A DNA stretch of 52,297 nt from Gammaproteobacteria bacterium (GTDB taxonomy: Bacteria; Pseudomonadota; Gammaproteobacteria; Steroidobacterales; Steroidobacteraceae). A program made the position numbers and the translations under genes. Positions 1 to 52,297 of the stretch are shown piece by piece (position 1 is the stretch's first letter; each line of letters starts with the position of its first letter). The stretch is from the NCBI GenBank assembly GCA_021323735.1, contig JAJPKM010000019.1, positions 1 through 52,297 of the forward strand, in the 5' to 3' direction. The notes under the pieces were generated by a model. It was not told the DNA's origin, made no database searches, and worked only from the letters and a program-made list of their open reading frames with translations.

Positions 1-127
1 CGGCGATGAGCATCAGCCAGCGATACTGGGCGGCATTCAACTGTCCGGCCAGTGCGGTGATTTGCGCTTCGAGCTCGGCGAGAGACGCGCGCCTGCTGCC
101 GACGCTCGGTGGGGATGATCCGTCCAT
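1..127 (-). CDS. DUF222/HNH-type protein, N-terminal fragment (runs off the window)
   Basis: Only the first 42 codons are inside the window. An ATG (complement of 125-127) is preceded by a strong ribosome binding site (AGGAGG, about 6 nt upstream). The peptide begins MDGSSPPSVGSRRASLAELE and continues with QITALAGQLNAAQYRWLML. The pattern of a helix with LNAA.YR.L.LIA resembles the start of DUF222 (13E12-type) proteins, which usually carry a C-terminal HNH nuclease domain. The family call rests on this short stretch, and the HNH part cannot be seen. A near-consensus LexA box lies 18 nt upstream of the start, so damage-inducible expression is likely. It lies downstream of maeB on the same strand but is separated from it by 226 bp and has its own control region. 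Confidence 0.6.
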   Translation of the reverse strand, partial: MDGSSPPSVGSRRASLAELEAQITALAGQLNAAQYRWLMLIA

Positions 128-353
128 GGGAGCCTCCTGGGATACTGTATGAATATACAGATTCTACCCCAATCGGCTGCGATAATCACCCTCTTATGCG
201 CGGTTTTACTCCTGTATTGTCAATGAGTTATACCGGTTCGAAGGCAAACAACCGGCCGACCCATGTTGAGTCCGCCCCGGGGGTGAAACGATTGTTCGGT
301 TCGCCCCAAAGAGCGGGTTTGGTCATCTAGCTTTGACGCTCAACGCGACTCAA
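128..353. other. Intergenic region between the DUF222-type gene and maeB
   Basis: Apart from the LexA box and the promoter elements of the DUF222-type gene, I see no credible gene, RNA or strong terminator hairpin here. The 73-aa reading frame from 109 to 330 has no recognisable features and runs against the coding strand of both neighbours. Confidence 0.5.
143..162 (-). promoter_or_regulatory. LexA (SOS) box upstream of the DUF222-type gene
   Basis: The core CTGTATGAATATACAG at 145-160 has the CTG-N10-CAG layout of the enterobacterial-type LexA operator and is flanked by TA on the left, as in TACTGT. It lies 18 to 33 nt upstream of the ATG, between a TAGAAT-like -10 element and the ribosome binding site, where a bound repressor would block transcription. 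No other gene start is near it. Confidence 0.8.
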
Positions 354-2672
354 TCAACAGCGCCGCCTTGCGCCGGACGCCTTGCTGGCTTCGACCACGG
401 TGACGGCGGTCATATTGACGATGCGCCTCACCGTGGCCGCGGGGGTCAGAATGTGCGCGGGAGCAGCGCAGCCCAGCAGAATCGGACCGATGGCCACATT
501 GTGCCCAGCGGCCGACTTGAGCAAATTGTAGGCAATGCTGGCGCTGTCGAGGTTGGGACAGACCAGTAGATTGGCGCTGCCGTGCAGCGGGCTGCTCGGA
601 AGTATCGACCGGCGGGCCGCCTCATCCAGAGCACAGTCACCGTGCATCTCGCCATCCACTTCGAGCTGGGGCATGCGCTCGTTCAGCAAAGCTAGTGTCG
701 CTCGCATCTTCAGAGCCGAAGGCGCGTGGCTGCTGCCGAAATTCGAATGCGAGAGCAAGGCCGCCTTCGGGGTGAGGCCGAATGCGCACAGCTGATCCGC
801 GCCAAGCTGCGTGATCTCCGCCAGCTCCTCGGCGCTCGGATCGAGATTGACGTGAGTATCGACGATGAACACCTGCCGCCCTGGAAGTATCAGCCCGCTC
901 ATGGCGCCATACACATTGACTCCCGGGGGTCGCCCGATGACCTGATCGATGTAGTGAAGGTGCCGCGCGGTGGTACTGACCATCCCGCAGATCAGGCCGT
1001 CCGCCTCGCCCTTCTTCAGCAGCATGGCCGCAATCAACGTGGTGCGGCGGCGCATTTCCAGCTTGGCGTATTGGGCCGTCACCCCGCGGCGCTCGGTGAG
1101 CTTGTGATAGTCCTGCCAATACTCCCGGTATCGCTCGTCTTGTTCGGGATTGACGATCGTGAAGTGCTCTCCGATCCGGATGCGCAACCCATGACGCTTG
1201 ATGCTGCGCTCGATCACCGCCGGCCGCCCCACCAAGATGGGCGTCGCGAGCTTCTCGTCAACGATGATTTGCACCGCGCGCAGCACCCGTTCATCCTCCC
1301 CTTCGGCATACACGATCCGGTTGCGCTCGGGAGCCACCTTGCGCGCCGCCACGAAGATCGGCTGCATCAGCGTTCCGCTGTGATAGACGAATTGCAGCAA
1401 CCGCTGTCCATAGGCTTCCAAGTCGTGGATCGGACGCGTCGCCACACCGGATTCCATGGCGGCCTTGGCGACCGCCGGTGCTATTTTGACGATCAGCCGA
1501 GGATCGAAAGGCTTTGGGATCAAGTACTCGGGCCCAAAGGCCAAATCCTCGATGCCGCCATAGGCCGCGGCCACCACATCGCTTTGCTCCTGGCGCGCCA
1601 GCTCAGCAATGGCGTGCACGGTGGCGATTTCCATCTGCCGCGTAATGGTGGTTGCCCCCACGTCCAGGGCGCCGCGAAATATGAAGGGGAAACACAGCAC
1701 GTTGTTGACCTGATTCGGGTAGTCACTGCGTCCGGTGGCAATCACGGCGTCGCCGCGCGCCGCCCGCGCCTCCTCCGGCAGAATCTCCGGAGTCGGGTTG
1801 GCCAGCGCCAGAATCAGCGGTTTGGCCGCCATCATCCGCACCATGTCCGCGGTGAGCACTCCGCCGGCGCTCAAACCCAGGAAAATGTCCGCGCCGCCAA
1901 TGACGTCCCGCAACGTGCGGGCATCGGTGGGCTGCGCAAAACGCGCCTTTTCCGGATCCATCAGCTCGAGTCTTCCTGTGTACACGACCCCCGCCAGATC
2001 CGTGAGCCAGACGTTTTCACGCTTCAACCCCAGATCCAGCAGCAAATCAACGCAGGCCAGTGCCGCCGCACCGGCGCCGCTGACCACCATCTTCACCTGC
2101 GAAATTTGCTTGCCCACAACCTGCAAACCGTTCAGGCACGCGGCACCCACGATGATCGCGGTACCGTGTTGATCATCGTGAAACACCGGTATTTTCAGTC
2201 GCCGGCGCAGTTCGCGCTCGACGATGAAACATTCCGGTGCCTTGATATCCTCCAGGTTGATGGCGCCGAAGGTAGGTTCTAGCGCGGCAATCACCTCGAT
2301 CAATTTCTGCGGATCCCGCTGTTCAATCTCGATGTCGAACACATCGATACCCGCGAATTTCTTGAACAGGACTGCCTTGCCTTCCATCACGGGCTTCGCA
2401 GCCAGGGGACCGATCGCGCCCAAGCCCAGAACCGCGGTACCGTTGCTGATGACGCCCACCAGATTACCGCGGGCGGTGAAGCGAAAGACATTCAAGGGAT
2501 CTTCGACAATGGCCTCACAGGCGGCGGCAACGCCGGGCGAATACGCCAGAGCGAGATCGCTCTGGTTGAGCAATTGCTTGGTGGCGGTAATCGATAATTT
2601 CCCCGGCGTGGGAAACTCGTGATAGTCGAGCGCCTGCTTCTTGAGCGCTTCCTTGATGTCGTCTCTCTTCAT
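354..2672 (-). CDS. maeB: NADP-dependent malic enzyme with phosphotransacetylase-like domain
   Basis: This 772-aa protein decarboxylates malate to pyruvate with NADP+ reduction and links the TCA cycle to pyruvate and NADPH supply. Residues 1 to about 425 form the malic enzyme part, with [12 protein letters not shown], the FHDDQHGTA metal and substrate region and the nucleotide-binding stretch [16 protein letters not shown]. Residues from about 430 to the end form a phosphotransacetylase-like domain beginning near [12 protein letters not shown], as in E. coli MaeB (759 aa), where it acts as a regulatory domain. The length matches the long, two-domain class. The ATG start at 2672 gives the usual N-terminus [26 protein letters not shown] -10 element lies about 37 nt upstream, so it is probably transcribed alone. 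Confidence 0.95.
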
Positions 2673-2708
2673 AAATCGCGTTGCACGACCGCATGGCGCG
2701 GCAGCGTC

Positions 2709-2714
2709 AGTATA
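2709..2714 (-). promoter_or_regulatory. Putative -10 element of the maeB promoter
   Basis: On the minus strand the hexamer TATACT stands 37 nt upstream of the maeB ATG. Seventeen bases further upstream is GGGCAA, a poor -35. The -10 is close to consensus, but the promoter call is only moderate. Confidence 0.4.
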
Positions 2715-2758
2715 GCCGCTCGACGCGCCGCTTGCCCGCGTGGCTGCATGCCCGCATT

Positions 2759-2775
2759 CCCACGAGGCTCGTGGG
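2759..2775 (-). terminator. Small hairpin downstream of the yihY remnant
   Basis: CCCACGA, a 3-nt loop GGC, and TCGTGGG form a 7-bp perfect stem 33 bp after the stop of the yihY-like gene and before the maeB promoter. There is no clear T tract, so it may be only a weak terminator. Confidence 0.3.
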
Positions 2776-2807
2776 CAGGTCCGTGGCGCGTCGTGATTAC
2801 AGATGGC

Positions 2808-3727
2808 CTAACCGACGTTGCGCCTACGCGGCTTCGGTTGCTGCGCGGGGTCGCAGCGCGACCCCCGGGTGTAGGTAAAGATGTGCGTGAATTCCGCACC
2901 GAGAAGAAAGATCTGCGTCGAATAGTAGATCCACAACAGCAGCACCATGACGGAGCCCGCCGCGCCATACGCTGAACTCAGCGAGGAGCGGCCCAGATAG
3001 AGACCGATCAACAGCTTGCCCACGGAAAAAAGACACGCGGTGACGAATCCACCGATCCATACATCGCCCCATGCGATGGTTTCGCGCGGTACATATTTGT
3101 AGATCATCGCAACAGCATTGTCGTCAGCCCGAGGCTCAACAACAGATCCACCGCCGGCAGCATCACGCTCCATTGAGCCAAGACGGTTCCGAACCACGTA
3201 CCCAACGCCGCCAGTGCCGCGCTGATGATGAGCGATACCAGCAGTAAGAATCCGACGCCGAGGATCAATCCCACCGATAAAATGCGCGCCCGGACGATGC
3301 ACCACCAGGACATGGAATTCTCCTCCGGCGATTTCCAGATGTAGTCGAGTGTCTTTTGCAGCTCGCCGAAGACACTGGTCGCGCCGATGAGCAACGTGAC
3401 GACGCCACTGGCGGCGGCGAATCCCTTCTGTCCGCTTTGGTGCGCGCTGGTCAACAGCCCCTGCACGGCCTTGGCGCCGGCGTCGCCGAGCAACGCCCGC
3501 ATTTCCTCCAACACATGCGTCTCGGCGACATTCGGGCCAAAGACCGACCCTGCGATCGCCATGGCGATGACCAGGATCGGCGCGATGGAGAACAGCGTGT
3601 AGAAGGCAAGGGCCGCGCCCAGGGACGACGCGTTGTGCGCAATCCATGCGGCGATGGTGTCGCGGGAAATTTCCCACACTGCTTGTAGAGGGAGGGAGTG
3701 TCGCTGGGCTCTGGGCTCGGCCGCCAT
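2808..3727 (-). pseudogene. YihY/BrkB-family inner-membrane protein, frameshifted
   Basis: The family consists of polytopic inner-membrane proteins of about 280-300 aa once called ribonuclease BN. Their function is not settled. Codons from 3727 give a normal N-terminal two thirds (AWIAHNASSLGAALAFYTLF, then FGELQKTLDYIW and further membrane helices) but stop at 3104 after LSLGLTTMLLR. The rest of the family sequence continues without a gap in another frame: AMIYKYVPRETIAWGDVW, then GSVMVLLLWIYYSTQIFLLG and EFTHIFT, ending at 2808. Adding a single base near 3108-3115 (TTGCGATG to TTTGCGATG) restores one frame of about 307 codons. The gene is therefore either a recent pseudogene or carries a sequencing error. 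The flanking genes look intact. It would be the last gene of a topoisomerase IB operon. Confidence 0.85.
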
Positions 3728-3762
3728 GCCGGCATCCGACCTGCGCGTGGGTCGAGCCGCCG

Positions 3763-3993
3763 CTACGTGCGCCGGCGGCGCCTGGCGAGCAGCATTCCCG
3801 CCAAGATCCCGATGGCCGTTGCCGCGCCCACGGCGCCATATGGGGATCGGGTGGCTAGGTCACGGGTGCGCCCGGCCAAAGTTCCGGCATCGCGGCGAAT
3901 TTCCGCGCCAAGGTCGCTGGCCAACCCATGGAGCAAGCAGCCCGCTGCGACCGCATTCGCCGAAAACTTGAGTACCGTGGACATGTCCAACAT
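3763..3993 (-). CDS. Small DUF883/ElaB-YqjD-like membrane protein
   Basis: This 76-aa protein starts MLDMSTVLKFSANAVAAGC. Its second half reads like the C-terminal part of DUF883 proteins: an amphipathic helix (DLGAEIRRDAGTLAGRTRDL), then SPYGAVGAATAIGILAGMLL as one membrane segment and an Arg-rich tail. Family members such as E. coli YqjD and ElaB are about 100 aa, bind ribosomes and sit in the inner membrane by this C-terminal helix. Here the N-terminal part is short, so any ribosome function is uncertain. The start was chosen because it follows the stop of the preceding gene by 4 bp and leaves the helix intact. It is followed 35 bp later by the yihY-like gene. Confidence 0.6.
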   Translation of the reverse strand: MLDMSTVLKFSANAVAAGCLLHGLASDLGAEIRRDAGTLAGRTRDLATRSPYGAVGAATAIGILAGMLLARRRRRT

Positions 3994-3997
3994 GGCG

Positions 3998-4225
3998 TTA
4001 CCGCCGATGCCGGACCTGGACGCGCGCGATCGGGTGCATCTCCACCACCTTAGCGCCCTGCACAGAGCCCAGAGCGTTACCGCCGTCGGCCTGGTTGGCC
4101 GCGACCCGCGCATCGTGGAGATCGAAGTAGTATTCCCAGTATTGATGGCTGCGGACGAATAAGAACAGGCTGCCGCGGGCCGACAAGTGCTTACGCATGA
4201 GCGAAATATGGTCGTCGGTCGTCAT
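3998..4225 (-). CDS. 75-aa protein of unknown function
   Basis: The protein begins MTTDDHISLMRKHLSARGSL and continues FLFVRSHQYWEYYFDLHDAR. I do not recognise a family. It has no clear signal peptide or membrane span, is rich in His and Arg, and contains an aromatic patch (YWEYYF). Its ATG overlaps the stop codon of the topoisomerase gene (ATGA), and its stop lies 4 bp before the DUF883-like gene. This tight coupling supports it as a real gene. Confidence 0.55.
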   Translation of the reverse strand: MTTDDHISLMRKHLSARGSLFLFVRSHQYWEYYFDLHDARVAANQADGGNALGSVQGAKVVEMHPIARVQVRHRR

Positions 4226-5364
4226 GCGGGTCTGTCGTCCAGCGTTGTAATCCCGTGTAGGAAAGTGGCACGCCGCGTTCCGCCGCCGCGTCCCTCGTCA
4301 CGCAAGAATGCCAGCACCAAGGTTTCTGCCTTGCGGGCCGAGGCGGTCGTCAGCTTTCCATCGATATGCCGGTGAATGCTGCCGGAACGCCAGCTGTCGA
4401 AGACGGCCGGATTGATATACGACTTGCGGCAGACGGCAGGGGTGTTGCGCAGCTGCGCCGCCACCTCTTTCACCACTTCCGCGATCTTCTTCCGCAGGGC
4501 ACGCTCACTGCGCACCTCCGGCAAGGGTGTGCGGGCCAGCAGCGTAATGGCGTGCAGCGTGGCACCCCAGGTCCGAAAATCCTTGGCCGTGAAATCATCT
4601 CCCATGGCCTCGCCCAGATACTCGTTGACTTGGTCCGAATCGATCGGGCAACGCTGACCGTCATCATTGATGTACTGGAATAAGTGCTGGCCGGGTATTT
4701 CTTGGCAGCGGCGCACGATCTTCACGATGCGCCTGTCGTCGATGAGAATCTCGTGCGGCACACCGCCCTTTCCGCGGAAATTCAGGACCGCCCGGCCGTC
4801 GCGTATGAAGGTTACGTGGCGGTTGCGAAGCGTGGTGAGACCAAAGCTCTTGTTATCGCGTGCGTACTCGCTATTGCCGACGCGAATGCGCGTGGAATCG
4901 AGCAGCGAAATGACGACGGCGAGCACCTTCTCGCGGGGCAAGCCCGGCAGGCTCAAGTCGCGCTTGAGGGTTCGCCGCAGCTTGGACAGCTGCTCCCCGA
5001 AGGCAATCATTCTCTCGAATTTCGCGCTGTCGCGCAGTTCGCGCCATTCGGAGTGATATCGGTATTGCTTGCGTCCGCGCGCGTCGCGTCCGGTCGCCTG
5101 CAAATGCCCGCGGGGCTGTAGGCTGATCCACACGTCGCGGTATGCCGGGGGAATCGCCAGCCTGGCGATGCGCTTGAGGTCTTCTTCAGCCGCGAGGCGC
5201 CGATTCTCCGGCGTGACGTATCGAAAGCCCTTACCGGCGCGCAGGCGGCGGATGCCCGGTTCCGCATCGGATACGTAGATCAAGCCGGCCTCGTTGGCCA
5301 TTTGCGCCGCCTCAGCCGCGCTGCCAATCGGCCTGTCACTCTCCTGCGCCGTTTTCAGGGTCAT
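4222..5364 (-). CDS. DNA topoisomerase IB (poxvirus type)
   Basis: The 380-aa enzyme relaxes supercoils by nicking one strand through a 3'-phosphotyrosine. The N-terminal clamp domain (about residues 25-115) contains YVSDAEPGIRRLRAGKGFRY. The catalytic domain has the conserved Arg of STRIRVGNSEY (near 159), a Lys of FRGKGG (near 199), Arg near 264 (AKDFRTW) and the nucleophilic Tyr316 in VCRKSYINP. This is the standard set for bacterial topoisomerase IB, which is 330-380 aa long. The ATG at 5364 was preferred over an extended reading frame upstream because that extension (rich in Arg and Pro) resembles no family sequence. It heads a unit with the 75-aa gene, the DUF883-like gene and yihY. Confidence 0.92.
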   Translation of the reverse strand: MTLKTAQESDRPIGSAAEAAQMANEAGLIYVSDAEPGIRRLRAGKGFRYVTPENRRLAAEEDLKRIARLAIPPAYRDVWISLQPRGHLQATGRDARGRKQYRYHSEWRELRDSAKFERMIAFGEQLSKLRRTLKRDLSLPGLPREKVLAVVISLLDSTRIRVGNSEYARDNKSFGLTTLRNRHVTFIRDGRAVLNFRGKGGVPHEILIDDRRIVKIVRRCQEIPGQHLFQYINDDGQRCPIDSDQVNEYLGEAMGDDFTAKDFRTWGATLHAITLLARTPLPEVRSERALRKKIAEVVKEVAAQLRNTPAVCRKSYINPAVFDSWRSGSIHRHIDGKLTTASARKAETLVLAFLRDEGRGGGTRRATFLHGITTLDDRPA

Positions 5365-5538
5365 AGCGACTTGGCTTTTAGCAGGTCGATGGTGCCGAAA
5401 CCATGGACGAACTCCGACGATGTGTAGGACAACACACTTCGCCGTGCGAATTGCGACGTAGGTCATGGTTGCCGCCGGCGGTCGCGGGCGGTCGCCGGCG
5501 CGGGGCATGATTTGCCGATTTACATAACGTTGCGCGGC

Positions 5539-6099
5539 CTAAGCCCGCCGGTGCACGAAGCTCATGACCTCTTCGGCCATCATGTCGAGAATTTCCCCTA
5601 CCCTGGGCACCTGACAAGTACCTTGCGCATCGAATACGCATTCCGCCGAGTTGATGGCGGCTCCAAGCGGCGTGGGCCAGCCTCGCAGGGCATGCACGAT
5701 ATCGCGCAGCGCGCCCAAGGTATTCACGGCACCCGGCCAGCCCCCGGCAGTGGCGATGCAGCCGACCGCGCGCCCGCTGAAATACGGCCGCGCGTCGGTG
5801 CGCAAATCCTCGGCATAGTCCAGGGCGTTTTTAACCAATCCCGAGATGCTGCCGTGATATCCGGGCGAGCCGACGATGATGCCGTCGGCCCGCGATAACT
5901 CGGCCACCAAGAAGCGCGCACCCTCCCCTCGCTCCTGGTTTTCCGGCTGGTACAGCGGCAGCTGCAGCTGCGCCCCACTGATCAATTTGGTCCGCGCCCC
6001 AGCACGCTCGGCGGCGGCCAGCACATGGCGCATGGCCCACTCGGTGGAAGAATTCGGACGCAGCGTTCCGCCCACGGCAACGATGTATGGTGAAGTCAC
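5539..6099 (-). CDS. NADPH-dependent FMN reductase-family flavoprotein
   Basis: This 186-aa protein has the flavodoxin-like fold of the NADPH-dependent FMN reductase family (ArsH/ChrR/SsuE-like). The N-terminal phosphate loop is VGGTLRPNSSTEWAMRH, and the flavin-side motif is GSPGYHGSISGLVKNALDY near residue 80. The protein probably moves electrons from NAD(P)H to flavin, quinones or azo-type compounds in the cytoplasm. The substrate cannot be told from the sequence. It starts 30 bp after emrB on the same strand, so it may be the last gene of the marR efflux operon, where a quinone or azo reductase would fit a response to toxic aromatics. Confidence 0.85.
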   Translation of the reverse strand: MTSPYIVAVGGTLRPNSSTEWAMRHVLAAAERAGARTKLISGAQLQLPLYQPENQERGEGARFLVAELSRADGIIVGSPGYHGSISGLVKNALDYAEDLRTDARPYFSGRAVGCIATAGGWPGAVNTLGALRDIVHALRGWPTPLGAAINSAECVFDAQGTCQVPRVGEILDMMAEEVMSFVHRRA

Positions 6100-6129
6100 G
6101 GCAGTAATCCTACACGGTATCGGAATGGA

Positions 6130-7689
6130 TCAGTGCGACGCGGGTGCCGCCCGCGCGCCGAAGGGAGGTTTCGCGAACCAGACGAAGGGTATCAAAACGA
6201 TGTACAGCAGACCCAGCATGTTGAACACATCATTGACCCCGAGAGTCGACGCCTGACTGGATATCACTTGATTCACATACTCGGAAGCACCCACGCCGTG
6301 GATGCCATGGGTGCCGAGCTTCGCCAGATAGTGGGCCCATGGGCTCGATGCATTGTTGATATGTTCGGTGAGAACGGCATGGTGGTAGTCGCTGCGCCGG
6401 TTCCATATCCATACCGTAATCGCGGTGGCAAAGCTGCCCGCCATGGTGCGTACGAAATTGCTTACCCCGGAGGCTGAAGCCAATTCATTCGGGCCGACGC
6501 CGGACATGAGGATCTGATTCAACGGCAGGAAGAAGAAGGCCACGCCCAGACCCTGCAGGAAGCGTGGCGTTGCAAATTGAATGAAACTGGCGGTCTCATT
6601 CAATGTGGCGGTCCAAAAGACCGAGAAACCGAAGACGCAGAACGCGAAACTGGCGGCAAGACGCAGGTTCAACCGCATCATGTTGCGGCCCACGATGGGA
6701 GCCACGATGAGGCCCAGCAAGCCGACCGGCGCGACGGCAAATCCGGCCCAGGTGGCCGTGTAGCCCACCGTGGTTTGCAGCCATAGCGGGAAAATGATGT
6801 TGATGCCGGAGAATGCGAAGAAAGCCATTCCGACCGTCAAGGTGCCGACGCGAAAATTTCGCCGGGCGAACAACCGCAAGTCCACCACCGGATGCTTGTC
6901 GGTGAGTTCCCAGGGAACGAAGAACGTGATGGCGATGATGGAGGTAATCGCCGCCGCGAGTATCACCGGCGAATTGAACCAGTCCTTCTCGTTGCCGTTG
7001 TCCAGCATGAATTGCAGGCTGCCCACGCCGATGACCAATAGAATCAGACCCACCCCATCGATGGGCAATTTGACGGTCGTCGACTCCCGGTGCCGCAGAA
7101 TCGAAAAACTCGCCACCGCCGAGAATGCGCCTACCGGCAGATTGATATAGAACAGCCACGGCCAGGAAAGATTGTCGGTAATCCATCCGCCGATGATGGG
7201 ACCGAAAATCGGTGCGATCATGATGACCATCGACCACAGCCCAAGGGCGAGACCGCGCTTCTCCAAAGGGTAGTTGCGCAGCAAGATGGCCTGCGCAACG
7301 GACATCATGGGCCCCGAAACCAATCCTTGGATGAGGCGCGCACCAACCAGCATGGGTAGGCTGTTGGCTAGGCCACAGATGGCTGAGAAAACCATGAACA
7401 GCAGAATCGAGGTGACGAAGGTGCGCACTTCGCCGAAGCGCCGCGCAATCCATCCCGAAAGCGGCTGCATGACGGCGGCCGCCAACATGTAGGAACTGAC
7501 CGCCCAGGTTCCCTCGGAGGTGGTCACGCCCAGGCTGCCGGAAATCGACGGCACGGAGACATTGACAATGGTCATGTCAAGAATCTCCATGAACGAAGCG
7601 GTTGCGATGGCGACGGTCAGGAAGAACAACTTGCTGCCGTGTAAAGGCGGGTATTCGCCGGGGATGGCCGGCAGCGCTGAATCAGCCAT
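6130..7689 (-). CDS. emrB: EmrB-type MFS drug exporter (DHA2, 14 TM)
   Basis: This 519-aa permease belongs to the DHA2 family of proton-driven multidrug exporters. The start region SFMEILDMTIVNVSVPSISG carries the acidic residue of TM1 typical of EmrB. Motif C-like LGLWSMVIMIAPIFGPIIGG and GGWITDNLSWPWLFYINLPVG follow. The length and the number of hydrophobic segments agree with 14 helices. With EmrA as periplasmic adaptor and the NodT-type channel it would form a pump across both membranes. The gene starts 10 bp after emrA and is in the same operon, behind marR. No damage to the reading frame was seen. Confidence 0.93.
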   Translation of the reverse strand: MADSALPAIPGEYPPLHGSKLFFLTVAIATASFMEILDMTIVNVSVPSISGSLGVTTSEGTWAVSSYMLAAAVMQPLSGWIARRFGEVRTFVTSILLFMVFSAICGLANSLPMLVGARLIQGLVSGPMMSVAQAILLRNYPLEKRGLALGLWSMVIMIAPIFGPIIGGWITDNLSWPWLFYINLPVGAFSAVASFSILRHRESTTVKLPIDGVGLILLVIGVGSLQFMLDNGNEKDWFNSPVILAAAITSIIAITFFVPWELTDKHPVVDLRLFARRNFRVGTLTVGMAFFAFSGINIIFPLWLQTTVGYTATWAGFAVAPVGLLGLIVAPIVGRNMMRLNLRLAASFAFCVFGFSVFWTATLNETASFIQFATPRFLQGLGVAFFFLPLNQILMSGVGPNELASASGVSNFVRTMAGSFATAITVWIWNRRSDYHHAVLTEHINNASSPWAHYLAKLGTHGIHGVGASEYVNQVISSQASTLGVNDVFNMLGLLYIVLIPFVWFAKPPFGARAAPASH

Positions 7690-7699
7690 TTAGTGCTGG

Positions 7700-8869
7700 C
7701 TAGTGGCCCACGCCAAGATTACGTCGCACGACCGCATCGGCCTCGGCGTTGGCCTTGTCCATATCCTGCGTATACACCTGGGTATCGGCAACCGGAGCGT
7801 TGCCCGTCTCCAGCGCCAGCACCGGTCCCTCGCGTGATGTCGTGTCCACGGTCACCGTGGCCGACAAACCGACGCGCAGCGGCGATTTGATCAGGTCGCC
7901 ATCCTCGATCTCGATGCGCACCGGGACGCGCTGCACGACCTTGATCCAGTTGCCCGATGCGTTTTGCGCCGGCAACAGTGAAAAGGCGGCGCCGGTTCCT
8001 GCGGACATACCCTGTACGTGACCGTGGAAAATAAATGATCCGCCGTACAAGTCGCTGCGCACCTCGGCTTTCTGGCCGATCCGCAGGTTGCGCAGTTGGA
8101 CTTCCTTGAAGTTGGCGTCCACCCACAGCGAATGCAGCGGAATCACCGTCATCAGCGCCTCGCCCGCCTGGATATGCTGTCCGAGCTGCACGCTGCGCTC
8201 GGCGACGTAGCCGGACACGGGTGCGACGACGGCGTTGCGCTGGGCCGCAACCCATGCCTCGCGGAACGCATCCTTGGCCTGAAGCACGGCGGGGTTCTCT
8301 TCCACCGGGGCGCCGTCGATCAGCGCATGCGCCGACTGTGCCTGACTCTCTGCCTGCCGAAGCGCCGCCCGCGCCATTTGCACGTTCTCCAGCGCGTGGC
8401 GGACCTCTTCCCCGGCGATGGCGTGATCGGCGACCAATGGCTCGCGCTTGGCCAGGTCGGCTTGCGCGCGCGCCAGCTCCAGTTTGCGGGTTTCAATTTC
8501 CGAATCGTACTGGTTTGCCGTTGCCTTCTGCTGGCGCACTTGCCGCACGGTCTCCGCCAGTGCACTTGCCGCGCGGCTCAAGGCGGTCTGCGCGTCGATG
8601 GGTTCGAGTTTGACGAGGATTTGGCCTGCCTTGACCAGCTGCGTATCGTCCGCGAGCACGGCGATCACGGTTCCTTGAACCTGCGCGGAAATGACCACTC
8701 GGTTGCCGTTGACATAGGCATCATCGGTCTTTTCGCGCTTGGCGAGCACCAGCACCCAGTAAGCGGCCCACAATGCGCCTAGACTTAAGAAGATGACGGC
8801 GATGAGCAGCAGAATTCTGCGCCGCTTGCCGTTCGAAGGTTTTGCGAGCGGTTCGATGTTTGCGTTCAT
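7700..8869 (-). CDS. emrA: EmrA/HlyD-family membrane fusion protein
   Basis: This is a 389-aa periplasmic adaptor with one N-terminal membrane helix (about residues 18-38, RILLLIAVIFLSLGALWAAY). The sequence DDAYVNGNRVVISAQVQGTV opens the lipoyl/barrel-sandwich part. A long coiled-coil hairpin (about 100-195) rich in Ala, Arg and Glu follows, then the second half of the lipoyl domain (APVSGYVAERSVQLGQHIQA) and a beta-barrel region. This order is that of EmrA, which links EmrB to an outer-membrane channel. Its ATG overlaps the stop of the NodT-type gene (ATGA). Confidence 0.93.
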   Translation of the reverse strand: MNANIEPLAKPSNGKRRRILLLIAVIFLSLGALWAAYWVLVLAKREKTDDAYVNGNRVVISAQVQGTVIAVLADDTQLVKAGQILVKLEPIDAQTALSRAASALAETVRQVRQQKATANQYDSEIETRKLELARAQADLAKREPLVADHAIAGEEVRHALENVQMARAALRQAESQAQSAHALIDGAPVEENPAVLQAKDAFREAWVAAQRNAVVAPVSGYVAERSVQLGQHIQAGEALMTVIPLHSLWVDANFKEVQLRNLRIGQKAEVRSDLYGGSFIFHGHVQGMSAGTGAAFSLLPAQNASGNWIKVVQRVPVRIEIEDGDLIKSPLRVGLSATVTVDTTSREGPVLALETGNAPVADTQVYTQDMDKANAEADAVVRRNLGVGH

Positions 8870-10308
8870 GGTGTTGCTGTCGTTGAAGATGAGTTGGCGA
8901 GCTTTTGCGGGCTTTCATAGCCACCGCCGAGCGCGCGCTGTAGCGCGATGTCGGCGGATAAGGCGGCCGCATCCAGCTGCATCAGGGCATCGCGCTGATC
9001 GATCCAGGACGCGATGGCCATCAATTCACTGCGCGAATCGCTGACTTCCTGCCGCACGCGCGCCGCGGCGGCATCCTTCAGGCGCAGCGCCGCCGCCACT
9101 TGCCTGGCGCGCTGCGTGCGCTGTGCTTCCACCTGTGCCAGCATCGTTGCCTGCGCCGCAACGTCGCGCGCCGCGCCGATCACCGTGTCCTGATAGCTCG
9201 CGACGGCGGAATCGATCGCCGCCTGGGCGGCGCCGTAGCGCGCCTTCAAACGTCCGCCATCGAATATCGGCAGGTGAATCGCTCCGGTGATCTGCGGCAC
9301 GCGGCTGCCGTATTCGAGCAGCTTGGCCATGTCGATACTCGAAAAGCCGAGCAGCGCATTGACCGTGATGTCGGGAAAGAATTCGGCGCGGGCTGACGCC
9401 AGGCTCTTTTCCGCCGCCTCGACGCGCCAGCGGCTCGCGGCGATGTCGCCGCGGCGCGCGATCAAATCGATCTTGACGTCATCGGGCAGTGTGCCGCGCA
9501 AGGTAGGCAGAGCCTTCGCCGACAACAGCGGCAGATCGGCGATCGGACGGCCTACCAGCGCTGCCAAAGCAACCACTCGCAGCTTCGCGGACCCCTCCAA
9601 AGCGGCAATCTGTTCACGAACCGCGGCCAGCGCCAGGTCGGAATTGCTCAGCTCATCCGCCGAATCCAAGTCCGCACGCACCCGAGCAGCGGCCACTTTG
9701 CCCTGGGCACCGACGGCGGATTCCTTTTCCCGTGCCAGCGCGAGACGGTTCTGATCGGCTTGCCAGCCGAAGTAGGTATCGGCGATGGAACTGGCCAGCA
9801 TCAGCGCCGCGGCGCTGCGGTCCGCTTGCGCGGCGTGGGCTTGATCGACCGCCGCTTCCACGGCATCGCGTTGCTTGCCCCACCAGTCGAAGGTATAGCT
9901 GGCCTGCAGCCCTAAGTCGAACTGGTCGTACCAGGTGAATCCGAGCAACCGCGGCGGGAACACACCGTTATCGCTCAAGCGCTGACGATCGGCGTCGGTG
10001 CTCGCCTCGAGGTGCGCACCGGATTCGGCTGCTGCCAGCCGCACGGATTGGCGGGCCGTATCATATCGGGCATGGGCCGTTGCCAAGGTCGGCGAATTCG
10101 CCTCGCCCAGCACAATCAATTCGTCCAGGGTGGAATCCTGATACCGCTTCCACCACTCCTGCACCGGCCAGCTGCCGCCGGCCTGAAGCTCGAGGCCTTC
10201 GAGCGGCGCCGACCGGGTCAATTGCACCGGGCTGTGCTTCGCCGGCAATCCGGCGCAGCCCACGGTCAAGGCAACGAGTACCGCCGTCGCGCCCCGAATC
10301 AGTCTCAC
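8866..10308 (-). CDS. NodT-family outer-membrane efflux lipoprotein
   Basis: This 480-aa TolC-like channel of the RND/NodT outer-membrane factor family carries two outer-membrane efflux repeats (about 60-250 and 270-470). A lipoprotein signal is visible: GTG-initiated MRLIRGATAVLVALTVGCAG with the lipobox cysteine near residue 18. The GTG at 10308 overlaps the marR stop (GTGA), which decides the start. Longer reading frames upstream only cover marR in another frame. Conserved bits include WWKRYQDSTLDELI near the N-terminus and DITVNALLGFSSIDMAKLLE further on. It gives the emrAB pump its own outer-membrane exit. Confidence 0.9.
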   Translation of the reverse strand: MRLIRGATAVLVALTVGCAGLPAKHSPVQLTRSAPLEGLELQAGGSWPVQEWWKRYQDSTLDELIVLGEANSPTLATAHARYDTARQSVRLAAAESGAHLEASTDADRQRLSDNGVFPPRLLGFTWYDQFDLGLQASYTFDWWGKQRDAVEAAVDQAHAAQADRSAAALMLASSIADTYFGWQADQNRLALAREKESAVGAQGKVAAARVRADLDSADELSNSDLALAAVREQIAALEGSAKLRVVALAALVGRPIADLPLLSAKALPTLRGTLPDDVKIDLIARRGDIAASRWRVEAAEKSLASARAEFFPDITVNALLGFSSIDMAKLLEYGSRVPQITGAIHLPIFDGGRLKARYGAAQAAIDSAVASYQDTVIGAARDVAAQATMLAQVEAQRTQRARQVAAALRLKDAAAARVRQEVSDSRSELMAIASWIDQRDALMQLDAAALSADIALQRALGGGYESPQKLANSSSTTATP

Positions 10309-10847
10309 AGTGCCGGCTCCGCCACCGGCGGCGCGATGACCTGGTCCAATTCCACACCCAAGCGCTTCAGCTGAGCGCTCAGGTGGCGCTGCTCTGCCTC
10401 GGGAAAATCCCGCAACATGGTCCGCAGGGGCACGAACAACTTCGGAAGCAACTGGCGCACGAAAACCTCGCCCTCCTCGGTGATGCGCAAGACCATCCGG
10501 CGCCGGTCGTGGAGGCTCGAGACGCGGGTAATCAACCCGCGGTTCACCAAGGCATCGCTGATGCGCGACATGTTGGCCGGACTCTGCGAGGCGCGGACGC
10601 ACAGGTCGCCCGGATGGGCGGCACCGTCAGGCTGAGAAAACAGGGTGGTGAGCACGCGAAATTCCGCTTCGGCAAGGCCAAAGGGCCGGATTTGCTGCTC
10701 GAACATGGCTGCCATCTCACGGCCGACATGCATCAACAGTCGGCACAGCAAAATGCCCGATACGGGTAAATCGGGCACGCGCGCCCTCAGATTGTCCAGA
10801 TTGGCCTCGACGAGGCCGAATTGCGATGCGGCGTTATTCATTTGCAT
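10305..10847 (-). CDS. MarR-family transcriptional regulator
   Basis: This 180-aa winged-helix regulator contains LAEAEFRVLTTLFSQPDG, the recognition helix region QSPANMSRISDALVNRGLIT and the wing RVSSLHDRRRMVLRIT, where the DRR-like turn is a hallmark of MarR proteins. It probably binds as a dimer to a palindrome near its own promoter and releases it when an aromatic or lipophilic compound binds. It is the first gene of the nodT-emrA-emrB operon and diverges from an RND pump operon, with a shared 148-bp control region holding an inverted repeat. An in-frame second ATG two codons later is an alternative start. Confidence 0.92.
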   Translation of the reverse strand: MQMNNAASQFGLVEANLDNLRARVPDLPVSGILLCRLLMHVGREMAAMFEQQIRPFGLAEAEFRVLTTLFSQPDGAAHPGDLCVRASQSPANMSRISDALVNRGLITRVSSLHDRRRMVLRITEEGEVFVRQLLPKLFVPLRTMLRDFPEAEQRHLSAQLKRLGVELDQVIAPPVAEPAL

Positions 10848-10853
10848 ACTAAC

Positions 10854-10885
10854 TATTCACTAATATATATTTTACCAAGTGAATA
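10854..10885. promoter_or_regulatory. Inverted repeat, probable MarR operator between two efflux operons
   Basis: TATTCACT (10854-10861) and AGTGAATA (10878-10885) are perfect 8-bp arms around a 16-bp AT-rich centre. The stretch is much richer in A/T than the rest of the window and lies between marR (start 10847) and acrA (start 10996). The position next to both likely promoters fits an operator for the MarR protein. Binding is an inference. Confidence 0.6.
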
Positions 10886-10995
10886 TCTATCGCGCAAATA
10901 TCCGCGGGTTGGATCGCGCGGCGCAGCGCGGGCGTCTAGTATTTGCCAACCCCGTCATTATGCTCAGGCCGACCGTTCGGCCGAAAACGGACTCC

Positions 10996-12159
10996 ATGCG
11001 AAAACTCATCCTTGCCAGCTTTGCCTTGACCGCGGCGTGCTCCCATCAGAGTGCTCCGCCGCCGCCACCGCCACCTGAGGTCGCGGTCCTCACCTTGAAA
11101 ACGGAGCCGGTGGTCATCGTCACCGAACTTCCCGGCCGCACGGCGGCATTTCGTGTCGCGGAAGTACGTCCGCAGGTCAACGGTGTGATCTTGAAACGGC
11201 TGTTCACGGAAGGTAGCCAGGTCAAGGCCGGCCAACAGCTGTACCAGATCGATCCGGCGCCGTTTCAGGCCGGCTATGACAGTGCCCAGGCCGCGCTCGC
11301 GCGCGCCGAGGCTGCCGCCACGTCGAGCCGTCTGCTGGCCCAACGCTACAAGCCTTTGAGTGAAGCGCGCGCCGTCAGCCGGCAGGACTACGACAATGCC
11401 GTTGCGGCACAAGATCAGGCTGCCGCGGATGTGGCCTCCGCAAAAGCTGCGCTTGCGACCGCGCGCATCAACTTGGCGTACACCAAAGTATTTGCGCCGA
11501 TCTCAGGCCGAACCGGGCGTTCATCGGTCACGGAGGGCGCCTTGGTCGGCGCGAACCAGACCACGGCCTTGGTGATCATCCAGCAGCTCGATCCGATCTA
11601 CGTCGATGCGACGCAGGCCAGCACGGTGCTGTTGCATTTGCAGCATGCGTTCTCGGCAGGACAATTGAAAAAGGCCGGCGAGGGCCAGGCCGAGGCCAAA
11701 CTGATTCTGGAAGACAACTCCGCTTACCCGACGGCCGGCAAGCTGCAATTTACCGAAGTGACGGTGGATTCAGGGACAGGGTCGGTGACGTTGCGCTCTG
11801 TCTTTCCCAATCCACAACACACCCTATTGCCCGGAATGTTCGTGCGCGAACGTTTGGAGGAGGGCCTGAACGAGAAGGGCCTGCTCATCCCGCAGCGCGC
11901 GGTCGGCCACAATGAACGCGGCGAGGCGACGGTCATCGCCGTGGACGGCGACAACAAAGCCGCGGTCCGCGTCGTCAAGACCGATCGTGCCATCGGAGAT
12001 CAATGGCTGGTGAGCGACGGAGTGGCACCGGGCGACAAGGTCATCGTCGTCGGTATCCAAGCGGTACGCCAGGGCGGCCTGGTCAAGGCCCACGAAGCGG
12101 CTCCCGATGAACTCAAAGTCGCGGCTCCCGCGCCAGCCCCGTCGCAAACACAGAAGTAG
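10996..12159 (+). CDS. acrA: RND efflux periplasmic adaptor (AcrA/MexA type)
   Basis: This 387-aa lipoprotein adaptor starts [20 protein letters not shown], with a lipobox cysteine at about residue 15 followed by a run of prolines. It then shows the typical AcrA order: [20 protein letters not shown] (lipoyl half), a coiled-coil hairpin (about 95-165), [20 protein letters not shown] (second lipoyl half) and a beta-barrel/proximal domain ending with [17 protein letters not shown]. The ATG at 10996 was chosen because it gives a clean lipoprotein signal. The upstream extension of the frame has none. It is followed by acrB after 5 bp. Confidence 0.93.
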
Positions 12160-12164
12160 CGCCC

Positions 12165-15100
12165 GTGTCCGATTTTTTCATCGAACGGCCGATATTTGCC
12201 TGGGTTCTGGCCATCGTCATCATGTTGGGCGGGAGTCTCGCGATCAAGACGCTGCCTATCTCGCAGTACCCGAGCATCGCGCCGCCCGCCATTGCCATCA
12301 CCGTGATCTATCCCGGCGCCTCGGCCGCCACGGTACAAAGCACCGTCGTGCAAGTGATCGAGCAACAGTTATCGGGCATCGACCACCTGCTGTATTTCTC
12401 GTCGGAGAGCGACAAAGACGGCAGCATGACAATTACGCTCAGCTTCGAGCAGGGCACCAATCCGGACATCGCACAAGTCCAGGTGCAGAACAAGCTGCAG
12501 CTTGCCACGCCCTTGTTGCCCCCGGAGGTGCAGCTGCAAGGCATCCGCGTCGCGAAGTCGACGCGCAATTTCCTGCTGGTGATCGGATTTTTCTCCGAGG
12601 ACGGCGCCATGTCCGGCGGCGACATAGGCGATTTCATCGCATCGAACGTGCAAGACTCTCTCAGCCGCACCGCCGGGGTCGGCGACTATCAAGTATTCGG
12701 CGCTCAATACTCCATGCGCATTTGGCTGGATCCGGCCAAACTCAACAATTTCAATCTGACGCCGGTCGACGTCAGTAGCGCGATCCAAGCGCAAAACGTA
12801 CAGATTGCATCGGGCGAACTCGGCGGCCTGCCGCAGGTCAAGGGGCAGCAACTCAACGCCACCATCATCGGCCCGACGCGCCTGAACACGCCGGCGCAAT
12901 TTGGCGCCATCCTGCTCAAGGTCAATCCCGACGCCTCGCAGGTGCGCCTGCGCGATGTGGCCAGAATCGAGCTGGGCAGCGAGAACTATCAGTTCAGCAA
13001 CACCCAATGGAACGGACATCCTGCCGCCGGCATCGCCGTGCGACTCGCCACCGGCGCCAATGCGCTGGATGCCGCCGCGGCGATCCGCGCCACCATGGAC
13101 AAACTCAAGCCGACCTTTCCGCCCGGCTTGCGGGTCATCTATCCCAACGACAGCACGCCCTTCATCCGGATTTCGATCGAGGATGTGGTCAAGACCTTGT
13201 TCGAGGCGATCGGCTTGGTGTTCCTGGTGATGCTGCTGTTCTTGCAAAACCTGCGCGCCACGTTCATCCCCACCATCGCGGTACCGGTGGTGCTGCTGGG
13301 CACTTTCGGCGTGCTCCGGGCGTTCGGCTACTCGATCAATGTACTGACCATGTTTGCCATGGTGCTGGCGATCGGACTTCTGGTCGATGACGCCATCGTC
13401 GTCGTGGAAAATGTCGAACGCGTGATGGAGGAGGAAAACCTCTCGCCGAAGGAAGCCACGCGCAAATCCATGCACCAGATCACGGGTGCATTGGTCGGCA
13501 TTGCCATGGTCCTGTCGGCTGTGTTCTTGCCCATGGCATTTTTCGGCGGCTCCACCGGGGTCATCTACCGGCAGTTCTCCGTCACCATGGTGTCGGCCAT
13601 GACACTGTCGGTGCTGGTGGCGCTGATTTTCACACCCGCTCTTTGCGCCACGCTTTTGCAGCCCAAACGCCAAGCGCGCACGCGCAAGGGCCTGTTCGGT
13701 TGGTTCAACCGCAATTTCGACCGCGCCAATCAAGGCTATGAGGGCGCGGTGGTGCATGTGGTGCATCGGACCGCGCGCTATCTGGCGATTTTCCTAGGCA
13801 TCGTCGCCTTGATGGCGGTTTTGTTCATCCGTATTCCCAAATCGTTCCTGCCGGATGAGGACCAGGGGATCATCTTCGCCCAGGTAACTTCCCCGCCCGG
13901 CGCCACGCTGGAACGCACCCAAAGATCGCTCGAGCAAGTCCGTGATTATTTCTTGACGAAGGAAAAGGACGCCGTCATGGGCGTGTTCACGGTGCCGGGC
14001 TTCAGCTTCGCGGCTCGCGGCCAGGCATCCGGCTTGGTCTTCATCCGCATGAAGGACTGGCGCGACCGCCCGGGCAAGAAAAATCGCGTGCAGGCGGTGG
14101 CCGCACGCGCGAACGCGGAACTGCGCAAAATATCGGATGCGCAGGCTTTCGCCTTCGCACCACCCGCCGCGCTCGAACTCGGCAATGCGACGGGCTTCGA
14201 CCTGGAACTCGTCGACCGTACCAATCAAGGCCACGACAAGCTCATGGCCGCCCGCAACCAGCTCCTGGATCTGGCGCGCAAGGACCCGCAGCTCACCCAG
14301 GTCCGGGCCAACGGCTTGGACGACGAACCGCAGTATCTGGTGAGCATCGATTGGGAGAAGGCCAGCGCGCTCGGATTGACGGTTGCGGATATCGACGCCA
14401 CGCTGTCCGCGGCGTGGGGATCGCTGTACGTGAATGACTTCGTCGATCGCGGCCGGGTGAAGCGCGTGTTCATCCAGGGCGATGCACCCTCGCGCATGCT
14501 GCCGCAGGACTTGACGAACTGGTATGTGCGCAATTCGAGGCAGCAGATGGTGCCCTTGTCGTCTTTCTCCGATGCCAACTGGGGTTTCGGTTCACCGAAG
14601 CTCGAGCGCTTCAACGGTGTGCCGTCGGTGGAAATTCTCGGCGCACCGATCGCCGGTGTCAGCACCGGCACGGCACTCGACGCCATGCAGCGGCATGCGC
14701 AGGAATTGCCTCCGGGATTCGACATCGAGTGGACCGGATTGTCGTTCGAGGAACGCCTGTCCGGTTCGCAGGCCCCTTCGCTCTATGCCATTTCGCTCAT
14801 CGTCGTGTTTCTCTGCCTGGCGGCGCTTTACGAAAGCTGGTCGATTCCGGTGGCGGTGATGCTGGTGGTGCCGCTGGGTGTGTTTGGCGCCATCCTCGCC
14901 ACGCTGCTGCGCGGGCTGGAGAACGATGTGTTCTTTCAAGTCGGATTGCTGACCACGGTCGGCCTGTCCGCGAAGAATGCGATTCTGATCGTCGAATTCG
15001 CCAAGGAGAATCACGACCGGGGAATGGAATTGGTGGAAGCCACGGTGCATGCGGCACGGCAGAGGCTGCGGCCCATACTCATGACTTCCCTAGCCTTCAT

Positions 15101-15317
15101 GCTCGGCGTGATGCCGCTGGCCATTTCCAGCGGCGCAGGTTCCGGCGGCCAAAACGCCATCGGCACGGGAGTCATCGGGGGCATGCTGTCGGCCACGGTG
15201 TTGGCGATCTTCTTCGTCCCGGTGTTTTTCGTCGCCACTTTGCAATGGCTGAAAGGCGAGTCGCCGCATCACAGCGCCGAACCCGAGCAGAGTGAGCTCA
15301 CGGGAGGCCGGCCATGA
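12165..15317 (+). CDS. acrB: RND multidrug efflux transporter (AcrB/MexB, HAE1)
   Basis: This 1050-aa inner-membrane pump has the full HAE1 layout of 12 membrane helices and two large periplasmic loops. It begins at a GTG with [20 protein letters not shown]. The proton relay pair is in [20 protein letters not shown] (two adjacent Asp, near residue 407), and the TM10 region carries [17 protein letters not shown] with the conserved Lys. Length and motifs match AcrB (1049 aa). It exports lipophilic drugs, dyes or detergents using the proton gradient. It lies between acrA (5 bp gap) and the oprM-type gene (ATGA overlap). Confidence 0.95.
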
Positions 15318-16807
15318 AGCAGCCCACCTGGTTCGCGGCCTGCCTGATCCTGTGCCTCGCAGGCTGTACGCTCGAACCTCGCTACCAACGCCCGCAACCC
15401 GCCGTCGCGCCGCAGTGGCCGGCTGCGCCCGCAGCGAACTCAGCCGGCTCGGAAACGACGGGCGCCGCTTCGCCGCGCCCTGCCGCGCAGATCGGCTGGC
15501 GCGATTTCTTCACCGATCCGACACTGCAATCCCTGATCGAGCAGGCGCTCCAGCACAACCCGGACGCTCAGGTGGCCGCACTCAACATTGCCGCCGCGCG
15601 CGCACAGTATCGAATCCAGCGCGCGGATCTCTTTCCGAAGATATCCGCCAGCGCGTTCGAAGAAATCGAGAAGTTTCCGGCCGCGGTTGCGCCCATCGCC
15701 TCGGGCGGCACGGGCACCGGCGGCAGCGTCGGAGGGATTGGCGCCACATCTAGTTCAGCCGAGTTTCGCTTCTTCGATGCCGGTGTGGGCTTCACCTCCT
15801 ATGAGCTGGACCTGTTCGGCCGTATCCGCAGCCTGAATCACTCTCGGCTGCAGCAGTATTTGGGCACCGTTGAAACGCGGCGCAGCTCCCAAATCAGCCT
15901 CATCGCGGAGGTGGCCAGCGCTTATCTCACCTGGCTGGCCGACCGCAAGCTGCTGCGCATGACCGTAGATACGCTGAACAGTCAACAGCAATCACTCCAG
16001 CTCATTCGAATGAGTTTCGAGGGCGGTGTGGGGTCGGCGCTCGATTTGCACCAGGCGGAGACGACGGTGGCAACCGCACAGGCAAACCTCGCCCAGTATC
16101 AGCGCGAGGTGGCACAGGACTTGAATGCCTTGGTGCTATTGCTCGGTGCTCCGATGCAAAGCAATGTGGACGCGGATCTCGACCTCGATGGCGAAACCCT
16201 GCTGACGGATCTGCCCGCCGGCGTACCCTCTGAGGTACTGGCGCAGCGGCCCGACATCCTCGCGGCCGAGCACAATTTGATCGCCGCGAACGCCAATATC
16301 GGCGCCGCGCGAGCCGCATTCTTCCCGAGCATTTTATTGACCGGCACCTATGGAAGTGCCAGCACCCAGCTGTCGGGCCTGTTCACACCGGGCTCCACTG
16401 CCTGGACCTTCTCACCCACGATCAGCCTGCCGATCTTCTCAGGCGGTGCAAATGTCGCCTCCCTCGACCTGGCCAAAGTGCAGAAGAACATCTGGGTGGT
16501 GCAGTACCAGCAAGCCATCCAAAACGGATTCCGCGAAGTGGCGGATGCGCTGGCCGGTCGCGCGACGCTCGACTCGCAGGTGGCTGCGGATACGGCGCTG
16601 GTGGAGGCGAGCAGCGAGACCTTTCGCCTCTCCAGCATGCGCTTTGAGGGCGGCGTCGATAACTATCTGGGGGTGCTGGACGCCCAGCGCACGCTTTATG
16701 CCGCCCAACAATCCTTGGTGAGCGTCAAGCTCGCGCGACTGCAAAACCTAGTCACCTTGTACAAGGTATTGGGCGGCGGCTGGTACGAGCGCAGTAATCT
16801 CAACTAA
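15314..16807 (+). CDS. oprM: OprM-type outer-membrane efflux channel lipoprotein
   Basis: This 497-aa TolC-family protein starts [20 protein letters not shown], with lipobox LAGC (Cys near 18). Next comes [16 protein letters not shown], the usual N-terminal stretch of OprM/NodT channels. Two efflux repeats cover about 60-270 and 285-485. The motif [20 protein letters not shown] and its later counterpart [20 protein letters not shown] mark the two tunnel-helix halves. It overlaps the acrB stop by ATGA, completing a tripartite RND pump. A glycine-rich stretch [18 protein letters not shown] near residues 135-155 sits in an external loop. Confidence 0.93.
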
Positions 16808-16963
16808 TATCAAATAGATACGCTCTATATCGTTCGCGATTTCTCAGACGACGTTCCCGATGGCCGCGCGAGCACCGTGGGCCACTCATCCGAACGCAGT
16901 TCAAAAATTTTACAAAATCCCCGCTATATTTCCACGATTCTCTTGTATATTCCTGCCGCAGAG

Positions 16964-16979
16964 TCTTGATTTATCAAGA
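16964..16979. repeat. Short palindrome upstream of the Cys-rich unknown gene
   Basis: TCTTGAT-TT-ATCAAGA forms 7-bp perfect arms with a 2-bp centre, 65 bp upstream of the next gene. It resembles a TTGAT..ATCAA Fnr-type site, but the centre is 2 bp instead of 4, so it is listed only as a palindrome of unknown role. The rest of 16808-17043 holds no gene I can support. Confidence 0.4.
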
Positions 16980-17043
16980 TTCCCCGGGAGGTAGCAGCCT
17001 CGAAACCACTTTAGGTTTGCGTCATTGTTCACCGTGGGGCTTT

Positions 17044-17433
17044 ATGATCAGTGCTTGGGAATGTTTCCACTTTGCCACTCTCGAATTGGTGCGCTCGACA
17101 CCGATCAAGCAACGCCTGATCTGCGCCTATCGCAGACATCTCGCGTCCTTGACCGAAAGCGACATTCCCAGCGAGGTGCGTGAGTGCTATGGGCAGGTGA
17201 TGCGTAGCCTGTGCGGCGTCACTCCGTTGCGCGGCGAGGACGCCGTGGTCGCATCGGTGCGCAAGATGTCGAATCAGGAAGCCGACGACTGTGCGGCGCA
17301 TATCGTGGAAATCTTCGGCATGATGTGCAAGACGCATCACAGCGTCTCGCGCACCACCAGCGTGGTTCAACTGCATTCCGTAGAATGCTCGTCAGAAGAA
17401 TTCGCCGTGCCGGCCTTGGCCGCCAGCAACTAA
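17044..17433 (+). CDS. Cys-rich 129-aa protein of unknown function
   Basis: I do not recognise the family. The protein begins MISAWECFHFATLELVRSTP and has seven Cys and several His spread over its length (ECFHF, ICAYR, RECYG, SLCGV, DDCAAH, MMCKTHH, VECSS). It looks helical and soluble, without signal peptide or membrane span. The ATG at 17044 was chosen over a longer frame because the extension covers the promoter-like AT-rich region with the palindrome. It ends tail to tail with the TIR-like gene, with which it shares 4 bp. The Cys and His content could mean metal or redox chemistry, but no clear CxxC site is present. Confidence 0.6.
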   Translation: MISAWECFHFATLELVRSTPIKQRLICAYRRHLASLTESDIPSEVRECYGQVMRSLCGVTPLRGEDAVVASVRKMSNQEADDCAAHIVEIFGMMCKTHHSVSRTTSVVQLHSVECSSEEFAVPALAASN

Positions 17434-17879
17434 TCCAGCTTGAATTCGATGGTGTCCCAGCGCGTCGTTTCCTGATGGCGCGCCTGGCGGCGCAGCGCAT
17501 CGATCAAGCTGCGCTCATTCCACGCGCTCACTTCATCCGCGAGATCTTTGATGGGCTTGGGCAAGGGAGCGGTGGAGCCGAAATTCTCCATGGCGACTAT
17601 CGGCCGATCGGCGGCCTTGGCGAAATTCATCTGAAACAGCACCAGCTCCGGCGCGAGTTTGTACACCGCCGGTAGCACCACCACCACTTCACAGGGCGCA
17701 ATCTGGCGGCGCAGCTCTTCGCGCTGCAGTTCCCCATCCGCCGGTGCTCTACCCTGGGGCTGGCTGGTATTGAAATAGTAAAACTTGCCCGATGCCTCGA
17801 GGTACTCGAAGACCCGCGTGTAGTCATCGTTTTCCGCCCACGCATGGCTGACGAATAGACGGATGGGATCGGCCGACAT
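17430..17879 (-). CDS. TIR-like (ThsB/MTH538-fold) domain protein
   Basis: This single-domain protein of 149 aa starts with the strand MSADPIRLFVSHAWAENDDY, the FVSHA.. box of TIR-like proteins of the MTH538/ThsB type. It continues with EELRRQIAPCEVVVVLPAVY and PIVAMENFG, and ends RWDTIEFKLD. In TIR NADases of this type a Glu sits in a WVxWE-like helix. The matching stretch here is LVLFQMNFA, with Gln83 in that place, so loss of NADase activity is suspected (my alignment by eye). No partner such as thsA is near. It diverges from an EEP-family gene with 60 bp between the starts. It might be a house-keeping or signalling TIR rather than a defence gene. Confidence 0.75.
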   Translation of the reverse strand: MSADPIRLFVSHAWAENDDYTRVFEYLEASGKFYYFNTSQPQGRAPADGELQREELRRQIAPCEVVVVLPAVYKLAPELVLFQMNFAKAADRPIVAMENFGSTAPLPKPIKDLADEVSAWNERSLIDALRRQARHQETTRWDTIEFKLD

Positions 17880-17885
17880 GCGGTT

Positions 17886-17934
17886 AGTGTAGCGCGCCGA
17901 ACTGCAAGCGCGAAGCACCGCCCGCCGATACAAT
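17886..17934. promoter_or_regulatory. Back-to-back -10 elements between the TIR-like and EEP genes
   Basis: On the minus strand TACACT (17886-17891) ends 7 nt before the TIR-like ATG. On the plus strand TACAAT (17929-17934) ends 5 nt before the EEP ATG. At the usual distance, both transcripts would begin at or next to the start codon, so both may be leaderless. The -35 elements are weak. This is an inference from spacing. Confidence 0.35.
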
Positions 17935-17939
17935 GCCTG

Positions 17940-18695
17940 ATGCGACTGCTGATTTACAATATACGGTATGCCACCGGAACGGGGCCCGCTTTCCATCTCC
18001 CGGTCCCGGGGGCCGGTTACCTTCGTTCCAGCCGGCAGGTTCTGTCACGCATCACCGACTTCATCAAGGAACAGGATCCTGACGTGGTAGGCCTGATTGA
18101 GGTGGATACCGGCTCGATCCGCACCGGCATGATCAATCAGGCCGACTTCATCGCACGGTCACTGGGGCATTATTCGACCTACGAGTGCAAGTACGGAGTC
18201 TCCTCGGTCAATCAACTGGTTCCCATCGTCCGTAAACAGGCCAACGCCTTTCTCGCCGCGCCGCGAGTCAGGGGAGAGCGATTCCACTATTTCGACACCG
18301 GGATCAAACGGCTGATCATCGAATTGGAGCTCGACGACGTCGCCATCTTCTTGGTGCACCTGTCGCTCAAATTCAGGCACCGGCAATACCAGCTTCGCTC
18401 GCTTTACGATCTGGTGCGCAAGACCGCGAAACCGGTAATCGTCGCCGGGGACTTCAATACCTACTGGGGCGATCACGAGATCTATCTGTTCCGGCAGGCC
18501 GCGGGCTTGACCAGCGCCAACACGCAGGGTCTTCTGTCCTATCCGAGCCGCAGTCCGCGTAAGGAGCTCGATTTCATCTTGCACAGTGCGCAGATCGAAG
18601 TGAATCGGTTCTCGGTACCGGACGTACAGTTTTCCGATCATCTTCCTCTGGTCTGCGATTTCACCATTCTCAAGTCCGCTCGGCAGGCGGCATGA
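17940..18695 (+). CDS. Endonuclease/exonuclease/phosphatase-family protein
   Basis: This 251-aa protein of the EEP (DNase I-like) fold is a metal-dependent phosphodiesterase or phosphatase. Visible catalytic motifs are Asn7 (LLIYNIRY), Glu54 (VVGLIEVDTGS), the GDFN motif with Asp171 and Asn173 (VIVAGDFNTYWGD), and SDHLP with Asp233 and His234. No signal peptide is seen, so it should act in the cytoplasm. The substrate could be nucleic acid, a phospholipid head group or an inositol-type phosphate; the sequence does not tell. Its stop overlaps the start of the FadB-like gene (ATGA), so the two are co-translated. Confidence 0.85.
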   Translation: MRLLIYNIRYATGTGPAFHLPVPGAGYLRSSRQVLSRITDFIKEQDPDVVGLIEVDTGSIRTGMINQADFIARSLGHYSTYECKYGVSSVNQLVPIVRKQANAFLAAPRVRGERFHYFDTGIKRLIIELELDDVAIFLVHLSLKFRHRQYQLRSLYDLVRKTAKPVIVAGDFNTYWGDHEIYLFRQAAGLTSANTQGLLSYPSRSPRKELDFILHSAQIEVNRFSVPDVQFSDHLPLVCDFTILKSARQAA

Positions 18696-20710
18696 GCGAC
18701 CACTGGAAATTGGAAGTCGATGCGGACCGCGTGGCATGGCTGACCTGCGACATGGCGGGCGCCTCGACCAATGTGTTGTCCGGCGAGGTGGTGCGCCAGT
18801 TGTCCGTCAAACTGGGCGAGGCGGCCGCGCTGCTCCCGATCGCCATGGTGGTGAGGTCGGGCAAGCGCAATGGCTTCATCGCCGGCGCGGACATCAAGGA
18901 GTTCTTGAACGTGCGTACCCCGGCCCAGGGCTATGAACTGGTGCGCGCCGGACAATCGGTTCTCGATCAACTGGAGCAGCTGCCCTTCCCCACCGTTGCC
19001 GCCCTGCATGGTTTCGCTCTGGGCGGCGGACTCGAGTTGGCGCTGGCCTGCACCTATCGAGTCGGCGCGGATGAGACGGCGCTGTCGCTGGGCCTGCCCG
19101 AGGTACTGCTCGGGATTCATCCGGGATTTGGCGGCACGGTGCGCAGCGTCCGGCTCATCGGCGTGCGGCCCTCGCTCGAACTCATGCTCCGTGGCAAGCC
19201 CTTCAAAGGCGCACGCGCCAAAGCCTTAGGGTTACTGGATGAACTGGTGCCCGCGGCGGAACTCGCGGCGCGCGCCAAGGCCGTAGGCTTGAGCCGGCCG
19301 CCGAGAAAAACCGCGCCCTTCCTCGAAAAACTCATGAACTCGAGTGCGGCTCGCCCCTTCGTGGCGCGGCAGAGCATGGCGGTGCTGCGGCATAGCGTTC
19401 GACGCGAACACTACCCCGCTCCTTATGCCATCGTAGACCTCTGGCGGAAGTATGGCGCGGTCGGTGACGCCGCCTATGAGGCGGAAGCGCGCTCCATCAG
19501 CGAGCTGATGTGCACACCCTCGTCGCGCAATTTGGTGCGCGTGTTCATGCTGCAAGACAGGCTCAAGGGTTTGGGGGGCGGATCGAGCGCCGAGTTCAAG
19601 CACCTGCATGTGATCGGTGCCGGCGTCATGGGCGGCGACATTGCGGCGTGGGCTGCATTTCGCGGCATGAACGTCACCCTGCAGGATCGCAGCGAAGCAC
19701 TGATCGAACCGGCATTGAGCCGGGCCAAAGCTTTTTTCGAAAGACGGCTCAAGACGCCGGCCGCCGCGGCCGAGACGATGGCGCGCCTCAAGATGGATGT
19801 GAAAGGCGATGGTGCCGCGCTGGCCGATGTAGTGATCGAGGCGATTTTCGAAGACATCGAGGCCAAGCAGGCGTTGTACGCCGAGCTCGAACCGAAGCTC
19901 AAACGGACCGCCGTACTTGCCACCAACACCTCGAGCATCCAGATCGAAATACTTTGCCGTAAGCTCTCCGATCCCAGCCGGCTGGTCGGCATTCATTTCT
20001 TCAATCCCGTCGCCCAGCTGCAGCTCGTCGAGATCGTCGCGGGAGCGGCGACCCGGACTGAGGTCGTGCAGGATGCGCTCAAATTCACCCGCAAGCTCGA
20101 CAAGCTGCCGTTGCCTTGTAAGAGCGCGCCGGGATTCGCCGTCAATCGCATCCTGACGCCCTACGTCAATGAGGCGTTCTTTGCGCTCGAAGAGGGTATA
20201 CCCGCCGCGGCGATCGATCGTGCGGCCGAGCAATTCGGCATGCCCCTTGGCCCCATTGAGCTGTCGGATGTGGTGGGATTGGATGTTTCTCTGCACGTCG
20301 GGCAGGTGTTGGGGAAGGCCCTGGGCCGCGAGGTACCGCAAATCCTGGTCAAGCTGGTCGAGCAGAGAAAACTCGGCCGCAAGAGCGGCGAGGGTTTCTA
20401 TCGCTGGCAGGACGGCAAGGCTCAGAAGGAGCAGCCGCCGACGGCGGTACCGCCCGATTTGGAAGATCGGCTGATACTACCCATGATCAACGAGGCGGTT
20501 GCCTGCCTGCGCGAGGGAACGGTGCAAGATGCCGATTTACTGGATGCGGCTGCCGTATTTGCGACCGGCTTCGCGCCATTTCGGGGCGGACCGCTGCAAT
20601 ATGCGAAGGACCGCGGGATCACCGGCATCACCCACCGCCTGAATGAACTCGCGGATCGCTACGGGGAACGTTTCCGTCCGGATGCCGGGTGGGGACTCAT
20701 TTCTCCTTGA
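18692..20710 (+). CDS. fadJ: FadB/FadJ-like enoyl-CoA hydratase / 3-hydroxyacyl-CoA dehydrogenase
   Basis: This 672-aa bifunctional beta-oxidation enzyme has an N-terminal crotonase domain (about 1-200) with Glu115 in ALGGGLELALAC and Glu137 in GLPEVLLGIHPGFGG, equivalent to the two catalytic Glu of E. coli FadB (119 and 139). Next comes the NAD-binding domain with VIGAGVMGGD (about 307-316) and the catalytic His435 in GIHFFNPV. The C-terminal dehydrogenase repeats follow. It hydrates trans-2-enoyl-CoA and oxidises the product to 3-ketoacyl-CoA. At 672 aa it is shorter than FadB or FadJ (about 715-730). No thiolase gene (fadA/fadI) is next to it; instead it is coupled to the EEP gene. The choice between fadB and fadJ is uncertain. 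Confidence 0.88.
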   Translation: MSDHWKLEVDADRVAWLTCDMAGASTNVLSGEVVRQLSVKLGEAAALLPIAMVVRSGKRNGFIAGADIKEFLNVRTPAQGYELVRAGQSVLDQLEQLPFPTVAALHGFALGGGLELALACTYRVGADETALSLGLPEVLLGIHPGFGGTVRSVRLIGVRPSLELMLRGKPFKGARAKALGLLDELVPAAELAARAKAVGLSRPPRKTAPFLEKLMNSSAARPFVARQSMAVLRHSVRREHYPAPYAIVDLWRKYGAVGDAAYEAEARSISELMCTPSSRNLVRVFMLQDRLKGLGGGSSAEFKHLHVIGAGVMGGDIAAWAAFRGMNVTLQDRSEALIEPALSRAKAFFERRLKTPAAAAETMARLKMDVKGDGAALADVVIEAIFEDIEAKQALYAELEPKLKRTAVLATNTSSIQIEILCRKLSDPSRLVGIHFFNPVAQLQLVEIVAGAATRTEVVQDALKFTRKLDKLPLPCKSAPGFAVNRILTPYVNEAFFALEEGIPAAAIDRAAEQFGMPLGPIELSDVVGLDVSLHVGQVLGKALGREVPQILVKLVEQRKLGRKSGEGFYRWQDGKAQKEQPPTAVPPDLEDRLILPMINEAVACLREGTVQDADLLDAAAVFATGFAPFRGGPLQYAKDRGITGITHRLNELADRYGERFRPDAGWGLISP

Positions 20711-20812
20711 TTCCCATCTGATGTGAACCAGGCCGGGCCGCGCCGGCACCGCATATGATAGGATTCGCTGGCAAAATCATAGGGTTGAGCACAAAGGTAG
20801 AAGCACTTCTTG

Positions 20813-21877
20813 ATGGACGAGCGACCAATCGATCTGGCTGTCTTGAAGATCTTCTCGCCTCTCGACGGCTTGAAGAAGGAAAACCTGCTTGCGCTCGCCC
20901 GGAAAACTGTGGTGCGAGAATTGGAAGCCGGCCGCGTCCTGTTCAAGGAAGGCGACACCGACAAGCGCACCTTTTATCTGGTAGCCGGGCAGGTGGAGCT
21001 GCGCGCCGATGACCGGATCATGGGTGTGATCAGGGCCGGCACGGCCGAAGCTCGGACCGCGCTGGCACCCGGTTTGCCGCGAAGATTCACCGCCCGTGCC
21101 GCGATGGATCTTGAATACATCATGATCGACAGCGACCTGCTCGACGTGTTGCTCACCTGGGATCAGACCGGACAGTATGAAGTCGCCGAACTGCGCGGCG
21201 ACGGCTTGGATGTCACCGGCGATTGGATGACCACACTGCTGCAGACCAAAGCCTTCCATCGCATTCCGCCGGCCAATATTCAAGCCATCTTCATGCGCAT
21301 GCAGCGCCTCAACTATCGGGCCGGCGACATCATCATCAAGCAGGGTACCGAGGGCGACTACTTCTACGTCGTGGTTGCCGGCAAATGCGTCGTCACCCGC
21401 GAGACACCGCTCAACAAGGAAGGCATCAAGCTGGCCGAACTAGGTCCGGGCGATAGCTTCGGCGAAGAAGCCTTGATCGCCGAGGCCAAACGCAATGCGA
21501 CCGTCACCATGTCGGCGGACGGCACGTTGATGCGCCTGGGTAAGCATGATTTCCAGACCTTGCTGAATGAACCGCTGTTGCAATGGGTGGACCCGCAGAA
21601 GGCCAGGGAAATCGTCGCGAGCGGCGGAAAGTGGCTGGATGTGCGGCTGCCGAGCGAGTTTCAGAACTTCCGCATCGACGACGCGATGAATATCCCGCTG
21701 TACTTCATACGATTGAAGCTCAACGCCTTGGACAAGAATACCCAGTACGTCGTGTGCTGCGACACGGGCCGGCGCAGCTCCGCCGCGGCATATATCCTGA
21801 GCGAGCGGGGATTTGAAGCCTATGTGCTCAAAGGCGGCCTCGCGGCGAGCGAGGCGGCCCGCTCGCGCACTCCTTGA
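20813..21877 (+). CDS. Double cyclic-nucleotide-binding protein with C-terminal rhodanese domain
   Basis: This 354-aa protein has three domains. Residues about 12-125 form a degenerate cNMP-binding fold. Residues about 143-255 form a second one with an intact phosphate-binding cassette (FGEEALIAEAKRNATV, including Arg227). Residues about 262-350 form a rhodanese domain with the active loop CDTGRRS (Cys316). No DNA-binding helix-turn-helix is present, so it is not a Crp-type regulator. A role as a cAMP- or cGMP-gated sulfur-transfer or redox switch is plausible but not known. The ATG at 20813 was preferred to the TTG one codon earlier. The following small membrane protein may belong to the same transcript. 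Confidence 0.85.
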   Translation: MDERPIDLAVLKIFSPLDGLKKENLLALARKTVVRELEAGRVLFKEGDTDKRTFYLVAGQVELRADDRIMGVIRAGTAEARTALAPGLPRRFTARAAMDLEYIMIDSDLLDVLLTWDQTGQYEVAELRGDGLDVTGDWMTTLLQTKAFHRIPPANIQAIFMRMQRLNYRAGDIIIKQGTEGDYFYVVVAGKCVVTRETPLNKEGIKLAELGPGDSFGEEALIAEAKRNATVTMSADGTLMRLGKHDFQTLLNEPLLQWVDPQKAREIVASGGKWLDVRLPSEFQNFRIDDAMNIPLYFIRLKLNALDKNTQYVVCCDTGRRSSAAAYILSERGFEAYVLKGGLAASEAARSRTP

Positions 21878-21905
21878 GACGGTCCCGGTTCCGGACCCAG
21901 CGGCA

Positions 21906-22247
21906 ATGACGAGCCCGGCCTCAATGCCTGAACCGACCTCAGCACCCGACCCAGCAGAAATGCCCGATAAGACCTCAGCCGATTCCGCGGCAATGTCCGA
22001 AGGCCGGCCGGCCGGAGGCGCCGGACCCAACAGCTTCGTGCCAAAGCCCCGGTTCGAATACCAGGCTCCCTCGATGTTTGCGCAGTACAAATACCTCGCG
22101 ATTGTCTTCGTACTGCTGATCGTTGCGGCCGGGGTGTATCTGGCGAGGGCGCCGCACAAGCCGCTGACCATCGCGCCGCCGCCGGTATATATCGAAGCAC
22201 TTCCGGAGCGCCCGACCTCACCCCCCTCCGAGGGTCACTCGCCGTAG
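21906..22247 (+). CDS. Small Pro-rich single-span membrane protein, unknown
   Basis: This 113-aa protein has a Pro/Ala/Ser/Met-rich N-terminus (MTSPASMPEPTSAPDPAEMP), a basic-aromatic stretch NSFVPKPRFEYQAPSMFAQY, one membrane helix (YLAIVFVLLIVAAGVYLA) and a short Pro-rich tail. I do not recognise a family. It starts 28 bp after the cNMP-rhodanese gene, so co-transcription is likely, and it could anchor that protein at the membrane (inference). A start inside the previous gene at 21813 is possible but would add an Arg-rich segment. It is convergent with pilZ. Confidence 0.5.
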   Translation: MTSPASMPEPTSAPDPAEMPDKTSADSAAMSEGRPAGGAGPNSFVPKPRFEYQAPSMFAQYKYLAIVFVLLIVAAGVYLARAPHKPLTIAPPPVYIEALPERPTSPPSEGHSP

Positions 22248-22273
22248 CGGGAGTTCGTTCAATGCGTACGAAC

Positions 22274-22624
22274 CTACATCGTGTGGGTGGGCTTGTCTCC
22301 GCCTAAGGCGCCGGCGAGATAATTCTCGATCTTCTTCTGGGTGTTGCCGCGGTCCTGATCGCTGAACTGTACGCCGATGCCGGCAGTCCTCTTGCCCTGG
22401 GCCCCCTTCGGGGTCATCCAGATCACACGGCCGGCGACGGGCAGCTTCTCTTCCTCGCCCATCAGATTGAGCAGCATGAAGACTTCATCGCCCAAACGAT
22501 AATTGCTGTTCGTGGGGATGAACAACCCACCGTTCTTCACGAAGGGCATGTAGGCGAGATACAGCGCGCTCTTATCCTTGATGGTAAGCGTGAGCAGACC
22601 GGGTTTATTGCTTGGACTTCTCAA
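22274..22624 (-). CDS. pilZ: Type IV pilus assembly protein PilZ
   Basis: This 116-aa PilZ-domain protein contains LTLTIKDKSALYLAYMPFV, GGLFIPTN, YRLGDEVFMLLNLM, PVAGRVIWMTPKGAQGKRTA and GIGVQFSD, which match the founding PilZ protein (PA2960/Xc1028 type). This subtype lacks the RxxxR N-terminal motif and does not bind c-di-GMP well. It is needed for type IV pili in Pseudomonas and Xanthomonas. The start is TTG at 22624: an in-frame TAG lies two codons upstream, no ATG precedes the conserved region, and GGAAG stands 6 nt before it. It is the last gene of the fabD-holB cluster, 21 bp after holB, as in other gammaproteobacteria. Confidence 0.92.
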   Translation of the reverse strand: MRSPSNKPGLLTLTIKDKSALYLAYMPFVKNGGLFIPTNSNYRLGDEVFMLLNLMGEEEKLPVAGRVIWMTPKGAQGKRTAGIGVQFSDQDRGNTQKKIENYLAGALGGDKPTHTM

Positions 22625-22645
22625 TTCCTACTTCCATAACATGCA

Positions 22646-23629
22646 TCACTTTCCCAAAGCAGTTCGGCCGCCAATCAGCAAGGCTTCCAGCGCCAATTGT
22701 TGATTCATGCCGGTCGACGCGAAGCGCCGGACGTCCCGCGCGGCGTCCAACAACTCGAACAGGGCTCTTATCTTGGGCTTAAGTAAAGCAGCAGGCAAGC
22801 GGACCGGTTCCGCACTTTGATGCGAAGTTGCCGCTCCCAGTGATGAACGTACTCGCTGTGTGATCCAGTTCTCAAGCCAGGCGATACGTATGTCCGGATG
22901 GGAACGGTTCCAGCGCTCCGCCAACAGCGTGACATCCACGGCGCCTTCGGCCAGCTCAAGGAGGCATTGGCGCATGTCGGCATCGATCTCGGCCAGCCCG
23001 TCGGCATCCAGGTGCACCGCCAGCAGCGGTGCACCGCCGGCGAGGGCAAGAGCTGCGTCCCACGACTTGGCGGCCGACGAGTTCGCTTTGAGCCATGCAA
23101 GGGCATCCTTCGTCGGCGGCGGTTCGAGCTTGAGGCGCAGGCAGCGGCTGGCAATGGTGACCGGCAGGCGATGATTGGGCCTGGCGATCATGATGAGCAC
23201 GGTATTTGCGGCGGGCTCTTCCAGTGTCTTCAAGAAGGCGTTGGCACCGTTGGCGTTCAGCGCCTCGGCACCCTCGATGACCCCGACTTTGTAACCGCCG
23301 CGGTAGCTCTTCGTAGCAAGGGCATCGATGAGCTCTCGGATCTGATCGATCTTGATCTGTTGCGCATCTTCTTCGAGACGCACGATATGGACATCGGGAT
23401 GGCTGTCCGAGCGCAGCAATCGGCACGAGGCACAGGCGTCGCAGGGGCGCGCGTCCTGCGACTCGCACAGCGCCAAGGCGGTGATCCAACGGGCCAGCGG
23501 CTCGGCGCCCAGGCCGGGTGCGCTCAACACCAGCAGCGAATGCGGCAAGTGGCCTGACTGCTGCGCAGCCTGCAGCCGCTGCTGCGCTTCGCGAAGCCAC
23601 GGCAGAGAATTGGCGCTCAGGAAATCCAT
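22646..23629 (-). CDS. holB: DNA polymerase III delta' subunit
   Basis: This 327-aa clamp-loader subunit contains the zinc module CESQDARPCDACASCRLL (about 57-74), QQIKIDQIRELIDAL and the sensor region LKTLEEPAANTVLIMI, then ASRCLRLKLEPP. The delta' subunit has a degenerate ATP site and holds the gamma complex together when the beta clamp is loaded on DNA. The ATG at 23629 overlaps the tmk end by 13 bp. Translational coupling in tmk-holB-pilZ is standard in this lineage. Confidence 0.93.
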   Translation of the reverse strand: MDFLSANSLPWLREAQQRLQAAQQSGHLPHSLLVLSAPGLGAEPLARWITALALCESQDARPCDACASCRLLRSDSHPDVHIVRLEEDAQQIKIDQIRELIDALATKSYRGGYKVGVIEGAEALNANGANAFLKTLEEPAANTVLIMIARPNHRLPVTIASRCLRLKLEPPPTKDALAWLKANSSAAKSWDAALALAGGAPLLAVHLDADGLAEIDADMRQCLLELAEGAVDVTLLAERWNRSHPDIRIAWLENWITQRVRSSLGAATSHQSAEPVRLPAALLKPKIRALFELLDAARDVRRFASTGMNQQLALEALLIGGRTALGK

Positions 23630-24255
23630 GACCTCGCCTTCAGCTCACCGATGATCTGCGCACCGACCGCATCGACGGATTGGGCGGCATCGACGATGAC
23701 GAAGCGCCCAGGCTCCGCCGCCGCCCTCGCGCGGTAAACCATTGCAACGCGCTCGAAGAATTCGACACGCTCGCGCTCGAAGCGGTCGTCTGGCGCGCCC
23801 GCATTGCGGCGGCGCGCACGTGCCAGTGCGTTCTGTACCGGCGCATCGAGAAGGATGGTGACGTCCGGACGCAGCGCCCCTTGGACCATGGATTCCAATT
23901 GCCCGATGGTGTCCATGCTCAACCCCCGCCCGCCTCCCTGGTAGGCGTAGGTCGCGTCCGTGAATCGATCGCAAATGACCCAACGGCCGGCGTGAAGATT
24001 GGGCAGCACGTGATTGGCCAGATGCACGGCGCGCGCGGCAAACATGAGCAACAATTCCGCGGTCGGCGCCAAGGCTTCCTCGCGCGCACTCAAAACCACG
24101 TCGCGAATGCTTTCCGCAAGCGGTGTACCGCCGGGTTCACGGGTCACGACATGCCCGATGCCAAGCCGGTCCAAAGCGGCGGACAGGCGTGATGCCTGTG
24201 TGCTCTTGCCCACCCCTTCGATGCCTTCCAGCGTGATGAAGCGTCCGGCGCTCAT
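23617..24255 (-). CDS. tmk: Thymidylate kinase
   Basis: This 212-aa enzyme phosphorylates dTMP to dTDP. The P loop is LEGIEGVGKSTQ (about residues 9-20). VTREPGGTPLAE follows, then DRFTDATYAYQGGGRGL and a LID-type Arg-rich segment (ARARRRNAGAPDDRFERE). These are the expected motifs and length (about 210 aa). Its ATG overlaps the mltG stop (ATGA), and it overlaps holB by 13 bp. Confidence 0.95.
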   Translation of the reverse strand: MSAGRFITLEGIEGVGKSTQASRLSAALDRLGIGHVVTREPGGTPLAESIRDVVLSAREEALAPTAELLLMFAARAVHLANHVLPNLHAGRWVICDRFTDATYAYQGGGRGLSMDTIGQLESMVQGALRPDVTILLDAPVQNALARARRRNAGAPDDRFERERVEFFERVAMVYRARAAAEPGRFVIVDAAQSVDAVGAQIIGELKARSWIS

Positions 24256-25301
24256 CGCGAGGACTCCTGTGCGGCCTTGCGCTGATGCGCTACGTAGGCT
24301 GCGACAGCCGCATTGTGTTGCTCGAGAGTGGCGGAAAAGACATGGCTGCCGTCTCCCTTGGTCGAGGCGACAAAGTAGATGGCGTCGGTCTTCTCGGGAT
24401 GGGCCGTGGCGCGAATCACCGCGGCGCCGGGCAAGGCAATGGGCGTCGGTGGCAGGCCGGCGCGCGTGTAGGTGTTGTACGGACCGTCGGTGCGCAGATC
24501 GACGCTGTGAATGTCGCCGTCGTAGTGTTCGCCCAAGCCGTAAATGACGGTGGGGTCCGCCTGCAGACGCATTCCCACACCCAAGCGGTGGAGGTACAAG
24601 CCGGCGATCTTGGGAAGTTCCTGCGGCAATCCGCTCTCCTTCTGAACGATGGAGGCCATGATCAGCATTTCTTGGGCCGTGTGCAGCGGAAGATCTCGAT
24701 CGCGATCCGTCCAGGCAGCATCCAACTCGCGGACCAGGGCGGCATGTGCCTGGCGCAGCAACTCGGTGTCCGGCGTGCCACTGATGAACCGGTAAGTCTC
24801 GGGCAGGAATTGCCCCTCGGCATCGATGCCCGGTGCCCCGAGTTTGGTCATGATCTCGGCCGCGCGCACCGGCCAGGGTGCTCCCGGCGATGTGGTCACG
24901 ATATCGGGATTGCGCCCCATAGCCTCCAGCATATCCTGCATCCGCCAGCCGTCCACGATGGTAAAGGAATGCAGCAGAACCTGGCCGTTTACCATTTTAT
25001 TGAGCAGCTCACGCGGCGTCGTGCCGGGTTGGATTTCGTACTCGCCGGCCTTGACGGCCGGCGCAAGTCCCGTCCATCGGGCGTAGAGGGTCCACGTCCG
25101 CGGCCGGGCGACGATGCCCTGCCCGGCCAGTTCGGTGGCGACATGCGCGAAACTCGCCCCGGATGCCACCTTGAATCGCGTCGGCGCCGTCACCCGCAGC
25201 GGGGTGTCGAGACTGCGCACGCCGGACCACAAGGCCGCCACGGCGGCGGCAACCGCCAACAATGCCGTGAGCGCAATGCCGAGGCGCAGGATTCGCTTCA
25301 T
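24252..25301 (-). CDS. mltG: Endolytic murein transglycosylase
   Basis: This 349-aa YceG-family enzyme cuts nascent glycan strands at the inner membrane and helps end peptidoglycan polymerisation. It has a membrane helix at about 8-25, a LysM-like subdomain (about 40-105) and the catalytic Glu222 in IMASIVQKESG, followed by RLGVGMRLQADPTVIYGLG and NTYTRAGLPPTPIALPG. The length matches E. coli MltG (340 aa). Its ATG overlaps the pabC stop (ATGA). Confidence 0.95.
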   Translation of the reverse strand: MKRILRLGIALTALLAVAAAVAALWSGVRSLDTPLRVTAPTRFKVASGASFAHVATELAGQGIVARPRTWTLYARWTGLAPAVKAGEYEIQPGTTPRELLNKMVNGQVLLHSFTIVDGWRMQDMLEAMGRNPDIVTTSPGAPWPVRAAEIMTKLGAPGIDAEGQFLPETYRFISGTPDTELLRQAHAALVRELDAAWTDRDRDLPLHTAQEMLIMASIVQKESGLPQELPKIAGLYLHRLGVGMRLQADPTVIYGLGEHYDGDIHSVDLRTDGPYNTYTRAGLPPTPIALPGAAVIRATAHPEKTDAIYFVASTKGDGSHVFSATLEQHNAAVAAYVAHQRKAAQESSR

Positions 25302-26122
25302 GTTTCGTCCAGCAGCGAGCGCAGCGTCACCGCAGTGTCCGAGCTATCGAATCGCAGCTTGCCCAAGCGGGCTCCTTCGATGACGCTCACGGAGCGTATT
25401 CCCACCACGGCATTGCTCATAAATATTTCCTCTGCCGACTCAAGGTCGGTCCAGCGGATGCGCCGTTCCGCCACACGCAGACGAAGCTTGGGAGCGGCGT
25501 CCAAGATCCAGCGGCGCATGACCCCGGCGACACCGCATCGATCCAGCAGCGGCGTCATCAAGGAGCTGCCGCGCCTCAAGAACAGATTGGACATGGTACC
25601 GCAGACGTAGTTGCCATCCGCATCCCGCATCAGTCCTTCCCAGACGAGCGGGTCGGACCATTCGGCGCGCGCCAATACGGCGTCGAGTCGGTTCAAAGTT
25701 TTCAAACCCGCGAGGCTGGGATTGGTGCTCAAGCAGGTGGTGCACAGGCGCAGCCGCACGCTTTGCGCCGCCGGGGTTCGGGCGCCAAGGGGCAGCGGCT
25801 GCAGCGTTGCAATTCGCGTGGCGCGTTCGCGTCCCGTGGGCCGATAGCCCCGCGGCCCGCGGCCCCGGGTAATCATCAGCTTGAGCACGCCCCCCGGGCG
25901 CAGCGCCGCCATGCGTTGCAGCTCGCCTTCCATGTAGGCCCGCTCCGGGATGCCGATCTGCAAGCGACGGCAGCTGCCGTAGAGGCGATCGAGGTGTAGA
26001 TCGAGCAATCTGACGCGCCGCCGCCGTACCCTCATGGTCTCGAAAACACCGTCGCCGTATTGCAGGCCGCGATCCAAGGCATGGACCGTTTCGCGGCTGC
26101 GGCCGTTGATCCAGACTTTCAC
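25298..26122 (-). CDS. pabC: Aminodeoxychorismate lyase
   Basis: This 274-aa PLP enzyme of fold type IV turns 4-amino-4-deoxychorismate into 4-aminobenzoate and pyruvate for folate. Seen: the N-terminal WINGRSRETVHALDRGLQYG with GDGVFETMRV, the PLP-binding Lys141 (SLAGLKTLNRLDAVLA), YVCGTMSNLFL and IFMSNAVVGIRSV. The start is GTG at 26122 and overlaps the pabB stop (GTGA). It lies between pabB and mltG, so the two folate genes are side by side within the fatty acid cluster. Confidence 0.93.
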   Translation of the reverse strand: MKVWINGRSRETVHALDRGLQYGDGVFETMRVRRRRVRLLDLHLDRLYGSCRRLQIGIPERAYMEGELQRMAALRPGGVLKLMITRGRGPRGYRPTGRERATRIATLQPLPLGARTPAAQSVRLRLCTTCLSTNPSLAGLKTLNRLDAVLARAEWSDPLVWEGLMRDADGNYVCGTMSNLFLRRGSSLMTPLLDRCGVAGVMRRWILDAAPKLRLRVAERRIRWTDLESAEEIFMSNAVVGIRSVSVIEGARLGKLRFDSSDTAVTLRSLLDET

Positions 26123-27483
26123 AGCCGTCCGTCCAAGGCACGCAGCAGGCCTTCGGCCTTTGCTCGTGTTTCAGCCAATTCCTGCGCGGGCACGGAATCC
26201 GCGACGATGCCGGCGCCGGCGCGGAACTTGAACGCCGTGCCGCGAGCGGTAATGGTGCGAATCAGAATATTCAAATCGCAGCTGCCGTCGCGGTTAAGAT
26301 AGCCGATGGATCCGGTATAGGCACCGCGCCCGCAGTCTTCGAGCTCGGCGATGATTTGCATGCAGCGGATCTTCGGACAGCCGGTGATGGTACCGCCCGG
26401 GAACAGCGCGCGGATCGCATCGGCCGGGGATGCGGTGTCGCGCAAGCGGCCGCGCACATTCGACACGATGTGGTGCACGTGGGCATAGGTCTCGATGCTC
26501 ATGTATTCGTCCACCATGACGGTGCCGCCGATGCACACACGCCCGAGGTCGTTGCGCTCCAGGTCGATCAGCATCACATGTTCGGCGCGCTCTTTTTCAT
26601 TGTCGAGGAGCGAGCGGATCAACACCTCGTCATCCGCAAGGGTGGCGCCGCGAGGCCGCGTCCCGGCGATCGGGCGGGTCGAAACGATGCCGTCTCGAAT
26701 GGCCAACAGGCGCTCCGGCGACGAGCTCAGCAGCGCGAAATCCTCATGCCGCAGGATCGCCGCGAAGGGACCGGGATTGGTGCTGCGCAATCGCCTGTAG
26801 ACCGCGACCGGGCTGACCGGTCGCGAGGCGATGGCCTGCCACTGCCGCGAAAGATTCGTCTGATACACATCTCCCGCCGCCGTGTACTCCAACGCGCGGC
26901 GCGTCGCCGCGATGAACCTGGCCGGATCTTCCTCGGTGATTTGAAACACGGCGCCGCGCGCGGCCTGCGCAACGTGTGGCGTTTTCACATGCCTCTCGAA
27001 ATCATCCAGCAATGTCTCGAAGCCCGGCTCCGCGACCAGCCACGCTTGGCCGGTCGAATGGTCGCGCAACCACGCCGCAGGCGTGCGCAGGGCGAGCGCG
27101 ACGACCGGATCTGCGCTCGGCGGCAATACCAGGGAGGGCTCGACTTCCGACGCCAGCTCGTAGCCAAGATACAACAGCCAGCCGCCGGTGAAGGGCAGGT
27201 GCTGCGTCTGGCACGGAGCGGTGTCCGCGTCGATCCGCAATGATTTCCACCAGGCGTCGAGGGCGCTCAAGAATCCGCCGGCATCCGCGTGGGGACCGGT
27301 CAATCGGCGGCCGGCGTCCATCACCAAGTGCTCGCCCGTCGCAAAGGGCAGAATGTCGTAGCGGGCGCTCAGGCGAGCCGGCATCGAACCACTTTCGAGA
27401 AGACCCGGATAACTCGCCGGGAACCTGTCGACGAGTTCTAGCGGCTCAAATTCGGCGGAAAATGAGCGAGCCGTTCGTGCCAC
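26119..27483 (-). CDS. pabB: Aminodeoxychorismate synthase component I
   Basis: This protein of about 454 aa is a chorismate-using enzyme. The N-terminal region has [17 protein letters not shown]. The C-terminal catalytic part shows [54 protein letters not shown] and [17 protein letters not shown]. It adds ammonia (from a PabA partner) to chorismate. The motif PIAGT replaces the PIKGT lysine of E. coli PabB, as in the other known PabB subtype and in TrpE, so anthranilate synthase is a remote alternative. The neighbouring pabC favours PabB. It overlaps the fabF end. GTG at 27483 is preferred; TTG at 27492 is also possible. Confidence 0.88.
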
Positions 27484-28693
27484 CGAAGCCAAATGAATTG
27501 GAAAGGGTGTGGGTGAGCGGCATCTGACGCGCCGTGTTCGGCACGTAGTCCAGATCGCAGCCCTCGCCGGGCTGGTGCAAGTTGATGGTGGGAGGTGCGA
27601 CTTGATCGCGCAGCGCCAACACGGAAAAAATGGCTTCGACCACTCCGGCCGCGCCCAGCAGATGTCCGGTCATGGATTTCGTGGAACTGACCGCCAGTTT
27701 GTCCGCAGCCGCGCCGAATGCGCGCCGAATGGCCAGTGTTTCGGCGCGATCGCCGAGTTCCGTCGAGGTGGCGTGGGCATTCACGTACTGCACCCGATCG
27801 GGACTCAATTGGGCGTCGGTGAGCGCCTTGGCCATGGCCTTGCGAGCCCCCTCGCCATCATCGGGCGGCGCGGTGACGTGAAAGGCATCGCCGCTCATTC
27901 CAAAGCCGACGATTTCCGCGTAAATCTTCGCGCCTCGCGCCTTGGCATGCTCGTACTCCTCGAGAAGCATCGCGCCGGCGCCGTCTCCCATGACGAAGCC
28001 GTCGCGATCCTTGTCCCAGGGGCGGCTTGCCGCCTGCGGATCCTCGTTACGCTGCGACAGCGCCTTCGCCTGGGCGAATCCGCTCACACCGGTTACGCAG
28101 GTCGCCATTTCGGAACCGCCGGCCAGCATCGCATCCACCTCGCCGTACTGGATCAGGCGCATCGCCAATCCCAGCGCGTGGGTGGAAGTGGTGCAAGCGG
28201 TCGCCACCGCCAGATTGGGTCCGGTAATCTTGAAGGCGATCGACAAATGCCCGCTCACCAAATTGATGATGCTGGCGGGGATGAAAAACGGCGAGACCTT
28301 CTTCGGAGAGTGCGTCTCCAGATACTTGTCGTAGGTCTCTTCGATCGACTCCAGGCCGCCCATGCCCGATCCAATCATGATGCCGATGCGTTCCGAATTC
28401 GCCGCCGTCACTTCGAATCCGGAATCGCGCATCGCCTGGATGCCGGCCACGACGCCGTACTGCATGAACGCGTCCATGCGCCGCGCATCCTTGGTGCTCA
28501 TGTAGGGTTCCAGATCGAGCTTGCGGATTTCGCCGCCAAAGTGCGTCGGAAAACTGCTGCTGTCGAAGCGCTCGATGGCCGCTATGCCGCTGCGGCCCGC
28601 CAAGATGGAGGCCCATGCGCTCTCCACATCGTTGCCCACCGGCGATACGATGCCAAGACCCGTAATGACCACGCGTCGTTTGCTCAACATCAT
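27446..28693 (-). CDS. fabF: 3-oxoacyl-[acyl-carrier-protein] synthase II
   Basis: This 415-aa condensing enzyme elongates acyl-ACP with malonyl-ACP. The catalytic triad is visible: Cys167 in [11 protein letters not shown], His307 in [12 protein letters not shown] and His344 in [14 protein letters not shown]. The N-terminus [17 protein letters not shown] and the C-terminus [18 protein letters not shown] are typical. Two ATG codons in tandem open the gene (28693 and 28690). It follows acpP by 47 bp. Confidence 0.96.
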
Positions 28694-28740
28694 CTAGGAG
28701 CCTATCTTCGGCAAGGACGATGGCGCGGGATCGATAGCGC

Positions 28741-28983
28741 TCAGGTCTTGCCCTTGTGCGAGTTGATATAGTCGATTGCCTGCTGCACCGTGGTGATCTT
28801 CTCGGCGTCCTCGTCGGGAATCTCCGTCTCGAATTCTTCCTCGAGCGCCATGACCAGTTCCACCGTGTCCAGCGAGTCTGCCCCCAAGTCGTCGACGAAC
28901 GAGGCATCGTTGGTGACTTCTTCTTCTTTCACGCCCAACTGTTCGGCCACGATCTTTTTAACCTGCTGCTCAACAGTACTCAT
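28741..28983 (-). CDS. acpP: Acyl carrier protein
   Basis: This acidic 80-aa protein carries the phosphopantetheine site Ser37 in [19 protein letters not shown]. It holds growing acyl chains for FabD, FabG and FabF. Start [18 protein letters not shown], with AGAGGA about 10 nt upstream as ribosome binding site. The 189-bp gap to fabG is the largest in the fab cluster and may hold an extra promoter, as expected for this very abundant protein. Confidence 0.97.
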
Positions 28984-29172
28984 CGTTATGGTGTCCTCTC
29001 GGAATTGCTATTCATGCGGTTTCAGAACCCTTGCGACCAGCGGCATCGACCGGGCGCGTATTTTATGTGAACGCGAAGGCGGCGGCTACCTTGACCGCAT
29101 ATTTGGCTCAAGCGCACCCCGGAATTGTTGACAAAAGGGCCCGACTGAGGGTGTCAAATACGTCTCAAAGCC

Positions 29173-29907
29173 CTAGGCCATGTACATCCCGCCATTGACG
29201 TGCAACGTCTCGCCGGTGATGTACGCCCCGTCCGCAGAGCACAAAAACGCCACCGCCGCGGCAATATCCGCCGGCTGGCCAAGCCTTCCTAAGGCAATTT
29301 GAGCGTTCAGCGCCGTACGCTGCGCCTCGTTCAACGCGCGCGTCATATCGGTGTCGATGAAGCCGGGGGCTATGGCATTGGCGGTGATGCCGCGCGAGCC
29401 GACCTCTCGGGCCAGCGATTTGGTGAATCCGATGATGCCGGCCTTGGCGGCGGCATAATTTGCCTGGCCGGGATTGCCCGTGAGGCCGACCACCGAGGTG
29501 ATGCTGACAATACGTCCCTTGCGGGCCTTCATCATGCCGCGAAGTACCGCTTTCGAGAGGCGAAACACCGAGGTCAGATCGGTCTGGATGACGGCATCCC
29601 AGTCATCCGGCTTCATACGCAGCAATAGGGTATCGCGGGTGATGCCGGCGTTGTTACACAGAATGCCGACCGCCCCTTCTCGCGCCTCGATGTCATCGAT
29701 CAGGGCCTCGATCGATTCCTGGCTGAGCACGTCGAGCACCGCGCCGCGCCCGCCGCGCGCCGCAAGGTGATCCGTGATGCGAGCCGCACCTTCGGGCGTG
29801 GTGGCCGTGCCGATGACCCGTGCCCCGTCGCGGCTCAATCGATCCGCAATGGCGGCGCCGATGCCGCGCGAGGCGCCGGTGACCAAGGCAATTTCTCCGT
29901 TCAACAT
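29173..29907 (-). CDS. fabG: 3-oxoacyl-[acyl-carrier-protein] reductase
   Basis: This 244-aa short-chain dehydrogenase reduces 3-oxoacyl-ACP with NADPH. TGASRGIG (about 10-17) binds the cofactor; CNNAGITRDTLLLRM follows. The catalytic Ser and the Tyr-Lys pair are in ITSVVGLTGNPGQANYAAAK, and the C-terminus ITGETLHVNGGMYMA is standard for FabG. The start overlaps the fabD end by 7 bp. Confidence 0.96.
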   Translation of the reverse strand: MLNGEIALVTGASRGIGAAIADRLSRDGARVIGTATTPEGAARITDHLAARGGRGAVLDVLSQESIEALIDDIEAREGAVGILCNNAGITRDTLLLRMKPDDWDAVIQTDLTSVFRLSKAVLRGMMKARKGRIVSITSVVGLTGNPGQANYAAAKAGIIGFTKSLAREVGSRGITANAIAPGFIDTDMTRALNEAQRTALNAQIALGRLGQPADIAAAVAFLCSADGAYITGETLHVNGGMYMA

Positions 29908-30860
29908 GCTGTTGCCACCGCCGCCAGCGCATCATCGAAGGCCTGCGGATCTTCCAGCGCCAGCATCTTAAGATCCCGATTCTTGTCCACGCGCCGATTC
30001 AACGCCGTCAGTACCTTCCCCGGTCCGCACTCGATGATCTGCGTCGCGCCGGCGGATATCATGGTGCGCACCGTCGCCGCCCAGTGCACCGGCGTCGCCA
30101 ATTGCCTGACAAGACCTGCCCGTATCTCGCTGGCACCGGTATGCGCCTTGCAATCGACGCCGAACACTTTGATTGAAGAGCGCTCCGCCAGCGGCGTAGC
30201 GTCCAGCCTGGTGCGCAGTTGTTCGGCCGCCGGCCGCATGAGAGAACTATGCGCGGGAACACTCATGGGCAGCGCCATGGCGCGCCGCGCACCCTTCGCC
30301 GTGGCAACGTCGATGGCGCGCGCCACGGCGGTCGCGAGCCCGGCAATCACGACCTGCCCGGGCGCGTTGAAATTCACGGCCTCGACGACTTCGCCCTGCG
30401 AGGCTTCCTGACATGCCGCTTCGACATCGGCATCTTCCAACCCCAAGATGGCGGCAATACCGCCCTGCCCGCTCGGCACCGCGGCCTGCATGAGTTCACC
30501 CCGGTATTTCACCAGCGCCACCGCGGTCTTGAAGTCCAAATAGTCTGCGGCCACCAGTGCGCTGAATTCGCCGAGACTATGGCCGGCCATCATCGCCGGC
30601 GCGGCGCCGCCCCGTTCGCGCCACAGCCGATAGGTCGCGACACCGGCCGTCAACATCGCCGGCTGGGTGCACTCGGTCGAATTCAGCAGCTCCGCCGGAC
30701 CCTCCTGGCAGCGCTGCCACAAATCGTATCCCAGCACGCCGCTCGCCTCGGCAAAGGTCGTCGTGATGATGGGAGCCTGCTTCGCCAAGGCACTCATCAT
30801 GCCGATGGATTGGGAGGCCTGGCCGGGGAATACGAAGGCAAGCGACATGTAATTTTCCAT
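29901..30860 (-). CDS. fabD: Malonyl-CoA:ACP transacylase
   Basis: This 319-aa enzyme loads malonyl groups on ACP. Seen: FVFPGQASQSIGMMSAL, the nucleophile Ser95 in MAGHSLGEFSALV, and the catalytic His in SVPAHSSLMRPAAE. The start at 30860 (MENYMSLAF) lies 2 bp after the rhombosortase stop. A start 4 codons later at 30848 is equally possible. The usual upstream genes rpmF, plsX and fabH are not here; instead the rhombosortase gene precedes it on the same strand. Confidence 0.95.
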   Translation of the reverse strand: MENYMSLAFVFPGQASQSIGMMSALAKQAPIITTTFAEASGVLGYDLWQRCQEGPAELLNSTECTQPAMLTAGVATYRLWRERGGAAPAMMAGHSLGEFSALVAADYLDFKTAVALVKYRGELMQAAVPSGQGGIAAILGLEDADVEAACQEASQGEVVEAVNFNAPGQVVIAGLATAVARAIDVATAKGARRAMALPMSVPAHSSLMRPAAEQLRTRLDATPLAERSSIKVFGVDCKAHTGASEIRAGLVRQLATPVHWAATVRTMISAGATQIIECGPGKVLTALNRRVDKNRDLKMLALEDPQAFDDALAAVATAC

Positions 30861-30862
30861 CT

Positions 30863-31480
30863 TTAAGCCCGTGAGCGTTGGCGAATTATAGCGGTCCGCA
30901 GCGACAGTGCAGCCCCCACCGCAAATCCGCACGCCGCCCCGTACAGATGGGCATCCAGGATCACCAGCGGCGCGGAATGTCCACCCCACTGCTCCCACGC
31001 CAATTTTGCGCACAATCCCGACAACAAAATCCAGCGGTCCCAGGCGCGGTTCGCCAGATGCTTGGCCGTGCCCGCGGCCATGAGTGTGTGCAGGACTCCG
31101 GAGGCGCCCACATACCACACCACCCGCGGGCTGAGCCACCAAAGTCCGCAACTGATCGCCAAGGCCCCGCTCAGAGCAATGGCACACCATTCGACCGCAT
31201 CGTAGTCCTGCGCGAACAAGGACCACACCAGCACCAAACCCAGCTCGTTGAGGATCAAGTGGTGGGCGTCGAGGTGTACGATGTGGGCGGTCAGCAACCG
31301 CCACCAGCCCCCGGCCGCGATCCCGGTGCGATCATAACGCAACAATGCGCTCATATTGTCGCCTAGACCCAACACAGCGCCCAGCAGCAGCAAAATCAGC
31401 AGCAACCAAATCCATCGTCCGCGATCCCACTGTAATGCCGCAGCGATCCGCGTGAAGGCCATGGCGCCGTCAGCGGGCAT
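30863..31480 (-). CDS. rrtA: Rhombosortase (rhomboid-family GlyGly-CTERM peptidase)
   Basis: This membrane serine protease of about 205 aa belongs to the rhomboid family. [20 protein letters not shown] matches the conserved region with the HxxHLxxN pattern. The nucleophile Ser128 is in [14 protein letters not shown], and the partner His178 is in [10 protein letters not shown]. Small size, five to six helices and the SGxLH motif fit rhombosortase better than a general rhomboid (which has GxSGxxY/F). Rhombosortases cut the GlyGly-CTERM tail of proteins exported by the type II system, and the gene diverges from gspG with 46 bp between starts, which supports the call. The start is uncertain (31480 or 31462). 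It is joined to fabD by a 2-bp gap. Confidence 0.8.
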
Positions 31481-31526
31481 CGGTCGGCGCCAATTTGGTA
31501 TCATCCAAGGAATTTTCGAGGTCACT

Positions 31527-31961
31527 ATGCGCTATCGCCACCGCGGTTTTACCCTTATTGAGATCATGGTCGTCGTGGTCATTCTGGCAGTGCTCGGGGC
31601 ACTCGTGGTACCTAATATTCTGGGCAAGGTCGATAAGGCTCGCGTGACGGCCGCGCAGACCGACATCAAGTCCATCGGCACCGCTCTGGACCTGTATCGG
31701 CTGGACAATTTCAAATATCCCACCACCGAGCAGGGATTGCAGGCGCTGGTGAAGCAACCCGCGGACCCAACGATCACCAACTATCCCCCGCACGGCTACC
31801 TGCCGTCCGTTCCCAAAGATCCCTGGGGCAATCCTTATATTTATACGAGCCCGGGCGCGGACGGCCGAGAATACGACATCACCTCATACGGCCGAGACGG
31901 CAAGCCCGGCGGCGAGGGTCCGGACGCCGATATCAACAGTTTTACGATCGAGCAGAAATAG
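31527..31961 (+). CDS. gspG: T2SS major pseudopilin GspG
   Basis: This 144-aa protein starts [20 protein letters not shown]: a short basic leader, the prepilin peptidase site G|FTLIE (Glu at +5) and a hydrophobic helix. The conserved C-terminal part has [29 protein letters not shown] and [17 protein letters not shown], which bind calcium in GspG. The ATG at 31527 has GAGGT 3 nt upstream. It is the first gene of the pseudopilin operon; gspC, D, E and F are not within the window. Confidence 0.96.
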
Positions 31962-31976
31962 ACCTCGCCAAGAGCG

Positions 31977-32522
31977 ATGCGCAACATGCGCAGCAAGGGC
32001 TTCACTCTCGTCGAAATTCTGGTGGTGATCGTGATCATCCTCGTGGTCATATCGCTCACCGTTTTGTCGGTGAGCGCAACGGGACGCGACGCTGCGCTCG
32101 ACGAGGAAAGCCGGCGCATCGAGGGGCTAGTGGGCCTGCTGCACGAGCGCGCGCTGTTGGAAGGCCGGGACTTCGGCCTGCGGATCGAACCCACAGCCTA
32201 TGAGTTCGTATTCTATGACGTGCGCCGCGATCGCTGGCTGATGCTCGATCAAGAACGGGAATTTCGGCACCGCGAATTGCCCAAGGGCGTCACGTTCCAG
32301 CTGCAGCTCGACTCGCAGACCGTGGTGATCAAACCCATCGACAGAAATCTGACCAGCGGCGATCCGCCCAACCCGCAAATCGCGATTGCCGCGAGCGGCG
32401 AAGGCACGCCCTTTCGCCTCACTTTGCTGCGCGATGCGACGCAAGCCAAGGCATCGGTGGACGGCGACGCGCTCGGTAAAATTTCCCGCGAGAGTTCGAA
32501 CAAAGTGGACAAGCGCAGTTGA
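31977..32522 (+). CDS. gspH: T2SS minor pseudopilin GspH
   Basis: This 181-aa protein starts MRNMRSKGFTLVEILVVIVI with the prepilin cleavage site G|FTLVE. The rest has the GspH/FimT pattern (SRRIEGLVGLLHERALLEGR, DFGLRIEPTAYEFVFYD). It belongs to the pseudopilus tip. It follows gspG by 15 bp, and its TGA overlaps the TTG of gspI. Confidence 0.92.
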   Translation: MRNMRSKGFTLVEILVVIVIILVVISLTVLSVSATGRDAALDEESRRIEGLVGLLHERALLEGRDFGLRIEPTAYEFVFYDVRRDRWLMLDQEREFRHRELPKGVTFQLQLDSQTVVIKPIDRNLTSGDPPNPQIAIAASGEGTPFRLTLLRDATQAKASVDGDALGKISRESSNKVDKRS

Positions 32523-33094
32523 GGCTTCCACCCCGTACGGGCGGCTTTACGCTGGTCGAAGTCCTCGTCGCGCTGGTAATCGTCGCACTGGGCCTCACGG
32601 CCCTCATGGTCGCGGTCAACGGCACGGCGCGCACCAGCGGCTTTTTGAGGGACAAGACACTGGCTCAGTGGATTGCGCTCAACCGCCTCACGGAAGTGCG
32701 CCTCAATGTGGTCAAGTTCGGTCAAAACACCGACACCGGCGAACTGGATTTCGGCAACCGCAAATGGCATTACGATACCCGCTACTTCGACACCAGCATT
32801 GCCAGCATGAAACGTGTCGTGGTCCGGGTCTATCTCGGCGACGCCAAGACCAAGGGCAATCCCGTGGCCCAAGCGGTGGGGTTTCTGGGTACCTCATTGG
32901 CGGCGCCGGGTTCCTTGATCATCGATTGGACCACGGGCATCGGTGCGGCCGCTGCGGCCACCGGGACCGGCACCGGCACACCGACCGGCACTCCCACAGG
33001 TAATCCACCGGCGCCCGGCCATCCAGTCACACCCGGCAATGGCCCCCCGCTTCAGCCGCCCCCTCCGCCGGGCGTTCCGCCGGCGACGCCATGA
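32519..33094 (+). CDS. gspI: T2SS minor pseudopilin GspI with Pro-rich tail
   Basis: This 191-aa protein starts at TTG (TTGA overlap with the gspH stop), giving MRLPPRTGGFTLVEVLVALV with G|FTLVE cleavage. The core follows the GspI family (TLAQWIALNRLTEVRL, GNRKWHYDTRYFDT, VVVRVYLGD). The family is usually about 120-130 aa. This protein adds roughly 50 residues of Ala/Gly/Thr and then Pro-rich low-complexity sequence (GTGTGTPTGTPTGNPP and PPPPPGVPP), encoded by 32941-33091. Whether the tail is exposed at the pseudopilus tip is unknown. Confidence 0.9.
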   Translation: MRLPPRTGGFTLVEVLVALVIVALGLTALMVAVNGTARTSGFLRDKTLAQWIALNRLTEVRLNVVKFGQNTDTGELDFGNRKWHYDTRYFDTSIASMKRVVVRVYLGDAKTKGNPVAQAVGFLGTSLAAPGSLIIDWTTGIGAAAAATGTGTGTPTGTPTGNPPAPGHPVTPGNGPPLQPPPPPGVPPATP

Positions 33095-33891
33095 ACCCGC
33101 GGCCCGCAGAATCGCATCATTGCCAGTCAGGCTTTACGCTGGTCGAAATCCTGGTCGCACTGCTGATTTTGGCGATCATGTCGGGGCTCGGCTACTCGAC
33201 TTACCGAACCGGGCGCATTTCCGCCGAGCGCACCGAACTTTCCTTGCAACGTTCGCGCGAAATCGAGTTCGGCATGCGCGTCATGGCGTCCGACTTCGCG
33301 CAGCTTTCGCCGCACCCGGTGCGGGATATCTTGGGATCACAGCGCCTTCCCGCACTGCGCGGCACACCGGGCGCCGGCAAGGTCACCGTCACCTCGGCCA
33401 GCTTAGGCTCCGCCGGGTCGAGTTCCGGCTCCTCGGGTGGCTTGAGTTTCAATTCCGGATCCGGCAACAGCCCTGGCTTGAGCTTCAATTCCGGATCGAG
33501 CTTCGGGTCCACCACCGACCCCAGCGCCGTTCCCATGGTCGACTTGACGCGCGCCGGATGGTCAAACACGGCCGGTCAGCAGCGCAGCACCTTGCAGCGC
33601 GTCTCATATGCCTTGGTCGGTGAGGTGCTCAGGCGCAGCTACCAGGCCAACTTGGACACCGTGCAGGGAAATAAACCCGTCGTCCAAGACTTGCTAACCG
33701 GCGTGATGGGGGTCCAACTCCGCTACTTGGACGGCAATCAGGCCTGGCAGAATCAGTGGCCGGAAGCCAGCACCCTTCAAGGTGGCTCCAACCCCACGGC
33801 CGACATTCAATCGCGGCCGGTGGCCGTTGAAATCATCGTTCAGTTCAAGGATTGGGGCGCCATCCGGCGCGTGGTCGAGGTCGCCGGATGA
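33091..33891 (+). CDS. gspJ: T2SS minor pseudopilin GspJ with Gly/Ser repeat insert
   Basis: This 266-aa protein starts MNPRPAESHHCQSGFTLVEI with G|FTLVE cleavage and has the GspJ family core (GYSTYRTGRISAERTELS, EIEFGMRVMASDFAQLSPH, VMGVQLRYLDGNQAWQNQWP). GspJ proteins are mostly 195-230 aa. Here a Gly/Ser/Asn-rich insert around residues 105-145 contains a tandem repeat (GLSFNSGS twice). Start and stop overlap the neighbours by ATGA. It forms the pseudopilus tip with GspI and GspK. Confidence 0.92.
   Translation: MNPRPAESHHCQSGFTLVEILVALLILAIMSGLGYSTYRTGRISAERTELSLQRSREIEFGMRVMASDFAQLSPHPVRDILGSQRLPALRGTPGAGKVTVTSASLGSAGSSSGSSGGLSFNSGSGNSPGLSFNSGSSFGSTTDPSAVPMVDLTRAGWSNTAGQQRSTLQRVSYALVGEVLRRSYQANLDTVQGNKPVVQDLLTGVMGVQLRYLDGNQAWQNQWPEASTLQGGSNPTADIQSRPVAVEIIVQFKDWGAIRRVVEVAG
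33439..33510 (+). repeat. 36-bp tandem repeat inside gspJ (two copies)
   Basis: Two adjoining 36-bp units begin GGCTTGAG at 33439 and 33475 and encode GLSFNSGSGNSP and GLSFNSGSSFGS. The first 23 bases are nearly identical and the rest has diverged. The repeat is in frame and enlarges a loop of the pseudopilin. Confidence 0.7.
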
Positions 33892-34889
33892 AGCCCTTCA
33901 AGGCAGGCCCGGCCCGCCAGCGCGGCGTCGCGCTCATCATCGCGCTCATTCTCGTGGCGCTGGCGACCATACTGGCCACGAAGTTGAGCTTCGACGGGTT
34001 TCTCGAATTACGCCGCACCACGGGGGTGCTTGCCGCGGAGCAGGCACTGCACTTTGGCCTGGGCGCCGAGGCGCTGGCGGCCGACGTGCTCATGCAGGAT
34101 CTGCAGACCAGCGCCAACAACACCACCTTGGCCGGCCCCTGGGCTCAGGTGACCCAGCCCCTGCCCATCACCCCGGACAGCAATCCGGAAGGCGAGCCCA
34201 TCGGCACCATGCAGGGTGCCTTGGAAGACATGCAGGGGCGCTTCAACTTGAACACTCTCGCCCGCTTGGGGTCCGACGGCATGCAAGATCCGCTGCCGCT
34301 GCAACAGTTTCAGCGCCTGCTGGCGTCGGTGGGCGTCGAGCCGAAGTGGGCGGGACTGGCGCGCGACTGGCTGGATCAAGACGATGTCGTAGGAAATCCT
34401 GATGGCGCGGAAGATGCCGTCTACACCTCGCAGACACCGCCCTACCGCACCGCCAATTGGCCGATGGTGTCGCCCACGGAGCTGATGAATCTTCCAGGCT
34501 TCGGGGCAGACCGTTACCGCAAGATCGCTCCTTACGTCACGGCCCTGCCGAACGCGAACACCCAGATCAATCTATGTACCGCGCCCGCTCTGGTGCTGGA
34601 GAGCCTGGTGGAAGGCTTGAACGGCGAATGGTCGAACAATCCCGCGGTGCTCGCCAATGGCCGCAAGGCGGGGTGCTTCCCCGACAAACAGACCTTCACC
34701 AACGTCGCCACGAGTTTTGCCGGACCGACTGCCATGGCAAAAATCGGCAATCCCATTGGCACCACCAGTTCCTACTTCCAGCTCACCACGCGCGTCATGC
34801 TTGGCACTACGGAGTTCACCTTGTACAGTCTTTTGGTTCGCGGTCCGACGAAGGTCACGCCGCTGCTGCGCTCATTTGGGACACCATAA
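33888..34889 (+). CDS. gspK: T2SS minor pseudopilin GspK
   Basis: This 333-aa protein starts MKPFKAGPARQRGVALIIAL. As in other GspK proteins, the cleavage site is followed by VALIIALILVALATILA and lacks the Glu at +5. Later GALEDMQGRFNLNTLARLG, DWLDQDDVVGNPDGAEDAVY and NWPMVSPTELMNLPGFGADR match the two-helix GspK domain. It caps the pseudopilus tip. Its ATG overlaps the gspJ stop. The next gene does not follow directly: a 344-bp hairpin block separates it from gspL. Confidence 0.94.
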   Translation: MKPFKAGPARQRGVALIIALILVALATILATKLSFDGFLELRRTTGVLAAEQALHFGLGAEALAADVLMQDLQTSANNTTLAGPWAQVTQPLPITPDSNPEGEPIGTMQGALEDMQGRFNLNTLARLGSDGMQDPLPLQQFQRLLASVGVEPKWAGLARDWLDQDDVVGNPDGAEDAVYTSQTPPYRTANWPMVSPTELMNLPGFGADRYRKIAPYVTALPNANTQINLCTAPALVLESLVEGLNGEWSNNPAVLANGRKAGCFPDKQTFTNVATSFAGPTAMAKIGNPIGTTSSYFQLTTRVMLGTTEFTLYSLLVRGPTKVTPLLRSFGTP

Positions 34890-34933
34890 GCTTAATTATT
34901 CATGCACGCTTGGTATCATGCACGTAGGCCGAA

Positions 34934-35196
34934 TTGGACGGGTATTTTCCGGACCGCCGTGAATCCATTGCGCTACGCAGTCCCTGCTTCGCGCAAGCCC
35001 TGGGTGGCCATCCATGGCCACCCGCGCGACGCATGCGTCGCGCCCATGGAGGCTGCGGGAAAAACTTGCGACGCGATGCCATCCTGCATCGCTGCAAGCC
35101 GGGGTTCGCCATCCCTGGCGAACCCGCTCGGCGCATGCGCCGAGCCCTGTTTTTCACGCTCCGGAAAATACCCGTCCAACCCGCCCTCCTTCGGGT
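34934..35196. repeat. Nested hairpin block between gspK and gspL
   Basis: The gap 34890-35233 holds a dense set of inverted repeats. An outer perfect 20-bp pair is TTGGACGGGTATTTTCCGGA (34934-34953) with its reverse complement (35160-35179). Inside lie six stems: 34968-34996 (arms TTGCGC, inner GCAG/CTGC), 35002-35023 (10-bp arms), 35024-35043 (perfect 20-bp palindrome), 35065-35098 (arms CTTGC and GCGATGC), 35102-35125 (10-bp arms, loop TCCC) and 35126-35145 (perfect 20-bp palindrome). A further 5-bp stem, ACCCG/CGGGT, is at 35179-35196. No gene inside is credible, although frames stay open on both strands. It could be a REP/MITE-like element or a structured RNA. I do not recognise it as a named family. 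Confidence 0.8.
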
Positions 35197-35233
35197 CTAT
35201 TCCGTTGCCCATAAATTGTTCAGGCTAAGCTTC

Positions 35234-36502
35234 ATGCCGAAATCATTGCTGTTACGCCTCCCGCCCTTGGGTCAAGAAGAGACCGAATGGCTCACGCTCG
35301 ACGAAGCCGGTGCCCCCACGCCCACCCGGCAGCGCGGATCTTTGAGTCTGGCTGCCGCCGTATGGCGCAACGGCCGGCTGGTAGTCCTTGCGCCGGCGAC
35401 GCAGATTTTATTGGCCGAGCCGGAGCTGCCGCCCGGCAGCGGGGCGAAACTCGCGCGCGCCGTCCCCTTCGCACTCGAGGAGCAGTTGACCGAGGATGTC
35501 GATCTGTTGAGCTTTGCCATCGGCCGCCGCCGCGCCAGTGCCGGCACGCCGGTGGCGGTGGTATCGCGCTCAGTACTGCAGGGCTGGATCGCCGAGCTCA
35601 CCGCCGCCGGATTGAATCCGGAAGTGATTTATCCGGACATCTCGCTCATGCCGGAGAATCCCGGCCAGACCGTGTTGTGGCTGGAGAACGAGCGGCTCGC
35701 GGTGCGCCGTCCCGGCGCCCTGCCCTTTGCCGTCGAGCTCTCGCCCGTGAGGGAAGCGCTGGTGGTAGCGGGGGTGATTGCGGATCCGCTCGAGCCCTCG
35801 GCGGAACCCAAGGCGAAGGAAAGCGCCATCCTCTACGTCACGCGTGAGGACTGGGTGCGAGTGCAAGGCGACTTCGAAGAGTTGCTGGAGGATTTCGAGT
35901 CGCTCAAGGTGCAATTGCTGGCGGATGGACCGCTGCCTTGGCTGGCGCGGGGCCTCAATAATCCGGATGCAGTCAATCTGTTGCAGGGAGAGTTTTCTCG
36001 GACCGTTGACTACGGTGCACGATGGCGTCAGTGGCGCCTTGCCGCCGGGCTCGCCGCGGCGCTATTGCTGATCCACGTTGCCGCGCAGGCACTGCAGATC
36101 CGCAACGCCAAGCATGAATCCGCCGCCCTGGACGGGGAAATCTCCCAGGTATTCTCGTCGGCCATGCCCGGCGATACCCCGAGCAACCCGCGCCGGCAAA
36201 TGCAATCGAAGCTGGAGAAGATCCGCAAGTCCGGTGCCGGTCCGCAGTACTTTCTGCGCACGTTGCAAACCTTGAGTGGCGCGCTGGCGGTAACGCCGAA
36301 GACCACCATCAGCGCCATGAGTTATCGGGACGATTCGCTCGACATGACGGTGAGCGCGCCCAGCCTCGCTGCACTCTCGCAGCTCACGCAATTCGCGGGC
36401 AAGGAGGGGCTCACCGCCGAGATTCAATCCTCGAATCCCGTCGCTGCCGGTGTCGAAGCGCACCTTCACGTGCGCGGCCAGTCGGGCAAGGCGCACCGAT
36501 GA
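35234..36502 (+). CDS. gspL: T2SS inner-membrane platform protein GspL
   Basis: This 422-aa bitopic protein links the ATPase to the pseudopilus. It has an N-terminal cytoplasmic actin-like domain (LAEPELPPGSGAKLARAVPF, ALEEQLTEDVDLLSFAIG), the NLLQGEFSRTVDYGARWRQW stretch just before the membrane helix LAAGLAAALLLIHVAAQAL, and a periplasmic ferredoxin-like domain. The ATG at 35234 was chosen because the family sequence begins there (MPKSLLLRLPP). The open frame upstream runs through the hairpin block and is not family-like. Its end overlaps gspM (ATGA). Confidence 0.92.
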   Translation: MPKSLLLRLPPLGQEETEWLTLDEAGAPTPTRQRGSLSLAAAVWRNGRLVVLAPATQILLAEPELPPGSGAKLARAVPFALEEQLTEDVDLLSFAIGRRRASAGTPVAVVSRSVLQGWIAELTAAGLNPEVIYPDISLMPENPGQTVLWLENERLAVRRPGALPFAVELSPVREALVVAGVIADPLEPSAEPKAKESAILYVTREDWVRVQGDFEELLEDFESLKVQLLADGPLPWLARGLNNPDAVNLLQGEFSRTVDYGARWRQWRLAAGLAAALLLIHVAAQALQIRNAKHESAALDGEISQVFSSAMPGDTPSNPRRQMQSKLEKIRKSGAGPQYFLRTLQTLSGALAVTPKTTISAMSYRDDSLDMTVSAPSLAALSQLTQFAGKEGLTAEIQSSNPVAAGVEAHLHVRGQSGKAHR

Positions 36503-36987
36503 ACGCACTGCGAACCTGGTATGCCGGCTTGCAGGAGCGCGAACAACGCGTGGTCGCCTTCGGCTCCGTACTCCTGGCGCTGATCATCTTGATCGGCGGC
36601 ATTCTCATGCCCTTGCAGTCCGTGCTGTCGAGTACGGTCAAGGGGATTGAAACGCGGCGCGAGGATTTGGCGTGGATGCGAGCGAATGCACCCGAGGTGC
36701 GCACCCTGGGCGGCCAGCTGCCGGCCGATACCGGCGAAGCACCGGTGGTATTGGTGGACCGCGTCGGCCGCGAGGCGGGACTTGCCGGCGCATTGCGCGG
36801 TACACAGCCGAGCACCGCAGGCGGGGTGCGCGTGCAATTGGAAGCGGCCCCCTTCGACACTTTGGTCACATGGCTCGATACCTTGGATCGGAGCTACGGT
36901 CTGGCGATCGAATCGATCACGGTGGATCGCACGCCGACGCCCGGAATGGTCAATGCCAGCATCTCGTTCAGCGCGCCCCGCCGTTAA
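36499..36987 (+). CDS. gspM: T2SS inner-membrane protein GspM
   Basis: This 162-aa protein starts MNALRTWYAGLQEREQRVVA and has one membrane helix (FGSVLLALIILIGGILMPL) and a periplasmic part with a ferredoxin-like fold (LEAAPFDTLVTWLDTLDRSY, GLAIESITVDRTPTPGMVNA). These match GspM, the partner of GspL. It overlaps gspL by 4 bp and gspN by 35 bp. Confidence 0.92.
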   Translation: MNALRTWYAGLQEREQRVVAFGSVLLALIILIGGILMPLQSVLSSTVKGIETRREDLAWMRANAPEVRTLGGQLPADTGEAPVVLVDRVGREAGLAGALRGTQPSTAGGVRVQLEAAPFDTLVTWLDTLDRSYGLAIESITVDRTPTPGMVNASISFSAPRR

Positions 36988-37765
36988 GCAAAAGCCGGCG
37001 CGACGTTGGCCGCCGATACTTCTCGGCGTCATCGCCCTGACCGCAGCGTTGGCCGCGGCATCGGTGTTCGTGCTGCCGGCCTCGTTGATCGCACATTTCC
37101 TGCCCGCACAAGTGCGGGCGGAAGATTTCTCCGGCAGCCTGCTGCACGGTGCCGCAGGACGCCTGGCGATCAATGGGCGCGACGCCGGCGCCATCGAATG
37201 GCAGGTGCATCCGCTATCGCTGCTGCGAATGGCGCCTGCGGCGGACCTTCACTGGGTGAAGGTGGGCTTCGTCATCGACGGGACGGCGCAGTTCTCCGGC
37301 GGCGCGATGACCGGTCACGACATCCGGGGCGGCGGTGCCATCGAAGATTTGCGCGACCTCGGTATCGCCTTAGGATGGAGCGGCACCGCTCATCTGGCGA
37401 TGGCGGCATTCAATGGCGATTTTCGGCGACTCGATTCGGCGGTAGGCACGTTCGAAGTCGCGCATCTTGCCGCTGCGCAAATCGCCGATGGTTCTGACCT
37501 CGGCAGCTACGTACTGACACTCGGCCCGGGCGCCATTGCCGCCGATGGCAGTATCACGGCCAGTCTCAACGACGCCGGTGGTCCGCTGCAGCTTCAGGCG
37601 CAGATCCGCTACATGCCCGCGACACGCACCGGCATGCTGTCCGGCACGCTGAAAGAGCGCGCCGAAGCCTCCCCGGCGCTTCGCAATCAGCTCAGCACCC
37701 TGTCCCAACTTCGGCCCCGAGACGCCGCAGGCCGGTTCCCGGTCGAGCTCGAATTCACGCTCTAA
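36953..37765 (+). CDS. gspN: T2SS protein GspN
   Basis: This protein of about 270 aa has one N-terminal membrane helix (PPILLGVIALTAALAAASVF) and a periplasmic domain with AEDFSGSLLHGAAGRLAING, WQVHPLSLLRMAPAADLHW and GVIADGSITASLN-like strands. This is the GspN pattern (about 250 aa), a non-essential part of the secretion machine in several species. The ATG at 36953 lies inside gspM; longer frames further upstream are shadows of gspM. It ends the operon, convergent with the VOC gene 17 bp away. Confidence 0.85.
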   Translation: MPASRSARPAVKQKPARRWPPILLGVIALTAALAAASVFVLPASLIAHFLPAQVRAEDFSGSLLHGAAGRLAINGRDAGAIEWQVHPLSLLRMAPAADLHWVKVGFVIDGTAQFSGGAMTGHDIRGGGAIEDLRDLGIALGWSGTAHLAMAAFNGDFRRLDSAVGTFEVAHLAAAQIADGSDLGSYVLTLGPGAIAADGSITASLNDAGGPLQLQAQIRYMPATRTGMLSGTLKERAEASPALRNQLSTLSQLRPRDAAGRFPVELEFTL

Positions 37766-37782
37766 GCCTTGCGGGTAAAGTT

Positions 37783-38151
37783 CTACCCACCGACGAAGAC
37801 GTTGAGCTTGTTGCCATCCAGGTCGCGGAAATACCCGGCATAGAAATTCTCAGAGCGCTTGCCGGGAGCGCCTTCATCCTTGCCGCCCAATTGCAGGGCC
37901 TTCCGATGCAGCGCGTTGACTTTCGCCTCGCTGTCGACGACCAGCGCCACCATCACACCATTGCCCACGGTGGCCTGTTTCTTGTCGAAAGGCCGGGTCA
38001 CGCCAAGGCCCGGCAAATCCGGTTTCACCGACCAAGCCACGAAATCCTCGCCTTCCATCATGCGTTTGGCACCGATTTCGCCCAGCAATGCATCGTAAAA
38101 GGCGGCAGCACGCTTCAGGTCATTGGTGCCCAAAGTGACGTATCCGATCAT
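37783..38151 (-). CDS. VOC-family (glyoxalase/bleomycin-resistance-like) protein
   Basis: This 122-aa VOC protein starts MIGYVTLGTNDLKRAAAFYD, continues VKPDLPGLGVTRPFDKKQA and VGNGVMVALVVDSEAKVNAL, and ends GYFRDLDGNKLNVFVGG. Two beta-alpha-beta-beta-beta units give the single-domain VOC fold. Likely roles are glyoxalase-like chemistry, a ring-cleaving or ligand-binding function, or antibiotic binding. The sequence does not decide. Ribosome binding site GAGGGG is 6 nt upstream. The promoter overlaps a LexA box, so it is probably induced by DNA damage. Confidence 0.88.
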   Translation of the reverse strand: MIGYVTLGTNDLKRAAAFYDALLGEIGAKRMMEGEDFVAWSVKPDLPGLGVTRPFDKKQATVGNGVMVALVVDSEAKVNALHRKALQLGGKDEGAPGKRSENFYAGYFRDLDGNKLNVFVGG

Positions 38152-38183
38152 GGGAGTCCCCTCTTTGTTTGGCTTATGAGGTA

Positions 38184-38199
38184 CTGTTTATACATACAG
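38184..38199 (-). promoter_or_regulatory. LexA (SOS) box in the VOC gene promoter
   Basis: CTGTATGTATAAACAG on the minus strand has the CTG-N10-CAG layout with internal TATG/TATA like the site at 145-160. It overlaps the -10 hexamer of the VOC gene promoter and lies 33-48 nt upstream of the start codon. The stop of the AddA-like gene is only 10 bp away on the other side, so the box can serve only the VOC gene. Confidence 0.8.
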
Positions 38200-38216
38200 G
38201 TATGGTGGCTAGTCAA
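38187..38216 (-). promoter_or_regulatory. Sigma-70 promoter of the VOC gene
   Basis: On the minus strand TTGACT (38211-38216) and TATAAA (38187-38192) are separated by 18 bp. Both hexamers are near consensus. The -35 lies in the last codons of the addA-like gene. The LexA box covers the -10. Confidence 0.75.
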
Positions 38217-41200
38217 CTCCTTCTTCGGCCGCCCACTCGCGCCAGGCTCGCATCAACGGGAAGTACAGTCCGAGTCGAACCGGTTCAGGGCCTAGGCGGC
38301 GCGCCAGTTGCCCATAGCGATGCAGTTGGGGCCGATAACGCTCCACCTCGCGATCGAGAAACTCCTCGAGGCCGCCACCTAGGTGCTGGCTGGTCTTGTA
38401 GTCGATCACCCAGCGCACTCCGGCATCGTCGATGAAGCTGCGATCAAACACCACGCGCACCAGCTCACCACCCACCTGCCCGGAGAGCGCGTGCTCACGA
38501 AGGTCGCTGCGATATCCGGACTTCAAAATCCAGCGGCCGCGAGGATCGCGATGCACGGCAAGCAAAGCCTCGACGACCCTAGAGGTGGCGTGCTGCAGGC
38601 GATCCTCGGGCACGCCATGCAGCGCCAGCCAACGCCTGTAATGGCCGTGCCGGGCACGGATCGCGACCTCATCGAGGCCGGCCAATTCCATGGCCTGCAA
38701 TTCCGCATGCACCAGACTGCCGACGCGCCGCGCGGTTTCGCCTGCCCAATCGAAAATCGGCGTCTCATCACGCCGCCGCGGCACGGTGATCGCCTCGCCT
38801 GAAAACGGCATGGGAATAATAAATTGCGGCCAGTCCCTCGGCAGGCGCCGCAGTGGTCCGCCGCGCAATGCGCCGTCGGGCGGGGTCTGCGGCAAGCCGG
38901 TTGCGGGCGCCGGGTCGGCCTGCAACACGAACTGATTGCCGACCACCGGCCACAAAACCCCGAGCAGGCTGCCGGCGCGAGGCGACCATTGCCGGCGTGC
39001 CGCCGAGTCATCATCCTCCAGCTCTTCCGGGACGCCCACCACGGCGGTCAGTCGCAATCGGTATTTCGCTCGAGTGCACGCCACGTAGAGCAGCCGCTGC
39101 GCCTCGAGCATGCCGGCGTCGCGCCGCTGACTGCGCAGAAAATCGAACAGCCGATCGGCCTGCGTGCCCACCGGCGGACGTGCCGCCATCACCATGCCGT
39201 CGCGGCCGGTGCGCGCAAACTGGTGCAGGAGCAGCAATTGATCGTGATTTCCCGGCACCGGGCGCTCGAGCGAGGGCAGCACCACCATGTCGAACTCCAA
39301 GCCCTTGGCCTTGTGAATCGTCATGATCTCGACGTTGCTCTCGGCGCCGTGATCGGCGAACAGGTCTGCGAAGCTCTGCGGCAGGTCGGCAGGATCCGGC
39401 AGGCCGCGCTCCTCCAGCATCTTGAGGCGAGAGAATGCGGCGCCGGCCAAGTCCAGTTCCTGCGCCGACGATGCGCAGCTTGGCCCGCCCAAGCCCAGCC
39501 AGGCTCGTTCCACCCATCGCGCAATCGAGCTGTCGTTGCGCACTGCAAAGGCAGCCTGCAATATCGTGCGCACCCGGCCACAGCGTGCGCGGCCATCTTC
39601 GCTGAGCGACAGCAGGAATTCATCGTCCCGCATCGCCTCCCACACCAACGGCCGTGCGCGCCCAATGAGCAGGAGATCGGCGAGGGATAGCCCGGCCCAT
39701 GGCGCGCGCAGCACCGCCAGCCACGCGATGCGATCGCCAAGATGCAGCAGGGCGCGGGTAAGCATCATGATGTCGCGAACCATGCCCCGATCCTGCAGAG
39801 GCTCGATGTCCACCGCACGGAAGGGAATTCTTAGCATTCGCAAGCTCGCGGCAATCTCGCGCGCGTGATTCTTGGCGCGCACCAGCACGGCGATCCGCCA
39901 TTCAGGATGCCGCTCCATCGCCGCGCCGATCATATCGGCGATGGCCGTCGACTCGGCACCACGGTTCTTGAACCCTGAACAGGTGACGCCTTGCTCCGAC
40001 TCCCCCGACCGCGCGACGGCAGCCTCACTGGCATGGAAGCCGATGGCGCCTCGATGCCGGTCGTCGGACTGCGGCATGAGCGCGGCAAAACAGGCATTGA
40101 TCCAGTCCACGACGACGGGGTCGGAGCGGAAATTGCTTCGCAGCCGCTGCACTTCAAATCGCACTTCGCCGATGCCCTCCTCCGCCAATTCGAGGAATGC
40201 CCTGACCTCTGCCTGGCGAAATCCGTATATGGATTGCATGGGGTCGCCCACGCAGAAGATGCTGCGGCCGTCATCCTTCTGCCAGCCGGCGGTCAGCTGC
40301 CGCATCAGGTCCAATTGGGCGCTGGAGGTGTCCTGGAATTCGTCCACCAAGATGTGCTGAAGCCGGTAGTCGATGCGCAGACTGAGGTCCGTCGGGGCCT
40401 CGGCGGTGCCTAGGGCGCGCAGCGCCGAGAGGGAAACGGCCGGGAAATCCACCGCCCCCTGCTCGCGAAACACCGTATCGAGCTCTGCCGCGGCCAGGAC
40501 CAAGACCTGAGCGATCTCGCGCACGCGCGCCCAAGCGCCGTCGCTGTAATAGGGATCCGGCAAGGTGCGCAATTCCCGCAGTAGGTCCAGCATCCGCGGA
40601 TCGCGCTCCAGTTCCGTCAACAAGTCCATCATCGCCGGTTTGTCCGTACAGCCCGGCGGGAAACCTTCGGTGATCGTGACGCGCTTGCGCAGCGTACCTT
40701 CCGCGGTCAGCAACAGCGTCGCCAGACAGCGCCAGCGCGCGATGTCGGTATCCTCGGCCTTGAGGGCGGCTGCGGATGCGCGCCACACCGCCATGGGCGA
40801 TGTTTCGCTCAGGCGCTGCGCGGCGGCGTGCATGAGCGATGAGATGACGCCGACCCGTTCGGTCCCCAGCAGTTCCTCTGCCCGAAGCAGGACGCGCGTG
40901 ACCAGCAACTGCAGATCCTCGTCGAAATGCCGCCGCACACCGGCGAGCTGGGTCGCATCGATGGCGCTGGTGGCCTGCAGGCGGCCCGCCAACAGCGGCA
41001 GCCAACGATCGCGGCTGGGCAGCATCGCGGCGATGAGCGCGACCAACTTTCGCCAGCGCTGATCATCCAGCTCGAGGACCCGATCGACTGCCACGCCGAA
41101 CGCATCCGCGCCCTCATGGGCCAGCGCGCGGCGCGCCGCCTCCTCGTAAGCCGGCCGCACGTCAGTGAGTACGCGCAACGCCGAACCCGCGCCGGCGCTG

Positions 41201-41604
41201 ATCGGCAGTTGGTTCGCCAGCCAGGAATTAAAGGCGTCGATGGTTTCTATGCGTAGCCGCGAAGGCTGCAATTCCAGATTGCAGTTCATCGATTCCATGC
41301 GCCGTTTGGCCGCCACACCTAGGCTCCAGGTGCGCTGGTTCATGCCGTCCGGGCACTGCGCAAGCGCGGCCGCGCCGAGCGCGCTCAACACGCGCTGACG
41401 CATTTCCGCGGCTGCACGGCGAGTGAAGGTGAGCGCCAGAATGCGCTCGGGTGCATCGACGAGCGCCAGCAGGCGCAGGTAGCGCTGCGCCAGCAGCGTG
41501 GTCTTGCCAGAACCCGCGGGCGCCTGCACCAGCACCGATCGGTTCGAAGTGACGGCCTGCTCGCGGGCTGCACCGTCGACGGCATCGCGTGTCCGTTCAC
41601 TCAC
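38209..41604 (-). CDS. AddA-like UvrD-family helicase/nuclease
   Basis: This protein of about 1131 aa has the SF1 helicase motifs APAGSGKTTLLAQRYLRLLA (Walker A), ALTFTRRAAAEMRQRVL, ILVDEFQDTSSAQLDLMRQL (Walker B, DEFQD), FCVGDPMQSIYGFRQAEVRA and MTIHKAKGLEFDMVVLPSLE. The C-terminus has a PD-(D/E)XK nuclease with GVRWVIDYKTSQH and RYRPQLHRYGQLARRL. This is the AddA/RecB layout for processing double-strand ends before RecA loading. The start is GTG at 41604, 8 bp inside the AddB-like gene, with GGAAG just upstream. Longer reading frames upstream only cover that gene. The pair resembles the AddAB-like type seen in some gammaproteobacteria rather than RecBCD. Confidence 0.9.
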   Translation of the reverse strand: MSERTRDAVDGAAREQAVTSNRSVLVQAPAGSGKTTLLAQRYLRLLALVDAPERILALTFTRRAAAEMRQRVLSALGAAALAQCPDGMNQRTWSLGVAAKRRMESMNCNLELQPSRLRIETIDAFNSWLANQLPISAGAGSALRVLTDVRPAYEEAARRALAHEGADAFGVAVDRVLELDDQRWRKLVALIAAMLPSRDRWLPLLAGRLQATSAIDATQLAGVRRHFDEDLQLLVTRVLLRAEELLGTERVGVISSLMHAAAQRLSETSPMAVWRASAAALKAEDTDIARWRCLATLLLTAEGTLRKRVTITEGFPPGCTDKPAMMDLLTELERDPRMLDLLRELRTLPDPYYSDGAWARVREIAQVLVLAAAELDTVFREQGAVDFPAVSLSALRALGTAEAPTDLSLRIDYRLQHILVDEFQDTSSAQLDLMRQLTAGWQKDDGRSIFCVGDPMQSIYGFRQAEVRAFLELAEEGIGEVRFEVQRLRSNFRSDPVVVDWINACFAALMPQSDDRHRGAIGFHASEAAVARSGESEQGVTCSGFKNRGAESTAIADMIGAAMERHPEWRIAVLVRAKNHAREIAASLRMLRIPFRAVDIEPLQDRGMVRDIMMLTRALLHLGDRIAWLAVLRAPWAGLSLADLLLIGRARPLVWEAMRDDEFLLSLSEDGRARCGRVRTILQAAFAVRNDSSIARWVERAWLGLGGPSCASSAQELDLAGAAFSRLKMLEERGLPDPADLPQSFADLFADHGAESNVEIMTIHKAKGLEFDMVVLPSLERPVPGNHDQLLLLHQFARTGRDGMVMAARPPVGTQADRLFDFLRSQRRDAGMLEAQRLLYVACTRAKYRLRLTAVVGVPEELEDDDSAARRQWSPRAGSLLGVLWPVVGNQFVLQADPAPATGLPQTPPDGALRGGPLRRLPRDWPQFIIPMPFSGEAITVPRRRDETPIFDWAGETARRVGSLVHAELQAMELAGLDEVAIRARHGHYRRWLALHGVPEDRLQHATSRVVEALLAVHRDPRGRWILKSGYRSDLREHALSGQVGGELVRVVFDRSFIDDAGVRWVIDYKTSQHLGGGLEEFLDREVERYRPQLHRYGQLARRLGPEPVRLGLYFPLMRAWREWAAEEGVD

Positions 41605-44245
41605 GGGAATCTTCCCACTCCTCGAGTGCGGCGGGTACACGGCACAGCCCCTGCAAATGACAGGTCCTGCAAGCATCCAGGGTGGGCGCGACCTCGGCTC
41701 GGCCGGCAACGAATTCACCGGCGATGCGCTCAACCCGCTGCGACCACAGGCCGATCAACGCGGCAAAGTCCGGCATTCCCTCCAACCTCGTGTTTCGAGA
41801 TCGTGGGTAGAAAATATCCCGCCGCTCCGACTCCGGAACAAAGCCAGGCTCGGCGGCATTGACCTTGGCATAGGCGACGGCGACCAATCGTTCCGGGCGC
41901 AGCAGCGCGTAGATCGGCAGCTGCGGATTGTCCGGTCGCTCGCCGCGCCAGTCGGCCAACGCCCCGCCGGTTTTGTAGTCGATCAACACCCGTGCGCCAT
42001 CCGGCAGCCGATCGACCCGATCGATGCGCACCCGGAACTCGACGCCGGCGAATCGTACCGTCTGCGCCTCGCCCTCCATGGCTTGCACGACGAAGGGCAT
42101 GCGCACGCGCTCGACATCCAGCCAAAGCCCCAGCAGGTGCCGCAGCCGCAGCCGTTCACGCACGCGCCAACGGGCGCCGGGATCGCGCCGCTTGCACACG
42201 ATCGCCAATGCGCGGCACGCGGCCTCATCGAGCAGCAGTTGCTGCGCCGGCAGCGTCAAGACCTGCAGCGCGCCGGAATCACGCAAGGTCGACCAAATAT
42301 GCTCCAGCGCATGATGAACCAGCTCGCCGCGCTCCCGTTCGTTGAACCCCGGAACGGGTTGCTCGAGAGATTGAACGTCCAATCGAGTCTCCGCGAAGCC
42401 GCGGAAAGCGCAGATCGATTGCGCCCTGAGCGTCGCGACGCCGTGTGTGCGCTCGACAGGCGATACCGGCGGCGCCTGCTCATCCCACTGGGATTGCAGC
42501 TGCGGCGCCTCCCTGAGCATGGCATGCCAATGCGGGCGTGGCGATGCGGCATGGGACGGCGGTGCTGCATATGGCAGCGGCGGCGGCGATGGCGATGACG
42601 ATGGCCCGGACGGCGCAGGCACCGACGCCTTCGGCAGCAAAGGACTGGGCGTACTGACGCTGCCGTCTCCCGGATCCGCATGACTGAAGATGCATTGACC
42701 GGCGCGTTCTTGCCAGCGCCTCTGTAAGTCCGCCGCCAATGCCAGCTGCGATTCTGCGCCGGCCGATATCACGCCATAGAGGCGCTGCACTCTGACCGGG
42801 ATCAAGGCCACGGGCGCAATCGGCGGTGGCCACTGGTCATCGCCACAGCCACCGATCCACACGCCGGTGTAGTTGAGCCAGGGATCCATCAGCTGAGCGC
42901 TCACCCAGATGGGCGGGACCCCCGTCTGCACTTGGAACGCCGTGTCGTGAACTGCCCGGCGCAGAATGCGCTGCGCCGATTCGAACGTCTGCGTACCGAG
43001 CAGCCGATCGGCCGTCGCCAGCGTTGCCAACAATTCCCGGAATCGCTCGGCCGCCTGATATTCGATGCTCGACCAGCGATGGCGCAAGGCCCAGGGACCT
43101 GCCTCGAAGGCGTTTATCCACACCGACACCCACTCGCTCAAGAGGTGTGCGCCGCGCAGCGGCGCCAGCGCCCGCTGGGAGGCGCGCAGACGCTGCACGG
43201 CGCCGGCTTCCCCAATCCCCACGGTTCGCGCCAGCTGCTCGGCCAAGGCGAGCCAGGACATCAGATCCGCTTCGCTCGAGGCGCCGCGACGCAACGCGAG
43301 GTCCAAGCGCGCGGCGCCGGCGGCATCGTTCTCGGAAGCCTGCAGTTCAGGGGCCCGCAGCAGCGCGCTGAACTTCGGAAACGGCAGCGATCCTGAGCCC
43401 GCGGCCAAGGTATCCAAAGCCGCACGCACCGGCGCATATTCAGCCAGCGGCGAACCGCCTGCCACCGCGTAGGGCGCTGTTCCAACCTCGCCCAATCCAA
43501 ATCGCCGGGGTGCCAATACGGCATCGAGCGCATCGATCACTTCCGCACGACGCCGGTTCAAGTCCGGAATGCAGATCCAAGCGCGAAAGCCCTCATCGGC
43601 GAGGCTCTCTCCAGCCCATCGCGCGATCGCCGACAGTTCGGCCGCCGGCGAGGCCGCATGAACGTGCGCCACGCCCGAAGATGCGACGATCTGCGGGTTC
43701 AATACCCGGCCGTGGCGCTCGAGCCAATGGCGCGCCGCCGGTCGCCACTGAGGACTGTCGACCCAAACCACCGGGTCCCGCGGCACGGATGCATCCCCGA
43801 GCAATGCATCGGAGCTGATGCATCCCAGTGCGCGGCATCGTGCTTCAAAGGCATGATGCCATGCGAGAAACGCCTGAACCTCCTCCGATGGATCCTCGCT
43901 GAGGGCTTGCAAGGGAATCCCGTAGTCACGCAGCGTGCGCCTTGCGCGGCGGGCGGCCCGAGCGGCACCGCCCGGATCGAGGAACTCCTGCCCCAGATCC
44001 GAGCCGTCGATGACCTGGCGCCACAGTTCGCTCTCCTCCACCTCGCTCAACACGCGCGCCGATCCTGAGTCCCGCAGCTGTCCGTGCACATGGTATTCGC
44101 GCAACCAGCCAGCAAAGTCGCGCACGCGAGGCGTCGGCCAGACCTGATCGCCGGCAGTTCCATGTCCACGCTCGATGGCGTCGAACAGCGCGGCGGCCAA
44201 CTCCGTATTCGGCGTCAGTACCGTGCGGCCGGAAGCCGCGGCCAC
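41597..44245 (-). CDS. AddB-like PD-(D/E)XK nuclease, probable DNA repair protein
   Basis: This 882-aa protein starts at GTG with MAAASGRTVLTPNTELAAAL. The N-terminal helicase-like region lacks a P loop, as in AddB. The C-terminal nuclease has FRVRIDRVDRLPDG and VLIDYKTGGALADW. Four cysteines placed as in the AddB/Cas4 iron-sulfur staple are seen: one in RAQSICAFRGFAE and three in LDACRTCHLQGLC. A Pro/Ser-rich insert (about residues 545-595) precedes the nuclease domain and may be a linker. It starts 29 bp after alaA and overlaps the AddA-like gene. The family is sometimes named only 'probable DNA repair protein'. Confidence 0.85.
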   Translation of the reverse strand: MAAASGRTVLTPNTELAAALFDAIERGHGTAGDQVWPTPRVRDFAGWLREYHVHGQLRDSGSARVLSEVEESELWRQVIDGSDLGQEFLDPGGAARAARRARRTLRDYGIPLQALSEDPSEEVQAFLAWHHAFEARCRALGCISSDALLGDASVPRDPVVWVDSPQWRPAARHWLERHGRVLNPQIVASSGVAHVHAASPAAELSAIARWAGESLADEGFRAWICIPDLNRRRAEVIDALDAVLAPRRFGLGEVGTAPYAVAGGSPLAEYAPVRAALDTLAAGSGSLPFPKFSALLRAPELQASENDAAGAARLDLALRRGASSEADLMSWLALAEQLARTVGIGEAGAVQRLRASQRALAPLRGAHLLSEWVSVWINAFEAGPWALRHRWSSIEYQAAERFRELLATLATADRLLGTQTFESAQRILRRAVHDTAFQVQTGVPPIWVSAQLMDPWLNYTGVWIGGCGDDQWPPPIAPVALIPVRVQRLYGVISAGAESQLALAADLQRRWQERAGQCIFSHADPGDGSVSTPSPLLPKASVPAPSGPSSSPSPPPLPYAAPPSHAASPRPHWHAMLREAPQLQSQWDEQAPPVSPVERTHGVATLRAQSICAFRGFAETRLDVQSLEQPVPGFNERERGELVHHALEHIWSTLRDSGALQVLTLPAQQLLLDEAACRALAIVCKRRDPGARWRVRERLRLRHLLGLWLDVERVRMPFVVQAMEGEAQTVRFAGVEFRVRIDRVDRLPDGARVLIDYKTGGALADWRGERPDNPQLPIYALLRPERLVAVAYAKVNAAEPGFVPESERRDIFYPRSRNTRLEGMPDFAALIGLWSQRVERIAGEFVAGRAEVAPTLDACRTCHLQGLCRVPAALEEWEDSRE

Positions 44246-44274
44246 GAGCAGGCTGGGAGAAACCGCGACCGCGT

Positions 44275-45549
44275 TCAGTGTTGCCGGACCTGGGCGGCGG
44301 CGGAGACGATTTTCAGGTCGGGCCCCTCGGCTCCCTGCGCATCGAGCAACTCCTCGATGCGCGTGAACACCGTGGCGATGACCTCGGGTTCAGGCAGGTT
44401 AGTGATGCGGAAGGCATTGCGGTAGGCCACGTTGAAGCTCACTCCCGGCGCCACCAAGACATGTTTCCTGTCCAGCAGGTCCAAGGCAAACGCCTGATCA
44501 TCGAAATCGGGCAGCACCTCGCTGCGCACTTGCACGAAGGCGTACAGGGCACCCATGGGCCGCGACAGCTCGAGGTACTTGCTGCGCGCGACACCCTCGA
44601 TGATGGCGGCCCTAGATTCGTACAGCCGCCCGCCCGGTCGCGTCAGCTCCAAAATGCTCTGATAGCCGCCGAGCGCCGTTTGCACCGCCCACTGGCCTGG
44701 AACGTTGCTGCAAAGCCTAAGCGAGGAGAGCAGTTCCAATCCGCTCAAGTATTCGGCGGCACCTTCGACATCGCCCGAAAACGATGCCCACCCGACACGG
44801 TAGCCGCAGGCGCGGTAAACCTTGGACAATCCGCTCATGGTGCAACACAGGGTGTCGTGCACCAAGGTGGCCATGGGCACGAACTTTGCGTCATCGTAGA
44901 GGATGTGGTCGTAGATCTCATCGCACAACACCACCAACCGGTGCTTCTCCGCGAGCCGCGCGATGGCGGTCAATGTCTCCCGGGGATACACCGCGCCCGT
45001 GGGGTTGTTGGGATTGACGATGACGATGGCACGGGTGCGCTTGGTGATGAGCGATTCGATCTCATCCGGGTCGGGTATGAACGAACGCGCCGCATGGCAC
45101 GGATAGTGCACCGCCCGGCCGCCATTCAAATTCACCGCAGCACTCCACAGTGGATAATCGGGACTCGGCACCAGGACCTCATCGCCTGCATTGAGCAGGG
45201 CACGCAGCGCAAGGTCGATGAGTTCGCTCACACCGTTGCCGATGAAAACCTCCTCCGCCGTGACACCGCGCACCCCGCGCTCCTGCTGCTGCATGACCAC
45301 CGCTTCGCGCGCCGGAAAGATTCCCTTCTGGTGCACGTAGCCCTCGCTGTTGCGCAAATTCTCGATCATCGCCAGCCGCATTGTTTCCGGGGTGCGGAAG
45401 CCGAACGCATAAGGGTTGCCGATATTGAGGGATACGATGTCGTAGCCCTGGCGCTCCAAGGTCAGCGCACGCCGCGCCAATTTGCCGCGAATTTCGTAAC
45501 GCACATTGGCAAGCCCGTCGCTGGCCCGCACCGGCTTTCTTCGTTTCAT
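44275..45549 (-). CDS. alaA: Alanine/aspartate-type PLP aminotransferase (AlaA-like)
   Basis: This 424-aa fold-type I aminotransferase has NIGNPYAFGFRTPETMRLAM, NSEGYVHQKGIFPAREAV, NPNNPTGAVYPRETL, CDEIYDHILYDD and the PLP Lys243 in SGLSKVYRACGYRVGW. These resemble E. coli AlaA (YfbQ), glutamate-pyruvate aminotransferase. The start at 45549 overlaps the oppF stop (ATGA), which decides it against a longer frame. Being in one unit with a peptide transporter suits amino acid use after peptide uptake (inference). Confidence 0.88.
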   Translation of the reverse strand: MKRRKPVRASDGLANVRYEIRGKLARRALTLERQGYDIVSLNIGNPYAFGFRTPETMRLAMIENLRNSEGYVHQKGIFPAREAVVMQQQERGVRGVTAEEVFIGNGVSELIDLALRALLNAGDEVLVPSPDYPLWSAAVNLNGGRAVHYPCHAARSFIPDPDEIESLITKRTRAIVIVNPNNPTGAVYPRETLTAIARLAEKHRLVVLCDEIYDHILYDDAKFVPMATLVHDTLCCTMSGLSKVYRACGYRVGWASFSGDVEGAAEYLSGLELLSSLRLCSNVPGQWAVQTALGGYQSILELTRPGGRLYESRAAIIEGVARSKYLELSRPMGALYAFVQVRSEVLPDFDDQAFALDLLDRKHVLVAPGVSFNVAYRNAFRITNLPEPEVIATVFTRIEELLDAQGAEGPDLKIVSAAAQVRQH

Positions 45550-46619
45550 GAACCGAAGGATAGCGGAATAAGGGTCTCGTGCGAACGGTGGCACGCCGCC
45601 CAGTGTCCGGCACCGACCTCAATGAGCGGCGGCTCACGGTCCGCGCATAGCGGCAGCGCGAAAGCACAGCGGTCGCGATAAGCGCATCCTTGCACAAGCA
45701 AGCGCGCCGGCCGGCTTGGCTCCGGCGCCGTCACCGGACTTCGTTCCAGCACCATCACCGAGCTGGGCTTAAGCACCGCCACGGGGCTTGGTTCCCGCAC
45801 TGTTACCGGACTTGGCTGAAGCGCTGCCGGCGGCGCCGGCGGCGTCGGGACGCGCGGAGCGCTCGAAATGCCTGCCACTGCCGCCAACAACACACGCGTA
45901 TAAGGATGCTTGGGCGTCGCGAACAAGGCATCGCATGGCGCGATTTCCACCACCCTTCCCAGGTACATGACCATGACGCGCTGACTCAAGTGCCGCACGA
46001 CGGCCAGGTTGTGGCTGATGAACAGCACGGCCATGGCGGCCTCGCGCTGCAAGTCGATCAATAAATTGACGATCTGCCCTTGGATGGATACATCCAGTGA
46101 ACTGACGATCTCATCGCAGATCAACAGTTTCGGCCGCAGGATCATGGCGCGGGCAATGGCGACGCGCTGACATTGCCCGCCGCTGAATTCATGCGGATAG
46201 CGCTCCGCCATGGCTCCACTCAAGCCGACTCGCTCCAGCAAGGCGCCCACCCGCAGCCGCCGCGCCCGCGCGCCCAGGCGGGGTTCGAAGATCTGCAACG
46301 GCTCACCGATCCCCTCGCCGACCGTCATGCGCGGATTCAAGCTCGCGAGCGGATCCTGAAAGACGATTTGCAGCTCGCGGCGCCGCGTGCGAAGCGCCGC
46401 GGCAGAGCATGTGAGCAGATCCTGCCCCATGAATCGCACGCTGCCGCGTGCCGGAAGCAACTTCAAGATGGCGCGTGCCAGAGTCGTTTTTCCCGACCCC
46501 GATTCGCCCACCAGACCCAAGACCTCGCCGGCCGCCAGATCGAAGTTCACGCCCACAATCGTGGCACTCGCACCGAAGTCCACGCACAAATCCCGCACAT
46601 CGAGCAAGGGGTCAGTCAT
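45546..46619 (-). CDS. oppF: Oligopeptide ABC transporter ATP-binding protein OppF
   Basis: This ATPase of about 357 aa has Walker [19 protein letters not shown], signature EFSGGQCQRVAIARAM and a Walker B LLICDEIVSSLDVSIQ. The last has Ile where most OppF have Pro (DEPVSALD), with the Asp-Glu pair kept. The C-terminal oligopeptide-transporter segment has CAYRDRCAFALPLC. Just before it lies an insert made of an 8-residue tandem repeat (PSPV.V.E). The ATG at 46619 overlaps oppD by 8 bp; the longer frame adds no family sequence. Confidence 0.9.
   Translation of the reverse strand: MTDPLLDVRDLCVDFGASATIVGVNFDLAAGEVLGLVGESGSGKTTLARAILKLLPARGSVRFMGQDLLTCSAAALRTRRRELQIVFQDPLASLNPRMTVGEGIGEPLQIFEPRLGARARRLRVGALLERVGLSGAMAERYPHEFSGGQCQRVAIARAMILRPKLLICDEIVSSLDVSIQGQIVNLLIDLQREAAMAVLFISHNLAVVRHLSQRVMVMYLGRVVEIAPCDALFATPKHPYTRVLLAAVAGISSAPRVPTPPAPPAALQPSPVTVREPSPVAVLKPSSVMVLERSPVTAPEPSRPARLLVQGCAYRDRCAFALPLCADREPPLIEVGAGHWAACHRSHETLIPLSFGS
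45715..45834 (-). repeat. 24-bp tandem repeat (five units) inside oppF
   Basis: Five degenerate 24-bp units encode an 8-residue period: PSPVTVRE, PSPVAVLK, PSSVMVLE, RSPVTAPE and a last partial unit PSRPARLL. The repeat lies between the ATPase domain and the Cys-containing C-terminal segment. It keeps the frame. Confidence 0.75.
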
Positions 46620-47580
46620 GGGACAGCGGGAAATGACAGGCCACTTGAGCATCGGCAGGGCCTACAAGCTCCGGGCGCTCCATGCGGCAGCGGTCGGCGG
46701 CGCGCGAGCAGCGCGGTGCAAAAGCACAGGCCTGCAACACCTCACCGGGCCGCGGCGGCTGACCGGCAAGCGTCGGCAATCGCACCGCTCGTGGCCCGGC
46801 AATAGTCGGCATGCATTTCAACAGCTCGGCGGTATAAGGGTGCCGGGGACGGCGGAATAATTCAGCGGCCGCCGCGACCTCGACGATTCTGCCGGCGTAC
46901 ATCACCAAAATCCTGTCGGCGAGCCCCGCCACCACGGCAAGATCATGGCTGATGAGCGCCAACGCCATGCCGAATTCGCCGCGCAGTGCGCGCAGCAGCT
47001 CCATGACTTGTGCCTGGACGGTGACGTCGAGCGCCGTGGTGGGTTCATCGGCGATCACCAGGGAGGGTTCGCACAGCACGCTCATGGCGATCATGACTCG
47101 TTGACGCAGGCCGCCCGAGAGCTCATGCGGATACTGATTCAATCGGCGCCTCGGCTCCGCTACGTGCACGCGCTCCAGCATGCGAGCGGCGTATGATCGC
47201 GCGTCGCGCCATGTCGTTCCTCGATGGGTTACCATCACCTCCGCGAGCTGAACGCCGATTTTCAGGTGCGGTGTCAAGCAGGTCATCGGATCCTGCGGAA
47301 TCATGGTGAGCTTCGAGCCGCGAATCCGGTTGAGAGCCGTAGGGTGGGCAGCCAACAACTCGGCACCCTCGAACCGAACGCTGCCGGTGGCTCTGGCATT
47401 GCCGGCCAGCAATCCCATGGCAGCCATGAAAATCTGCGTTTTTCCCGATCCGGACTCGCCGACGATGCCGACGCACTCGGCCGGTCCGATCTGAAACGAT
47501 ACGCCATCCACCGCCTCGATATTGCCGGCACGATGCGAGAAGGCGATGCGCAAGTCTTGGACGTTCAACGTCGGCGTCAT
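46612..47580 (-). CDS. oppD: Oligopeptide ABC transporter ATP-binding protein OppD
   Basis: This 322-aa ATPase has Walker [21 protein letters not shown]-loop [17 protein letters not shown], signature [16 protein letters not shown], Walker [19 protein letters not shown] and the C-terminal Cys segment [19 protein letters not shown]. It powers uptake of peptides through OppBC with OppF. The ATG at 47580 overlaps the oppC stop (ATGA). The 20 extra residues of the longer frame are not family-like. Confidence 0.92.
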
Positions 47581-48428
47581 GGCGCGCCATCCCGCACATC
47601 CAGCGCGTCGCGCAGGCCGTCGCCGAAAATATTCAAACACAGCAACAGCAGCGCCAGAGCGCCGCCCGGAACCAGCAGTATCCAGGGAGCCGCTTCCATT
47701 TCCGCCGCGCCCTCCGAGATCAGGGTACCCAAGCTCGCGCCCGGCTCCTGAACCCCGAGCCCAAGGAAGCTCAAGAAGCTTTCGAACAAGATGATTTGCG
47801 GCACGGTCAACGTGGCGTAAACGATCACGGGGCCTATGACATTGGGAACCACGTGCCGAAAGATGATTCGGCCGGTAGTGGCGCCGGATGCGATCGCAGC
47901 CTCGACGAACTCTCGCCGGCGCACGCTCAACGTCTGGCCGCGCACGATTCGCGCCATGGTCAGCCAGCCGACCGCGCCGATCGCGAAGAACAGCAAGTAC
48001 TCACCGCGCCCGAAAACAACGGTGAGTACGATGACGAAGAAGATCAGGGGTAAACCGCTCAAGATTTCGATCAATCGCATCATCAAGTGATCGGTGCGCC
48101 CGCCGACATAGCCTGCGATCGCACCATAGGTCACGCCGACCAGGAGGCTCACCGCGCTGGCGGCCAGTCCAATGGCCAAGCTGACCCGGGTGCCCGCGAG
48201 CGTCCTCACGAACAAATCACGCCCCAGCCGGTCGGTCCCGAACCAATGTGCGCTTTGTCGCCCGGGCGGCGCCGCAAGGTGCAGCCAATCGAGCGTCTGC
48301 GCATCGTTAGGACTGATCCACGGGCCGAACCATGTCAATGCCAGGATGGCGCACATCACACACAGTGCCGCGATGGCTGCCGGATTCGACTGGAGACGCC
48401 GCCATGCCTCATCGGCGAATGCGCCCAT
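47577..48428 (-). CDS. oppC: Oligopeptide ABC transporter permease OppC
   Basis: This 283-aa permease starts MGAFADEAWRRLQSNPAAIA with an N-terminal helix and HWFGTDRLGRDLFVRTLAGT, the typical OppC box. The EAA loop is REFVEAAIASGATTGRIIFR, and FLSFLGLGVQEPGASLGTLI precedes the C-terminus. The ATG at 48428 starts 2 bp after the oppB stop. A much longer frame upstream (to 49175) is a shadow of oppB. Confidence 0.92.
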   Translation of the reverse strand: MGAFADEAWRRLQSNPAAIAALCVMCAILALTWFGPWISPNDAQTLDWLHLAAPPGRQSAHWFGTDRLGRDLFVRTLAGTRVSLAIGLAASAVSLLVGVTYGAIAGYVGGRTDHLMMRLIEILSGLPLIFFVIVLTVVFGRGEYLLFFAIGAVGWLTMARIVRGQTLSVRRREFVEAAIASGATTGRIIFRHVVPNVIGPVIVYATLTVPQIILFESFLSFLGLGVQEPGASLGTLISEGAAEMEAAPWILLVPGGALALLLLCLNIFGDGLRDALDVRDGAP

Positions 48429-48430
48429 GC

Positions 48431-49351
48431 TCAATGCCTCACGCGCGGATCCAACCACGCATACAACAGATCGACCAGCAATCCTAAGCCGATGAGCAAA
48501 GTGGAATAAACGACCACCATGCCGAGCACCAGGGTGTAGTCGCGATTGAGCGCACCTTGCACCAAATACCGTCCGATGCCGGGAATCCCCGCTATGGACT
48601 CCACCACCAATGAACCGGTCATGATGGACGCAACGGCAGGTACCAAGTAGCCGGCCACCGGCGTGAGCGCCGGGCGCAGGGCATGACGCCACATCAGCGT
48701 GCGAAGCGGCAAGCCCTTGGCGAAGGCCGTGCGAATGAAGTCGCTGCGCAATACCTCGAGCATGCCGGCGCGCGTGAGCCGGGCGATGTACGCCAGCGGC
48801 GGCAATGCCAGCGCGATGACCGGCAGCGCGCGATGCCGGATCGATCCTGATTCCCACCCGGCCACCGGCAGCCAGTGCAAGTACACCCCGAACAGGATCC
48901 CGAGAAAGGGCAGCACGACAAATACCGGGATCGCGATACCCACCATCGCGAGCGACATGGTTGCGTAGTCGGCCATGGAGTTGCGATGAAGCGCGGCAAA
49001 TGTCCCCAACAGGATGCCCGCGATCAAGGCCAGGGCCATCGCCATGACGCCCAGCTGCAAACTGACCGGGAAGCCCTGACCGATCAATTCCGTGACGGTA
49101 AAATCCTTGTACTTGAAGGAGGGACCGAAGTCGCCGTGCAGAAGCGATTTGAGATAGCGTCCGTACTGGGTCCAAATCGGCTGGTCCAAGCCGTACGCTC
49201 TCTGGAGATTCGCCATGATTTCCGGAGGCAGTGTTTGCTCTTGATCGAAGGGACCACCCGGTGCGGCGCGCATCAGGAAGAATGTGGCCGTCACAATGAT
49301 CAGCAGCGCAGGAATCGCGCTGGCCAGCCTCGTGAAAAAATATCGGATCAC
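48431..49351 (-). CDS. oppB: Oligopeptide ABC transporter permease OppB
   Basis: This 306-aa permease closely follows E. coli OppB (306 aa): MIRYFFTRLASAIPALLIIV, QTLPPEIMANLQRAYGLDQP, LLHGDFGPSFKYKDFTVTEL, the EAA loop FIRTAFAKGLPLRTLMWRHA and VESIAGIPGIGRYLVQGALN. It is the first gene of the opp-alaA-addBA unit. No OppA-type binding protein is next to it, so the peptide-binding partner must be elsewhere. Confidence 0.94.
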   Translation of the reverse strand: MIRYFFTRLASAIPALLIIVTATFFLMRAAPGGPFDQEQTLPPEIMANLQRAYGLDQPIWTQYGRYLKSLLHGDFGPSFKYKDFTVTELIGQGFPVSLQLGVMAMALALIAGILLGTFAALHRNSMADYATMSLAMVGIAIPVFVVLPFLGILFGVYLHWLPVAGWESGSIRHRALPVIALALPPLAYIARLTRAGMLEVLRSDFIRTAFAKGLPLRTLMWRHALRPALTPVAGYLVPAVASIMTGSLVVESIAGIPGIGRYLVQGALNRDYTLVLGMVVVYSTLLIGLGLLVDLLYAWLDPRVRH

Positions 49352-49409
49352 CGTGGAAGTCTATCGGCTGACCGCATGGTGGACAAGCAAAGCCTGTCTC
49401 CTTAAACTA

Positions 49410-49422
49410 TTGGGCTGCCCAA
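49410..49422. repeat. Short palindrome in the oppB-etfB intergenic region
   Basis: TTGGGC-T-GCCCAA lies between the divergent oppB and etfB genes. The one-base centre makes it unsuited as an RNA hairpin but possible as a small operator. A TAAAAT -10-like hexamer follows at 49455-49460, 68 nt before etfB. The 176-bp region holds no other feature I can support. Confidence 0.3.
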
Positions 49423-49527
49423 AGGTTTTTACCCAAGTTGCGCCAATGCGCGGCTAAAATCATTGCCGTCGGAACAACAGGCCGCCGCGAGACAACCCTT
49501 GCGCAGGCAACCGCTTAAGGAGCTTAC

Positions 49528-50277
49528 GTGCAGAAGATCATGGTCGGTATAAAACGCGTCGTTGATTTCAACGTGCGCATCCGAGTCAAAGCCGACGGCA
49601 GCGGGGTCATGCTCGATGGGCTGAAGATGAGCGTCAATCCCTTCGACGAAATTGCGCTCGAAGAGGCGCTGCGCATCAAGGAGCGCGGTTCGAACATCGA
49701 GGTCGTCGCGGTCAGCATAGGCGTTGCCGACACTCAGCAGCAGCTGCGCACGGCGCTCGCCATGGGCGCCGACCGCGCCATCCTGGTACAGACCGATGCG
49801 GCCATAGAACCCCTGACTGCCGCGAAAGTATTTCTGGCGTTGGCGAAGCAGGAGAATCCGGATTTGATCCTGCTCGGCAAGCAGGCGATCGACGACGACG
49901 CCAATCAGACGGGCCAAATGTTGGCTGCCCTCTGGGAGCGCCCCCAGGCAACATTTGCATCGAAGATCGAGTTTTCCACGGGCAAGGCCAGCGTCACCAG
50001 CGAAGTCGATGCGGGCCTCAAGACCATCGAAGTCGATTTGCCTGCCGTGATGACCGTGGACCTGCGATTGAACGAGCCGCGCTACGTGAAGCTCCCCGAC
50101 ATCATGAAAGCGAAGAAAAAGCCCTTGGACGTGACCTCGCTCGACGCGCTGAGCGTCGGCGCGACCGGGTGGCTCAAGACACTGAAGACCGAGCCGCCCC
50201 CACAGCGTCAAAAAGGCATCATGGTCAAGGATGCCGCCGAACTGGTCGAGGTTCTCAAGAAGAAGGGTTTGATCTGA
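49528..50277 (+). CDS. etfB: Electron transfer flavoprotein beta subunit
   Basis: This 249-aa subunit starts at GTG with AAGGAG 5 nt upstream. Seen: IMVGIKRVVDFNVRIRVKAD, SVNPFDEIALEEALRIKE, ILLGKQAIDDDANQTGQMLA and LNEPRYVKLPDIMKAKKKPL, all typical. EtfB binds AMP and, with EtfA, carries electrons from acyl-CoA and other dehydrogenases to the ETF-quinone oxidoreductase. It is coupled to etfA by a 1-bp overlap (TGATG). Confidence 0.95.
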   Translation: MQKIMVGIKRVVDFNVRIRVKADGSGVMLDGLKMSVNPFDEIALEEALRIKERGSNIEVVAVSIGVADTQQQLRTALAMGADRAILVQTDAAIEPLTAAKVFLALAKQENPDLILLGKQAIDDDANQTGQMLAALWERPQATFASKIEFSTGKASVTSEVDAGLKTIEVDLPAVMTVDLRLNEPRYVKLPDIMKAKKKPLDVTSLDALSVGATGWLKTLKTEPPPQRQKGIMVKDAAELVEVLKKKGLI

Positions 50278-51218
50278 TGCACAAGATACTCATTATCGGC
50301 GAACACGACGGCAAGACGCTGAATCCCGCGACCGCCAAGTGCGTCACCTGCGCCGCGGGCATTCCTGAGGCCGAGATAACGGTCGCCGTATTCGGCGCGG
50401 ACACCTCGACCGTGGCCACACAGGCGGCCGCACTGAGCGGCGTGAAGGCGGTATTGCGCGTCGACCGGGCGGAAAATCTGCACCCCCTGGCCGCCATATT
50501 CGCGCCGCAACTCGCGGCCCTGGCCGCCGATTACACCCATGTGTTCGGCCCCTCGACGAGTTTCGGCAAGGATTTGATGCCCCGAACCGCCGCGCTGCTC
50601 GGCGTCGCACAGGTCAGTGACCTCATGGCCGTCGAGGGTGCATACCGGTTTCGGCGCCCTATATATGCGGGCAATGCCATCGTCACTGTGGAAGCGGATC
50701 CTTCGCGCAAGCTCATCGCCACGGTGCGAGTGGCCTCATTTCAGGCGGCGCCCGCCGGCGGGAATGCGACCGTCGCGTCGAAGTCCTTGGACGTCTCACT
50801 GCCCTCGCACACGCGCTACATCGGGGCCAAATCCGGCTCGACCGACCGCCCGGACTTGCAAACCGCGGCTCGCGTCATCTCCGGCGGCCGCGCGCTCGGC
50901 AGCGCGGAGAACTTCAAATTGCTGTTCAGCCTGGCCGACAAACTGGGCGCGGCGGTGGGCGCATCGCGTGCCGCGGTGGACGCAGGCTATGCACCGAATG
51001 AGATGCAGGTGGGCCAGACCGGTAAGATCATCTCGCCGGAAATATACATCGCGATCGGCATTTCGGGCGCGATTCAACATCTGACCGGCATCAAGGATGC
51101 CCGCACCATCGTGGCGATCAACAAGGACGGCGAAGCACCGATATTCGAAGTCGCCGATGTGGGATTGGTCGGGGATTTATTCCAAATCGTGCCTGAGCTC
51201 GAACGGCTCATCGGCTGA
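50277..51218 (+). CDS. etfA: Electron transfer flavoprotein alpha subunit
   Basis: This 313-aa FAD-binding subunit has GPSTSFGKDLMPRTAALLGV, RPIYAGNAIVTVEAD, the FAD domain motifs VISGGRALGSAENFKLLFSL, GAAVGASRAAVDAGYAPNEM and GQTGKIISPEIYIAIGISGA, and VADVGLVGDLFQIVPEL at the end. It forms the ETF dimer with EtfB. The start at 50277 is fixed by its overlap with the etfB stop. The FadB-like enzyme at 18.7-20.7 kb is a likely member of the same oxidation pathway. Confidence 0.95.
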   Translation: MHKILIIGEHDGKTLNPATAKCVTCAAGIPEAEITVAVFGADTSTVATQAAALSGVKAVLRVDRAENLHPLAAIFAPQLAALAADYTHVFGPSTSFGKDLMPRTAALLGVAQVSDLMAVEGAYRFRRPIYAGNAIVTVEADPSRKLIATVRVASFQAAPAGGNATVASKSLDVSLPSHTRYIGAKSGSTDRPDLQTAARVISGGRALGSAENFKLLFSLADKLGAAVGASRAAVDAGYAPNEMQVGQTGKIISPEIYIAIGISGAIQHLTGIKDARTIVAINKDGEAPIFEVADVGLVGDLFQIVPELERLIG

Positions 51219-51329
51219 GCATCGGTCGCTCGAGCGTCTTACCGCGGCAGCATGACAGGGCTCGGCCTGACTGCGGCTCAGGCTTACTTCGACGGATTGA
51301 CTGCAGCTAAAGCTTGAGGCGTGTAGCCA

Positions 51330-51357
51330 AGCGGCGCGGCGGCAACGCCGCGCCGCT
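51330..51357. terminator. Hairpin terminator between etfA and the peroxiredoxin gene
   Basis: AGCGGCGCGGCG, loop GCAA (a GNRA tetraloop on the plus strand), CGCCGCGCCGCT: a perfect 12-bp GC-rich stem. It lies 111 bp after the etfA stop and 4 bp after the end of the convergent peroxiredoxin gene, so it can serve both. The T tract is weak on either strand. Confidence 0.6.
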
Positions 51358-51361
51358 CGTT

Positions 51362-51844
51362 CTATAGCTGCTTCAGGACGTGATCGGCGGCCGAAACCTT
51401 GAACTCGCCCGGCGCCTCGATATCGACTCGCGACGCAACTCCGTTCTTGACGATCAAGGCAAAACGCTGGCCGCGCGTTCCCATGCCGAACTTGGAACCG
51501 TCCAACTCCAGCCCGAGCGCCTTGACATAGCTCCCATTGCCGTCAGCCAGCATCAGAATCTTCTCACCCACACCGCCGTGCTTGCCCCAGGCGTTCATCA
51601 CGAACACATCGTTCACCGCCGTACAGGCAATCGTATCGACACCCTTGGCCAAGATCTGGTCGGCCAGCTCCACGAAACCGGGCAGATGCTTGGCATCGCA
51701 GGTCGGCGTAAAGGCGCCGGGGACCGAGAACAAGACCACCGTCTTTCCGGCGAACAACTGATCGGTGGTCATCTTTTGAGGACCATCCTTCGTCATCCGG
51801 GTAAAGGTGCCCTCAGGCATTTTGTCGCCAGCTTTGATCGTCAT
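51362..51844 (-). CDS. Peroxiredoxin (Prx5/AhpE-like, atypical 2-Cys or 1-Cys)
   Basis: This 160-aa thiol peroxidase has the peroxidatic Cys49 in SVPGAFTPTCDAKHLPGF, another Cys at 74 (DTIACTAVNDVFVMNAWGK) and the C-terminal GTRGQRFALIVKNGVASRV. These are the Prx5-type hallmarks. It reduces peroxides with glutathione or glutaredoxin/thioredoxin. It follows the repeat-containing gene by 22 bp on the same strand. Confidence 0.93.
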   Translation of the reverse strand: MTIKAGDKMPEGTFTRMTKDGPQKMTTDQLFAGKTVVLFSVPGAFTPTCDAKHLPGFVELADQILAKGVDTIACTAVNDVFVMNAWGKHGGVGEKILMLADGNGSYVKALGLELDGSKFGMGTRGQRFALIVKNGVASRVDIEAPGEFKVSAADHVLKQL

Positions 51845-51866
51845 ATTGGCTTCCTTGGATTCGTTA

Positions 51867-52297
51867 CTAGCCGAGCTTGTCCGCGTACAGCTCCCAGAGC
51901 TTCAGAACGCGCGGGCTGATGTTCGGCACCGACTTGAGTCCTGCCAGGGCCTTCTTCGCCTCCGCAGGGTTCTTGAGCTGCACCTGAGCCCGGGCGAGAT
52001 ACACGAAGGCCTCGTCCTGCTGCTTGATCTGTCCCTTGCCTATGCCGCGTGTGATGGCTGTGACCGCACCCTGATAGTCGCCGGCCCCGTAATACACCTC
52101 GCCCAGCTTCATATCGAGCTGACCCGCCGGATTCTTGTTCGCTTCCGCATCCAGCGCCGGCAATCCCTTCTTGTCCGCGTCCGCGCGCGTCTTCATGGCG
52201 TTCAACAAGCGCGTGGTGCGCTCCTTGTGATCATCCTTCAAGATCCCGGAACTCTGCAGCTTCTCCAGCACCAACTGCGCCTCGCCGGGCAACGCCG
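51867..52297 (-). CDS. TPR-like helical repeat protein, C-terminal part (runs off the window)
   Basis: The frame stays open to the window edge, so the N-terminus is missing. The visible 143 codons contain a TPR-like pair: MKLGEVYYGAGDYQGAVTAI and EAFVYLARAQVQLKNPAEAK, then LKSVPNISPRVLKLWELYAD at the end. The function is unknown; such proteins often bind partner proteins in the periplasm or cytoplasm. It precedes the peroxiredoxin gene. Confidence 0.6.
   Translation of the reverse strand, partial: ALPGEAQLVLEKLQSSGILKDDHKERTTRLLNAMKTRADADKKGLPALDAEANKNPAGQLDMKLGEVYYGAGDYQGAVTAITRGIGKGQIKQQDEAFVYLARAQVQLKNPAEAKKALAGLKSVPNISPRVLKLWELYADKLG

Follow-up and report, generated by a model that had tools for sequence, protein, structure and literature searches.

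The question raised by this locus is why, in a type II secretion (T2SS) operon, gspK and gspL are separated by 344 bp that are filled with nested hairpins. The window, namely the whole stretch of 52,297 nucleotides that was analyzed, carries gspG, H, I, J, K, L, M, and N, which were identified with Pfam (GspH slightly under the cut-off), and the gap runs from the gspK stop codon TAA (34887-34889) to the gspL start at 35234. The two perfect 20-bp palindromes described in the first-pass annotation (35024-35043 and 35126-35145) were recovered at their positions, as was the outer inverted repeat that frames the block (34934-34953 and 35160-35179), perfect over 20 bp. This repeat extends imperfectly to 31 nt at 87% (34926-34956 and 35157-35187). 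With a minimum length of 18 nt and a maximum distance of 400 nt, 16 inverted pairs were detected in the whole window, and this repeat is the longest of them. RNA folding of 34900-35230 gave -168.9 kcal/mol (z = -8.6), which was equaled by 0 of 100 shuffles, and folding of 34926-35187 gave z-values of -10.95 on the + strand and -11.1 on the - strand (0/200 shuffles per strand). The block had been proposed to be a MITE-like or REP-like insertion, a structured RNA, or an attenuator that sets the ratio of tip to platform proteins.

A BLAST search with 34900-35230 gave 24 matches in its own genome (4.19 Mb, 58 contigs), itself included, and 16 further matching regions were inspected. In the short copies, the two arms P1 and P1' flank two hairpins, P2 (GCC-GTGAA-TCC-ATCCAT-GGA-GGC) and P3 (GGGAAAAAC-GTCC-TGTTTTTC). 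The sequence of P1 varies among the copies, with changes matched on both arms (L021, L026, L028, L029, and L031). Extra blocks were located in other copies, namely module A in P2 (L019 and L021) and module B in P3 (L020 and L022, both left-truncated), and both modules occur together in the window copy. When they were cut out of the window copy at T^CC, a host of 195 bases was obtained, of which positions 3-193 aligned with the short copy L031 with 160 of 187 aligned bases identical. The host element of approximately 190 bp is composed of the long stem P1 and a three-way-junction tip with the hairpins P2 and P3, which hold TCC in their loops. The whole element exceeds the block noted at first, as it begins at the gspK stop codon (34887) and ends at approximately 35228, and its parts are as follows.

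34887..35228, no strand assigned: whole compound element with the two flanking TAA, of which the left is the gspK stop codon; placed from copy similarity beyond the stem flanks, the alignment of the host with L031, and the short gap of relatives, with the exact ends set by eye.
34926..34956, + strand: 5' arm of the outer stem P1 (34934-34953 perfect).
35157..35187, + strand: 3' arm of the outer stem P1 (35160-35179 perfect).
34956..34968, + strand: 5' half of the host hairpin P2, up to the T of the split loop; from the module-removal cut.
34969..35043, + strand: module A, 75 bp, three hairpins (h1 34968-34996, h2 35002-35023, h3 35024-35043), between T and CC of the P2 loop.
35044..35053, + strand: 3' half of the host hairpin P2, from the CC of the split loop; from the module-removal cut.
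35055..35066, + strand: 5' half of the host hairpin P3, up to the T of the split loop; from the module-removal cut.
35067..35145, + strand: module B, 79 bp, three hairpins (h1 35066-35097, h2 35102-35125, h3 35126-35145), between T and CC of the P3 loop.
35146..35159, + strand: 3' half of the host hairpin P3, from the CC of the split loop; from the module-removal cut.
35219..35228, + strand: right end of the element, TTCAGGCTAA; from the sequence.

The AGG in the right end lies 9 nt upstream of the gspL ATG and could serve as the gspL ribosome-binding site. Read upstream, the gspL frame continues without a stop codon across the right-hand portion of the element as far as a TTG at 34934 (34934-36502), which is probably due to chance. 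By eye, TAA(GCTT) is present at both ends of the element in the window and TAG or a similar triplet in other copies, suggesting a target-site duplication (TAR). Terminal inverted repeats TAGCCTGAAC...GTTCAGGCTA are likewise suggested by eye in several copies, and would be degenerate in the window.

The gap without the block was observed in all 20 relatives having gspL, a gene present in 21 of the 23 genus genomes, own included. The distance from the gspK stop to the gspL start was 3-9 nt in 19 of these relatives and 25 nt in one (L062). The insertion at gspK-gspL is private to the window's genome, and the block is therefore not a conserved control of T2SS in the genus. Ten copies of the own genome were tested for the reading frames at their boundaries. 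The stop codon at the left boundary (TAG or TAA; TGA in L020) closes an ORF that runs for 150 codons or more in eight of them, and at the right boundary a stop on the reverse strand ends such an ORF in five, so that the element tends toward gene ends.

Each module consists of three hairpins, which are h1 (TTGCG...CGCAA), h2 (GGGTnGCC-ATCCnT-GGCnACCC), and h3 (a palindrome around GCATGC). An alignment of 20 module sequences contained compensatory changes in 13 of the 21 predicted pairs. The modules nest in one another's loops up to three deep, and their removal restored CCATCCATGG once in L037 (module in module) and twice in L042 (three deep). All five T^CC cuts made (window, L037, and L042) restored an uninterrupted hairpin loop. 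At the T^CC joints, either zero bases are duplicated or a duplication is masked by microhomology. A module within the P2 loop of a base element was also found in another family (L251, genome G118), and at least two copies of genome G287 hold a different hairpin insert in P3. Free-standing modules with a different type of flank lie between genes (e.g., L040 and L043).

Several further arrangements were observed around these repeats. In G010 and G021 (L040, L043, L044, and L041), modules sit in a different host of short hairpins, e.g., CTAATTCGGCC...GGCCGAATT, with TAG or TAA near the ends. Another hairpin repeat, also with GGA in its loops (...GGATGGCATGAATGCAGATTTTGCAGGAGCAAAAATCTGC...), occurs repeatedly in 400 kb of G287 (L125-L144), sometimes within the P3 loop of base element copies. 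Clusters of two or more modules per locus occur in G349 and G106 (L262:570-787 and 1109-1178; L292; L293; L285), and a part of a group II intron (RF02005) lies approximately 1 kb from a module in G212 (L257:2611-2919).

The window sequence, used as a query, matched 9 of 40 genomes, own included; the remaining eight all came from the 22 further genus members, and none of the 17 genomes outside the genus matched. Covariance models, which were scored on the best 150 first-look candidates per genome, detected the base element in 5 and the module in 8 of the 23 genus genomes. With the pattern CCGTGAANNCRTCCNTGNNNGCT, the core of the base family, here denoted alpha, was detected in 29 of 369 genomes of the class, with up to 326 copies in one of them (G287); the backward control of this pattern gave 0 among the matches listed. 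Three of the core matches were single ones with a poor outer stem (L096, L111, and L118). The module model matched 26 of the 369 class genomes under stricter filters. An exact 18-nt core was present in 20 loci of named genomes, of which L076, L077, and L091 alone look real by eye and the other 17 look like chance; the G005 locus L049 lies within L077 (JAJXYR010000109.1, MAG). In plasmids and phages, BLAST gave no match to the window element, and in plasmids none to a G287 copy. On viral contigs, 20 matches to the core pattern lacked the three-way fold when folded and were judged by eye to be chance matches in coding sequence, and the module pattern gave 0 matches.

The structure is conserved across the class. 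A gap-free alignment, A3, was made of 17 class-wide copies of equal length and layout; L096, L111, and L118 (poor P1), L110, and L115 were left out of the class alignment, and the wider alignment A2 was also made without L098 and L120. In A3, 94.3% of the cells were paired, compared with 35.7-43.4% when the partner was slid by 1-3 columns. Both-sided changes occurred in 25 of the 32 pairs, and the covariation score was reached by 0 of 500 shuffles. Outer stems of unrelated sequence still pair, with a mean of 13.1 Watson-Crick pairs out of 15 in 33 copies versus 8.4 when the arms were swapped; for 42 copies of G287, which form families, these values were 11.1 and 9.4. Across 56 non-redundant copies of the class, the median P1 length was 25.5 bp (range 5-33), and lengths of 28-30 bp were frequent. 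The idea that the P1 arms are host terminators entered by the core was rejected since no T-run follows the stem (non-redundant class stems): T per 8 nt after the stem was 1.9 versus 1.7 in the flanks, and A on the other side was 1.3 versus 1.6. A P1 arm copied from elsewhere was also sought in one element, whose 25-nt arm (G104; at most 3 mismatches) was found at its two arms only.

The strand under selection can be read from the mismatches in P1, because a folded strand tolerates mainly G.U and G.A, which appear as A.C and T.C on the opposite strand. The copies for this test were drawn from the top of each genome's list of places and from 400 kb of G287, giving 133 cores from 24 genomes. A P1 with 11 or more of 15 positions paired was required, so that 114 cores were kept and 19 were dropped, and related copies were thinned, without a tree, to 62 non-redundant stems. 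On the strand reading TCC, A.C occurred 37 times versus 9 for G.T (binomial p = 4e-5), and T.C/C.T occurred 20 times versus 3 for G.A/A.G. In the 114 cores, the A.C:G.T ratio was 35:8 and 36:4 for the two directions of the right-hand gene and 15:2 with no gene near. Because the mismatches of the TCC strand favor A.C and T.C, the GGA-reading strand is the selected folded strand. These counts indicate that the GGA strand of the class-wide base family is selected as a folded single strand, which may be RNA or single-stranded DNA (ssDNA). The class-wide modules exhibited no strand bias (A.C 9 versus G.T 13; deduplicated rows, 52 of 56 module matches). Where the neighboring genes lie in tandem, the sense strand is the TCC strand in 27 cases versus 11, and likewise in the window, where the GGA strand is antisense to gsp. 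The structured RNA proposed for the block is partly supported, by strong class-wide covariation and a one-strand mismatch bias, but the favored strand is antisense to gsp and may act as ssDNA.

The loops of the GGA strand resemble the binding sites of the RNA-binding protein CsrA/RsmA. The P3 loop, which lies outside the search pattern, reads CANGGANG on this strand in all 17 rows of A3, while some P3 loops are one base shorter or longer in A2. Among copies with a good stem, all 29 from the class and from named genomes and 28 of 30 from G287 had the complementary TCC at the P3 loop. The P2 loop also fits the CsrA/RsmA motif, but it belonged to the search pattern. In PMC7652899, an ANGGAN hexaloop and a SELEX consensus are described for CsrA, and CANGGANG matches both as given there. 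The CsrA SELEX hairpins mostly have four or fewer base pairs, and the stems of alpha are longer. Four loops with GGA occur on the - strand of the block in the window. The best Rfam match in the block was the RsmA-related RsmW, also on the - strand, at 22.6 bits versus a threshold of 52. CsrB, RsmY/Z, and RsmW share with this strand the presence of several ANGGA(N) loops; they are single regulated sRNA genes, whereas alpha is a set of dispersed repeats. A csrA gene was detected in all 23 genus genomes. Across the class, it was detected in 26 of 29 core carriers versus 287 of 340 other genomes (Fisher p = 0.59), i.e., without association; the carriers lacking a csrA match were G047, G234, and G381, the last two by absence among the matches listed. 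The number of csrA paralogues in the genus correlated with copy number at rho = 0.54, with p = 0.12 when genome size was allowed for. The window's own genome (G000) has seven CsrA-family matches (contigs C38, C4, C22, C44, C10, C47, and C18), and other genus members have 1-5. Judging from the loop sequences, we tentatively suggest that the GGA strand might be an RNA offering ANGGAN hairpins to CsrA/RsmA dimers in a sponge-like manner.

We consider it likely that the block is a compound, non-autonomous, self-nesting mobile repeat, which inserts into loops at T^CC and whose GGA strand is selected. Dispersed copies, a private insertion, exact loop junctions, nesting, covariation, and the strand bias of the base element are the observations behind this reading; the anatomy and the insertion rule are well supported, which does not apply to the mover and the function. 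A base element of approximately 190 bp would have entered directly after the gspK stop codon, in the window's genome only. Afterward, the loops of P2 and P3 would each have received one three-hairpin module, placed precisely between the T and the CC of their TCC. Such a module brings the same type of loop, so that each insertion provides a fresh target and the element can grow by self-nesting, presumably moved by an enzyme supplied in trans. In outline, this agrees with the MITE-like insertion proposed at first, given the dispersed copies, the gap empty in 20 of 20 relatives, and the sites at gene ends, and the ends and the duplication of such an element are suggested by eye. The secretion operon is the accidental address of the block. 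Sense RNA in the gsp operon would merely form a very stable barrier that ends the stop-start coupling of gspK and gspL, and a side effect of the block on the operon is possible. In a wider and rather doubtful extension, alpha might belong to a class-wide superfamily of structured mobile repeats growing by self-nesting, in which hairpin modules target TCC (GGA) loops, those of modules included; the GGA strand would be kept folded as RNA because its loops capture CsrA/RsmA, and the repeats would be mobile regulator sponges, either selfish or domesticated.

The compound mobile repeat has to be weighed against three other explanations. One of them, which we regard as unlikely, assumes that an HUH/Y1 transposase of the REP/RAYT or IS200/IS605 type recognizes the hairpins as ssDNA, so that the GGA strand is bound and moved and has no role as RNA. 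Loop-specific insertion and a one-strand bias are compatible with it, and G.T and G.A are the better tolerated mismatches in DNA, too. Y1 transposase genes (PF01797) were detected in 14 of 17 core-carrying class genomes, only carriers having been tested, but Y1_Tnp was found in 0 of 23 genus genomes, own included, and in none of the carriers G355, G118, and G277, and there is no GTAG/GTGG head. It is very unlikely that the block serves to regulate the T2SS, whether as an RNA or as an attenuator, by reducing gspL-N compared with gspG-K. The intergenic RNA fold is indeed very stable, the stop-start spacing of the relatives is lost, and one terminator-like stem exists (module B h3 followed by CCTGTTTTTC). 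However, this count of 1 does not exceed the shuffles (mean 0.8), the block is missing in all 20 relatives, and the element adjoins many unrelated genes. The control of the tip-to-platform ratio suggested in the first-pass annotation has no support other than this stem.

The most improbable explanation is a chance or decaying sequence, in which pairing is kept by DNA-level copying between the arms (quasi-palindrome correction) and no folded strand is selected. The arms do change in step among the copies of one genome, as template switching could also achieve, and the modules have no strand bias. Dispersed related copies and a core and structure conserved class-wide argue against it, and the strand-biased mismatches are unlike the expected outcome of a symmetric DNA correction. 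Small structured repeats are common in bacteria, and their movement and RNA action are largely open. For the compound mobile repeat considered here, the insertion rule is legible base by base (T^CC in a loop), each insertion restores a target of its own kind, and the selected strand can be told from the mismatches. Two questions become testable, namely the identity of the loop-inserting enzyme and the titration of CsrA/RsmA by dispersed repeats, and a covariation-supported family absent from Rfam 15 is supplied.

At the gathering score, Rfam 15 gave no match in the whole window or in the block. It gave only tRNAs in 140 kb of G287, and only tRNAs and the group II intron part in nine class loci, none of them on the repeats. 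No description of the element was found in full-text searches of open-access literature; the sequence strings of the core and module led to apparently unrelated work, with 0 occurrences of GTGAATACGTCC and GTGAATACATCC among the matches listed. Alpha resembles REP/BIME/REPIN repeats in being palindromic, intergenic, of high copy number in some genomes, and arranged in composites, and differs from them in its three-way junction, its long outer stem, and its modules nested in loops rather than set side by side. A REP head GT(A/G)G before the palindrome is given in PMC2817692, whereas the base preceding GG in A3 changes together with the base it pairs with, so that no such head is conserved. Together with the absence of Y1 transposase from all 23 genus genomes, this means that the block is not REP-like in the strict sense, contrary to one of the initial suggestions. 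Like alpha, ERIC (IRU, RU-1) is a short intergenic repeat that is non-coding, present in multiple copies, and MITE-like, and it contains a long hairpin. In PMC2759123 and PMC2267715, ERIC is described as one long stem-loop with TATACCC...GGGTATA ends and a TA duplication, and the latter states that Yersinia ERICs act as RNA hairpins on adjacent genes. The E. coli ERIC loci indeed folded as one long stem, whereas alpha forms a three-way junction. Homology was not supported, as the alpha model R1 gave no match on the ERIC stretch of L300-L302 (E. coli) with filters off and E up to 10. The longest word common to ERIC and the window element is 8 nt, and GTGAATCC is shared; in one E. coli ERIC (L300:960-1087), GTGAATCC and GGGGTGAGCG are similar to stretches found in alpha and in the class-wide modules.

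Among organellar sequences, mitochondrial GC clusters and hairpin elements are also small, and some insert into one another; to our knowledge, these nested GC clusters are unrelated in sequence to alpha. The general features of a MITE were observed, as the element is short and non-coding, has dispersed copies, and leaves an empty site in relatives. It thus resembles MITEs such as YPAL and NEMIS/Correia as a short non-autonomous insertion with possibly inverted ends, and differs from them in that its inner core is conserved class-wide, the sequence of its outer stem is free, and its modules nest in themselves.
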